Part shown: positions 1 to 41,623 of the stretch, piece by piece
Layout of the letters: each line of letters starts with the position of its first letter
Numbering within the stretch: the first letter of the stretch is position 1
Virus record (IMG/VR): IMGVR_UViG_3300038701_003623
Span: 1-41,623 of that record
DNA from: a virus
Direction: 5' to 3' (one strand)
Length of the DNA stretch: 41,623 bases
The notes under the pieces: generated by a model
What the model was told of the DNA's origin: nothing
Seen by the model: only the letters and a program-made list of their open reading frames with translations
Databases searched by the model: none
Position numbers and translations under genes: made by a program

Positions 1-17
1 AGGGAAGAGCGCGCACC

Positions 18-770
18 TTGCCTAGCCACAGGCGGAAAACGCCATTTCGTTTCGCAATCGAGGCGGGCGTGATGGCCGGGCGGGCGCTCAGATATCGCGG
101 CCGGTCGGTGCGTCGGGTGGCGCACAGGACGGCCAGCGCGTCGGTCTGCATCGGGCGGCTTGAGCCGGGGCTGCAGGTGACGGGCGTGACGGCCGGGCAG
201 TTTTCGGCCATCGACGCGATGGAGCACATCGCAAACGAGCTGGGCTCGGCGACGGTTCGGATTTCGACCTGGACGACGGGGATCTACGACGTCGCGCGCG
301 CGGGGGAGTTGCGGCGCAACAAGAGCCTGCGCGACGTGCGGGTGCTCTTGGATCGCGGGACTTTCGAGAAGAGTCCGAAGTACGCGGGCCCGCTGATCGA
401 GGTGCTCGGCGTCGAGGCGTTCCGGTGCCTGTCGGTGCACGCCAAGGTCACGATCGTGCACGGCGAGCGCGGCAGCGCCGCTTGGCGCAGTTCGATGAAC
501 CTGAACAAGAACCTCCGCACGGAGCAGTTTGATCTGTCGGTGGAGCCGGCCGGCGGCGGGGAGGTGGTCGGGTTCTACACCGAGTGGTTCGACGCGCTGT
601 GGGAAGAGGCAGGGCGTTCGGCGGATAATCGCGAGATCATCCGCCGTGTGTTCGACCGCTACGAGTCGCTCCCGCCGGACGAGCGTGCGGATGGCGACGG
701 CGTAGCGCATGAGCCGGGGGGCCTCGAAGGGCTGCGGCTGGACGGTCGGCTGATGGAGGACAGGACGTGA
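18..770 (+). CDS. Phospholipase D-like (single HKD-type) protein
   Basis: The 250-residue product has a PLD-type active-site region. HAK at residues 141-143 is followed by an S-x-N at 159-161 and an N-x-x-R-x-E tail (165-169), as in the HxK...GSxN motif of PLD nucleases and phosphodiesterases. The aspartate of a full HxKx4D is not present (His at 148), and only one motif is seen, so an active enzyme would be a dimer or the protein may be non-catalytic. PLD-like proteins of this kind are often found just upstream of phage methyltransferase and terminase genes. Residues 54-70 (VTGVTAGQFSAID) are typical of the family's N-terminal part. The start is uncertain: TTG at 18 is the longest, and ATG at 72 is an alternative. 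The stop overlaps the next start by 4 bases (GTGA), so the two are probably translationally coupled. Confidence 0.7.
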   Translation: MPSHRRKTPFRFAIEAGVMAGRALRYRGRSVRRVAHRTASASVCIGRLEPGLQVTGVTAGQFSAIDAMEHIANELGSATVRISTWTTGIYDVARAGELRRNKSLRDVRVLLDRGTFEKSPKYAGPLIEVLGVEAFRCLSVHAKVTIVHGERGSAAWRSSMNLNKNLRTEQFDLSVEPAGGGEVVGFYTEWFDALWEEAGRSADNREIIRRVFDRYESLPPDERADGDGVAHEPGGLEGLRLDGRLMEDRT

Positions 771-2173
771 GCCGGCGGCGCGCTGCGGCGGCTCCGGAGT
801 GGCCGGCGGACAAGGTGCGGCGGCGCCCTATCGGCGAGCTGGCGCCGTCCGCCCGGAACGCGCGAACGCACAGCGACGAGCAGGTTCGGCAGATAGCGGC
901 GTCGATAGAGGAGTGGGGGTGGACCATCCCCGTTCTCGTGGACGAGGCCGGCGAGGTGATCGCCGGTCATGGCCGAATTCTGGCGGCGCAGCATCTCGGC
1001 ATTGCCGAGGTGCCGTGCATGGTGGCGGAAGGCTGGACCGACGCTCAGAAGCGCGCGTACCGCCTGGCGGACAACAAGCTTGCGCTCAACGCCGGCTGGG
1101 ACGAGCCGCAGTTGCGGATCGAGCTGGACGACCTCATGCGGGGCTCGGCGTTCGACGTCGGGCTGATCGGCTTTTCGGGCGCGGAGCTGGACGAGATCCT
1201 GCTTGGCGGCGACGAGGTCGAGGCGGGTCTTTCGGACCCGGACGAGGTGCCCGAGCCGCCGGCAGGCGACACGGCAGTGACCTGTCGAGGCGACCTGTGG
1301 GTGCTCGGCGAGCACCGGCTCGTCTGCGGCGACGCGACGTCGCCGGCGGACGTCGCTCGCGTGGTCGGGGGGGAGGCGGCGGACGCCGCATGGACGGATC
1401 CGCCATACAACGTGGCGTACGAGTCCAAGGCGGGGCGGATCGCGAACGACGATCTTTCGGCGGAGGCGTTCGGCTCATTCCTGGGTGCGGCGTTCGCGGC
1501 CTTGGCGGAGCACGTCCGCCCGGGCGGCGCGGTGTACGTCGCGCACGCGGACACCGAGGGCGAGGCGTTCCGCCGAGCGTTCAGGGAGGCGGGGCTTAAG
1601 CTGTCCGGCTGTCTCGTGTGGGTTAAGAACGCGCTCGTTCTAGGGCGTTCGGACTACCAGTGGCGGCACGAGCCGATCCTCTACGGCTGGAGGCCTGGGG
1701 CGGCGCACCAGTGGTTCGGTGGTCGGGCTCGGACCACCGTGGTCGAGGCGTCGGACATGCCGTGGTCGCTGGACGCGACGGGAGCGGTGCAGATCGATCT
1801 CGGAGAGGTCACGCTGCGCATCTCCGGCGCGGATCTCGAGGTCGAGGAGCTGGTGGGCACCGTGCGTCGCGCGGAGAAGCCGCGGCGCTCGGCGGAGCAT
1901 CCGACGATGAAGCCGGTCGGATTGATCGTGCCGATGCTGCAGAACAGCACGCGGCGCGGCGAGTCGGTGCTGGATCCGTTCGGCGGCTCGGGCTCGACGT
2001 TGATCGCCTGCCACCAGACGGGGCGTCGGGCTCGGCTGGTCGAGTGGGAGCCGCGCTACGCGGACGTGATCGTTCGGCGCTGGGAGGAGTTCTCCGGCCG
2101 CGAGGCGAGGCTTGAGTCGGGGGAGACGTTCGCGGAGGTGCGGGCGCGTCGGCGGCCTGCAGATGATGGATGA
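767..2173 (+). CDS. ParB-domain / DNA N4- or N6-methyltransferase fusion
   Basis: The 468-residue protein has two parts. Residues about 15-120 form a ParB/sulfiredoxin-type domain (NARTHSDEQVRQIAASI, then VIAGHGRILAA). Residues about 175-450 form a beta-class amino-methyltransferase with DPPYN at 211-215 preceding the SAM-binding DPFGGSGST at 403-411. The IV-before-I motif order defines the beta class. Such fusions are common in phages of Alphaproteobacteria beside the terminase genes. They probably methylate adenine (or N4 of cytosine) in phage DNA to evade host restriction; the target site cannot be read from sequence. GTG start overlaps the upstream stop, and the stop overlaps the terminase start (ATGA). 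One of three methyltransferase-like genes in this genome. Confidence 0.9.
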   Translation: MSRRRAAAAPEWPADKVRRRPIGELAPSARNARTHSDEQVRQIAASIEEWGWTIPVLVDEAGEVIAGHGRILAAQHLGIAEVPCMVAEGWTDAQKRAYRLADNKLALNAGWDEPQLRIELDDLMRGSAFDVGLIGFSGAELDEILLGGDEVEAGLSDPDEVPEPPAGDTAVTCRGDLWVLGEHRLVCGDATSPADVARVVGGEAADAAWTDPPYNVAYESKAGRIANDDLSAEAFGSFLGAAFAALAEHVRPGGAVYVAHADTEGEAFRRAFREAGLKLSGCLVWVKNALVLGRSDYQWRHEPILYGWRPGAAHQWFGGRARTTVVEASDMPWSLDATGAVQIDLGEVTLRISGADLEVEELVGTVRRAEKPRRSAEHPTMKPVGLIVPMLQNSTRRGESVLDPFGGSGSTLIACHQTGRRARLVEWEPRYADVIVRRWEEFSGREARLESGETFAEVRARRRPADDG

Positions 2174-2715
2174 GCCAGCCCGCGGCAAGCTACCCGGCGG
2201 GGACGATAGCGAAGCTGCTGATGATCACGCCGCGGCGTCTGCAGCAGCTGGCGAAGGAAGGCCACGTTCCGAAAGCGGAGCGCGGGCGGTACGAGCTTGT
2301 TTCCGCCGTGCAGGGCTACGTTCGGTTCCTGCGGGATCGTGCGGTTTCGGGCGACGCGGCCGCGGGCGGCGAGGCGCAGGACCGCGTGCGCTTGGTGAGG
2401 GCGCGAGCGGACATTGCCGAGTTCGAGGCGCGTCGGCTGCAGGGCGAACTGGTGCCGACCGAGGAGGTCGGCGAGGCTTGGTCGGAGATCGTGGCGCGGT
2501 TCCGCGCGCGTATGCTCGCGCTGCCGTCGAAGGCGGCGCCGGTCGCGGCGGCGGAGGACCGCGCCGAGGTCGTGCATGAGATCATCGAGACCTTCGTCCA
2601 CGAAGCGCTCGCGGAGCTCGCGGAGATCTCCGTTGAAGGTCGACCTGCGTCTGGTGGAGACGGCGCGGGGAGCTCTGCGCGGCGTAGGTCCGCCGCCGCG
2701 GCTGACGATCTCTGA
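2170..2715 (+). CDS. Terminase small subunit (Nu1-like)
   Basis: The 181-residue product begins with a winged-helix/MerR-like DNA-binding segment at about residues 10-40 (TIAKLLMITPRRLQQLAKEG), the arrangement of lambda Nu1-type small terminases. A charged helical middle follows (RVRLVRARADIAEFEARRL), as in Nu1 homologues. It would recognise the packaging site and recruit the large subunit. It lies directly before a GpA-type large subunit, and its 3' end overlaps that gene by 83 bases in another frame. Length and position match the family. Confidence 0.85.
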   Translation: MSQPAASYPAGTIAKLLMITPRRLQQLAKEGHVPKAERGRYELVSAVQGYVRFLRDRAVSGDAAAGGEAQDRVRLVRARADIAEFEARRLQGELVPTEEVGEAWSEIVARFRARMLALPSKAAPVAAAEDRAEVVHEIIETFVHEALAELAEISVEGRPASGGDGAGSSARRRSAAAADDL

Positions 2716-4534
2716 GTGGGCGGATCGGTTTAGGCGGCTGTCGCCGGAGTCGAGCGCCGAGCCGGGGCAATGGCTGACGAGCCGCGCGGAGTACCAGCGC
2801 GGGATCATGGATGCGATCTCCGATCCGCGCGTGCCTCAGGTCGTGGTGATGTCGAGCGCGCAGGTCGGAAAGACGGAGATCATCAACAACGTCTGCGGGT
2901 TCTTCATCTCGCAGGACCCCTCGCCGCTGCTGGTGGTGCAGCCGACGCTGGAGATGGCGGAGACCTGGTCGAAGGATCGCCTTGCGCCGATGCTCAGGGA
3001 CACGCCTGCGCTGAAGGGGCGGGTTGCGAACCCGCGGGCGCGGGACTCGGGTAACACCTTGCTGCACAAGCGGTTCGCGGGCGGGCATCTGACGGTGGTC
3101 GGCGCGAATTCGCCGAGCGGTCTGGCGTCGCGCCCGATCCGGGTGGTTCTCGCGGATGAGGTGGATCGCTATCCGGCTAGCGCGGGGTCGGAGGGCGACC
3201 CGCTGTCGCTTGCGGTCAAGCGGACGACGACGTTCTGGAATCGCAAGGTGGTGGTGGTTTCGACGCCCACCGTGCGGGGGCTGAGCCGTATCGAGGCGGC
3301 TTGGGAGGCGTCGGATCAGCGGCTGTTCGAGGTGCCTTGCCACGCGTGCGGCGCCGCGCAGCACTTGGCGTGGCGGCAGGTGCAGTGGCCGACAGGTCGG
3401 CCGGCGGCGGCGAGGTACGTCTGCGCGCATTGCTCGGCGGAGTGGTCGGACGCTCAAAGGTGGGCCGCCATTAGAAAGGGCGCGTGGGTGTCGACGAACG
3501 AAGGCGCGCGCGCGGCGGGCTTTCACCTCTCGGAGATGTACTCGCCCTGGCGGCGGCTCGGGGAGATGGCGGCGGACTTCGAGGCGGCGAAGGACTCGCC
3601 GGAGCTTCTGAAGACCTGGGTGAACACGTCGCTTGGCGAGACGTGGCAGGAGTCGGCCGAAGCCCCGGAGTGGCGGCGGCTCTCGGAGCGTCGCGAGGAG
3701 TGGGACCCGGCAGTGGTGCCGGCGGGCGCGCTGCTGTTGACGGCCGGCGTGGATCGTCAGGCGGATCGGCTGGAGGTGGACGTCTGGGGCTGGGGCCCCG
3801 GCCTCGAGTCGTGGGCGATCGATCATCGGGTCATCGAGGGCGGCGTCGCGGATGAAAGCGTGTGGTCGCGTCTGACGGAGTTTCTGTCTCGGACCCTGCC
3901 TCACGAGCTTGGCGGGCGGATCGGGATCGCAAGGGCAGCGGTGGACACCGGCGGCTTCGATCCTTCGGCCGTCTACGACTATGCGCGCGGGCAGGCCGGG
4001 CGCGTGCTCGCGATCAAGGGTGAGGAGGGCTGGCGTCGAGGTGTGCTGGTCTCGGGGCCGACTAGGGTGGATCTGCGTCGCGACGGGCGGCGGGTGCGTC
4101 GCGGCGCGCAGCTGTGGACGGTCGCGACGGGGCCCCTGAAGTCGGAGTTCTACCGCCAGCTGCGCGTGCCGGCGCCGACGCTCGAGGAGCGGCGCGACGG
4201 CGGCGGCTTTGCGGCGGGCTTCGTCCACATCGCGCCGTGGTGCGACTCGGAATGGTTGCAGCAGCTGACCTCGGAGCAGCTCGTGACGGTGCGCTCGCGG
4301 AGCGGCGGCTCGCGGGCGGAGTGGCACAAGATGCGGGAGCGCAACGAGGCGCTGGACTGCCGGATCTATGCGCGGGCGGCGGCGTCGACGCTTGGCGTGG
4401 ATCGCATGACGGATGCGGACTGGGACGCTCTGCGCTCGCAGCTTTCCGTGTCGGACAAGGCGCGGTCGGTCGAGGCGAAGGCGGCGGAGCGCGCAAAGGC
4501 GCGGGCGGCCTTTGGTGCGCTGGCGAGAAAGTGA
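2633..4534 (+). CDS. Terminase large subunit (GpA-like ATPase/nuclease)
   Basis: The product is about 633 residues, close to lambda GpA (641). The ATPase domain shows a Walker A-like SSAQVGKTE at about 74-82 and a Walker B-like VVLADEVDRY near 178. A zinc-finger-like segment with two CxxC pairs (PCHACG, VCAHC) lies around 235-268. The nuclease domain begins near 368 with TAGVDRQADRLEVDVWGWG, the typical GpA nuclease signature. It cuts concatemers at the packaging site and drives DNA into the prohead. An open frame runs upstream inside the small-subunit gene, but residues there are shadow-like. I place the start at TTG 2633, preceded by GGAG at 2622-2625; GTG 2654 is an alternative. Confidence 0.93.
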   Translation: MKVDLRLVETARGALRGVGPPPRLTISEWADRFRRLSPESSAEPGQWLTSRAEYQRGIMDAISDPRVPQVVVMSSAQVGKTEIINNVCGFFISQDPSPLLVVQPTLEMAETWSKDRLAPMLRDTPALKGRVANPRARDSGNTLLHKRFAGGHLTVVGANSPSGLASRPIRVVLADEVDRYPASAGSEGDPLSLAVKRTTTFWNRKVVVVSTPTVRGLSRIEAAWEASDQRLFEVPCHACGAAQHLAWRQVQWPTGRPAAARYVCAHCSAEWSDAQRWAAIRKGAWVSTNEGARAAGFHLSEMYSPWRRLGEMAADFEAAKDSPELLKTWVNTSLGETWQESAEAPEWRRLSERREEWDPAVVPAGALLLTAGVDRQADRLEVDVWGWGPGLESWAIDHRVIEGGVADESVWSRLTEFLSRTLPHELGGRIGIARAAVDTGGFDPSAVYDYARGQAGRVLAIKGEEGWRRGVLVSGPTRVDLRRDGRRVRRGAQLWTVATGPLKSEFYRQLRVPAPTLEERRDGGGFAAGFVHIAPWCDSEWLQQLTSEQLVTVRSRSGGSRAEWHKMRERNEALDCRIYARAAASTLGVDRMTDADWDALRSQLSVSDKARSVEAKAAERAKARAAFGALARK

Positions 4535-4540
4535 GGACGG

Positions 4541-4750
4541 ATGGCGACGACGGCGGAGCGCCTCGCGGAGGCGGAGCAGGTGCTGCACGAGCTGGCCATC
4601 GGCCGCTCGGTGGTGGAGATCCGGACGGAGACCGAGACGGTCAAGTACACGCCGGCGGATCGCGAGCGGCTGGAGGCCTACGCCGCGCAGCTGCGTCGCG
4701 ATCTCGGACGCCCGCGCCGGGCGCGCGCCGTGCCGGTGGTGTTCAGGTGA
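4541..4750 (+). CDS. Head-tail joining protein, gpW-like
   Basis: The 69-residue product matches the size, position and pattern of lambda gpW. An N-terminal helix (ERLAEAEQVLHELAIGRS) is followed by a short beta hairpin (VEIRTETETVKYTPADRERL) and a second helix. gpW is added after DNA packaging and helps form the platform for tail attachment. The gene lies between the terminase and the portal, as in lambda. Its stop overlaps the portal GTG. Confidence 0.88.
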   Translation: MATTAERLAEAEQVLHELAIGRSVVEIRTETETVKYTPADRERLEAYAAQLRRDLGRPRRARAVPVVFR

Positions 4751-6339
4751 GCCGAGCGCGCCGGCGGCCGGCGGTTCGACGCGCGCTGGCGCGCGCGAAG
4801 AGCCGCGGCGCGACCATGGCGGCGCTGAGCGGCCGCGAGGCGTACGACGCCGGCGACGTCATGAGCGCGGAGACCTCGGCGTGGCAGCCGTCTCGGGAGC
4901 ATCCCGACTCGGAGATCGGCTGGTCGCGTGACCTGACCACGGCGCGCGCTCGCGATCTGGTTCGGAACAACGGCTACGCGGCCGGCGGGATCCAGCGCGA
5001 GCTGGACTCGGTGGTCGGGTCGCAGTTTCGGCCGGCGGCGCGGCCAGACTGGCGGGCGCTTGGCATCTCCGAGGCGGCGGCGGTCTCCGTGGCGGAGCAG
5101 ATGGACGCGGCGTGGCGGCTGTGGGCGGACGACCCGCGGCACATCGCGGACGCGACGCGGACCGCGGGCTGGGGCTCGCTCGTGGCGCTGGCCTACAGGA
5201 CCCGCGCGATCGAGGGGGACGCCATCGCGGTTCTGCATTGGCGCGAGGGGGACGGCCCGTTCGCGACCTGCCTGCGCGTCGTGGATCCGGACCTGCTGTC
5301 GAACCCCGGCCTGCGGCCGGACACGGACGTGATGCGGGGGGGCGTCGAGCTGGACACCTGGGGTGCGCCGACCGCGTATCACTTTCGCCGCGCGCACGAG
5401 TACGCGTTCTGGGCGAGCGGCGGGCGCGCTCAGATATGGGACCGCGTGGTGCGCGCTCTGCCGTGGGGGCGGCCGCAGGTGGTGCATTCCTACGATCGCC
5501 ACCGGGACGGGCAGACCCGGGGCGTGAGCCGGCTGGCGCCGGTGATGGATGCGCTGAAGATGCAGGACAAGTACGGGCGGGTGGAGCTGCAGGCGGCGGT
5601 TCTCGGCGCGCTGCTCGGCCTGTTCGTGTCCAGCCGCTACGACGGCGAGCATGTTCGCGACCTGCTGGACGACGGGAAGTTCATGCAGATGCACGAGGCG
5701 CGCGAGGCGGTGAACGACCTCACGTTCGGCGGCGTACGCATCCCCGTGCTCCCGCCGGGCGACGAGATCACGTCGGTGGCGGTGAACCGGCCCGGCGGGC
5801 AGTACGAAATGTTCGAGTCCGCCGTGCTCAGGCGGATCGCGACCGGCCTCGGCACCTCCTACGAGCAGCTCGCGATGGACTGGTCGAAGGTCAACTACTC
5901 GAGCGCACGCGCGGCGCTGGTGGAGGTGTGGCGCGGGTTCACGGCGCGTCGGCACGAGTTCGCGGCGCAGTTCTGCGCGCCGATCCGCATGGCGGTGATG
6001 GAGGAGGCGGTGGATCGCGGCCTGGTCCGCCTTCCGGCCGGCGCGCCCGGCCTGATGGACGCGCCGGGGGCATGGCTTCGAGCGAAATGGATCGGCCCCG
6101 GGCGGGGCTTCGTGGACCCGGTCAAGGAGGCCCAGGCGGCGGCGATGCGCGTGGGGCTCGGGCTCTCGACCATGGAGGACGAGGCGGCGGAGCTCGGCGG
6201 CGCCGACTACGAGGACAACCTCGGCCAGATCGGGCGCGAGATCGCGCAGATGCCGGAGGGCGTCATGCATCCGGCGCAGGAGCGGTTCGCGAAGCTGATC
6301 GGCGCTCCCGCCGGGGCGCAGGAGGGGGGCGACGCATGA
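4747..6339 (+). CDS. Portal protein (lambda gpB-like)
   Basis: The 530-residue product is nearly the length of lambda portal gpB (533). Recognisable stretches include REHPDSEIGWSRDLTTARAR, RDLVRNNGYAAGGIQRELD and VGSQFRP in the N-terminal third, and YSSARAALVEVWRGF in the C-terminal half. These are typical of the lambda family portal, which forms the dodecameric channel at one head vertex. GTG at 4747 is chosen because it overlaps the gpW stop (GTGA); a longer reading would run through gpW and the terminase. The stop overlaps the protease start (ATGA). Confidence 0.93.
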   Translation: MSRARRRPAVRRALARAKSRGATMAALSGREAYDAGDVMSAETSAWQPSREHPDSEIGWSRDLTTARARDLVRNNGYAAGGIQRELDSVVGSQFRPAARPDWRALGISEAAAVSVAEQMDAAWRLWADDPRHIADATRTAGWGSLVALAYRTRAIEGDAIAVLHWREGDGPFATCLRVVDPDLLSNPGLRPDTDVMRGGVELDTWGAPTAYHFRRAHEYAFWASGGRAQIWDRVVRALPWGRPQVVHSYDRHRDGQTRGVSRLAPVMDALKMQDKYGRVELQAAVLGALLGLFVSSRYDGEHVRDLLDDGKFMQMHEAREAVNDLTFGGVRIPVLPPGDEITSVAVNRPGGQYEMFESAVLRRIATGLGTSYEQLAMDWSKVNYSSARAALVEVWRGFTARRHEFAAQFCAPIRMAVMEEAVDRGLVRLPAGAPGLMDAPGAWLRAKWIGPGRGFVDPVKEAQAAAMRVGLGLSTMEDEAAELGGADYEDNLGQIGREIAQMPEGVMHPAQERFAKLIGAPAGAQEGGDA

Positions 6340-7244
6340 TCGACGCGGGCGGGACGGCGCTGGCGCGGCTCGCGACGGGCGGGCTGCACGGGTGGATGCC
6401 GCAGCATCTCGGCGGCTTCGAGGCGTGGGCGGAGCCGCACGCGGCCGTGGCGCTGGCGTGGGCGTCCGGCGAGCGCGCGCCGGCGCCGGGCATGCGCGCG
6501 ACCGCGACGGCGTGGCGGGATCACGAGGAGGGGCGGGTCCGCCTCTATCCGATGGCGGGCGCCGTGGCGCTCGTGAGCGTGCGCGGGCTGATCGTCCCGA
6601 GCTTCCCGTGGCTCGGGTGCTCCTGGGTGACAGGCTGCGCTGAGCTGCGGATGCAGCTGGAGGCGGCGGTGGCGGATCCCGAGGTGCGCGGCATCGCGCT
6701 CGTGGTGGACTCGCCGGGCGGCTACGTGGCGGGCGTGGACGAGACGGTGCAGGCGCTGCACGCCGCAAGAGAGGAGAAGCCGGTGATCGCCGCGACGGAC
6801 ACCATGGCGACCTCGGCGGCCTACTGGATCGCGTCGGGGGCGGATCAGGTGACGGCGCCGCGGACGGGATGCGTCGGGCACGTCGGCGTGATGCGGGTGC
6901 ATCTGGACATGTCGGGAGCCCTCGAGGCGGCGGGCGTGCGCGCGACGCTCCTGCACAGCGGCGAGTACAAGGTCGACGGGCATCCGTTCCAGCCGCTGTC
7001 CGACAGGGCGCGGGCGAACGAGCAGCGCAGCCTCGACGCGCTGCGCCGCCTGATCGCCGACCATGTCGCCGAAGGGCGGCGGGGCGCGATCGACGCGGCG
7101 GGCGTCATCGCGACCGAGGCCCGGGCCTTCGAGGGTCCGGAGGGCGTCGCCGAGGCCGCAAGCCTCGGGCTGATCGACGCCGTCGTGCCGGCGGAGCGGG
7201 CGGTGGGCCTGTTCGCCGAACATCTCGCCGGCGCGGCCGGCTGA
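6336..7244 (+). CDS. S49-family prohead protease (lambda gpC-like)
   Basis: The 302-residue product is an S49 (SppA/ClpP-fold) peptidase. The nucleophile is probably Ser160 in TMATSAAYWIASG and the general base Lys212 in GEYKVDG. Their 52-residue spacing matches that of SppA Ser-Lys dyads. VVDSPGGYVAGVD near 126-138 is the usual S49 beta strand and turn. It would cleave scaffold and portal during prohead maturation. In lambda the scaffold is made from the 3' part of the C gene; here the scaffold-like part is a separate gene just downstream. The ATG overlaps the portal stop. Confidence 0.92.
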   Translation: MIDAGGTALARLATGGLHGWMPQHLGGFEAWAEPHAAVALAWASGERAPAPGMRATATAWRDHEEGRVRLYPMAGAVALVSVRGLIVPSFPWLGCSWVTGCAELRMQLEAAVADPEVRGIALVVDSPGGYVAGVDETVQALHAAREEKPVIAATDTMATSAAYWIASGADQVTAPRTGCVGHVGVMRVHLDMSGALEAAGVRATLLHSGEYKVDGHPFQPLSDRARANEQRSLDALRRLIADHVAEGRRGAIDAAGVIATEARAFEGPEGVAEAASLGLIDAVVPAERAVGLFAEHLAGAAG

Positions 7245-7263
7245 AGCAGCAAGGAGAGAGGGC

Positions 7264-7767
7264 ATGAAGATGCCGAGCTTCGCGCACCTGATGGCGGGCG
7301 CGGGGGCGCCCCCGCTCGAGCGGACGGTCGGGCCTCGCGCCATGGATGGCGATGAGGACGCGCCCCCGGCCGAGGAGGAGGAGGCTCCCGCCGAGAGCGA
7401 GTCCGACGCCGACGAGGAGACGGCGGCCGAGGGCGAGGACGACGAGGCCGAGGGCGAGGCGGGCGACGAGGCGCGCCGCGCGGCGCTCGCGGAGCGTCGG
7501 CGCTGCGCCGCGATCCTGCAGGCGGCGACGCCGGGCTCCGTGCCGATGGCCTGCACGCTCGCGTTCGGGACCGACATGACCGCGGCGCAGGCCAAGGCGG
7601 TGCTTGCGGCGGCGCCGGAGGCGTCGGCGGGCGGCGGCTCGCTCACGGAGGCGATGCGGCGGCAGGCGGCGGCCGCGCTGCCGCCGGCGGCGGTGGAGAG
7701 CGGCGGCGGGGACCTTCCGCCGGAGCTGGTGGCGGCGCAGGCGCGTCGCCTGAAGAAGGAGGCGTGA
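7264..7767 (+). CDS. Probable capsid scaffold (Nu3-like) protein
   Basis: The 167-residue product has a strongly acidic, low-complexity stretch at about residues 28-70 (runs such as PPAEEEEAPAESESDADEE), then an Ala-rich helical part. It sits between the S49 protease and the decoration protein, exactly where lambda has Nu3. Scaffolds typically have this acidic helical composition. An AGGAGAG ribosome-binding site lies just before ATG 7264. Assignment rests on position and composition, not on a family motif. Confidence 0.65.
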   Translation: MKMPSFAHLMAGAGAPPLERTVGPRAMDGDEDAPPAEEEEAPAESESDADEETAAEGEDDEAEGEAGDEARRAALAERRRCAAILQAATPGSVPMACTLAFGTDMTAAQAKAVLAAAPEASAGGGSLTEAMRRQAAAALPPAAVESGGGDLPPELVAAQARRLKKEA

Positions 7768-7768
7768 G

Positions 7769-8140
7769 ATGGCGCTGAAGGAGAGCACGGCCTGGGCGGC
7801 GGACGTCCTTCTGGTCGACGACTACCCGGTGCAGACCGCGCCGGCCACCATCGCGTCGGGCGCCGACCTGACCCGCGGCGCGGTGCTCGGGCGGATCACC
7901 GCGAGCGGGAAGTACGTCCTCTCGACCACGGGCGCGAGCGACGGGTCGCAGACCCCCGCCGCGATCCTGCTGACCGACGCCGCGGCGTCGGGCGCCGACG
8001 CCGCGGCGCTGATCCTGCTTTCGGGATCGGTCGACGCGGCGAAGCTCAGCTTCGGCGCGAGCCACGACGCGGACACGGTGGAGACGGCGTTCCGCGCCGC
8101 CGGCCGCCCGCTGTTCGTCAAGTCCGTCAACCCGGCGTGA
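7769..8140 (+). CDS. Head decoration protein (gpD-like)
   Basis: The 123-residue product fits the phage head decoration family of lambda gpD. It contains a motif of the type ITLASGADLTRGAVLG (here ASGADLTRGAVLGRITASGK, residues 30-49) and AILLTDAAASGADAAA. These trimers bind three-fold sites on the expanded capsid and stabilise it during packaging. It lies directly before the major capsid gene, as in lambda. Confidence 0.88.
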   Translation: MALKESTAWAADVLLVDDYPVQTAPATIASGADLTRGAVLGRITASGKYVLSTTGASDGSQTPAAILLTDAAASGADAAALILLSGSVDAAKLSFGASHDADTVETAFRAAGRPLFVKSVNPA

Positions 8141-8150
8141 GGAGGCCCTG

Positions 8151-9185
8151 ATGCCCGATACCGCCCCTATCTACACGTCGCGCCAGCTCGGGGAGCTGGT
8201 TCGTCCGCTGGACCGGCCGCAGCAGTTCCTCGCGGAGGCGTTCTTCCCGGGCGTCCGGCTGTTCGACACCCAGCGGATCGACTTCCACGTGATCAACCAG
8301 GCGCTCGAGGTCGCGCAGTACGTCGCGTCGGACTCGTCCGCGAAGCCGCGGGCGGAGCGCGGCTACAAGATCGACTCCTTCGAGCCGGCGTACATCAAGG
8401 AGCTGACGCCGCTGAAGCCGTCGAACAACCTTCAGCTCCGGCCGGGCGAGCGCGTGGGCGGGCAGATGAGCCCGCTCGAGCGCCGCGCCGAGCGCGTCGC
8501 GCAGGTGATGCTGGATCACGAGTCGCTGATCATGCGTCGGGTCGAGCAGATGTGTTCGGAGATCCTCGCCACCGGCGAGATCACCGTCGAGTCGGACGAG
8601 TTCCCGGCGGCCACGGTGGACTTCGGCCGCGACGCGGCCCTGACGGTGGCGCTCACCTCCACCGCGCGGTGGGGTGAGAGCGGCGTGTCGCCCATGACCA
8701 ACCTGCGCACCTGGGCGGGGCTGGTGGCGACGAAGTCCGGCGCGGTGGTCGACACCTGCGTGATGGGCGGCGAGGCGTGGGAGCTGCTCATCGCGGAGCA
8801 GACGTTCCGCGATCGCCTCGACAACCGTCGCGGCGCCGGCGGAGCGGTGGAGATGTTCGAGGCCCCGAAGGGCACGGACGCGTGGGGCGCCTACCAGGGC
8901 TCCATCGGCGGCGTCGACTACTGGACCTACTCCCAGCCCTACACCGAGGGCGGCGTCGCCAAGAACATGATGCACGCCCACGGCGTCATTCTCGGCTCGC
9001 GGCGGCAGATGCAGGGCGTCCGCACCTACGGCGCGATCATGGACGACGAGGCCCTGATGCCGGCGGAGTTCTGGCCGAAGATGTACCGCGAGCACAACCC
9101 GAGCCGGGTGATGATCGAGACGGCCTCGGCGCCGCTTCCGGTGCCGAGCCGCGTCAACGCCTGCTTCTACGCGCAGGTGCGTTGA
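8151..9185 (+). CDS. Major capsid protein (lambda gpE-like)
   Basis: The 344-residue product is close to lambda gpE (341). Family-like segments are the N-terminal YTSRQLGELVRPLDRPQQFL, followed by FDTQRIDFHVI and PAYIKELTPLKP, and the central RRVEQMCSEILATGEI. A well-placed AGGAGG ribosome-binding site at 8141-8146 fits high expression. HK97-fold subunits of this kind build the icosahedral shell. Confidence 0.93.
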   Translation: MPDTAPIYTSRQLGELVRPLDRPQQFLAEAFFPGVRLFDTQRIDFHVINQALEVAQYVASDSSAKPRAERGYKIDSFEPAYIKELTPLKPSNNLQLRPGERVGGQMSPLERRAERVAQVMLDHESLIMRRVEQMCSEILATGEITVESDEFPAATVDFGRDAALTVALTSTARWGESGVSPMTNLRTWAGLVATKSGAVVDTCVMGGEAWELLIAEQTFRDRLDNRRGAGGAVEMFEAPKGTDAWGAYQGSIGGVDYWTYSQPYTEGGVAKNMMHAHGVILGSRRQMQGVRTYGAIMDDEALMPAEFWPKMYREHNPSRVMIETASAPLPVPSRVNACFYAQVR

Positions 9186-9382
9186 TGGCGCGGGCGAAGG
9201 CCGCGACGGCTTCGGTCGTCGCGGTCCGCACGATCGTGGCGGGCCCGGCGGAGGCGTTTCCGCCGGGCGCGACCCTCTCGCTCCCGGCGGACGAGGCTGA
9301 ACGTCTCGTGCGCGAGGGGCACGCCAGCCCGGCCCCGTCGCGGCGGAGCCCCGGGGCGGCGGCCGAGGCCGACGACGCGTGA
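9185..9382 (+). CDS. Small head-completion-region protein (FI position)
   Basis: The 65-residue product carries a compact basic and hydrophobic segment (VAVRTIVAGPAEAFPPGATL) and the phrase LPADEAERLVREGHA. These fit a small beta domain found in many phage proteins beside capsid genes. It occupies the position of lambda FI, between major capsid and connector, but no FI sequence signature is evident. ATG 9185 shares one base with the capsid stop (TGATG). Function is unproven. Confidence 0.6.
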   Translation: MARAKAATASVVAVRTIVAGPAEAFPPGATLSLPADEAERLVREGHASPAPSRRSPGAAAEADDA

Positions 9383-9708
9383 GCGACGCGGAGAGGTTCG
9401 CGGCGGCGCGGGCGGCGGCGCGCGTCGCCGCGGATCGGATCTTCGCTGAGGCGGCGACGTACATTCCGGCTTCGGGCGCCGCCGCGGCGGAGGTTCGCGT
9501 CCGGTTTCGCCGTCCGGACGTCTCGACGGACTGGCGGGGCTCGGCTCTCGCCGCGGACTCGGTGATGCTCGAGGTGTCCGCCGCGGCCGCGCCTCGGCTG
9601 GCGCGGCGGGATCGGTTCGAGATCGGCGGGCGGCTCTACGAGGTCACCGGGGAGCCGGCGCGGGATTCGCGCCGCGAGAGCTGGACGGCGGAGGCGCGGG
9701 CGCTGTGA
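9379..9708 (+). CDS. Head-tail connector (FII-like)
   Basis: The 109-residue product begins with an Ala-rich helix, and the second half is beta-rich (DRFEIGGRLYEVTGEPARDS), as in lambda FII and related connector proteins that close the head and receive the tail. GTG start overlaps the previous stop by 4 bases. The assignment comes from size, position and the C-terminal GxxYxV pattern. It could equally be another member of the connector group. Confidence 0.65.
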   Translation: MSDAERFAAARAAARVAADRIFAEAATYIPASGAAAAEVRVRFRRPDVSTDWRGSALAADSVMLEVSAAAAPRLARRDRFEIGGRLYEVTGEPARDSRRESWTAEARAL

Positions 9709-10391
9709 TCACCCTCGACTGGAAGCTCGAGCCGGACGTCGCGCTGCTGATGGCGCGCGAGGTGCAGACCGCGCAGCGCGCCGCGTCGACGGCGATGACG
9801 CGCGCCAGCACGGGGCTCAAGGAGGACTGGCGCGCGCAGATCCGCGCCGCGGGCCTCGGCCGGCGTCTCGCGAACGCGGTCCGAGGCGTGAGCTATCCCC
9901 GCGGGCGGGCGAGCCTTGGCGCCGCCGGGCTGGTCTACGCCACGCCGGCCTCGCTCTCGGCGCAGGCGGCGGGTCGCACGCAGGGGAGCGCGCCGGCGAT
10001 CCTCAGCGCCTTCGACCGCGGCGCCTCGATCGACAGCGACGACGGGTTCTGGCTTGCGATCCCGACGCCGGCCGCCGGCCGCGGCGTGCGCGGGCGGCGC
10101 ATGACGCCGGGCGCGTGGGAGCGTCGCCACGGCCTGCGCCTCTCGATGGTGCCGGCGACGGCGGACGGGCCGGCGCTGCTGGTGGCGCGGGCCCGCGTGG
10201 ACTCGCGGGGGCGGGCGGTGCGGTCTCGATCCAAGACGGGGCGCGGCGTGCAGTCGGTGGTCGTTTTCATCCTCGTGCCGCGGGTGCGGCTGCCGCGCCG
10301 CCTCGACCTCGACCGCGACGCGCGGGCCTGGCAGGGGCGCGTCCCGGGTCTGCTCGCGGACGCGTGGCTCGAGGCGCGGGTGGGCCGATGA
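9705..10391 (+). CDS. Tail completion protein, DUF6441-like (gpZ position)
   Basis: The 228-residue product resembles DUF6441 proteins of alphaproteobacterial phages. An N-terminal helix with TAMTRASTGLKEDWR is followed by a glycine-rich hinge, FWLAIPTPAAGRG, and a C-terminal helix ending AWQGRVPGLLADAWLEA. It lies between the connector and the tail terminator, the slot of lambda gpZ, which joins the head-proximal end of the tail to the connector. Overlaps both neighbours by 4 bases. Confidence 0.7.
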   Translation: MITLDWKLEPDVALLMAREVQTAQRAASTAMTRASTGLKEDWRAQIRAAGLGRRLANAVRGVSYPRGRASLGAAGLVYATPASLSAQAAGRTQGSAPAILSAFDRGASIDSDDGFWLAIPTPAAGRGVRGRRMTPGAWERRHGLRLSMVPATADGPALLVARARVDSRGRAVRSRSKTGRGVQSVVVFILVPRVRLPRRLDLDRDARAWQGRVPGLLADAWLEARVGR

Positions 10392-10828
10392 CCGCGCGGA
10401 AGTTCGAGCGCGTGATGGCGGCGCTGCACGCGCAGCTCGCCTCCGGCCTGCCTGCGGGCGCGGAGCTTTACCGCAACCTCGCCGAGCCGCGGCGCGCTCC
10501 GGCGGCGGGCATGGCGATACTGCGGGACGGAGAGCCGGGCGAGCCGGAGGTGACGCTGTCGCCGCTCTCCTACGAATACCGGCACCGGGCCGAGCTGCTG
10601 CTGCTGGCGCCGGGGCGCGACGCGGCGACCCGCGACGCCGCGCTCGACGCGCTGGCGCGCTGGGCCGGCGGGCGGATCCTCGCGGACCGCACGCTGGGCG
10701 GCGAGACGGACTGGGCGGAGGCGGCGGCGCCGGCCCCGGCCGAGATCACCGAGGAGGGCGCCGAGCCGATGAAGGGCGCCGTGGTCGCGATCACGCTGGT
10801 CTACCAGACCGCGGATCCGCTGGGCTGA
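10388..10828 (+). CDS. Probable tail terminator (gpU-like)
   Basis: The 146-residue product has the outline of small tail-terminator proteins: an N-terminal helix (FERVMAALHAQLASGL), a charged middle with beta strands, and a closing strand (AVVAITLVYQTADPLG). It is placed immediately before the tail tube gene, where lambda has U. Terminators cap the growing tube and set its end. ATG overlaps the preceding stop (ATGA). Assigned mainly by position and size. Confidence 0.65.
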   Translation: MTARKFERVMAALHAQLASGLPAGAELYRNLAEPRRAPAAGMAILRDGEPGEPEVTLSPLSYEYRHRAELLLLAPGRDAATRDAALDALARWAGGRILADRTLGGETDWAEAAAPAPAEITEEGAEPMKGAVVAITLVYQTADPLG

Positions 10829-10839
10829 GAGGAGAGGAC

Positions 10840-11793
10840 ATGGCACGAGCTTACGGCTCGCGGGCGCAGCTCGCGGTGGCGTTCGAGGGGACCTACGGGA
10901 CCGCTCCCGCGTCGGGGTTCTGGCGGATGCCGTTCGGCGCGGCGGGCGTCGGCGCCGAGCGCGGCCTGGACGAGTCCGAGCTGCTCGGCTACGGGCGCGA
11001 CCCGCTCGCGCCGACGCGCGGCGTCACGGACGTCTCGGGCGAGGTGACGGTGCCGGTCGACGTGCAGGCCATCGGCGTGTGGCTCAAGGCGCTGCTCGGC
11101 GCGCCGACGACCACCGGCGCCGAGGACCCCTACACCCACACCTGGAGCTCGGGCGCGGCGTCCCTGCCGTCGCTCGCGATCGAGCGGCAGATGCCGGACG
11201 CCGCGCAGTTCGGCATGATGGCCGGGGTGAAGGCGGACTCGCTCTCGCTCTCGATGCAGCGCGGCGAGCGGGTCAACGCCCGCATCACGCTCATGGGCCA
11301 GTCGGAGACCAGCGCGGGCACGACGCAGGCCGGCTCGCTCGCGACGGACTGGACGGTGGAGCGCTTCCTCTACGAGCACGGCAAGATCCAGCGCGAGGGC
11401 TCGGACCTCGCCAACATCGTCTCGGCCGAGCTGACCTACGCCAACGGGCTCGAGGCGGTGGAGACCCTGCGGCAGGACTCGCTGATCGCGGGGCTGGATC
11501 CGACCATGGCGAGCCTCACCGGCCGGCTGACCGCGCGGTTCGACGACGGCGCGCTGCAGACGCAGGCCGAGGCGGGGGGGGTCTGCACGCTCGCCTTCGC
11601 GCTCTCGCGCGGCGCCGGGCGCACGCTCACGATCACCGCGCACGAGGTGCGCCTTACGCAGCCCCGCCTCGCGGTGGAGGGCCCGGGCGGCGTGCAGGTC
11701 ACCTACGACTGGGTGGCGTCGCTGGACGCCGCCGAGGCCGAGATGGCGAGCTTCGTGCTCGTCAACGACGTCGCCGGGTATCCCGCGGCATGA
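10840..11793 (+). CDS. Tail tube protein (major tail protein)
   Basis: The 317-residue product is a siphophage tube protein. It opens with ARAYGSRAQLAVAFEGTYGT and ends with a beta-rich domain including VQVTYDWVASLDAAEAEM. Proteins of this type form the hexameric rings of the tail tube. An AGAGGAGAGG ribosome-binding site precedes ATG 10840. Its stop overlaps the start of the assembly chaperone gene. Confidence 0.85.
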   Translation: MARAYGSRAQLAVAFEGTYGTAPASGFWRMPFGAAGVGAERGLDESELLGYGRDPLAPTRGVTDVSGEVTVPVDVQAIGVWLKALLGAPTTTGAEDPYTHTWSSGAASLPSLAIERQMPDAAQFGMMAGVKADSLSLSMQRGERVNARITLMGQSETSAGTTQAGSLATDWTVERFLYEHGKIQREGSDLANIVSAELTYANGLEAVETLRQDSLIAGLDPTMASLTGRLTARFDDGALQTQAEAGGVCTLAFALSRGAGRTLTITAHEVRLTQPRLAVEGPGGVQVTYDWVASLDAAEAEMASFVLVNDVAGYPAA

Positions 11794-12254
11794 TGCGGCT
11801 GAACCTCTCCCGCGACCCTGCCTGGGTCGACATCGGGCACGGCGTGCGGCTGCGCTGCGCGCCGGTGACCTCGGCGGTGCTCGCCTCGGTCTACTCGGCG
11901 CCCGAGGTGACCGCGCTGACCGAACGCCTGCAGGCCGGCGACTCCGTGCAGGGCGAGCTCGGCGTCGAGGTCGCGCGCCGCGTGGCGCGCCGCGTCGTCG
12001 TCGAGTGGGACGGCGTGTCGGACCTCGAGGGCGAGCCGGTCCCGGTGACGCCCGAAGCGGTGGACGCTCTGTTCGATCACTGGTTCGCCGCGATGGCGTT
12101 TCAGGACCGCGTCGTGAGCCCTGCGATGGCCGGCGTCGAGGAGCTCGCGGCCGAGGGAAACGGCTCGGCGCCCTCGCCGGCTGGTGGTGGGGCGGAGGGC
12201 GCGAGTACTGCGACGGGTGCGGGGCGACGTGCGCGGAATGCCCGGCGCGGGTGA
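11790..12254 (+). CDS. Tail assembly chaperone, short form (gpG-like)
   Basis: The 154-residue product lies between the tube and tape measure genes, the place of lambda G. It is a compact helical protein up to about residue 120 (RVARRVVVEWDGVSDLEGE is a typical chaperone segment). Then it degenerates into a Gly/Ala/Arg tail encoded by DNA that makes better protein in another frame. An in-frame slippery heptamer at 12155-12161 allows a fraction of ribosomes to switch to the -1 frame and make the longer G-T form. The ATG overlaps the tube stop. In lambda the G and G-T forms hold the tape measure protein in a soluble state for tube assembly. Confidence 0.85.
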   Translation: MMRLNLSRDPAWVDIGHGVRLRCAPVTSAVLASVYSAPEVTALTERLQAGDSVQGELGVEVARRVARRVVVEWDGVSDLEGEPVPVTPEAVDALFDHWFAAMAFQDRVVSPAMAGVEELAAEGNGSAPSPAGGGAEGASTATGAGRRARNARRG

Positions 12255-12496
12255 ACCTGCCGCGCACCGTCGAGGGCGCGGAGGTCTGGTCGCTGGCGCT
12301 GCGCCTCGAGGGGCAGGTCCGGGTGGCGGACGGGCGCGTGCTGGGCTGGGACATGACCGCGGCGCTGGCGCTGGCCGGCGCGCTCGGCATGGACGCGCGG
12401 GCGACGGCCGAGCTGCTGCCGGCGGTGGAGGCGCGCATGGCGCGCGCGGTGAACGAGCGGCTGGCGGAGGAGCGGCGGGCGCATGACCGAGCGTAG
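11790..12496 (+). CDS. Tail assembly chaperone, frameshift form (gpG-T-like)
   Basis: Reading G to 12161 (124 residues) and then shifting -1 gives 111 further residues to the TAG at 12494-12496, about 235 in total. The added part starts RLGALAGWWWGGGREYCD, carries four cysteines in two pairs (CDGC and CAEC), and continues into a helical segment (WDMTAALALAGALGMDARA). The stretch with tryptophans and cysteines lies upstream of any good start in that frame, which favours frameshifting over a separate gene. A GTG at 12251 overlapping the G stop (GTGA) could instead start an independent 81-residue protein; both may occur. The end overlaps the tape measure start by 14 bases. Confidence 0.78.
12155..12202 (+). 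promoter_or_regulatory. -1 programmed ribosomal frameshift signal
   Basis: GGGAAAC at 12155-12161 is read in the G frame as G-GGA-AAC, exactly the X-XXY-YYZ form. Six bases later comes a stem-loop. GCGCCCTC (12168-12175) pairs perfectly with GAGGGCGC (12195-12202), and GCC (12176-12178) pairs with GGC (12191-12193) across one bulged base. Lambda uses the similar GGGAAAG at its G-T junction. Site, phase, spacer and stem all match a standard -1 signal. Confidence 0.88.
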
Positions 12497-14720
12497 GCTG
12501 AACGTCCGTCTCGCCATTCAGGGCGGGGACCGCGCCGAGCGGGAGCTGCGCGACGTCGGGCGCGCCGGCGACGAGAGCGCGCGGCGGATGGCGCGCGAGG
12601 CGCAGCGGGCGAACGAGGCGTACAAGCGCCTCGGCCGCCAGCTCGCGCTCGTGGGCGCCGCGGTGGCGGCGGCGGGCGCGGCCATCGGCGCGACCATGGT
12701 GCGCCAGTCGCTGGCGGCGGTGGACGCCTCCGCCAAGCTGGCGCAGTCGCTCGGCACGACGGTGGAGTCCATCCAGGTGCTTGAGCGCGCCGGGGATCTC
12801 GCGGGCATCGGCATGGGCCAGATCGAGGCGGCGATGCTGCGGCTGACGCGTCGCCTGTCGTTGGCCGCGGCAGGCACGGGCCCGGCGGCGGACGCGCTGG
12901 CGCGCCTTGGCTTCGAAGCTGGGCAGCTCGAGTCGATCCCGCTGGACCAGCGGGTGATCGCCATTCAGGAGGCGATCAACCGCTTCATTCCCGAAGCCGA
13001 GCGTGCCGGAGTTGCCTCACAGATCTTCGGCGAGCGCGCGGGCGTCATCATCCAGCGCTTGGATCAGGACGTGCTGCGCGCTGCGGCGGAGGACGTGGAG
13101 CGCTTCGGCATCGCGGTCTCGGAGGTCGACGCGGACGCCATCGAGACGGCCAACGACTCGATCTCCCGCGCGGCGCTGGTCTGGCGCGGCGTCGCCAACC
13201 AGCTCACCGCGGCGGTCGCGCCCGCGATCGCGCGGACCGCCGAGGCCTTCGCGGACTTCGCCGCGCGGACCCTGCCGACCTTTCGGGCCGGGCTCGAGCT
13301 GGTGAGCGAGAACATCGGGCGGATCGCGGCGATTGCGGGCACCTTTGCGGCGTTCATGGCGGCGCGATGGGTTCGGGCGATGGCGCTTGCAGCCGCGTCG
13401 GCGCGAGGCGTGAGCGTCGCCATGCTGGTGATGCGCGGGGCCATCGTGGCCACGGGCGTCGGCGCGTTGATCGTCGCGGCGGGCGAGCTGGTGCACCAGT
13501 TCACCCGGCTGACCGCCGGCGCCGGCGGCTTCGGCGAAGCCATGACGCTGCTCGGGCGGGTGGCGTCGGAGACGATGGGCGGCGTCGGCCGCGCCTTCGT
13601 CGGCGCGGGCCAGTTCATCTCGGCGACGGCGCAGCGGATCGGCGCCGCCTGGCTGAGCGTGATGAACCAGATGCGCGCGGCGTTCGCGGACCTGATCTCG
13701 TGGGCCGCGTCGCAGGTCGAGAAGGTGCCGCTCGTCGGCGAGTGGTTCGACGATTGGGCGGAGAGCTCGGTCAAACTGGCCGGGGAGTACGCTAAGGCCG
13801 CGGCATCGATGCGGCGCTCCGGCGAGACCCTTGCGGAGACTGCGACCGAGACGCTTGAGACTGCCTTCGACGGCGTGGGCGAGGCGTGGGAACAGCTTTC
13901 CCGTACAGTGCGCCTAGCGGAAGAGCTCAGAGATTTCGAGCGAGATGAAGCGGCTAGAAAGGCAGCTGAAAGAGCCGCGGAAGAGGCAAGACGTCTTGCC
14001 GAAGAGCTTGATCGCGTTACGGCCGCGGCCGACGGCGAGTCCGGATCGGCCGGCGCGGCGGCGGCGCTGGCGCGCGTGGGCGAGACGGCGGCGGAGCAGG
14101 CGCACGCCTTCGACCGGATCGCCGAGTCGCTGCGCGAGTACGGGGCGCAGGCGCGGGACTGGGGCGCGGGCATTTCCGACTCGCTCACCAACGCCTTCGG
14201 CTCGGCCGAGAACGCCATGCGGTCCTTCGTCGAGAACGGGAAGGTCGACTTCCGGAGCCTCGCCAACAGCATCGCCGCGGACATGGCAGCGCTCGCGGTG
14301 CGCCAGTCCATCACGGGGCCGCTCTCGGACGTGCTCGGCACCGCGATCGGCTCGGCCTTCGGCGCCGGTCCGACGACCTCGCCGGTCCCGGCGGCGCGCC
14401 CGGTGGTGGCGCATGCCGGCGGCGTGGTGGGCTCGGGCCTGCCGACGCGCGCGGCGCCCGCGGCGCTGTTCGCGGGCGCGCCGCGCTACCACGGCGGCGG
14501 CGTCGCCGGGCTCGGCCCGCGCGAGGTGCCGGCGATCCTCGAGCGCGGGGAGCGCGTGCTGCCGCGCGGCGTCGCGCCGATGAGCGTCAACTTCAACATC
14601 GACGCGAAGGGCAGCGACGCCGGCGTCGAGGGTCGCATTGAGGCCCGCCTCCGGCGCTTCGTCACGTCGCCGGAGTTCGCGGCCTCGATGAAGCGCGCCA
14701 CGCGGAGGTACGGCGGGTGA
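12483..14720 (+). CDS. Tail tape measure protein
   Basis: The 745-residue product is the longest tail gene and follows the G/G-T pair, as expected. Its N-terminal part is a long charged helix (residues 1-60). Alanine- and glycine-rich hydrophobic stretches follow near residues 50-70 and 275-345, a coiled coil at about 475-515, and a C-terminal region with FVENGKVDFRSLANSIAAD, typical of tape measure proteins. It sets tail length and is ejected ahead of DNA. Roughly 13910-14030 has more A/T-ending codons than the surrounding gene. Confidence 0.93.
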   Translation: MTERRLNVRLAIQGGDRAERELRDVGRAGDESARRMAREAQRANEAYKRLGRQLALVGAAVAAAGAAIGATMVRQSLAAVDASAKLAQSLGTTVESIQVLERAGDLAGIGMGQIEAAMLRLTRRLSLAAAGTGPAADALARLGFEAGQLESIPLDQRVIAIQEAINRFIPEAERAGVASQIFGERAGVIIQRLDQDVLRAAAEDVERFGIAVSEVDADAIETANDSISRAALVWRGVANQLTAAVAPAIARTAEAFADFAARTLPTFRAGLELVSENIGRIAAIAGTFAAFMAARWVRAMALAAASARGVSVAMLVMRGAIVATGVGALIVAAGELVHQFTRLTAGAGGFGEAMTLLGRVASETMGGVGRAFVGAGQFISATAQRIGAAWLSVMNQMRAAFADLISWAASQVEKVPLVGEWFDDWAESSVKLAGEYAKAAASMRRSGETLAETATETLETAFDGVGEAWEQLSRTVRLAEELRDFERDEAARKAAERAAEEARRLAEELDRVTAAADGESGSAGAAAALARVGETAAEQAHAFDRIAESLREYGAQARDWGAGISDSLTNAFGSAENAMRSFVENGKVDFRSLANSIAADMAALAVRQSITGPLSDVLGTAIGSAFGAGPTTSPVPAARPVVAHAGGVVGSGLPTRAAPAALFAGAPRYHGGGVAGLGPREVPAILERGERVLPRGVAPMSVNFNIDAKGSDAGVEGRIEARLRRFVTSPEFAASMKRATRRYGG

Positions 14721-15454
14721 GGGATCCGCTCGTCGATCCGCTCGAGGCGCTGACGCTCCCGCCCGTCATCGGCGTGGTCGGGGAGCGGTGGTCGGTGGAG
14801 CGGCGGGTCACGACGGTCGGGCCCGCGCTGGGCGGCCGCGAGCAGCGGGTGATCTCGCCCCTCTCGGTCTGGCGAGCGACGCTGAGCCTCGAGGCGGCGC
14901 AGGGCGACGTGGAGGCGTGGGAAGCGCTGCTGGAGCGCCACGGCGCGGGCCGCCGCCCGGCGCTGCTCGGTCCGCTGCTGAGCCGCTTCCCGTCGCGCGG
15001 CGTGCTCGGCGCGGAGGCGACGTTCACCGACGCCACGACCTACACGGACGGCGTCGGCCACGCCGAGGGCGGCGGGCCGGTCACGGTCTCGCTCGCGGCG
15101 CCGGCGGGCCAGCGGTGGATCCTCGTGGCGGGCGCCGGCGTGGCGCTGCGCGCGAAGCCGGGCCGGTACTTCAGCATCGGCGCCCGGATGTTCCGCGCGA
15201 CCGTGATCTCGGCGGCGCAGTCGGACGACGCGGCGGTGGTGGAGTTCGAGCCGCCGCTGCCGTGGGCCGTCCCGGCGGGCCGGGAGCTGGACGAGCGCCC
15301 GCACGCGCGGATGCGGCTGGTGGCCGCGGACGAGGCCGGCCCGGCGCGCCGCGGGCGTGCGACACGACTGACCTGGTCGAGCGAATGGGTGGAGGTGCCG
15401 GCCCGCACCGGGCTTGGCGGCGCGCTCGGCGCGATGAGGACGGAGTGGGCATGA
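14717..15454 (+). CDS. Tail tip-region protein (distal tail or gpM position)
   Basis: The 245-residue product follows the tape measure gene and starts at a GTG overlapping its stop. It has predominantly beta-like composition (VGERWSVERRVTTVGPALGG, then AEATFTDATTYTDGVGHA). The position is that of distal tail or lambda gpM proteins, which connect the tube to the tip. No catalytic motif or named family could be confirmed by reading. Confidence 0.6.
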   Translation: MRDPLVDPLEALTLPPVIGVVGERWSVERRVTTVGPALGGREQRVISPLSVWRATLSLEAAQGDVEAWEALLERHGAGRRPALLGPLLSRFPSRGVLGAEATFTDATTYTDGVGHAEGGGPVTVSLAAPAGQRWILVAGAGVALRAKPGRYFSIGARMFRATVISAAQSDDAAVVEFEPPLPWAVPAGRELDERPHARMRLVAADEAGPARRGRATRLTWSSEWVEVPARTGLGGALGAMRTEWA

Positions 15455-16068
15455 GCGTTGTGATCGAGGTCGAGCCGCAGGAGGTGGTCTCCGTCGCGGT
15501 CCTGGTCGAGGCGGAGCTGGAGTCGGGCGTGCGCCGCGTCTGGTCGGGGACCGACGTGCTGCGGACCCTCGACGGGCGGGAGTGGGAGCCGGTCGGCGCG
15601 TTCGGCGCGGTGTCGGAGCTGGAGCGCGGGTCGGCGCTGGAGGCGCCGCAGTTCAGCGTCTCGCTCTCGCTCAGCGCGCTGCGCCCGGAGACGGCGCGGC
15701 GGTTCGAGGACGCGACGGGCGTGGCGCCGGCGGCGGCCTTCGCCCGCTCGGTCGGCAAGGCGCTGGAGGAGGACCTGGAGGGCCGAGCCGTCACGGTGTG
15801 GCTGCAGTGGTTCGATCCGCAGACCGGCGCGATGCTGGGCGCGCCCGAGGCGGAGATCGTCGGGCGCATGTCGCGGGCGCAGGCGACGCTTCGCGGCGTC
15901 ACCGACGTCGCGCTGGGCATCTCGGCCGAGCACGAGGCGGCGTCGATCCTGCGGGGCGTGGCGGGCTGGCTGACGCCGGCCGACCAGCGCTCGCGCCATC
16001 CGGGCGACCGCGGCTGTGACGTCACCGGGCGCCTCGAGGGGCGCGACGTGATCTGGCCGAAGGTCTGA
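15451..16068 (+). CDS. Tail tip-region protein (gpL/DUF2163 position)
   Basis: The 205-residue product starts with ATG overlapping the previous stop. The pattern of a beta-rich body (RRVWSGTDVLRTLDGREWEP, VSELERGSALEAPQFSVSLS) and a C-terminal DQRSRHPGDRGCD recalls tail hub proteins located between the distal tail protein and the peptidase-like gene, such as DUF2163 in gene transfer agents. It lacks a recognisable Cys-rich L signature. Role in tip assembly is inferred from order. Confidence 0.55.
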   Translation: MSVVIEVEPQEVVSVAVLVEAELESGVRRVWSGTDVLRTLDGREWEPVGAFGAVSELERGSALEAPQFSVSLSLSALRPETARRFEDATGVAPAAAFARSVGKALEEDLEGRAVTVWLQWFDPQTGAMLGAPEAEIVGRMSRAQATLRGVTDVALGISAEHEAASILRGVAGWLTPADQRSRHPGDRGCDVTGRLEGRDVIWPKV

Positions 16069-16073
16069 GGCCG

Positions 16074-16412
16074 ATGCGCTACGGCATCTCCGACTGCGCG
16101 GTGCGCGCGGCCGCGCATGTCCGCGCGCTCACCGGCGCCGACGTGCTGCGCGAGGTGCCGCCCTACTCGACCGAGGCGGAGGCCGCGGCGCTGATCGAGG
16201 CGGTGGGCGGGCTCGCGGCGTGGGCGGACTCGCTGCTCCTGCCGCTCGGGTGGCGGCGCGGCGGAGGCGAGGTTGCGCTGCTCGGGCGCGGCGCGGCGCA
16301 GGTGCTCGCGGTGCGCGACAAGCGCTGGTGGCGTGCGCCGGGCCGGCGCGGGGGCGACCTTCTCGTGAGGGCGGATTCGACGCGCGCGCTGGCGAGCTGG
16401 GGGCCCGCCTGA
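16074..16412 (+). CDS. Tail protein, DUF6950/NlpC-P60-like
   Basis: The 112-residue product begins MRYGISDCAVRAAAHV. Asp-Cys after a short N-terminus, followed by PYSTEAEAAALIEAVGG, fits DUF6950 proteins, which resemble NlpC/P60 cysteine peptidases of tail tips (the lambda gpK position). The Cys8 nucleophile position is present, but I find no convincing histidine of a catalytic triad in the short C-terminal half. It may be structural. It lies between the hub protein and the tail-tip protein. Confidence 0.6.
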   Translation: MRYGISDCAVRAAAHVRALTGADVLREVPPYSTEAEAAALIEAVGGLAAWADSLLLPLGWRRGGGEVALLGRGAAQVLAVRDKRWWRAPGRRGGDLLVRADSTRALASWGPA

Positions 16413-18484
16413 TGCCCGAGGCGGTCCTGATCGCGGGCTCCATCGCGGCGACGGCGGCGGCGAGCGCGGTGGCCGGGCCGCTCGGCACGGTCATCGTCGG
16501 CTCCATCACGGTCGGCACGGTGGTCGGCGCCACCATCGCGGTCGGCTCGACGCTGCTGGCCGCGGAGCTGCAGAGCCGCGACTCCGCCGCGCTCACGGGC
16601 GGACAGGGCGTGGACGAGGCGGGCGTCTCCACGCGGGTGTCGTCGGCGCTGCGCCGGTGGCGCGTGCTCGGCGCCGCGAAGACGGCCGGCGCGTTCCTCG
16701 CCTACGACATCGGAGAGGACGGCGACCTCTGGCAGCTGATCGCGGTCGCGTCCCACCGCATCGACGGGATCGTGGAACACCGGCTCGACGGGCGCCCGGT
16801 GACGCTGGACGGGGACGGCTGGGTGACGGCGCCGCAGAAGTGGGCGGGCCGCGTGCAGATCCTGACGCGGAGCGGCGGGCACAACGTGACCTTCCCGCAG
16901 CTCGTGGCGCAGCTGCCATACTGGACGGACGATCACGTCGGACGCGGCATCGCGCAGGTCGCGATCCGCCAGCGGCCGGTGGAGTCGGGGATCCTGCAGC
17001 GGGTCTACCCGCGCCGCCGCCTGCAGTGGACGGGGATCGTGCGCGGCGACGACCAGGTTTGGGATCCGCGCACCGACACGACCGGCTGGACCGACAACGC
17101 GGCGCTGCACCTGCTGCGGTTCCTCACGCTCGACCCGCTGGACGGCGGCTGCGGCGTGCCGCTCGCGAAGATCAACGTGCCGACGTTCAAGCGGGCCGCG
17201 GACGTCTGCGACGAGCAGCTCCCGCTGGCAAACGGCGGGACGCAGGCGCGCTGGAGCGTCGGCGGCGTGCTGGAGTTCGCGGAGGATCGCCGCACGGCGT
17301 TCCGCGAGCTGCTCTCGGCGCTCGACGGGGACCTGCGGTTCGACGATCAGGGGCGCTGGGCGCTGCGGCTCGACCCCACCGAGCGGATCGTCCGGCTGAC
17401 GGAGGATCACGTGCTCGGCCTCGAGGTCGGCCCGGGCACGCCGGCCTACGAGCGGGCGACCCGCGTGGCGCCGGTGATCCGCTCGGCGCAGCACGACTAT
17501 CGGGAGATCACCCTCCCGCCGCGGAAGGTGCCGGGCGCGACGGGCCCGACGCAGCAGATCGCGATGGAGCTCAAGCTGGTGCAGTCGCACGCGCAGGCGC
17601 AGCGGATCGCGAAGCGGCGCATTTCGCGCGAGTGGCCGGACTACGCGGCGACGGCGGTGATCACGCTGGCGGCGGCGCGGCGGGTGCAGTCCTTCGGGAC
17701 CGTCCTGCTCGACGTGCCCGGAACGCCGAGGGTGTGGCGGTGGCTGGTGCAGCGGGTCCGCAAGGACGTCACGAACGGGACGGCAACGCTCGACCTGATC
17801 TCCCTGCCGCTGGGCTTCGCCCTATGGGATCGCGAGGACGAGGAGCCCGAGGGCCTGCCGTCCCTGCCGGAGACCGAGGGCACGGTCGCGGCGCCGGCGG
17901 GCGTGACGGTGGTGGCGACGGTGGTGGCCACGGACGGCGGCCGGGCCAACGCGCTGCGCGTCGCCTGGGCGCCGCCCTCGGACCCGTCCCTCTCGGCCGA
18001 GCTGCAGGTGGCGGAGGCGGGGACCGGCGAGTGGTCGGGGGCCGGCACGGCCCCGGCGGTCATCGGCCGGCTGGACTCGCGCGTGCTCTACCGGGGCCGC
18101 GACTACGACGTCCGCATCCGCTTTGCCGGTCCGGACGGCGCGGCGACCGAGTGGACCGAGGTCGAGGCCACGGAGGTCTCGGCGGCCGGCACGCAGCCGA
18201 ACGCCTGCACCGGGCTGAGCGCCCTCGTGCTGGACGGCGAGGTCACGGTTTCGGCGACGGCGCCGGCGTCGGGCCCGGTGGAGCGGGTGCAGTTCCGCTT
18301 CGCCACGGTCGACGATTTCGCCGCGTCGAGCTTCCTCGCCTCGCGTGCCGCGGATGCCGGCGACTCGGTCGAGGCGACCCGCGCGAACCTCGCCGCGGGG
18401 ACCTACTACGCGTGGGCGCGGGCGCGCTCGGCGGAAGACGTCGACGGGCCGCCGACCGCGTCCGTGTCGTTCACGATTCTCTAG
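16412..18484 (+). CDS. Tail tip attachment protein (gpJ/central fibre-like)
   Basis: The 690-residue product opens with a Gly/Ala/Val-rich hydrophobic segment (about residues 3-55), typical of gpJ-like and gpI-like tip proteins. Then come a tail-hub region (residues 75-480, with RQRPVESGILQRVYPRRRL and ARWSVGGVLEFAEDRRTAF) and two C-terminal fibronectin-type III-like modules (GRANALRVAWAPPSDPSLSA; TYYAWARARSAEDVDGPPTA). It would form the tip spike used in host contact and ejection. ATG overlaps the preceding stop. Confidence 0.82.
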   Translation: MPEAVLIAGSIAATAAASAVAGPLGTVIVGSITVGTVVGATIAVGSTLLAAELQSRDSAALTGGQGVDEAGVSTRVSSALRRWRVLGAAKTAGAFLAYDIGEDGDLWQLIAVASHRIDGIVEHRLDGRPVTLDGDGWVTAPQKWAGRVQILTRSGGHNVTFPQLVAQLPYWTDDHVGRGIAQVAIRQRPVESGILQRVYPRRRLQWTGIVRGDDQVWDPRTDTTGWTDNAALHLLRFLTLDPLDGGCGVPLAKINVPTFKRAADVCDEQLPLANGGTQARWSVGGVLEFAEDRRTAFRELLSALDGDLRFDDQGRWALRLDPTERIVRLTEDHVLGLEVGPGTPAYERATRVAPVIRSAQHDYREITLPPRKVPGATGPTQQIAMELKLVQSHAQAQRIAKRRISREWPDYAATAVITLAAARRVQSFGTVLLDVPGTPRVWRWLVQRVRKDVTNGTATLDLISLPLGFALWDREDEEPEGLPSLPETEGTVAAPAGVTVVATVVATDGGRANALRVAWAPPSDPSLSAELQVAEAGTGEWSGAGTAPAVIGRLDSRVLYRGRDYDVRIRFAGPDGAATEWTEVEATEVSAAGTQPNACTGLSALVLDGEVTVSATAPASGPVERVQFRFATVDDFAASSFLASRAADAGDSVEATRANLAAGTYYAWARARSAEDVDGPPTASVSFTIL

Positions 18485-18493
18485 GAGGGGCGC

Positions 18494-20509
18494 ATGGCTC
18501 GCACGGATCCCGGCGACGTCTGGCAGGCGGACGCCGCGGTGGCGAAGTCCGACGTGGTGCAGTGGGCGCGCGAGACCGACGCTCGCTCGATCTACCAGTC
18601 GATCGAGGAGCTCGAGGGCGCGTCGGTCGCCGGCGCGGGAACCTCGGTCCGCATGGTGCAGGTGGCGGGCTACACGAACCCGGGCGACCTGCCGGCGCCG
18701 ATGTCGCTGCGCTACCGCGCGACGCCGGCCACGCACGACGCCTGCTGGCAGAGCGTCGACGGCGCGTACTGGGAGCTGGTGACGGAGGTGGTCTCGCCGC
18801 GCCACCTCGGCGCGGCCTGGGACGGCAGCACCGACGACACCGACGCGATCAACGCCGCGGCGGTCTATGCGCGCGAGAAGCTCGTACCGATGCGTCTGCC
18901 CGAGGGCGAGGGCTACGCGGCGAGCACGCTCTACCTCGGCGGCGTCAACGTGTTCGGCGCCGGCGGGCCGTCGAACACCGCGTGGGTCGGGACCAAGACC
19001 TTCATCAAGTCGGACGCCAATCCGATGGTTTCGATGTGCGTCGACGCGGCGACGGCGCAGACGTTCCAGCACACGCTCTGGCAGGGCTGGGGCCTCCGCG
19101 AGGGCCCGGGCGCCCCGGCCGCGATCGAGCTGTGGGACGTGGCGTCGTATGGCTACCGCGTCGGCGCATGGCTCGGCCGCGGCCATCTGCACGTCGCGGC
19201 GACGACGGACACGCCGGCCGAGACCGGGAACGAGGGCGCCGGGCAGATCATCCTGCGGGACATGAGCTTTCAGGAGATCGGCGGCTGGGCGGTCAACTGC
19301 TACAACCTGTTCGGCAAGAGCCTGATCGAAAACTGCATGTTCCGCGACGCCGGCTGCGAGGCGGCGGCGACCGAGGGCGATCCCGCCGCGGGCGGCTGCA
19401 TCAACGTGTCGGCCGGGACCGTGGACCTCCGGATCGTCAACTGCCACGGGTTCGCCAACTCGCACACCACGTTGGCATGGCGCGGAAAGGGGACCTTCCT
19501 CCGCGTCGGCGCCGCGAAGGCCGACACGGACGCGCTGAACCGCAAGTGGCAGCTCACCGGCAACATCAAGATCGACGAGTGCCACGGCGAAGGCTTCGAG
19601 CGCCCGCTGGACCTGCGCAGCTGCGCAGGGCTCCAGCCGGGGTCGCTGGTCGCGAACGGCGGCTCCGGCGGCGAGGTGCGGATCGGGTATCCGGGCAACC
19701 CGGCCGACGCCATCCGGGGCTGCATGGGCTACACGCGCGTGGTCAACGCCGACGTGCTGGACGTCGCCGGTCCGAACCTGGACCGCGGCATGATCGAGAA
19801 CGGGACGCCGGCGACCGGCATGGCCTATCGCTACTGGCGCGGGGCGCACGTCCGCTTCGCGCCGCAGATGGCGCTGCAGCAGGACTCAATCGTGGCCACC
19901 GGGCTGACGCTGACGCCCGAGGCGACGCCCACGGATCACCCGGATCTCGCCAGCCTCGAGGACGGCACGCCGTGGCGCCCGCTGCTGGTCACGCCGTCCG
20001 TCCCGGCCACGCCGCTATCCAACGAGCTGCCGAAGTTCGGGACCAGCGGCGGGTCGCTGTCCGGCTGGACCGGAACGGACATCTCGGGCGACGCCTCGGG
20101 CTCGGTCTCGGTCGAGCCGCACTACGTCGAGCTGACGAAGTACCGCGTGGAGTACTCGGCCAGCCTGACCGCGGGCGACCTGATGACGGCGATGGTGTGG
20201 TGGCGGTGCCAGGGCGCGCTCGGCGACGTGGGCATGGCGAACATGATCCTGGAGATGCAGGACGGCTCGTCCGGCGTCGTGATCTCGCGGGCGGTGGGGA
20301 CCGGGACCAACACCGGCTCGCTCGAGTTCTTCCGCGCCTTCAACTTCAAGGTGCCGTCCGGGGGAACGGTGGTGTTCCGGATCTCGAACAGCGACGGCAC
20401 GGCCGTGCGCGCCTGGACGCCCATCCTCGTGCCCGGCGCGCTGGCGCCGCTGGGCGAGGACCCGCCCGCGCTCTGGCCGGCGCGCGGCGAGATGATTTCG
20501 ACGTTCTGA
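18494..20509 (+). CDS. Tailspike with pectate-lyase-like beta helix
   Basis: The 671-residue product has a head-binding N-terminus (residues 1-95). The hallmark entry to a pectate-lyase/right-handed beta-helix fold is VSPRHLGAAWDGSTDDTDAI at about 98-117. Repeating short strands continue to about residue 440, and a beta-sandwich-like C-terminal domain may bind carbohydrate. Tailspikes of this form bind or degrade capsule or O-antigen. A strong AGGAGGGG site precedes ATG 18494. The catalytic acids cannot be assigned by eye. Confidence 0.82.
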   Translation: MARTDPGDVWQADAAVAKSDVVQWARETDARSIYQSIEELEGASVAGAGTSVRMVQVAGYTNPGDLPAPMSLRYRATPATHDACWQSVDGAYWELVTEVVSPRHLGAAWDGSTDDTDAINAAAVYAREKLVPMRLPEGEGYAASTLYLGGVNVFGAGGPSNTAWVGTKTFIKSDANPMVSMCVDAATAQTFQHTLWQGWGLREGPGAPAAIELWDVASYGYRVGAWLGRGHLHVAATTDTPAETGNEGAGQIILRDMSFQEIGGWAVNCYNLFGKSLIENCMFRDAGCEAAATEGDPAAGGCINVSAGTVDLRIVNCHGFANSHTTLAWRGKGTFLRVGAAKADTDALNRKWQLTGNIKIDECHGEGFERPLDLRSCAGLQPGSLVANGGSGGEVRIGYPGNPADAIRGCMGYTRVVNADVLDVAGPNLDRGMIENGTPATGMAYRYWRGAHVRFAPQMALQQDSIVATGLTLTPEATPTDHPDLASLEDGTPWRPLLVTPSVPATPLSNELPKFGTSGGSLSGWTGTDISGDASGSVSVEPHYVELTKYRVEYSASLTAGDLMTAMVWWRCQGALGDVGMANMILEMQDGSSGVVISRAVGTGTNTGSLEFFRAFNFKVPSGGTVVFRISNSDGTAVRAWTPILVPGALAPLGEDPPALWPARGEMISTF

Positions 20510-20519
20510 GGAGGGGACG

Positions 20520-20891
20520 ATGGCGACCTTCGGCGATCACCTGCTCGACAACGGGCTGTCGGGCCTCGACGACTGCGACGGGCTCTATCTCTGCTCGCAG
20601 GCCCCGGCGACCTACGCCGAGGCGACCGCCACCTATGCGCTGGGCTCCAAGGCCTCGCCCACGATCGGCGCGGCGGCGGCGCGCTCGCCCTCGGGGCGCC
20701 GGCGCACGGTGGCGCAGATCACGGACGGCTCGGTGACCGCGAGCGGCACGCCCACGCACTACGCGCTGGTGGACTCGGTGGGCGAGCGGCTCCTGCTGGT
20801 CGCCGCGCTGGACGCCGCGCAGGCGCTGGTGAGCGGCAACACCTTTTCCCTCTCGGCGCTCGACGTCGGGTTCCCTGCGACGGCGGAGTGA
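20520..20891 (+). CDS. Small structural protein next to tailspike
   Basis: The 123-residue product has a recurring phage-type pattern: an N-terminal acidic stretch (LDNGLSGLDDCDGLYLCSQ), then small beta strands (HYALVDSVGERLLLVAALD). Short proteins of this type are found in tail fibre regions of alphaproteobacterial phages, where they are thought to be virion or fibre accessory subunits. A GAGGAGGGG ribosome site precedes ATG 20520. No enzymatic motif seen. Confidence 0.65.
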   Translation: MATFGDHLLDNGLSGLDDCDGLYLCSQAPATYAEATATYALGSKASPTIGAAAARSPSGRRRTVAQITDGSVTASGTPTHYALVDSVGERLLLVAALDAAQALVSGNTFSLSALDVGFPATAE

Positions 20892-20895
20892 CGTG

Positions 20896-21342
20896 ATGAG
20901 CCTGACGACCATTCGCGAGGATCTCGACGCCGCGGTGAACGCGGCGCGGCGCATCCACGGGCGGGCGGAGCGGCTGGCCGCCGCCTCCGGCGTGAGCGTG
21001 GCGGAGCTGATCAGCTTCATCAACGGCTCGCAGGGCGACTTCGAGCATGTCGCGCCGCTGCTTGAGCGTCCGCCCGAGGAGGTGCAGACGGCGGCGGTCG
21101 CGGAATACGGGAGTCGCGCGCCGGCGAACATCCAGGGCATCATCACCGCGGCGCGCGAGGCGGGCGTGGCGGCGGTGACCGCGGCGCGGACGGTCTACGA
21201 GACCGCGCCGGCTCGCGACCAGGTGTGGGTCGAGGCCACCGCGCGCTACGAGGGCCGGGCGCTGGGGGCCTCGGCCGGGGCGGCGCTGGCGGAGCCGATG
21301 GCGGCGCTGGCCGAGGCGCTGGCGCCGGTGGCGAGGCGCTGA
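20896..21342 (+). CDS. Helical accessory protein of the fibre region
   Basis: The 148-residue product is mainly alpha-helical (TTIREDLDAAVNAARRIHGR; GIITAAREAGVAAVTAARTV). It contains VAELISFINGSQGDFEHVAP, possibly a small helical bundle. I choose ATG 20896 because GGAG at 20885-20888 is seven bases upstream; an in-frame GTG three bases earlier is possible. It may be a fibre assembly or virion accessory protein. Family unrecognised. Confidence 0.6.
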   Translation: MSLTTIREDLDAAVNAARRIHGRAERLAAASGVSVAELISFINGSQGDFEHVAPLLERPPEEVQTAAVAEYGSRAPANIQGIITAAREAGVAAVTAARTVYETAPARDQVWVEATARYEGRALGASAGAALAEPMAALAEALAPVARR

Positions 21343-21344
21343 GC

Positions 21345-22280
21345 GTGGTGGACAAGACGTCGCTTGGGTCGGCCGGGCTCGGGACGTTCCGCGTGCCTGA
21401 CGGGACGCTCGAGGTGCGGTTTGATCCGAGCGATCCCGGCGGCTGGGCGGAGGGGGTGACGTCGACCGGGCTGACGGTCGCGGTGCGGGATGCGGCGGGG
21501 GCGGTGCAGTTCGGAACGGTGAGCGTGGACGTGACGCGGGCGGCGGCGGGCGACGCCGACGTCCTGTCCTACCTCGCCGCGGTCGAGACCGCGGACGGTC
21601 AGGCGCTCGAGACCGGCGTCGCCGATGCCGTGGACGCGCTGGTCGCCGGACTCAAGGCGGATGGAGTGTGGGCGGATCTGACCTATGCCGCGATCCTCGC
21701 GGGGCCGCGGACGCTGGCGGGCGCGATCGTGCCGTTGAAAGGTGACGCTCCGACGTCGGTTGGGTTTGGAAGCGGCGATCTGAATCGGGCGACGGGCCTG
21801 CTCGGAGACGGCGCCGGAAAGCGGTTGACGACGGCATATCTCGAGAACGACTTCCCGGCGAACGACCGGCACGCCGCGGTCTGGATGACGGAAGCGGACA
21901 CGCGGGTCGGGATCGGGCGCTTTCTGATCTCTGCGGGTGCCGGTGCGCCTAGCATTCTGCTCGGCGACGGCGGTGGTGGGGCCAACCTGCGCATTCGCTT
22001 CGTCAGTTCGACCACGCGAAGCGCCGGGTCGAATTTCGATTTCTTCGTGCCGGGGCTCATCGGCGCGACCCGCAGTTCGGCGGCGTCCTACACCGTGCGG
22101 AGCGGCGCATCGCTCGACGTCATCAACGACGCCTCGGTCAGCCCGCAGAGCGGAACCTTCGAGGTGCTCGATGGCGGCGCGGCCCGAGTGGCGTGGGTGT
22201 CACTGGGTGCGGCGACGGATCTCGGCGCCGTGCGGGCGCGCGTCGGCGGTTACCTGGACGCGATCGGAGCGATCCTTTGA
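21345..22280 (+). CDS. Concanavalin-like receptor-side protein
   Basis: The 311-residue product begins at a GTG (two in a row at 21345 and 21348). After an N-terminal spacer the segment LNRATGLLGDGAGKRLTTAY, continued by NDRHAAVWMTE, fits a jelly-roll (concanavalin/LamG-like) domain common in phage tail proteins. The C-terminal part is beta-rich. Its location after the tailspike suggests a second receptor-binding or decoration subunit. Base composition near 21740-22080 is a little less GC-rich than its neighbours. Confidence 0.65.
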   Translation: MVDKTSLGSAGLGTFRVPDGTLEVRFDPSDPGGWAEGVTSTGLTVAVRDAAGAVQFGTVSVDVTRAAAGDADVLSYLAAVETADGQALETGVADAVDALVAGLKADGVWADLTYAAILAGPRTLAGAIVPLKGDAPTSVGFGSGDLNRATGLLGDGAGKRLTTAYLENDFPANDRHAAVWMTEADTRVGIGRFLISAGAGAPSILLGDGGGGANLRIRFVSSTTRSAGSNFDFFVPGLIGATRSSAASYTVRSGASLDVINDASVSPQSGTFEVLDGGAARVAWVSLGAATDLGAVRARVGGYLDAIGAIL

Positions 22281-22750
22281 TGTTCACCGTCCCGCCGCTC
22301 ACCGGCGACGTCGACCACGACGACGCGCCGGCGCTGATCGGCACGCTCGCGCCGACCGGCGGCGCGGCGCCCTACGAGGTGGTGCTGATCGGGCCGGGCC
22401 ATCTCGCCATCGCGGCGGATGCGGCGGCACCTGCCGGCGAGGCTGGCGCGCCGACGCTTGCGCAGAGTCAGGTGCTCGCCGCGGCGAGCGCCACCGCGCC
22501 GCCCGGCGTCTCGGGCGCGCCTGCGCTTGGCCAGCGTCACGCGCTGAGCGCGGCGAGCGCGACGGCGCCCGCGGGCGTGGCCGGCGCGCCGGATGCGGCG
22601 GACGGCTACGTCATCGGGGACTGGGGTGTGATGGGCGTGGCGCTGGGTCGCCGCCCCTCGCGGGTGCTGCGCGCCGCGCGGCCGGCGCGGGCCGTGTCCG
22701 GCGCCCGCGTGGATCGCTCGGTCAGCGGGCGGAGAGGGGAGGTCGCGTGA
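22280..22750 (+). CDS. Repeat-containing fibre-region protein
   Basis: The 156-residue product carries about three imperfect repeats of 22-23 residues. Each runs roughly A-A-x-A-x-A-P-x-G-x-x-G-A-P-x-L-x-Q-x-x-x-L (approximately residues 46-113). Short repeats with GAPxLGQxHxL occur in phage fibre-region proteins and may form an elongated shaft. The C-terminus is Arg-rich. ATG overlaps the previous stop by one base; the stop overlaps the next start. Confidence 0.6.
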   Translation: MFTVPPLTGDVDHDDAPALIGTLAPTGGAAPYEVVLIGPGHLAIAADAAAPAGEAGAPTLAQSQVLAAASATAPPGVSGAPALGQRHALSAASATAPAGVAGAPDAADGYVIGDWGVMGVALGRRPSRVLRAARPARAVSGARVDRSVSGRRGEVA

Positions 22751-23049
22751 TGCAGGTGCTACACGCTGGAGACTGGGTGGCGCTCGACGTGTCGCTGACC
22801 GAGGCGGACGGCTCGCCGCTCACGCCGGCCGGCAAGACCATCGAGGCGTCGGCGCTCGGCGAGGACGACAGCCGCGTGGGCGGGACGGTGCAGACCGTCG
22901 ACGGCGACGCCGGCAGCTACCGGGCGGTGTGGGCGGCCGGAGACCTGGCGGGCCGGTCGTGGACGCTGCAGGTGCGCGTCACCGAGGGCGCGGCGGTGGA
23001 GACGCTGATCGCCGAGCCGGCGTCGGTGCTCGCGTCGGCCTGGGCGTGA
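22750..23049 (+). CDS. Ig-like accessory baseplate/fibre protein
   Basis: The 99-residue product appears to be a single beta-sandwich. LHAGDWVALDVSLTEADGSP and LTPAGKTIEASALG resemble N-terminal domains of phage receptor-binding adaptors, which have an Ig-like layout. ATG 22750 directly follows a GTG and overlaps the previous stop. Probable role is structural, based on layout and neighbourhood only. Confidence 0.55.
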   Translation: MQVLHAGDWVALDVSLTEADGSPLTPAGKTIEASALGEDDSRVGGTVQTVDGDAGSYRAVWAAGDLAGRSWTLQVRVTEGAAVETLIAEPASVLASAWA

Positions 23050-23210
23050 TGCAGGCGAGGGTCGCGCCGGCCGGCGGGGTGGCCGCGGCGCAGCGTGCTC
23101 GGCCGCCGCGGGTGAGCGGTCGTTCGGATCGGCCGGGGGCGGCCGCGTTCACCGGCGCCGGGGGCGGCGCCACGTGGAGACGGCGGCGCCGCCGCCGGGG
23201 CGGGCGATGA
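23049..23210 (+). CDS. Small Arg-rich hypothetical protein
   Basis: The 53-residue reading begins at an ATG that shares one base with the previous stop (TGATG), the coupling used through this operon. It ends in a run of arginines (residues 45-51). No family can be named. It may be a true small gene or a spurious reading in a short gap. If real, its basic tail suggests nucleic-acid or membrane contact. Confidence 0.4.
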   Translation: MQARVAPAGGVAAAQRARPPRVSGRSDRPGAAAFTGAGGGATWRRRRRRRGGR

Positions 23211-23213
23211 CCA

Positions 23214-23477
23214 ATGGACAGAGAATCGGCACGAGCGCTGGAGCGGGCGCTCGAGGACCTGGTTGCGGCGCAGGATCTGGGCGCGGACGACGAGACGCTG
23301 ACGGCCGCGGAGCGCGCGGCGGTGAGGGCGCTCGTGCGGGATCCGCGCCTCACGGAGGTGCTGACGATGTACGAGACGCTGGCAACGCTGGGGCGCGTGG
23401 GGCGCTGGGCATGGCGGGGCCTGCTCGCACTGGGCGCGGGCCTGATCGCCTTCCGCGAGCTGCGCGGGCACTTCTGA
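23214..23477 (+). CDS. Small membrane-associated protein (holin candidate)
   Basis: The 87-residue product has an acidic helical N-terminal half and one hydrophobic segment near the C-terminus (about residues 64-80, WAWRGLLALGAGLIAF), followed by a short basic tail. A single membrane segment near a lysis cassette permits a holin or antiholin role, but such proteins vary widely. ATG 23214 lies 3 bases after the preceding stop. Confidence 0.5.
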   Translation: MDRESARALERALEDLVAAQDLGADDETLTAAERAAVRALVRDPRLTEVLTMYETLATLGRVGRWAWRGLLALGAGLIAFRELRGHF

Positions 23478-23497
23478 AGGCGGGCCATGTCGCCCTC

Positions 23498-23905
23498 GTG
23501 CTGGCGATCGCCAGCTACTGGATCCCAAAGGTGGCGCCGCCGGCGTCGTGGTGGTTCGAGGTGCACGAGCTGCACGTCTCGGACGCGGACGCCGGCGAGC
23601 CGGTGCTGCTGCGCTACACGCGGTCGATCCACAGGCCGTTCCGGGCCGACTGGATCGTGAGCGTGCGCGTGGTTTCGGCGGACCGGGCGCAGGAGGTGTG
23701 CGTCGGCAGCGCCAGCTCGCTGTACCGCCCCGACGCGGCGCTGCCGGCGGTGGCGGACCTCGAGTGGTTCACGGCCGGGGCCTGTCCGGCGCTCGCGCCC
23801 GGGACCTACCGGGTCGAGACGCATTGGCGACTGCGGCTCGGCTGGCCGTGGGGCGAGCGCGCGGTGACCGCGCGGTCTAACGTGTTCGTGGTCGGCGACG
23901 CCTGA
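23498..23905 (+). CDS. Exported/anchored phage protein of unknown role
   Basis: The 135-residue reading begins at GTG 23498, with a short hydrophobic N-terminus (LAIASYWIPKVAPPASWWFE). It is followed by a beta-rich domain containing VLLRYTRSIHRPFRADWIVS and ending PGTYRVETHWRLRLGWPWGE. Proteins of this shape are found in lysis-region neighbourhoods of alphaproteobacterial phages. Two cysteines (in QEVCVG and GACPAL) could form a disulfide. The start is uncertain because no strong ribosome site lies before it. Confidence 0.55.
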   Translation: MLAIASYWIPKVAPPASWWFEVHELHVSDADAGEPVLLRYTRSIHRPFRADWIVSVRVVSADRAQEVCVGSASSLYRPDAALPAVADLEWFTAGACPALAPGTYRVETHWRLRLGWPWGERAVTARSNVFVVGDA

Positions 23906-23943
23906 CCGCGAGCCGTCAAGGAATCCTTGCGTGCTGACGATCC

Positions 23944-23985
23944 GGGCCCGTCGCGCCGCCGCGTGATCCCGCGGGCGGCGGGCCC
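23944..23985 (+). terminator. Strong hairpin between fibre-region and lysis genes
   Basis: GGGCCCG at 23944-23950 can pair with CGGGCCC at 23979-23985, and inner GC-rich arms add pairs with bulges. No T-run follows, so it may be a pause, an mRNA processing point or a partial terminator rather than a full intrinsic terminator. A short CAAGGA/TCCTTG dyad (23917-23929) precedes it. Confidence 0.4.
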
Positions 23986-24012
23986 TCCCATCCCTGAAAT
24001 CAGGAGACGACG

Positions 24013-24246
24013 ATGCGAGGAATCGCAGTAGCGGGCGCCGTGGCGCTCGCCCTGGCGGCGTGCTCGAGCGCCGAGCGCGCGGCCCTCCGGGCGGAGATCG
24101 AAACAGCGGTGCAGGGCGCGCCGGAGGCGGACCCTCGGCACATCGCGAACGTCTGCCTCGGCCAGAGCGAGCCGCTCACCTTCATCGGGCCGATCCTCCG
24201 CGCCCGCTGCGCGTCGGCGCTTGAGCGGATCGGGGTGGCGCCGTGA
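24013..24246 (+). CDS. Small lipoprotein, possible outer-membrane spanin
   Basis: The 77-residue product begins with a lipoprotein signal: a positive N-terminus, hydrophobic core and LAAC box with acylated Cys at about residue 17. Size and position in the lysis region fit an o-spanin (Rz1-like) or a superinfection exclusion lipoprotein. CAGGAGACG just upstream is a good ribosome site. Two later cysteines (NVCLG, RARCAS) could form a disulfide. No i-spanin partner is obvious. Confidence 0.6.
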   Translation: MRGIAVAGAVALALAACSSAERAALRAEIETAVQGAPEADPRHIANVCLGQSEPLTFIGPILRARCASALERIGVAP

Positions 24247-24497
24247 GCGGCGGCGGGAAGCGGGCGCTTCGGCGCAAGGCGGAGGGCCAGCTGCGCCACG
24301 CCCTCAACACCGTGGCGGCGTCTCTGCTGCTGCTGATCGGCCTTCGCGCGGGCCTCGAGGCGGAGGCGGGCGCGACGATCGCGCAGGTCCTGGCGCCGCA
24401 CCTGACGGAGGTGGCGGCGGTGTCGGTGGGCCCGCTGGCGGCGCATCTGTGGAGCTGGTTCGCGCCCGAGAAGCGCAGCGCCGCGACGGACGGCTGA
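24243..24497 (+). CDS. Two-segment membrane protein (holin candidate)
   Basis: The 84-residue product begins with a GTG overlapping the lipoprotein stop. A basic N-terminus is followed by a hydrophobic helix (about residues 20-40), a short acidic turn, a second apolar segment (about 55-75) and a charged tail. That is class II holin-like topology. It is the last gene before the late-operon hairpin and attP. Confidence 0.55.
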   Translation: MSGGGKRALRRKAEGQLRHALNTVAASLLLLIGLRAGLEAEAGATIAQVLAPHLTEVAAVSVGPLAAHLWSWFAPEKRSAATDG

Positions 24498-24505
24498 GCC
24501 CGGCG

Positions 24506-24549
24506 CCGGCCCCCTGCCCGGCCCTTGAGTCGGGCTGGAAGGGGGCCGG
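24506..24549 (+). terminator. Late-operon terminator hairpin
   Basis: A perfect 10-bp stem, CCGGCCCCCT (24506-24515) with AGGGGGCCGG (24540-24549), encloses an inner GCCCG/CGGGC pair. It lies 8 bases after the last late gene and before the attachment region. It lacks a strong T-run, so termination efficiency is uncertain. Confidence 0.6.
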
Positions 24550-24552
24550 GGC

Positions 24553-24561
24553 GGTTTGCGG
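24553..24561 (+). repeat. Arm-type integrase site, copy 1
   Basis: GGTTTGCGG, left of the core. Two upstream bases (GC) are shared with copy 3. One of four near-identical 9-mers in the attachment region and none noticed in the neighbouring genes by eye; probable site for the integrase N-terminal domain. Confidence 0.5.
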
Positions 24562-24604
24562 AATCGTGGCAAGCTATTGACCTGAGCGGGATCAAGTCGC
24601 GTTT

Positions 24605-24613
24605 GGTTTGCAG
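24605..24613 (+). repeat. Arm-type integrase site, copy 2
   Basis: GGTTTGCAG, left of the core, differs from the others at one base. It is in the same orientation as the other copies, about 26 bases before the tRNA-derived core. Confidence 0.45.
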
Positions 24614-24637
24614 TCAGCCTCTTGACGTCGCGCCCGA

Positions 24638-24690
24638 AGCAGCGGATTGCAAATCCGTGTACACCGGTTCGATTCCGGTCGTCGCCTCCA
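24638..24690 (+). other. attP core: 3' fragment of a tRNA-Cys gene
   Basis: The stretch reproduces the anticodon arm (CGGATTGCAAATCCG, anticodon GCA at 24648-24650 within TTGCAAA), variable loop, T-arm (CCGGTTCGATTCCGG) and acceptor end (CGTCGCC, T, CCA ending at 24690) of tRNA-Cys. The matching 5' acceptor strand GGCGACG and a D-arm are not found upstream, so it is not a full tRNA. Phages that integrate in tRNA genes carry such 3' ends so that integration rebuilds the host tRNA. Its place between late genes and integrase marks attP. Confidence 0.85.
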
Positions 24691-24715
24691 ACCTTTAGCG
24701 GGCCGACTGGGGAGC

Positions 24716-24724
24716 GGTTTGCGG
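24716..24724 (+). repeat. Arm-type integrase site, copy 3
   Basis: GGTTTGCGG, right of the core, preceded by GC like copy 1. The starts of copies 3 and 4 are 12 bases apart, suggesting a cooperative pair on the integrase side. Confidence 0.5.
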
Positions 24725-24727
24725 GGT

Positions 24728-24736
24728 GGTTTGCGG
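24728..24736 (+). repeat. Arm-type integrase site, copy 4
   Basis: GGTTTGCGG, right of the core, next to copy 3. No further copy was noticed between it and the integrase stop at 24773. Confidence 0.5.
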
Positions 24737-24772
24737 ACCCGCGCCGCCCCAGCGCGCATGGCGGGCCCGCGC

Positions 24773-25819
24773 TCAGCCCTCCCTTTTCGGCGCGTGCAGC
24801 TGCGCGAGGATCTCGTCGGACGCATCCGGCGCCACGGTCGCGTAGTGCTCGATGATCTGGCTGGCGTACCGCACCGACCAGCCCATGTGGGTGGCTATCT
24901 GCGAGAGCGTCAGCCCGGCTCGGAGCAGCCGCGTCGCCGCGGTGCCGCGGGTGTCGCTCGGGCGGAGCTCGTCCGGCAGGCCGGCGCGCTCCATCCAGTA
25001 CGCGAGGTACTGGCTCAGGCGCTGGGCCGTGAACGGACGGTTGCGCTCCGTCACCAAAATCAGCAGCCGTCCGGGCGGCGTCTCGTCCAGAACGCGGCCG
25101 AGGCGCGGCGCCACCGGGATCGCGATCGGCTGGCGGGTCTTGGATCGTCGCATGCGGATCCGGCGACCGCGCGGCGTCGGCTCGACATGGGCGCGGCTCA
25201 GGGTGCAGGCGTCGCCGAGGCTCAGGCCAGTCTCGAGGAGCACGTCGAGGGCGCGGCGCGCGGGCGCCGGCGCGACCCTGGCGAACGCTTCCTCGTGCGC
25301 GGGCTCCCACACCACCTCGGCGCGGTCGGCGTGATAGAGCCGCCGGATCCCCCCGCAGTGGTGGGTGTGGATCGTGCCGCGCTCCCGCGCCCAATTCAGA
25401 ATCACCAGCGCGACCGAGACCGCGTAGTCGGCCTGCTTGGGGCTGTGCGCCCACCGGTCGCGCCACTCCAGCAGGTCGCGGCGCGCCAGCGGATCGGTCC
25501 AGTCGCGCGCGGGGAGCCTTCCAAAGTGCTCGCGGAATCGCTCGGCCCATCGGCCATAGTCGCGCTGCGTTCGGTCGCGGAGGCCCGCGAACTCGGGCGA
25601 GGCGAGGTAGCGCGCGACCAGCTCGGCGGTGGAGCCGCGCCCGCCGGGCGCGGCGCGCATCTCGGCGACGGCGCGCTGGTAGGCGGCGTGGTAGGCGGGT
25701 GAGCCTTCGGGGCTGTCGCCGGTCCGCCAGAATCGCGGGCCGCCCCGGTGGACGTAGTGGTACGCGACCCCGCCCCGGCCCCGCGCCTTGAACAGCCCCC
25801 TAAGCCTGACGATCGCCAT
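24773..25819 (-). CDS. int: Tyrosine recombinase (integrase), noncanonical active site
   Basis: The 348-residue product has an N-terminal arm-binding region, a core-binding domain (about 65-160) and a catalytic domain. Catalytic residues that can be placed are Lys227 (RSKTRQ), Arg291 (SDTRGTAATRL), Trp314 (MGWS) and Tyr326 (IIEHYA). Two are unusual. The first catalytic Arg in the normally TGLR-type box is Ser200 (LETGLSLGDAC), and the HxxR histidine is Ser288. I choose ATG 25819, preceded by GAGGG on the minus strand. It is the last gene of the leftward operon and lies beside attP. It may be a divergent active enzyme or partly impaired. Confidence 0.88.
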   Translation of the reverse strand: MAIVRLRGLFKARGRGGVAYHYVHRGGPRFWRTGDSPEGSPAYHAAYQRAVAEMRAAPGGRGSTAELVARYLASPEFAGLRDRTQRDYGRWAERFREHFGRLPARDWTDPLARRDLLEWRDRWAHSPKQADYAVSVALVILNWARERGTIHTHHCGGIRRLYHADRAEVVWEPAHEEAFARVAPAPARRALDVLLETGLSLGDACTLSRAHVEPTPRGRRIRMRRSKTRQPIAIPVAPRLGRVLDETPPGRLLILVTERNRPFTAQRLSQYLAYWMERAGLPDELRPSDTRGTAATRLLRAGLTLSQIATHMGWSVRYASQIIEHYATVAPDASDEILAQLHAPKREG

Positions 25820-26021
25820 GCTCGGCCCTCGCGAGTCGCTGCATCGGCGACAGGTGAGCATCGTCGTCGCTCTCGCCGGCGAACTCCACCCTGACGGGGT
25901 CGAGCTGCACCGCGCGGACCTTCACGCCGGCCGCCTCGCAGGCGTCGCGGATCGCCAGCACGCGCTGGGCGATCAGGTCGGCCTGGGTGGCGCTGGGCAG
26001 GCGGCGGCGGCTGGCGGTCAT
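25800..26021 (-). CDS. Small protein upstream of integrase (Xis candidate)
   Basis: The 73-residue product starts at ATG 26021 and overlaps the integrase start by 20 bases. It has a helical N-terminus (TQADLIAQRVLAIRDACEA) and a beta-rich middle (VKVRAVQLDPVRVEFAGES). Position just before int allows an excisionase role, but it is acidic and shows no clear winged-helix motif, so this is only a possibility. Confidence 0.6.
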   Translation of the reverse strand: MTASRRRLPSATQADLIAQRVLAIRDACEAAGVKVRAVQLDPVRVEFAGESDDDAHLSPMQRLARAEHGDRQA

Positions 26022-26362
26022 CCGAAGAACTCCCTGCAGCAGGGCTCGCCGAGCCGCTCGAGCTGAGCGGCGCGTCCGGTGGTCCGGTTGAGGACCACGA
26101 TCCGCTCGCCGCGGAGAAGCGTCCCGCGGCGGTCGGTGATCTCGTAGGCGTGGAGCGACGAGACGCCGGGAGGCACAGGGCCGGGCATGTCGGCGCTGAT
26201 CGCCCGCGCGAAGGCGCAGAGGCAGCGGTGGGACTCGAGTCCCTTGCGCGGCGGGCGCGCCTTGAGCGCCTGGTCGAGCTTGCGGCGCCGCGCCTCGAGC
26301 GGCGCGCGCAGCTCGGCGCGGAGGCGGCGGAGACGCAGGGCTTCGGCGTCGTCGTCCTTCAT
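26018..26362 (-). CDS. Hypothetical early protein
   Basis: The 114-residue product begins MKDDDAEALRLRRLRAEL, a charged helix. Then comes a region with paired cysteines (HRCLCAF) and a C-terminal RGERIVVLNRTTGRAAQLER with a CC pair near the end. No family can be named. ATG 26362 is chosen over longer readings because it overlaps the upstream gene as the others do, and its stop overlaps the next start (ATGA). Confidence 0.6.
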   Translation of the reverse strand: MKDDDAEALRLRRLRAELRAPLEARRRKLDQALKARPPRKGLESHRCLCAFARAISADMPGPVPPGVSSLHAYEITDRRGTLLRGERIVVLNRTTGRAAQLERLGEPCCREFFG

Positions 26363-27021
26363 CCTGCGGCCTCCCTCTCGGCGCGCTTGCACGCCTCGGC
26401 GCCGCCCCATTGAGCCGCCATAGCCTCGGCAATCCCCGGGAACGTACGGCTGCGGATCTTCCAGCGGTCACGCCCCGGCGGCGCGCGGTGCACGGCGGAC
26501 CAGCGCCGATGCGCCTCGGAGCCGGGCGCCGGCGGGACGAGGCGCATGGTGGGCTCGAGACGAGGCAGGTCGCGAAGGTAGAGGCCCGTCGCCTTGAACG
26601 CCTCGTCGCCGAAGTGCCACGGCTGCACGATCTGCGGCTTGGGCAGGTCGCTCGGCAGGCGTTCACGCGCGTGGCGATGCATGATCGGGTTCTCGATGGC
26701 GACCCGCGGGACAGGCGCCGTCCAGAAGGCCGCAAACAGCGCGGCGCCCTCGTCGAGTTCGCGCCACAGGTCGTCCCGGCTGCGGCCCGGCGGCGGCTTG
26801 GAGAGCCAGCGGACGCCTGAATTGCACAAGCGGGTGCAGGGCGGATGCGCCACCATCAGCAGGTCCCAGCCGTCTTGGAGCAGATCGCGTGCATCGCCGA
26901 CGACGTGCCGGTTGCTGCCGTCCTCGGCCGGCAGGAGGTCGCAGGACCAGGCGTCGTGACCAAGGCGGGAGAACGCCCGCCGAACGACTCCGGAGAACTC
27001 GCAGGCGATCAGCACTTTCAC
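26359..27021 (-). CDS. C5 cytosine methyltransferase-like phage protein
   Basis: The 220-residue product opens with a SAM-binding-type motif (LIACEFSGVVRRAF), shows a PPC motif at about residues 62-66 (AHPPCTRLCNSG) and an ENP at about 109 in place of the usual ENV. It ends with a FPGIAEAMAAQWG motif resembling the last C5-methyltransferase motif. It is much shorter than normal bacterial enzymes and seems to lack a large target-recognition domain. This small family occurs widely in phages as a putative DNA cytosine methyltransferase. GTG 27021 overlaps the upstream stop. Confidence 0.75.
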   Translation of the reverse strand: MKVLIACEFSGVVRRAFSRLGHDAWSCDLLPAEDGSNRHVVGDARDLLQDGWDLLMVAHPPCTRLCNSGVRWLSKPPPGRSRDDLWRELDEGAALFAAFWTAPVPRVAIENPIMHRHARERLPSDLPKPQIVQPWHFGDEAFKATGLYLRDLPRLEPTMRLVPPAPGSEAHRRWSAVHRAPPGRDRWKIRSRTFPGIAEAMAAQWGGAEACKRAEREAAG

Positions 27022-27206
27022 GGCTCGGGCCCGCCGAACAGGTCGCTTGGCGCGTAGTCGGCGACGAGGGCCTCCATCACGCGGATCTCGCGGTCCATCT
27101 CGGCTTGGGACATCTTCCCCTGCGCCACCCAGCGCGGGTAGACGCGGCGACGCATGCCGAGCTCGCGCTTGAGGCAGGCGAGCTTTTCGGCGGGGGTGGC
27201 GGTCAC
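27018..27206 (-). CDS. Small helical early protein
   Basis: The 62-residue product reads MTATPAEKLACLKRELGMRR, then VYPRWVAQGKMSQAEMDREI. It is a helical hairpin-like protein of a type common in phages of Alphaproteobacteria. Overlaps both neighbours by 4 bases. Function unknown; small early helical proteins often act as inhibitors or adaptors. Confidence 0.65.
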   Translation of the reverse strand: MTATPAEKLACLKRELGMRRRVYPRWVAQGKMSQAEMDREIRVMEALVADYAPSDLFGGPEP

Positions 27207-27547
27207 TCCGCGTCCCCACCCTGAACACGCTGCAGCCGTCGATTGATCGTCTCGATCACCGCCTGCACGGTCGCGCCGTCCGCCTCTGCGTGCAGCTCGT
27301 AGGTCAGCCGCGAGCCGTCCGGGCTGATGACCCGGATGATGGTCTTTGACGTCCCGCGCGCGCGGCCGGTGACGGCGCCCCAGCGAATGCCGTCGACCAC
27401 GTCGTCGAGGATCCCCTCGTCGGTCAGCGAAATCCGCTCGGCCAGATCGTCGCGGGCCGCATCGAGCGCCTCGTCCAGCTCGTGGCGACGACCATGGAAC
27501 ACCTGCAGGATGATCCGTTCGACTGCGTCGGTCAGGTTTTGCCTCAT
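27203..27547 (-). CDS. Hypothetical early protein
   Basis: The 114-residue product has an N-terminal helix (MRQNLTDAVERIILQVFHGR), an acidic turn, then a likely beta region (SKTIIRVISPDGSRLTYELH). AAAGGAGAT on the minus strand, a few bases before ATG 27547, is a good ribosome site. No catalytic motif seen. Confidence 0.65.
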   Translation of the reverse strand: MRQNLTDAVERIILQVFHGRRHELDEALDAARDDLAERISLTDEGILDDVVDGIRWGAVTGRARGTSKTIIRVISPDGSRLTYELHAEADGATVQAVIETINRRLQRVQGGDAE

Positions 27548-27571
27548 CTCTCGATCTCCTTTTGAAAAACG

Positions 27572-27853
27572 TCAGGCGGCTCTGATCGCGCCGCTGGCGC
27601 AGCGCGGGCAGACAGTCCGCATCAGGATCGCCCCGGCGGCGCTCAGAGGCATCGGCAGGTGCGGACCTTCGTATTGGTGGCCGCAGACCGCGCAGCGGAG
27701 CTGCATCGGCGCGGCGTGCGGGGAGACGTCGCGGATCGGCTCGACGTGCATCGCGAGGAGATGCTCCGCGGCCTCCTGCATCACCGCCGCCGCCTCGCGG
27801 CTGTCGACGTCCTCCGCGGCGCGCATGAGGCGCTCGGCCAGCGCGCGCGTCAC
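27572..27853 (-). CDS. Small zinc-ribbon protein
   Basis: The 93-residue product starts at GTG 27853, which overlaps the GapR-like stop by 4 bases. Its N-terminal half is helical. The C-terminal half contains two CxxC pairs (CAVCGH near 58, CPRCAS near 84), fitting a zinc ribbon. A longer reading would run through the upstream genes in a shadow frame. Function unknown; perhaps nucleic acid or protein binding. Confidence 0.65.
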
Positions 27854-28116
27854 GCCAGCATCCCCAGCGCGTGCATGTAGAGCTCCAGCATCGCCTCCTC
27901 CTCGGTGCGCTCCTCGGGCTTCTTCTTCCGCAGCGCCACGATCTTGCGGAGGATCTTGGCGTCGAAGCCGGCGCCCTTGGCCTCGTCGTAGACCTCCTTG
28001 ATCTGCGCGGTGACGGCGGCCTTCTCCTCCTCCAGCCGCTCGATGCGCTCCACGACGGCGCGGAGCTGCGCGGCGGAGACCTGCGTGGTGTTGAAGTCGT
28101 CCTCGGGCTCGCTCAT
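27850..28116 (-). CDS. gapR: GapR/DUF2312 nucleoid-associated protein homologue
   Basis: The 88-residue product matches GapR/UPF0335. It has [19 protein letters not shown], then [20 protein letters not shown] and a conserved RKKK, with length close to Caulobacter GapR (about 89). GapR proteins bind overtwisted DNA ahead of moving polymerases and replication forks and assist topoisomerases. A phage copy may help phage replication or transcription, or interfere with host GapR. It lies in the leftward early operon; its stop overlaps the next GTG. Confidence 0.9.
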
Positions 28117-28149
28117 GGGGGCTCTCCTGGTCGGGGGCGTCGGGCGGCG

Positions 28150-28494
28150 TCAGCCGTCCTCGGCCGGGGGCTGCGGGGGGATGGCGGCGCCGCCGTGGCC
28201 GGCGGCGACCATGCAGGTGCGGCCGCGGGTCTCGCGGATCAGCAGGGTCCATTCGCCCGTGGCCGGATCGACGGTGACGATGGCGAGGGCGCCGCCGGAC
28301 TCGATGCCGCGGAAGACCGGCGTCTCGCCGCGCCGCTCGAGCGCGCGGAGCAGCGGCTCGGCGCTGGGCAGGCAGGGCTGCCGGGCGAGGGCCGCGGTCG
28401 CGAGCGCGCAGAGCGTCACCGCGGCGGCGGCGAGGATCACGGCGACGTCCCAGCGGCGGGGCGGGCTGCGGTCCCACGTGCGGCGGCGGCTCAT
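28150..28494 (-). CDS. Membrane-anchored or secreted early protein
   Basis: The 114-residue product has a basic N-terminus, a hydrophobic segment at about residues 17-37, and a small periplasmic domain containing ALAIVTVDPATGEWTLLIRE and TCMVAAGHG. Two cysteines (QPCLPS and TCMV) could pair outside the cytoplasm. The layout is that of an anchored or secreted protein; superinfection exclusion is one guess. ATG overlaps the upstream stop. Confidence 0.6.
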   Translation of the reverse strand: MSRRRTWDRSPPRRWDVAVILAAAAVTLCALATAALARQPCLPSAEPLLRALERRGETPVFRGIESGGALAIVTVDPATGEWTLLIRETRGRTCMVAAGHGGAAIPPQPPAEDG

Positions 28495-28922
28495 GCGAGC
28501 AGCCCGTCGGCGCGGAGGCAGGCGGCGGCGGTCCGGCCGCGAAGGGTGAGCACCCAGGCGCCGGAGGAGAAGGGGCTGGTGGCGGGCCGGACCAGACCGG
28601 CACGCCGGGCCTCGGCCTTCTCGTCGGGCGTGCAGTCCGCATGGGCGCCGGCCTCGACCCGGCCGAGCGTCGCGGCGCAGCGGCGCCAGAGGCGCACCAT
28701 CTCCGCCGCCTTGTGCCCGCGGGCGGTCAGGCGGCAGCGCCAGAGATCGTCGATCAGGTGGATCTGGTGGAGCGCCTCGGCGGCGCTGTAGGGCATGATC
28801 TCGGCGAGCGTGGCCGGGTCCGGCTCGGCGAGATAGCGCCGCGCGGAGCCCGGCAGGGTCAGCAGCACGGCCGCGATCGCGTCGGCGGTCGCCTCGGCCT
28901 CGGCTTCGGGGGTGTCCGTCAC
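28491..28922 (-). CDS. Hypothetical helical early protein
   Basis: The 143-residue product starts at GTG 28922, preceded on the minus strand by AGGGAGA. Composition is helical and acidic at the N-terminus, and it is probably soluble. Phrases include LIDDLWRCRLTARGHKAAEM and WVLTLRGRTAAACLRADGLL. The repeated RLTARG/TLRGR may reflect two similar small modules. Family unknown. Confidence 0.6.
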   Translation of the reverse strand: MTDTPEAEAEATADAIAAVLLTLPGSARRYLAEPDPATLAEIMPYSAAEALHQIHLIDDLWRCRLTARGHKAAEMVRLWRRCAATLGRVEAGAHADCTPDEKAEARRAGLVRPATSPFSSGAWVLTLRGRTAAACLRADGLLA

Positions 28923-28957
28923 GATGGTCTCCCTTGCGCTGGGCGCCGGGCGCGGGC

Positions 28958-29338
28958 TCAGGCCGCGTCGGCGCGGATCTCGGCGAGCAGGCGCTCGACG
29001 ACCTCGGGCGGCGCCAGCCGGCGCCAGGTCCCTTCCTCGGCGGCGCGGCGCCAGCCGGCGGCGCGCCCCTTCCATGCGTGCGCGCGGATCTCGAGGCGCA
29101 TCCCCTCGCCGAGGAACACCTCCACCACCACGCGGGCGTCGCCCTGCGCCGCCTCGTGGCGGACGAAGCCCAGCGCGTCGCCCGCGCCGAAGCGGCCGGT
29201 GCGGATGAAGGCCAGCGGGCCGGCTGCGCCGATCAGGGCGGAGGCGAACGGGGACTCCGTGCGCGCCCACGCGGCCGCGGCCTCGGCCAGCCGGCGCGCG
29301 GTGTCGGAGGTGAGGCGGCGGAGCGGGGCGTCGGTCAC
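28958..29338 (-). CDS. Hypothetical early protein
   Basis: The 126-residue product begins with a GTG overlapping the upstream stop. It has a helical N-terminus (ARRLAEAAAAWARTES), a beta-rich centre (AQGDARVVVEVFLGEGMRL) and a C-terminal helix (VERLLAEIRADAA). The alternating beta strands suggest a small sandwich. No motif identifies it. Part of the densely packed leftward set. Confidence 0.6.
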   Translation of the reverse strand: MTDAPLRRLTSDTARRLAEAAAAWARTESPFASALIGAAGPLAFIRTGRFGAGDALGFVRHEAAQGDARVVVEVFLGEGMRLEIRAHAWKGRAAGWRRAAEEGTWRRLAPPEVVERLLAEIRADAA

Positions 29339-29673
29339 GCCGCGCCCTCCGGCTCGGCGATGCGCAGGGCGGCGCGGACGCCGCGGGCGGGCTCGCAGGC
29401 GGCGGCGGGGATCGCGACGGCGACCTCGTGGATCGGGCGCCCGGCGGCGTCGGCGACGACGCAGACGAGGGCGCGGGAGCGGAAGGCGGTCGCCGGCCCG
29501 AGCCGCAGGGTGACGTCGCCGCCGTGCAGGACGTCGGGCCCCGCGATCCAGCGCAGCGGGCGGCGTGCGACGGCCGCGGCGAGGCGGGGGTGGCGGGCGC
29601 GCGCCCAGGCGAGGGCGCGGCGGGCGCGGGCCTCGGCCTCGGGCATGGCGGAGAGGCGGACGGGCTCGGTCAT
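29335..29673 (-). CDS. Hypothetical early protein
   Basis: The 112-residue product starts at ATG 29673. A basic helical first half (ARARRALAWARARHPRLAAA) is followed by beta strands (GGDVTLRLGPATAFRSRALV; IHEVAVAIPA). Unknown family. Overlaps both neighbours by 4 bases. Confidence 0.6.
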   Translation of the reverse strand: MTEPVRLSAMPEAEARARRALAWARARHPRLAAAVARRPLRWIAGPDVLHGGDVTLRLGPATAFRSRALVCVVADAAGRPIHEVAVAIPAAACEPARGVRAALRIAEPEGAA

Positions 29674-30002
29674 GGCGCGGGCTCCGGGTCGGGGGTGGGG
29701 GTCAGGGTGAAAGCCGCGGGCGGCAGGCCCTCGCGCTCGGCGAGGATCTCCACGACGGCCTTGAGGAGGATGATCGACGCCCAGCTGAGGCCGAGCGGGA
29801 CGCGTCCGAGATTGCTCTGCATCTCGGCCACGCAGGCGCGCGCGACTGCGGCGAGGGTCTCGGGGTCGGCCTCGGTCGCGGCGTTGAACACCGCGTCGCG
29901 GGCCTCGGACCGCTGATCCACGTCCGCCTCGCGTGACGCGACGCCGGCGAGAGCGCGCAGGTGGAAAGCCTGCGCCTCGTCGAAGGGCGGGGTCGTCACC
30001 AT
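29670..30002 (-). CDS. Hypothetical early helical protein
   Basis: The 110-residue product is mostly helical. AEMQSNLGRVPLGLSWASII precedes a hydrophobic helix (LKAVVEILAE) and a Pro/Thr-rich tail. Not clearly a membrane protein. ATG at 30002; its start overlaps the upstream gene by 7 bases, and its stop overlaps the next start. Confidence 0.55.
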   Translation of the reverse strand: MVTTPPFDEAQAFHLRALAGVASREADVDQRSEARDAVFNAATEADPETLAAVARACVAEMQSNLGRVPLGLSWASIILLKAVVEILAEREGLPPAAFTLTPTPDPEPAP

Positions 30003-30334
30003 GCCGGCGCCCCCTGCCGCGGGTCGAGCTCGCCCATGACGGCGCGCCGGGGGCGGCCGGAGCGGCTGGTGATCTCGTCCAGCGCGCGGGAGAGCGCCTC
30101 GGTGTCGGCGTGGCTGACGCGGTCGCAGGCGAGGACGTGGCGCGCGAGCGTCTCGAGGACCGCTTGCGGGGCCTCGGCGAAGGCGCGCTGGGCCTCGGCG
30201 TCGCGCTCGAAGCAGTCGGCCTCGACGTCGTCGAGGGCGTCGGCCGCGGCGCGGGCGAGGCGGAGGAGGCGCAGGGCGCGCGCGCCCGCCGCGTCTGTGG
30301 CGGCGACGGCGGCGCCTTCGAGATCGACCGCCAT
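29996..30334 (-). CDS. Hypothetical early helical protein
   Basis: The 112-residue product begins MAVDLEGAAVAATDAAGARA and continues as an amphipathic helical protein (RHVLACDRVSHADTEALSRA). ATG 30334 is supported by the 4-base overlap with the upstream gene. Function unknown. Confidence 0.6.
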   Translation of the reverse strand: MAVDLEGAAVAATDAAGARALRLLRLARAAADALDDVEADCFERDAEAQRAFAEAPQAVLETLARHVLACDRVSHADTEALSRALDEITSRSGRPRRAVMGELDPRQGAPAW

Positions 30335-30543
30335 CACGCGACCTCGGCGGTGTCGGCGGCGACCGGCGACACCTCGCCGTGCAGCTCGCGCACGATCCTC
30401 GCGGCGTCGAGCAGGCCCGCGGCCTCGGCGAGGCGCAGCGTGCGGATCTCGCCCGTCTGGCGCATGGCGCTCGCCTGCCGCTCGGCGGCCGCGTCGCGCA
30501 GGGCGCGATGGGCCCTGATCAGGGGGTGAAGGGTCTCGGCCAT
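30334..30543 (-). CDS. First gene of the leftward early operon, hypothetical
   Basis: The 69-residue product is a charged helix pair (LIRAHRALRDAAAERQASAM; RTLRLAEAAGLLDAARIVRE). It is the first gene after pL. GGGAG lies before ATG 30543, about 110 bases from the predicted transcript start. Its position suggests early expression on infection or induction. It may act on host functions, but no motif shows this. Confidence 0.65.
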   Translation of the reverse strand: MAETLHPLIRAHRALRDAAAERQASAMRQTGEIRTLRLAEAAGLLDAARIVRELHGEVSPVAADTAEVA

Positions 30544-30562
30544 GCTCGGCTCCCGGAAAAGG

Positions 30563-30584
30563 GCCCGGGGCCGCAGCCCCGGGC
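30563..30584 (-). terminator. Leader attenuator/terminator in pL transcript
   Basis: GCCCGGGGC and GCCCCGGGC form a perfect 9-bp stem with a 4-base loop. On the minus strand it is followed by CCTTTTCC. It lies between pL and the first gene, in the direction of pL transcription, so it may reduce read-through until antitermination occurs. The opposite direction has no T-run. Confidence 0.5.
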
Positions 30585-30626
30585 AGTCTAGGGAGGAGAG
30601 CGACGACGCGATCCGCGTGGTCGCCG

Positions 30627-30648
30627 CCCGTCACCGTGGGGTGACGGG
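30627..30648. promoter_or_regulatory. Inverted repeat at predicted pL start
   Basis: CCCGTCACC, loop GTGG, GGTGACGGG is a perfect 9-bp dyad at 30627-30648. The predicted pL transcription start falls near 30646, so it could be a 5' mRNA hairpin or a binding site for a regulator. Confidence 0.45.
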
Positions 30649-30652
30649 GGAG

Positions 30653-30682
30653 ATGTTACGAATACCGTAACGGAGCGGTCAA
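30653..30682 (-). promoter_or_regulatory. pL promoter with embedded operator
   Basis: On the minus strand: TTGACC (30682-30677), 18-base spacer, TAACAT (30658-30653). The palindrome GTTACGAATACCGTAAC (30655-30671) overlaps the -10. Spacing, -10 sequence and operator placement are the same as in pR at 31227-31256. Confidence 0.7.
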
Positions 30683-30692
30683 GCGGAAAATT

Positions 30693-30708
30693 CCGTTTTT
30701 TGTAACGG
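30693..30708. promoter_or_regulatory. Imperfect operator-like dyad
   Basis: CCGTT and AACGG arms (30693-30697 and 30704-30708) enclose TTTTGT. GTAAC at 30702-30706 resembles one half of the 17-bp operators. It is just upstream of pL and may be an auxiliary site. Confidence 0.35.
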
Positions 30709-30774
30709 TCGAATTGCGGGCAAGGTTCCCGCGAGGGTAGCAATGCAACAAAATTAGGAACAGGAGGGCGGCTT

Positions 30775-30933
30775 GTGGCGAATCACAGTTCGGACCTGAA
30801 GGCGGCGCTGGGCCGCCTCCCGTTGGATCAGCAGCAGCTCATCATCGCGCTGATCAAGTGCCTGGCGACTGGCTCCCAAGCGCCCGAACAAGATCAAGAA
30901 CGGCCTCCCGCTGCTGATCGGTCAACCGGCTGA
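30775..30933 (+). CDS. Small 52-residue protein convergent with repressor
   Basis: GTG 30775 is preceded by a near-perfect AGGAGGG at 30762-30768, the best ribosome site in this region. The reading frame gives MANHSSDLKAALGRLPLDQQ, QLIIALIKCLATGS and a short acidic tail, ending TGA 30931-30933. Its LPLDQQQLIIALIKCLA resembles the C-terminal helix of the repressor encoded opposite (LTDQQREAVLDLVRALG). It overlaps the 3' end of the repressor gene in antisense. It could be a dimerisation-type anti-repressor or an accidental reading. Confidence 0.45.
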   Translation: MANHSSDLKAALGRLPLDQQQLIIALIKCLATGSQAPEQDQERPPAADRSTG

Positions 30934-31150
30934 TGGCGTGATCGAGGTCGGCTTCCGCGCTGGATCGCTCATAGAAAAAGTCTGCGAGTGTGACGCCAAG
31001 GACCTTCGCCACCTTCTCGAGCTTCATGAGCGTGGCTGCATCCTGGGTCTCAAGCCGTGAGATCGCTGCATGTGAGATTCCTGCGAGGCTAGCCAGCTGC
31101 CGCTGGCTAAGGCCGCGCGCCTCTCGGATTTCTCGGAGCCGGATACGCAT
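30854..31150 (-). CDS. CI-type phage repressor, short HTH XRE family
   Basis: The 98-residue product has a classical XRE HTH at residues about 4-58 (LREIREARGLSQRQLASLAG; ISHAAISRLETQ; LEKVAKVLGVTLADFF). A C-terminal helix (LTDQQREAVLDLVRALG) probably mediates dimerisation. There is no LexA-like peptidase domain, so induction would not use RecA-driven self-cleavage. ATG 31150 is preferred to ATG 31201 because the likely promoter -10 (TATCAT) overlaps the latter. Divergent from the Cro-like gene. Confidence 0.85.
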   Translation of the reverse strand: MRIRLREIREARGLSQRQLASLAGISHAAISRLETQDAATLMKLEKVAKVLGVTLADFFYERSSAEADLDHAISRLTDQQREAVLDLVRALGSQSPGT

Positions 31151-31199
31151 GGCCGTTGGAATGACGGACAAGCGTTTCGCGCGGAAGTGCCCTGCGGTC

Positions 31200-31218
31200 A
31201 TGATACGATTTTCGCAAC
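31200..31218 (-). promoter_or_regulatory. Repressor promoter region with operator
   Basis: The minus strand reads GTTGCGAAAATCGTATC at 31218-31202, an operator half-matched to those in pL and pR. It is followed by AT, making a TATCAT -10 at 31205-31200. No strong -35 lies 17-18 bases upstream, which fits a maintenance promoter needing activation. Repressor binding here may regulate its own gene. Confidence 0.5.
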
Positions 31219-31226
31219 ATCGGACG

Positions 31227-31256
31227 TTGACGCCCTTGTTGCGATAATCGTAACAT
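31227..31256 (+). promoter_or_regulatory. pR promoter with embedded operator
   Basis: TTGACG (31227-31232), 18-base spacer and TAACAT (31251-31256). The operator GTTGCGATAATCGTAAC (31238-31254) overlaps the -10. The predicted start is at or next to A31264, the first base of the Cro-like gene, so its mRNA may be leaderless. Its centre is 36 bases from the operator at 31202-31218. Confidence 0.7.
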
Positions 31257-31263
31257 CCGGCAC

Positions 31264-31512
31264 ATGAGCGACGCACCGAAACAGACCCTCGCGACATGGC
31301 TGGCCCAGCGCGAGATGAGCCAAGCCGAATTCGCGAAGCGGATCGGCGCCACCCCGGCGAGCGTCTCTCGCTGGATCAGCGGGAAATCGCTGCCGCGCCG
31401 CGGGGCGCTGAGGGCGATAGACGCCGAGACTGACGGGGCCGTCACCGCGGACAGTTTTGCCGCCTTGGTCGACATGGGCGAGGGCGACCTGACGACGGGT
31501 GCGGCGGGATGA
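31264..31512 (+). CDS. Cro-like HTH regulator
   Basis: The 82-residue product shows an HTH at about residues 7-50 (TLATWLAQREMSQAEFAKRI; ATPASVSRWISGKSLPRR), the form of YdaS/Cro-like antirepressors. It faces the repressor gene across two operators. No ribosome site precedes ATG, and the predicted transcript begins at the ATG. Binding to the 17-bp operators would repress the repressor promoter and favour lytic growth. Confidence 0.85.
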   Translation: MSDAPKQTLATWLAQREMSQAEFAKRIGATPASVSRWISGKSLPRRGALRAIDAETDGAVTADSFAALVDMGEGDLTTGAAG

Positions 31513-31517
31513 CCGGA

Positions 31518-32099
31518 TCATTCCAGATCGCAGCTTCGCCGCACCGCGAAGCTGGCCGCATGAGCGTCCCGGGTGTCGAATACGGCGACCACGGGCGGGT
31601 GGTCCGGGGGGGTGACGGCGAGCGACACGGAGTCGCTCTCGAAGAGGAGTTGCAGCGCCTCAAGGCTGTCGTCGTGATCAAGATCGAGCCACTGACCGGC
31701 CTCGCCGGCGACGCCGGTCCACGTTCTGGACGCTCCGCCACCTTTGATCGAGACCTCGACGGGGTCGCCGGCGGCGCCGAAGAAGCATCCTGCGAAGATC
31801 GTCACCTCGAACGACCGTTCATAGCAACTCAGCGAAAGCCGCATGCGCGCAGGGTCTCGAAACCTGCACCGCACCGGCTCCGTCGAGGCTGTGTGCGCGC
31901 GTTGTCCGCCCATGAAAGAGGGTTCGGCGCTCCAGTCACTCTCGCCCAGTTCGACGCGCCCTGCGGCGTGGTCGTAGCAGGCGAGACGCGCGGCGTCGGG
32001 CTCGACAGCGGCGCATTCGCCGGGCGGGCGGGCGTCGGCGCAGGCGGCCTCGACCATGCAGAGCGCCGCCACGGCGCCTATGAGTGCGGGACGTTTCAT
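31518..32099 (-). CDS. VasI-like secreted protein, phage moron
   Basis: The 193-residue product begins with a signal peptide (residues 1-22, MKRPALIGAVAALCMVEAAC), then CAAVEPDAARLACYDHAAG. That cysteine and RLxCYD pattern is the N-terminal feature of VasI/TagO-type type VI secretion-associated proteins. A beta-rich body with paired cysteines follows (RLSLSCYERSFEVTIFAGC). It is transcribed against the early operon and convergent with the Cro-like gene, from AAGGAGACCCGC before ATG 32099. It is a plausible lysogenic-conversion gene acting in the periplasm; a secretion role is not implied. Confidence 0.7.
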   Translation of the reverse strand: MKRPALIGAVAALCMVEAACADARPPGECAAVEPDAARLACYDHAAGRVELGESDWSAEPSFMGGQRAHTASTEPVRCRFRDPARMRLSLSCYERSFEVTIFAGCFFGAAGDPVEVSIKGGGASRTWTGVAGEAGQWLDLDHDDSLEALQLLFESDSVSLAVTPPDHPPVVAVFDTRDAHAASFAVRRSCDLE

Positions 32100-32128
32100 G
32101 CGGGTCTCCTTTCGCGTGGGCACGCGGC

Positions 32129-32563
32129 TCACCGCCGCGAGATCTGCGTCGCGATCAGCGCGAGCAGCAGGGGGGTGACGACGACGCTCCAGACCGCGAG
32201 CGCGGCGAGCACGGCGCCCCCCGCGGCGAAGGCGCCTCCGACGGGGATCGCGTCGCGGATCGCCTGGTCGGCGAGGGGCGACATCGCCGCGCTCGTCGCC
32301 CGGTATCCGACGAAGGCGCAGAGCGCCGTCCAGATCAGGATCACGCTCAACAGCAGCCCCGCCACGAGGTCGGCGAGCCACGAGTACACCGGCTCGCCGC
32401 AGGCGGGGCACATGCGGGCGTTCCGTCCGAGCGGCCCGCCGCAGTCGGCGCAGCGGCGCCTGACGTGGAAGGGCGGGCGCCGCCGGTCCGGCTCGCCGCG
32501 GTCGGGCGCGATGGGCGGCTCGGCCCGCTCGCGCGCGATGGGCGGTTCGGTCGCGTCGTTCAT
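32129..32563 (-). CDS. Zinc-ribbon membrane protein, moron partner
   Basis: The 144-residue product has a disordered Pro/Glu/Arg-rich N-terminus with a repeated EPPIA motif, a zinc ribbon at about residues 38-57 (CADCGG and CPACGE), and two hydrophobic segments (about 64-84 and 107-135). AAGGAGACGATTC precedes ATG 32563. It lies 29 bases upstream of the VasI-like gene in the same direction, so they form a two-gene unit. Function unknown; a membrane anchor or sensor for its secreted partner is possible. Confidence 0.7.
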   Translation of the reverse strand: MNDATEPPIARERAEPPIAPDRGEPDRRRPPFHVRRRCADCGGPLGRNARMCPACGEPVYSWLADLVAGLLLSVILIWTALCAFVGYRATSAAMSPLADQAIRDAIPVGGAFAAGGAVLAALAVWSVVVTPLLLALIATQISRR

Positions 32564-32688
32564 GAATCGTCTCCTTCGGCTCGCGCCCGCGATGGGCGGG
32601 GTCGGGGGGATCTTGATCCCGCGCGCGCTGCATGGCGTCGCGCCTGCCGGGGGCTGTCGCCCGGCCGGGCGCGGTGGCGTGCGCGGGA

Positions 32689-32735
32689 GCCGCGGGGCGG
32701 CGCCGGGACTGGTCGGGCCCGGCGCCCCCCGCGGC
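32689..32735. terminator. Long hairpin in divergent intergenic region
   Basis: Arms 32689-32707 and 32717-32735 pair over 18 bases with a single bulged C (32698). It sits between the leftward moron and the rightward early genes. It may terminate pR read-through (like lambda tR1) or act as an attenuator. No T-run follows on either side. Confidence 0.5.
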
Positions 32736-32819
32736 AGCTTCGGCGTGTGGTCGGACGGTGGGGCATGGCCGCTCCTGCATCGTCTCCAGCCCGACGAGTC
32801 ATCGCAGGAGGGTCCGGAA

Positions 32820-33083
32820 ATGTCTTTCCGAAACGGTTTCGGCCGGCGGGGCGAGGTTCTCACCTACCGCGCCGCGTTCGCGGAGGCGTGGGCGCGGTTT
32901 CTGCGTTGCGAGTTCGACGATCCGCTCGCGGTGGCGGCGGCGTTCGGCGTCAACGCGCGGACGGCGGAGAATTGGTGGCACGGGCGCAACGCCCCGGCCG
33001 GCTGGGCGGTGGGCCGCGCGCTCACGGATCCGCGGACGCGGGACGCGGCGCTGGCGGCGCTGGGCGGGCGGGTGGCGGCGTGA
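32820..33083 (+). CDS. Small HTH protein at start of rightward operon
   Basis: The 87-residue product has a helix-turn-helix-like core, VAAAFGVNARTAENWWHGRN, followed by APAGWAVGRALTDPRTRDAA. This pattern is repeatedly seen in alphaproteobacterial prophages near immunity genes. AGGAGGG (32807-32813) lies before ATG 32820. It is probably a DNA-binding regulator of early genes. Its stop overlaps the next GTG. Confidence 0.75.
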   Translation: MSFRNGFGRRGEVLTYRAAFAEAWARFLRCEFDDPLAVAAAFGVNARTAENWWHGRNAPAGWAVGRALTDPRTRDAALAALGGRVAA

Positions 33084-33943
33084 GCGAGGCGTTCCCGCAT
33101 CGCCTGTCGCCCGAGCTGCGCCCCGCGATCCGGTTCTGCCGGGTGGAGGACGCGGAGCTGGTGGCGCTGCACGCCGAGGGCCTCTCGGACAATGCCATCT
33201 CGCGGCGCTCGGGCGTGTGTCAGTCCACCGTCTCTCGGCGCCTGCGGGCGCTGGGCCTCGAGGCGCACGGGCTTGCGCCGGGGCGGGACGGCGGGTTCGA
33301 GCGGGATCCGGAGATGGCGCGCCGGCTGCGCGAGCTGCACGCGGCGGGCGCCTCGGACCCGGAAATCGCGGCCGGGCTGGGCGTGCATCCGCGCGCCGCG
33401 TTCCGGGCGCGGCGCGCCATGGGGCTGGCGGCGCAGGGAGTCGGCGGGCGCCGCGCCGCGATCGCCTCGCCCGAGGACGTGGCGCGGTTCCGTGAGCTGG
33501 CCGCGGGCGGCGCGAGCGGCAGCGACCTTGCGCGGGCCTTCGGGGTGTCGCGCTCGGCGGCGTGGCGCGCTCTGCGGAAGTTGAGGGCCGAACGCCCGGC
33601 CGCGCCGGCGTGCGCGAACCCTGTCCCGGCCGCGGCTCCGGAGGCCACGGACGGGCCGGCGGCGCAAGCGGCGACCGCGGGCGAGGCGACTGCGCCCGGC
33701 GGCGAGGTTCGGCCGGCGTCCGGCGCCCTATGCGTGGCGGGTCTCGGCGCCGCCGCGCCCGGCGGCTCGGGCGTCGAGGCGCGGGTGCGGGCGCTGGCGG
33801 CGGAGCGGGCGCGGCCGCTGGCGGCGCTTGCGCGCGAGGCCGGGTGCTCGCCCGCGGAGGCCGCGGCGGCGCTGGCGGACCGGCCGGCGGTGCTGAACGC
33901 GTGCTTCCGGGCCTCCGTCCAGCAGGCCGGGGCGGCGCGGTGA
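33080..33943 (+). CDS. Triplicated HTH DNA-binding protein
   Basis: The 287-residue product carries three HTH units at about residues 25-60, 79-116 and 133-168, spaced by 54 residues (SDNAISRRSGVCQSTVSRRL; SDPEIAAGLGVHPRAAFRAR; SGSDLARAFGVSRSAAWRAL). An Ala/Pro/Gly linker (about 175-235) follows, then a possible fourth degenerate unit (PLAALAREAGCSPAEAAAAL). Each resembles Helix-turn-helix 23/Homeodomain-like modules. Tandem units suggest binding to a direct repeat. Position suggests an early or middle regulator. GTG overlaps the previous stop. Confidence 0.8.
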   Translation: MSEAFPHRLSPELRPAIRFCRVEDAELVALHAEGLSDNAISRRSGVCQSTVSRRLRALGLEAHGLAPGRDGGFERDPEMARRLRELHAAGASDPEIAAGLGVHPRAAFRARRAMGLAAQGVGGRRAAIASPEDVARFRELAAGGASGSDLARAFGVSRSAAWRALRKLRAERPAAPACANPVPAAAPEATDGPAAQAATAGEATAPGGEVRPASGALCVAGLGAAAPGGSGVEARVRALAAERARPLAALAREAGCSPAEAAAALADRPAVLNACFRASVQQAGAAR

Positions 33944-34092
33944 GGGGGCGGGCGCTGGCGCTGGCGCGTCTCCTGGTGGCGGCGGAGATCCTCGCGGCGG
34001 TGCGCCTCGGCGCGCTGGGCGAGTGGTGGGCGGCGCGGGCGCTGCGGCGGCTGCGGGCGCTGGAGCGGCTGGAGCGGAGGCGCGGGCGGTGA
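33940..34092 (+). CDS. Small helical hypothetical protein
   Basis: The 50-residue reading begins with a GTG overlapping the HTH gene stop and ends overlapping the exonuclease start. It is a hydrophobic helix (ALARLLVAAEILAAVRLGAL) followed by WWAARALRRLRALERLERRR. Perfect coupling on both sides supports a real gene; no function can be given. Confidence 0.5.
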   Translation: MRGRALALARLLVAAEILAAVRLGALGEWWAARALRRLRALERLERRRGR

Positions 34093-34613
34093 GGATCGAC
34101 GTGATGGTGGACATCGAGACGCTCGGCACCGCGCCGGGGGCGGCGGTGCTCAGCGTCGGGGCGCTCGCCTTCGACGTGGAGACGATGGAGGTGCGGGGCA
34201 CGCTGCTCGCGCGCATCCGGCCCGAGAGCTGCGAGGCGGCGGGGCTTACGGCCTCGCCCGCGAGCGTCGGCTGGTGGATGCGGCAGGACGAGTCCGCCCG
34301 CGTCGAGGCGTTCAGCGGGGTCTGGGAGCTGCGCGAGGCGGCGGAGGCCTTCTGCGACGACTGGGGCCGGTGGCTGCCGGGCGCGGTGTGGGCGCGAGGT
34401 CCGGAGTTCGACCTGCCCATATGGGGCGCCGCCATGCGCGCCGCCGGGGTCGAGCCGCCGTGGCGCTACTGGCAGGCGCGGGACGTGCGGACGGTGCTGG
34501 ACTGGTGCGGGGTGGACCGGGCGTCGGTGGCGCGGGCGGGGGCGGCGCACACCGCGCTCGGCGACTGCGAGCACCAGCTGGCCTGCCTGCGGCGGGCGCG
34601 GGGGCTGGCATGA
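34089..34613 (+). CDS. 3'-5' exonuclease, DnaQ/DEDD-like
   Basis: The 174-residue product has the first exonuclease motif MVDIETLG near residues 6-13 (Asp8, Glu10) and a C-terminal AHTALGDCEHQL, in which His and Asp fit motif III of the DEDDh class. GAVWARGPEFDLPIWGAAMR carries the middle acidic motif. This resembles small phage Rv2179c/DUF5051-like exonucleases. It may proofread, process ends or degrade nucleic acids. GTG 34089 is preferred by overlap; GTG 34101 is possible. Confidence 0.82.
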   Translation: MRIDVMVDIETLGTAPGAAVLSVGALAFDVETMEVRGTLLARIRPESCEAAGLTASPASVGWWMRQDESARVEAFSGVWELREAAEAFCDDWGRWLPGAVWARGPEFDLPIWGAAMRAAGVEPPWRYWQARDVRTVLDWCGVDRASVARAGAAHTALGDCEHQLACLRRARGLA

Positions 34614-34819
34614 GCGGGGCTCCCAAGGCGCCGCCCGGCGCGCCCGCGGACATCTCGGACGAGGACGCCGCGGCCGTCGCCGCCATGGCGCTCGCCATCG
34701 AGCGGGACAACCGCGCGGTCTACGGGCCCGCCTGGGCGGCGCGGATCGCGCCCGAGGAGGCGGCGTTTCTCGGCCTCGCGGAGCGCTGGGATCTCTACGA
34801 GCCGGAGGATGGCGGATGA
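34610..34819 (+). CDS. Small acidic hypothetical protein
   Basis: The 69-residue product contains acidic SDEDAAAVAAMALAIERDNR and ends in PEDGG. Possibly a small helical adaptor. ATG overlaps the upstream stop and its stop overlaps the next start. Family unknown. Confidence 0.6.
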   Translation: MSGAPKAPPGAPADISDEDAAAVAAMALAIERDNRAVYGPAWAARIAPEEAAFLGLAERWDLYEPEDGG

Positions 34820-35187
34820 CCGACGAGAGCTGGCGCACGCGGCTGCCGGATCGGCGCCCCTCGATCACGCGCGAGGTCGAGTGGCGGACCGGGCGTTGGA
34901 CGGTGACGGTCGGCATCGACCGGGACGGCCGCCCCCGCGAGGTGTTCGCGGACGGGGCGAAGGAGGGCTCGGGCATGGCGGCGATCCTGTCGGACGCTTG
35001 CGTGGTGATCTCCATCGCGCTGCAGGCGGGGGTGCCGGTGGAGGCGCTCTCGCGGTCGCTGGGCGAGGAGGTGGACCAGAGGACCGGGGTCCTGGCGCCG
35101 GCGTCGATCATCGGGCTGATCGTGTCGCTGATCGAGAGCGACGAGCGCATGGCGTGGGCCGTGCGGGCGCGGGAGTCGCGGACGTGA
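34816..35187 (+). CDS. Stand-alone TSCPD-type domain protein
   Basis: The 123-residue product has a likely beta hairpin (EWRTGRWTVTVGIDRDGRPR), a GAKEGSG turn, and a helix (DACVVISIALQAGVPVEALS). This resembles the TSCPD domain found at the C-terminus of B12-dependent ribonucleotide reductases and as free proteins in phages. No cysteine pair is conserved here. The role is unknown; a link to nucleotide supply is possible because a dNMP kinase lies downstream. Confidence 0.65.
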   Translation: MTDESWRTRLPDRRPSITREVEWRTGRWTVTVGIDRDGRPREVFADGAKEGSGMAAILSDACVVISIALQAGVPVEALSRSLGEEVDQRTGVLAPASIIGLIVSLIESDERMAWAVRARESRT

Positions 35188-35591
35188 AGCGCGCCCGCCC
35201 CGAGGCCGAGATCCAGCGCGCCGTCGTCACGGCGCTGCGCTGGGCGCTGCCGGCCGAGGCCATCGTCCACCACAGCGCGCACGAGTTCGGCCGCGGCGGC
35301 GCGGAGGGCCGCCAGCGGCAGGCGATCCTGCAGGGCATGGGCGTGCACGCCGGCTTCGCGGACCTCGTGGTGCTGGCGGCCGGGCGCGTGGTGTTCCTCG
35401 AGGTGAAGGCGGCGCGGGGGCGGCTCTCGCCCCATCAGCGCGCGTTCGGCGAGGCGGTGCAGGCGCAGGGGCACGCCTGGGCGGTGGTCCGCTCGGTGCA
35501 GGAGGCGGTGGACGCGGTGGCGGCGGCGGGGGTGCCGGTGCGCGTCCGCCGCACGGCCTCCGGCGCGCCGGCCGGGGCGGGCGCGCGATGA
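35184..35591 (+). CDS. VRR-NUC domain nuclease
   Basis: The 135-residue product has the compact VRR-NUC core: an N-terminal EAEIQRAVVTALRWALP, then FADLVVLAAGRVVFLEVKAA and SPHQRAFGEAVQAQG. D/ExK residues occur at FADL and EVK. These PD-(D/E)XK-superfamily nucleases occur widely in phages and are often near helicase genes. Likely role is DNA branch or flap processing. GTG overlaps the upstream stop. Confidence 0.88.
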   Translation: MKRARPEAEIQRAVVTALRWALPAEAIVHHSAHEFGRGGAEGRQRQAILQGMGVHAGFADLVVLAAGRVVFLEVKAARGRLSPHQRAFGEAVQAQGHAWAVVRSVQEAVDAVAAAGVPVRVRRTASGAPAGAGAR

Positions 35592-35809
35592 CCGGGCGGG
35601 ACGAGACCGCGCCGGGCGCCGCCGGCATGACGCCTGCGGAGGCGGCGTGCCTGTCGCTGGCGGATCGGCTCTCGGACCTCTCGGCGCGGTTCGAGGCGAT
35701 GGAACGAGCCTTCGTGGCGGAGCGCGGCGCCCGCGAGGCGCTGGAGCGGCGCATGGGCGCCATGGAGCGCGCGGTCCCGGCCGCGGTGGTGATGATGGAG
35801 GACGGGTGA
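35588..35809 (+). CDS. Small coiled-coil hypothetical protein
   Basis: The 73-residue product is predicted helical or coiled-coil across about residues 20-63 (LSARFEAMERAFVAERGARE; ALERRMGAMERAVP). It is coupled with genes on both sides. Perhaps an adaptor. Family unknown. Confidence 0.55.
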   Translation: MTGRDETAPGAAGMTPAEAACLSLADRLSDLSARFEAMERAFVAERGAREALERRMGAMERAVPAAVVMMEDG

Positions 35810-36348
35810 TGCCGGTGACGATCGAGGGCGGAGAGCTGCGGGCGGAGCACTGGTCGGAGGTGCGGCTGCGGGCGAGCTACCCGGGCGCCGAGGGCTGGTT
35901 CGACTGGTGGACCCGCTGGCCGAACTTCTCGCCCGAGGAGCTGGCGTGCCGCGGGACCGGCGCGCTGCGCCTCAGCCTCCACGCGGTGGACAGGCTGCAG
36001 GCGCTGCGCTCGGAGCTCGACGCGCCGATGATCGTGCTCTCGGCCTATCGGTCGGAGAGCCACAACCGGCACGTCGGTGGCGCGCCGCGCTCGCGGCACC
36101 TGCTCGGCTGCGCCTTCGACGTGTCGATGCTCAACCACGACCCGGCGGCGTTCGAGGCGGCGGCGCGGCGGCACGGCTTCGCCGGCTTCGGGTTCTACCC
36201 GGGCTCGGGCTTCATGCACCTCGACACCGGGCCGGCGCGGGAGTGGGGGCGGCGCTTCGCGCCGCGCGCCTCTCGCTTCGTCGGGGTCGGCGAGGAGACG
36301 GGCGAGGAGGTGGCGGCGCAGACGCGTCCTGCGGGGAAGGCGTCATGA
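35809..36348 (+). CDS. Peptidase M15-family endolysin (D,D/L,D-type)
   Basis: The 179-residue product carries the M15 zinc motifs. SRHLLGCAFD matches SxHxxGxAxD, and GFMHLDTG fits the final His-Asp site. YRSESHNRHVGGAP is the usual segment before the first motif. The N-terminus has WTRWPNFSPEELACRGTG, common in M15_3/phage peptidases. It would cleave peptidoglycan cross-links. No signal peptide, so release needs a holin. It lies in the early/replication operon rather than by the lysis genes. Confidence 0.85.
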   Translation: MPVTIEGGELRAEHWSEVRLRASYPGAEGWFDWWTRWPNFSPEELACRGTGALRLSLHAVDRLQALRSELDAPMIVLSAYRSESHNRHVGGAPRSRHLLGCAFDVSMLNHDPAAFEAAARRHGFAGFGFYPGSGFMHLDTGPAREWGRRFAPRASRFVGVGEETGEEVAAQTRPAGKAS

Positions 36349-36911
36349 GCGGGGTGCGGGTGATCGGGCTGACGGGCCCTGCCGGCGTGGGCAAGAGCAC
36401 GGTGGCGCAGGCGGTGCCTCGGCTAGACGCCATCGGCCCCGTGTGGCTGATTTCGTTCGGCCTGCCGATGAAGGCGATGCTGGCGGGGTTCTATGCCACC
36501 GCGGGCCTCACGCCGGAGCAGATCGACCAGCGGCTGCACGGGCCCGCCAAGGAGCTTCGCGACCCGCTTTTGGGCGAGGGGACGCCTCGGCGGGCGCTGC
36601 AGACCCTGGGGACCGAATGGGGCCGCGATCTGATCTCTCCCGCGCTATGGGTCGGACACTGGCAGGCGCGGGCGCGGCTGGCGTTGGACGCCTCGGCTCT
36701 CGTGATCGCCGACGACCTGCGCTTTGAGAACGAGGCGCTTGCGGTTCGGGCGCTGGGCGGGATCGTGGTCGAGGTCGAGCGCGAGGGGGTGTCGCGCTCA
36801 GGCGCACATGTCAGCGAGTCAGGAGTGTCGCCCGACGCCGTGCTGCTCAACGACGGCGCGCCGGAGGCGGCGGCGTGCAGGCTCATGGAGATGGCGGGGG
36901 TGGGTCCGTGA
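36345..36911 (+). CDS. Deoxynucleoside monophosphate kinase
   Basis: The 188-residue product has a P-loop, TGPAGVGKSTVA, near residues 10-21, and later RRALQTLGTEWGRDLISPAL, a typical phage dNMP kinase segment. The body length matches small phage dNMP kinases (T4 gp1 family). It would make dNDPs for phage DNA synthesis, perhaps including modified nucleotides. ATG overlaps the endolysin stop. Confidence 0.85.
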   Translation: MSGVRVIGLTGPAGVGKSTVAQAVPRLDAIGPVWLISFGLPMKAMLAGFYATAGLTPEQIDQRLHGPAKELRDPLLGEGTPRRALQTLGTEWGRDLISPALWVGHWQARARLALDASALVIADDLRFENEALAVRALGGIVVEVEREGVSRSGAHVSESGVSPDAVLLNDGAPEAAACRLMEMAGVGP

Positions 36912-37111
36912 GGCGGCTTCGCATCAGGCGCCGCCGTCCTCGCCGCATGATCGCGAAGGGCTTGGCGGAGAGCCTTGAGAGCGCGCGTGAGGTCGCGCGG
37001 CGCAAGTCCGTCTGGATGGTCGAGTACCTCCGCGGCCGGCGCCAGCGCGAGGGCTGGCGGGCGCGCCTCGCGCGCCGGCGGCACTTCCTGGAGCGGAGGG
37101 GCGGCGGATGA
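36908..37111 (+). CDS. Arg-rich small protein
   Basis: The 67-residue product is highly basic (VRRLRIRRRRPRRMIAKGL; REGWRARLARRRHFLERRGG). It is coupled on both sides by 4-base overlaps. It may bind nucleic acid. It lies just before the initiator gene. Confidence 0.5.
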   Translation: MRRLRIRRRRPRRMIAKGLAESLESAREVARRKSVWMVEYLRGRRQREGWRARLARRRHFLERRGGG

Positions 37112-38172
37112 GCCATCGCGCGACCAACTGGGCGTTCGAACAGCGCGGCCTCCCGCCGGTGCAGAGCCTCGTGCTGATCCGCCTCGCGGACCACCACAAC
37201 AACGAGCACGGCTGCTTTCCCTCCCAGGCGCTGCTCGCCGAGGAGGTCAACGTCTCCCCGTCGACCCTGAACGAGCACCTCCGGGCGCTCGAGGAGCGGC
37301 GGCTGATCCGGCGCGTGCGGCGACGGGACACCCGCACGCGCCGGCAGCTCGCCACCCGCTACATCTTGGCCTTCGAGGAGCGGCCGGAGGCAGATGGTGC
37401 GGACCCGACTCCGAAATCCGGAGTCGGCTCGGACGACGGTTTGCGTGATGCCGAAGGTGCTGCCGATCGCGCGCCCGAGGCACACGCGGAAGGCGAGCCC
37501 AGCGCCGCCGAGGACGGAGCCGACTCCGGCCAGCCGGACACGGGCCGACTCCGGCCAGCCGGACACGGGCCGACTCCGGATTCCGGGCCGAGCCGACTCC
37601 GGAATTCGGGCAAAGCCGACTCCGGCTGGCCGGAGTCTAAGAACCAGGAAGTTAACCTGGAACTGAACCCACAGGCGCGGGAGCGCGCGAGGGCGGGCGG
37701 GCCCGCGTGCGCGGCGGGTGGCTCAACCTCTGCGGGTGGAGCGCCTGAGGCGGGCGTCGGATTCTCCGAGGAGGATTGGCTGGACCTGCTCGACGCGCTG
37801 CGCATCGACCCCGAGGATCCGCCCGAGTACTGGGCCCGGCGTGCCGCCCGGGCCCATGTCCGGGGCTGGCTGGAGAGGCACGGGCTCACCTTCGCCGAGG
37901 TGCTCGAGGTCGCCCGGGCCTCGGTCCGTCAGCACGGCGGGGCGCCGGACGGGCCCAAGGGGCTGGACCGCGCGGTGCGCCGCGCCGCCAAGGCCCGCCC
38001 GCCGTCGCCGGAGGAGCAGGCGGCGAAGCGCCGGGTGACGCTGGAGCGGACGGCCGAGTGGATCCGCGGCGGCAGGCTGGTGCACCTGGTCTCGGAGCGA
38101 GAGGCCGCGGAGGTCATCGAGGCGGGCCTGATCTCCCGCGAGGAAGCGCGGCGCGCGGGGGTGGTTCGATGA
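37108..38172 (+). CDS. Replication initiator-like protein (lambda O type)
   Basis: The 354-residue product starts with a winged-helix domain (about residues 15-80; LADHHNNEHGCFPSQALLAE; NVSPSTLNEHLRALEERRLI). A low-complexity linker (about 95-215) follows, then a helical C-terminal domain (FSEEDWLDLLDALRIDPEDP; RGWLERHGLTFAEVLEVARA). This resembles phage HTH initiators in which ori lies within the gene. The linker is encoded by the iteron cluster at 37405-37637. No helicase-loader gene (lambda P) follows. Confidence 0.78.
   Translation: MSHRATNWAFEQRGLPPVQSLVLIRLADHHNNEHGCFPSQALLAEEVNVSPSTLNEHLRALEERRLIRRVRRRDTRTRRQLATRYILAFEERPEADGADPTPKSGVGSDDGLRDAEGAADRAPEAHAEGEPSAAEDGADSGQPDTGRLRPAGHGPTPDSGPSRLRNSGKADSGWPESKNQEVNLELNPQARERARAGGPACAAGGSTSAGGAPEAGVGFSEEDWLDLLDALRIDPEDPPEYWARRAARAHVRGWLERHGLTFAEVLEVARASVRQHGGAPDGPKGLDRAVRRAAKARPPSPEEQAAKRRVTLERTAEWIRGGRLVHLVSEREAAEVIEAGLISREEARRAGVVR
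37405..37427 (+). repeat. Isolated ori palindrome
   Basis: CCGACTCCG, five bases, CGGAGTCGG: a perfect 9-bp inverted repeat using the iteron half-site on both strands. It lies 93 bases before the tandem iterons and may be an accessory initiator site. Confidence 0.55.
37520..37637 (+). repeat. Replication-origin iterons
   Basis: CCGACTCCG starts at 37520, 37545, 37570, 37593 and 37616, giving unit lengths 25, 25, 23 and 23. Within each unit a second CCGG-type arm gives dyad symmetry; the last unit contains GACTCCGG-CTGG-CCGGAGTC. Unit lengths are not multiples of three, so the repetition is conserved in DNA rather than in protein. Lambda also places its iterons inside the initiator gene. AT-richer DNA follows. 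Confidence 0.75.
37638..37670 (+). other. AT-richer unwinding segment beside iterons
   Basis: Immediately after the last iteron comes a stretch with CCAGG-AAGTTAA-CCTGG, distinctly richer in A+T than the flanking DNA. Its position fits a DNA unwinding element for origin melting. Confidence 0.45.
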
Positions 38173-38762
38173 TCGACCTCGACTGCGAGCTGCTGCGCGC
38201 CGCCGCGGTGGAGGGCGGCTTCCGCCTGATCCTCGCGGATCCGCCGTGGCGGTTCGACGTGCGCTCGGACAAGGGCCGCGGGCGGAGCGCCGAGCGGCAC
38301 TACGAGACGATGAGCCTCGAGCGGATCGCCGCGCTCCCGGTCGGGGAGCTGGCGGCGGAGGACTGCCTGCTGTGGCTGTGGGCCTGCAACCCCATGCTCC
38401 CCCACGCCCTCGACGTGATGGCCGCGTGGGGGGCGCGGTTCCTGACCTCGGGCGTGTGGTGCAAGCGCGCCCGCGGCGGGGGCGTGGCGCTCGGCACCGG
38501 CTACTGGCTGCGGTCGAGCTCGGAGCCGTTCCTGCTCGGCGCATGGGGGAAGCCCTCGCCCGGGTCGCGCTCGGTCTCGGGCGTGATCGAGGCGGCGCGG
38601 CGCGAGCACAGCCGCAAGCCGGAGGCGGCCTACCGGGCGGCAGAGGCGCTGGCGCCCGAGGGCCCGAGGCTGGAGCTGTTCGCCCGCGAGGCCCGGCCGG
38701 GGTGGGCGGCCTGGGGAGACGACGTGGCGCGCTGGGCGCCGGGGCTGGAGGGGGCGGCGTGA
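38169..38762 (+). CDS. MT-A70-family adenine methyltransferase
   Basis: The 197-residue product contains ILADPPWRFD at about residues 21-30 (DPPW motif), LLWLWACNPMLPHALDVM and FLTSGVWCKR. The C-terminal part has EHSRKPEAAYRAAEAL, a typical MT-A70 feature. It is probably an N6-adenine DNA methyltransferase; RNA methylation is less likely in a phage. ATG overlaps the initiator stop. It lies beside a nuclease-like gene and a SNF2 helicase. Confidence 0.88.
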   Translation: MIDLDCELLRAAAVEGGFRLILADPPWRFDVRSDKGRGRSAERHYETMSLERIAALPVGELAAEDCLLWLWACNPMLPHALDVMAAWGARFLTSGVWCKRARGGGVALGTGYWLRSSSEPFLLGAWGKPSPGSRSVSGVIEAARREHSRKPEAAYRAAEALAPEGPRLELFAREARPGWAAWGDDVARWAPGLEGAA

Positions 38763-39145
38763 GCGTAGTGATGCTTCGCGACGCGCCGCTTCCGGCCGCG
38801 CGCGCCGTCGCCCGGGCGTTGGCTGTCGCCCGCATTCCCTTGGAGACGGAGGACGCCGCGCAGGCGGCGGCGCTTCGCGCGCTCGAGGCCGCGGGCATCG
38901 GCGCGCGGCGCGAAGTGCGCCTCGGCCCGAAGGACCGCGTGGACCTCCTGACGGACGCGGGCGTCGCGGTCGAGCTGAAGATCGCCGGCGGCGCGCGCGG
39001 CGTCTTTCGGCAGCTCGAGCGCTACGCGGCGCATCCAGAGGTGGTCGCGCTGGTGATCGCCAGCACGCGCGGCAGGCCGGGGAGCGTGACGACGGTGGGC
39101 GGCAAGCCGTTGGAGCACGTGAGCCTTGCGCGGGGGTGGCTGTGA
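38759..39145 (+). CDS. PD-(D/E)XK-like small protein
   Basis: The 128-residue product has RVDLLTDAGVAVELKIAGG, compatible with a D...ExK nuclease core, then RGVFRQLERYAAHPEVVALV. It is very small for an autonomous restriction nuclease and may act with the helicase. GTG overlaps the methyltransferase stop; its stop overlaps the helicase GTG. Whether it is catalytic is not settled. Confidence 0.68.
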   Translation: MSVVMLRDAPLPAARAVARALAVARIPLETEDAAQAAALRALEAAGIGARREVRLGPKDRVDLLTDAGVAVELKIAGGARGVFRQLERYAAHPEVVALVIASTRGRPGSVTTVGGKPLEHVSLARGWL

Positions 39146-40836
39146 GGCTGGGGCGGGTGGATTTCGCCGAGGGGCGCTGGGTGATCCGCGAGGCGGCGGG
39201 GCACGTCGCCGTGCGGCTGAAGCGCATGTTCCCGTACATCAAGGGCGGCGCGCGCCCGCCCTTCGTGTTCTCCGACTCCGCGGACGCCGCCGCTGATCTG
39301 GACTGGTTCATGCAGCGCTATCCGCTCGACCTCACGGCGGCGGCGCGCGCCCGGCTCGACGACGGGCTCGCGGCGTGGCGGGATCGGCGCGCGGCGGTCG
39401 AGGCGTTCCGCGCGTCCGGCTGGACGCCTCCGGCGCGCACCGGCTTTCGCGAGCCCGAGGCCCCCATGCCCTACCAGGCGCGAGCGGCGGAGATGGCGCG
39501 GCGGTTCGGCCGGCTTCTGCTGCTGGACGACGTCGGCCTTGGCAAGACGGTCTCGGCCTTGGCGGCGCTGGCGCCGGGCGAGGCGCTGCCCGCCGCGGTG
39601 GTCGTGCAGCCCCATCTCTCGGCGCAGTGGGTGCGCGCCTACATTCAGCGCTTCACCCATCTCCGGGCGGTGGAGATCACGGATCGGCGGGTGGAGCGGC
39701 GCAACGCGCTTCCCGAGGCGGACGTCTACGTGTTCCGCTACTCCAATCTCGGCGCCTGGTCGGACGCGGCGGAGAGCTTCGGCTTCCGGGCGGTGATTTT
39801 CGACGAGGTGCAGGAGCTGCGGCATGGCGACGGCACGGAGAAGGGCCGCGGGGCGCGCGTGTTCGCGGATGCGGTCCGCGCCGGCGGGGGTCTCGTGATG
39901 GGGCTGTCGGCGACCCCCATCTACAACTACGGCTCTGAGATCTTCGCGGTCGTCGATTTGATCGCCCCCGGCGCGCTTGGCACCTACTGGGAGTTCGTCG
40001 CCAACTGGTGCGCGCCGCACGGCAAGCATTGGATCGTCGCCGACCCGCAGGCGCTCGGCTCCTATCTCGAGGAGGAGGGCGTCAGCCTTCGTCGCCGTTC
40101 CGACAGCGCGGAGGTGGCGGCGACGCTGCCGGAGCTGCGCAAGGCGGTGGTGGAGGTCGAGTGGTCAGAGGAGGACGCCGCGTCGGACCGGGCGCTGCAG
40201 CGGCGCCTCGCGGAGCGGGTGGTCAGCGGCTCGTTCACGGATCGCGGGCAGGCGGCGCGCGAGCTGGACCTTCTGGTGCGTCGGGAGACCGGCGTCGCTA
40301 AGGCGGCGAGCGCGGCGGCCTACGCGCGGATGCTGGTCGAGGCGGGAGAGCCGGTACTGTTGGCGGGGTGGCATCGGGACGTCTACGCGCGGTGGGAACG
40401 CCTGCTGGGCGATCTCCGGCCTGCGTGGTTCACGGGATCGGAAAGCGCTGCGGCGAAGCGGGAGTCCGCGCGGCGGTTCGCGGCCGGGGAGACGGATCTG
40501 CTGATCATGTCGCTGCGGTCGGGCGCGGGTCTCGACGGCTTGCAGCACCGGGCGGCGCACGTCGTCTACGGCGAGCTGGACTGGTCGCCGCAGGTGCACG
40601 TTCAGTTCACCGGGCGGTTGCATCGACACGGCCAGACTAGGCCGGTCACCGCGCACTACCTGCACGTTGAGGGCGGGTCGGATCCGGTGCTGCTCGGCGT
40701 GCTCGGACTGAAGGCGTCGCAGTCGGACGGGATCCTCAATCCCTACGGCGACGGGCCGGCGGCGACGCCGGAGGGCGACACGCGAATGCGTCGGCTTGCC
40801 GAGGCCGTGCTGGCGCAGTCGGAGGCCGCGACGTGA
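39142..40836 (+). CDS. SNF2-type DNA helicase/translocase
   Basis: The 564-residue product shows the main SF2/SNF2 motifs: Walker A DDVGLGKT at about 129-136, DEVQ at 221-224, GLSATPIYN near 253, and motif VI GRLHRHGQTRPV near 491-502. It would translocate on DNA, perhaps in replication or recombination, or with the adjacent nuclease and methyltransferase. GTG 39142 overlaps the previous stop; GTG 39136 would add two residues. No DnaB-type helicase is seen elsewhere in the window. Confidence 0.9.
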   Translation: MRLGRVDFAEGRWVIREAAGHVAVRLKRMFPYIKGGARPPFVFSDSADAAADLDWFMQRYPLDLTAAARARLDDGLAAWRDRRAAVEAFRASGWTPPARTGFREPEAPMPYQARAAEMARRFGRLLLLDDVGLGKTVSALAALAPGEALPAAVVVQPHLSAQWVRAYIQRFTHLRAVEITDRRVERRNALPEADVYVFRYSNLGAWSDAAESFGFRAVIFDEVQELRHGDGTEKGRGARVFADAVRAGGGLVMGLSATPIYNYGSEIFAVVDLIAPGALGTYWEFVANWCAPHGKHWIVADPQALGSYLEEEGVSLRRRSDSAEVAATLPELRKAVVEVEWSEEDAASDRALQRRLAERVVSGSFTDRGQAARELDLLVRRETGVAKAASAAAYARMLVEAGEPVLLAGWHRDVYARWERLLGDLRPAWFTGSESAAAKRESARRFAAGETDLLIMSLRSGAGLDGLQHRAAHVVYGELDWSPQVHVQFTGRLHRHGQTRPVTAHYLHVEGGSDPVLLGVLGLKASQSDGILNPYGDGPAATPEGDTRMRRLAEAVLAQSEAAT

Positions 40837-41498
40837 GCGCGGCCAGCTCGGTCCGCTCCCGCTCGCGGCAGGCGCTGGACGTCCGCGCCCTGCTCGAGTG
40901 GGCGTTCGCCATCGAGCGGGCGGAGCTGGAGTTCCCCGCCCGCGGCGCGGTGGAGGAGCGGGCGACCGGCCACGGCATCGAGTGGATTCTGATGCAGCGG
41001 GCCGCGCTCGGCGTCGAGGTGGACGGCGGCGGGCGGTCCCTGCCCGCGCACGACGCGGACTTGGTGGCGGGCGTGGTGGCGTCGCTGCCGCACGACCTTG
41101 GCGGCGCGGGCATGGCGATCCGCGTGGCGCAGCACGCGCGGGCGTGCTCGGCGCCGGACTGGATGCCGTGGGCCGAGCCGAGAGTCGTGCCTCGGGAGTG
41201 GCGGCGGACGCGCCACGGCTGGCGCGCGCGGACGGAGTGCATCGGTCGGCGCACGGTCGAGCGGCGCGGCCGGCGGCTCGAGGTCGACGTGCTGTGGTGT
41301 CCGGTCCGGATCGCCCCGCATCCCGATCGGATCGCGGAGGCTCGGTGGGCGTGGCGCGCGTGGGTGGCGGCGCTGGCGTGGGTGCGGGACGAGCTCGTGC
41401 GGCGCGGCGAGCTGGAGCGGCACGCGGTGACGGCGGCTCTGCCGCCGGCGGCGCCGTGGGACGAGGCGTGGGCGCCGGCGGCGCCGGTTGGGGGTTGA
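40833..41498 (+). CDS. Last rightward early gene; late-regulator candidate
   Basis: The 221-residue product starts at a GTG overlapping the helicase stop. It is helical and basic (LDVRALLEWAFAIERAELEF; REWRRTRHGWRARTECIGRR; WRAWVAALAWVRDELV) with no catalytic motif I can name. It is immediately followed by a promoter-like sequence, palindromes and a terminator. By position it corresponds to a late antiterminator or activator (lambda Q), but the sequence gives no direct proof. Confidence 0.6.
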   Translation: MSAASSVRSRSRQALDVRALLEWAFAIERAELEFPARGAVEERATGHGIEWILMQRAALGVEVDGGGRSLPAHDADLVAGVVASLPHDLGGAGMAIRVAQHARACSAPDWMPWAEPRVVPREWRRTRHGWRARTECIGRRTVERRGRRLEVDVLWCPVRIAPHPDRIAEARWAWRAWVAALAWVRDELVRRGELERHAVTAALPPAAPWDEAWAPAAPVGG

Positions 41499-41530
41499 CG
41501 AAGCTCAATGTCTAGACATAGGTTCGAACC
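41495..41530 (+). promoter_or_regulatory. Candidate late promoter/operator cluster
   Basis: TTGACG at 41495-41500 could be a -35; the -10 17 bases on (ATAGGT) is weak. Two adjacent perfect palindromes overlap it: ATGTCTAGACAT (41508-41519) and GGTTCGAACC (41521-41530). A regulator-controlled start of late transcription is plausible. It reads toward the terminator and, if ends join, to position 18. Confidence 0.5.
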
Positions 41531-41536
41531 ATCGGA

Positions 41537-41583
41537 GACGCGCGCCCGGAGGGAGACCCCCTCTCGGGCGCGTCTGCGTTTCC
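41537..41583 (+). terminator. Terminator hairpin at right end
   Basis: GACGCG/CCCG arms (41537-41548) pair with CGGGCGCGTC (41565-41574) with a 2-base bulge. Inner GAGGG/CCCTC pairs are possible. TGCGTTT follows. It ends the rightward operon and may also be the first terminator after a late promoter. Confidence 0.6.
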
Positions 41584-41604
41584 GCGGGTCCTTCCCGGCG
41601 GCAA

Positions 41605-41614
41605 ACGTATACGT
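41605..41614. other. Palindrome near window end
   Basis: ACGTATACGT is a perfect 10-bp palindrome, and the stretch is AT-richer than its neighbours. It lies 9 bases from the window end, in a region without genes (41499 to the end). Possibly part of a terminal or regulatory site. Confidence 0.3.
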
Positions 41615-41623
41615 CCCTTTCCT

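Follow-up and report, generated by a model that had tools for sequence, protein, structure and literature searches.

The DNA analysed here, a 41,623-nt stretch of a virus referred to below as the window, very probably carries a theta-type phage origin of replication embedded in the initiator gene; the winged helix of the encoded initiator is predicted from the sequence to recognise it. A first-pass annotation had proposed that the initiator gene contains an iteron origin, and this proposal is supported by conservation of the repeats in 188 of 194 related genes, by covariation of their bases with residues of the helix and the wing, by a low-stability tract and by an anatomy resembling that of phage lambda. 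The sequences themselves show the array, read in three codon phases and conserved in relatives, the covariation of bases with residues, and the low-stability tract.

Initiator gene, iteron array and downstream tract

The initiator combines an N-terminal winged-helix DNA-binding domain with a separate C-terminal domain, and the tandem iterons lie between the two. Its sequence scored 42.4 bits against Pfam HTH_36 (PF13730, cut-off 25), which also matched 27 of 27 aligned relatives. The N-terminal part matched three PHROG families of replication initiation, 270, 391 and 345, with E-values of 2.5e-18, 1.5e-15 and 1.3e-14, the annotations being replication initiation protein (2.5e-18) and O-like (1.5e-15). 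The structure model, built with 27 sequences, comprises a confident winged helix, an unstructured linker (residues ~93–214) and a helical C-terminal domain. Searched with Foldseek, it gave the DnaD N-terminal domain as the best PDB match and MarR-type regulators as the next ones, with weak scores generic for winged helices. Since the array occupies DNA encoding the unstructured linker, it is presumably free to vary without damage to the fold. No DnaB-type helicase or loader gene adjoining the initiator was identified in a non-exhaustive annotation of the window, and the nearby ORFs match dNMP kinase, MT-A70 methylase and SNF2-type helicase. At the other end of the window, the ORF at 767–2173, just upstream of the terminase small subunit, is ParB-like at its N-terminus and matches DNA methyltransferases over most of its length. 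The features of the locus are as follows (evidence in brackets).

37108–38172, + strand: initiator gene, 354 aa (P0001), HTH_36, PHROG replication initiation protein / O-like (ORF, Pfam and PHROG profiles)
37108–37383, + strand: N-terminal winged-helix domain, residues 1–92 (HTH_36 E = 6e-11; high-confidence model; closest PDB fold that of the DnaD N-terminal domain at E = 0.013)
37258–37296, + strand: recognition helix, residues 51–63, with covarying P51 and E56 (model helix, covariation)
37306–37368, + strand: wing, residues 67–87, in which Q80 covaries with iteron base 3 (model strands 67–70 and 84–87, covariation)
37405–37427, no strand: upstream perfect dyad CCGACTCCGAAATCCGGAGTCGG (P1), codon phase 0 (word positions; most representative relatives have a dyad near gene nt 290–370)
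37520–37543, + strand: iteron 1, codon phase 1, an imperfect dyad with 8/10 in the right half and a spacer of 4 (word positions, dyad inspection)
37545–37568, + strand: iteron 2, codon phase 2; its 25-bp unit repeats that of iteron 1 exactly and in tandem (repeat comparison)
37570–37592, + strand: iteron 3, codon phase 0 (word positions)
37593–37615, + strand: iteron 4, codon phase 2 (word positions)
37616–37639, + strand: iteron 5, codon phase 1, an imperfect dyad closing the array, with 8/10 in the right half and a spacer of 4 (most relatives have a spacer of 3)
37626–37680, no strand: candidate DNA-unwinding element with AACC at 37642, 37654 and 37666, a 12-bp period (no 50-mer of the gene is less stable; relatives have their AACC/GTAAG repeats at this position)
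37768–38169, + strand: C-terminal helical domain, residues 221–354, presumed to contact a helicase or loader (model)

The word CCGACTCCG was found on the + strand at 37405, 37520, 37545, 37570, 37593 and 37616 and in inverted orientation at 37419. Exact word positions thus bear out the earlier description of five tandem iterons (37520–37616) with spacing 25, 25, 23 and 23 and an upstream palindromic copy, the 37405/37419 pair forming a perfect 10-3-10 dyad. The 25-bp units at 37519–37543 and 37544–37568 are identical. Outside the initiator gene the whole 41.6-kb window has just one more exact copy, a singleton at 39272. Counted from the ATG at 37108, the codon phase is 0 at 37405 and then 1, 2, 0, 2 and 1, so that all three frames are used. 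Clustering of the 9-mer in the initiator gene (7 observed) exceeded the maximum of 4 obtained in 2,000 synonymous-codon shuffles and 2,000 codon shuffles, and no other 9-mer formed a comparable cluster across the window. A repeat counter tolerating one mismatch was too permissive in GC-rich genes and was therefore abandoned in favour of exact words and fixed-spacing runs.

The AT-richer DNA that the first-pass annotation had noted behind the repeats is indeed there: the 50-mer at 37626, 10 nt past the start of the last iteron, is the least stable in the gene and ranks within the top 0.12% when the entire window is considered. Among the 75 dereplicated genes of the family, 64 have their least stable 50-mer beginning 0–70 nt past the start of the last iteron, against ~8% expected. 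This tract in most relatives consists of AACC/GTAAG repeats, which are translated into DTNPVREPVREP-like peptides through otherwise rare codons (Val as GTA in 69/69 cases versus 4% in the background, Arg as AGA or AGG in 50/62 versus 9%). The downstream repeats of the window diverged from the GTAAG consensus and encode no DTNPVREPVREP-like peptide, and its stretch AACCAGGAAGTTAA also follows the array of the distant Serratia phage Parlo. GC skew, which had been suggested as a check, dips to about 0 at 37.0–37.7 kb and is positive on both sides; the matched genes there are all on the + strand. Its sign does not change lastingly at the locus, and as a test for an origin it is uninformative.

Based on this layout we infer the following order of events. 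The winged-helix domain is predicted to bind CCGACTCCG half-sites in the linker DNA of its own gene, as a dimer on the upstream dyad, the terminal dyad and the tandem iterons, and the bound initiator would build an O-some-like complex. Such a complex would destabilise the adjoining downstream tract of low stability with its AACC repeats; the replicative helicase or its loader would be recruited by the C-terminal domain, for which the disordered linker serves as a tether, so that the locus would act as an origin.

Conservation of the array and its codon phases

A homologous gene is present in eleven Rhodobacter phages and one Labrenzia phage. Scanning of viral contigs with the single protein returned no relative; scans of viral and genome contigs with an alignment query did, and they yielded 194 unique close-family genes, mostly from Rhodobacterales phages and prophages. 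The first-pass annotation had advised comparing iteron number and spacing in related phages, and the repeats are not missing from them: 188 of the 194 genes carry the array in the same place, usually as (25)-23-23, with spacing 23-23 in 110 genes and 25-23-23 in 48. The window is alone among the 194 in its 25-25-23-23. The initiators of the Rhodobacter phage RcC cluster and of Labrenzia phage V1, 35–40% identical to that of the window, have its N-terminal family and embedded array in common. RcDormio (35% protein identity) carries CCGACTCCG copies at the same place of the homologous gene; in the Labrenzia V1 gene the word is CCGTGTCTCA, and the C-terminal domain is also a different one. Helix-turn-helix protein is the only annotation that these genes bear, and iterons go unmentioned in the paper on the RcC phages. 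Neither a description of embedded iterons nor any binding or replication data for this initiator family were found in the open-access literature, subscription journals being mostly outside this coverage.

The 23-bp period shifts the frame with each copy, and relatives with CCGTGTCC read the same word as PCP, AVS and SRV. All three frames are used in 108 of 131 genes of the first set, and the phase order is fixed, 1-0-2 or 0-1-0-2, in 152 of 188 arrays (104 + 48). One word read as different peptides in a fixed order means that selection acts on DNA, as the first-pass annotation had concluded for the single array it described; the word is kept as DNA across frames, 188 of 194 relatives keep the array, and shuffling gave at most 4 copies versus 7. 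That annotation had also noted that the unit sizes sum to 96 and thereby restore the reading frame. The arithmetic is right, but it is not a rule by which the family keeps its frame, since canonical arrays of relatives sum to 71 or 46, unlike the 96 of the window. Relative to the canonical 25-23-23, the window has one extra 25-bp unit, the gap after its upstream dyad is 115 bp (a multiple of three plus 1; 57, 81 or 93 in many relatives) and the spacer of its terminal dyad is 4 rather than 3 as in most relatives. The comparison suggests that the extra unit, the extra base of the gap and that of the spacer make 27 bases modulo codons and so probably keep the downstream frame, the two single bases lying in the gap ahead of the array and in the spacer of the terminal dyad. 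Judged by this comparison, the 96-bp sum is peculiar to the window phage, and in the family it would be bases outside the array that keep the frame.

The exact word occurs 279 times inside the 75 dereplicated genes, 278 times in the linker, and only 3 times in 344 kb of flanking DNA. This confinement counts against an upstream operator, through which the winged-helix protein would repress its own gene with replication starting elsewhere. Initiators often autoregulate, profile and fold searches point to a resemblance of the domain to MarR and other regulators, and some database records name such proteins transcriptional regulators. Nevertheless the copies lie ~300–500 nt inside the gene, and only 1 exact copy turns up in the 500 bp preceding the start across the 75 loci; they are followed by a conserved tract of low stability, and the PHROG assignment is replication initiation, all of which makes the operator unlikely.

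Covariation of protein residues and iteron bases

Covariation was computed on the 75 dereplicated genes with 92 N-terminal residues scanned as predictors. Bases 8 and 5 of the iteron were best predicted by residues 56 and 51, respectively (normalised mutual information 1.0), and base 3 by the wing residue 80 (0.90). Arg56 was accompanied by T at base 8 in 21 of 21 genes, with T8 in 0 of the 54 others, and a residue other than Arg at position 51 (Pro, Val, Ile or Leu) by C at base 5 in 15 of 15, with 0 of 60 among the rest. Among unique genes, Arg80 went with A at base 3 in 34/35 and Gln80 with G in 147/147. Residue 56 predicts iteron bases 8–10. All three residues fall within the modelled recognition helix or wing, and the window obeys the pattern with Pro51-C5, Glu56-CGG and Gln80-G3. 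Residue and base changes were independent about 7 and 5 times by parsimony, and 2 and 1 times on strongly supported branches; as these are few changes on a poorly resolved tree of 80 columns, no significance is claimed after correction for ancestry, and the sign test for independent covariation has low power.

The C-terminal domain resembles that of the window in 50 of the 75 dereplicated relatives. C-terminal groups with no detectable similarity to one another (clusters of 50, 9, 6 and 3, plus singletons) are joined to one winged-helix and origin cassette. We consider it probable that there is a recognition code, in which residue 51 specifies base 5, residue 56 bases 8–10 and wing residue 80 base 3, together with a portable cassette, made up of the winged helix, the array and the unwinding element, to which several unrelated C-terminal domains have been attached. 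If the code is true, each change of specificity would have to occur twice per gene, as protein and as DNA read in three frames, which offers a natural experiment where a protein and its binding site change together in one DNA by specific residue-base pairs.

The same data bear on the possibility that selection on the repeats acts on the encoded peptide, a Pro/Ser/Gly-rich repetitive linker whose repetition in DNA is incidental. The linker is predicted to be disordered, so its composition could drift or expand by slippage, and one 25-bp unit is exactly duplicated. This explanation is nonetheless very improbable: a single word gives unrelated peptides in three frames with the phase order fixed in the 104 + 48 of 188 arrays, the signal is lost in synonymous shuffles, inverted copies make dyads and the word tracks the predicted DNA-contact residues. 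Equally little credence can be given to a partition or packaging site with no origin, for although dyads and tandem copies are also found at centromere-like sites and a ParB-like/methyltransferase ORF is present at 767–2173, the word covaries with the winged helix of its own host gene and the array sits inside an initiator in front of a low-stability tract, as in lambda.

Comparison with known origins

The embedded origin proposed here has its closest parallel in anatomy in lambda, where iterons, each an inverted repeat, occupy the middle of the O gene and are followed by an AT-rich tract (PMC7466680). Passed through the same measures as a control, lambda O gave iteron spacing of 20, 24 and 23, phases 0, 2, 2 and 1, and the least stable 50-mer 22 nt past the start of the last iteron. 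Thus, iterons in mid-gene, several codon phases, inverted repeats and an AT-rich tract are common to both, and since lambda O iterons are likewise out of phase, this property is not new. The window differs in its near-fixed spacing of 23 bp (20–24 bp in lambda), in dyads at both ends and, in relatives, in AACC/GTAAG repeats downstream. Lambda O belongs to Pfam Phage_rep_O (PF04492, 6e-36), whereas the window protein belongs to HTH_36; PF04492 was not among the family matches of P0001, nor did it appear in the 25 best for the 27 aligned relatives, and hhalign detected no sequence relation between the two families. The window would therefore work like lambda O from outside Phage_rep_O.

In phage SPP1 the origin-binding protein gp38 has the direct repeats of oriL and an AT-rich unwinding element within its own gene (PMC6316719), an arrangement that, by description, is like that of the window. 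SPP1 differs from the window in being a phage of Bacillus, in having a second origin and in encoding a loader (gp39) and a helicase (gp40) of its own (PMC6316719). HTH_36 is a listed replication type of small replicons, for instance Paracoccus yeei pYEE7 and pYEE8 (PMC6209633), whose Rep is likened to the window initiator by description through this domain; the word 'iteron' is absent from the text of that paper.

When distant HTH_36 initiators from phages and plasmids of other bacteria were inspected, most proved to have linker repeats of their own, commonly with 21–25 bp spacing and often followed by GAACCAGTCA- or GAACCTGTAA-like repeats; a clear array was absent among them from the Azospirillum plasmid protein and Salmonella SI8. 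Repeats of the AACCAGTCA / AACCTGTAA type follow the array in distant phages and plasmids (L171, L173, L177, L178, L179, L166 and L170) despite wholly different iteron words, and may represent a shared unwinding or helicase-loading element. A Sulfitobacter plasmid initiator has an array of another word, GGGTAAAGTCCCA, in five copies with spacing 24, 25, 22 and 22 (L170:2769–2875), and a DnaB-like helicase gene lies immediately upstream of this initiator. In Microbacterium phage ValentiniPuff three copies of CTGTGGAAA, DnaA-box-like when reversed, lie just past the stop of a short HTH gene (L172:1773–1804). In Paracoccus alcaliphilus plasmid p77023 an IS5-family transposase gene comes almost directly after the HTH domain (L169:2313–3372), which suggests a disrupted initiator. 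Pseudanabaena phage Pam5 shows the start of an initiator-like frame with GGGGTCAGAATGTGACCCC repeats at a place where its record annotates no gene (L176:1501–2104).

The Rhodobacter-type phage initiators examined have no origin marked, and the rule described here locates a probable one inside the gene; it could also supply origin cassettes for alphaproteobacterial vectors. The architecture itself is already known from lambda (PMC7466680) and SPP1 (PMC6316719), and what is new is the family with its stereotyped layout and, as a prediction, its recognition code.
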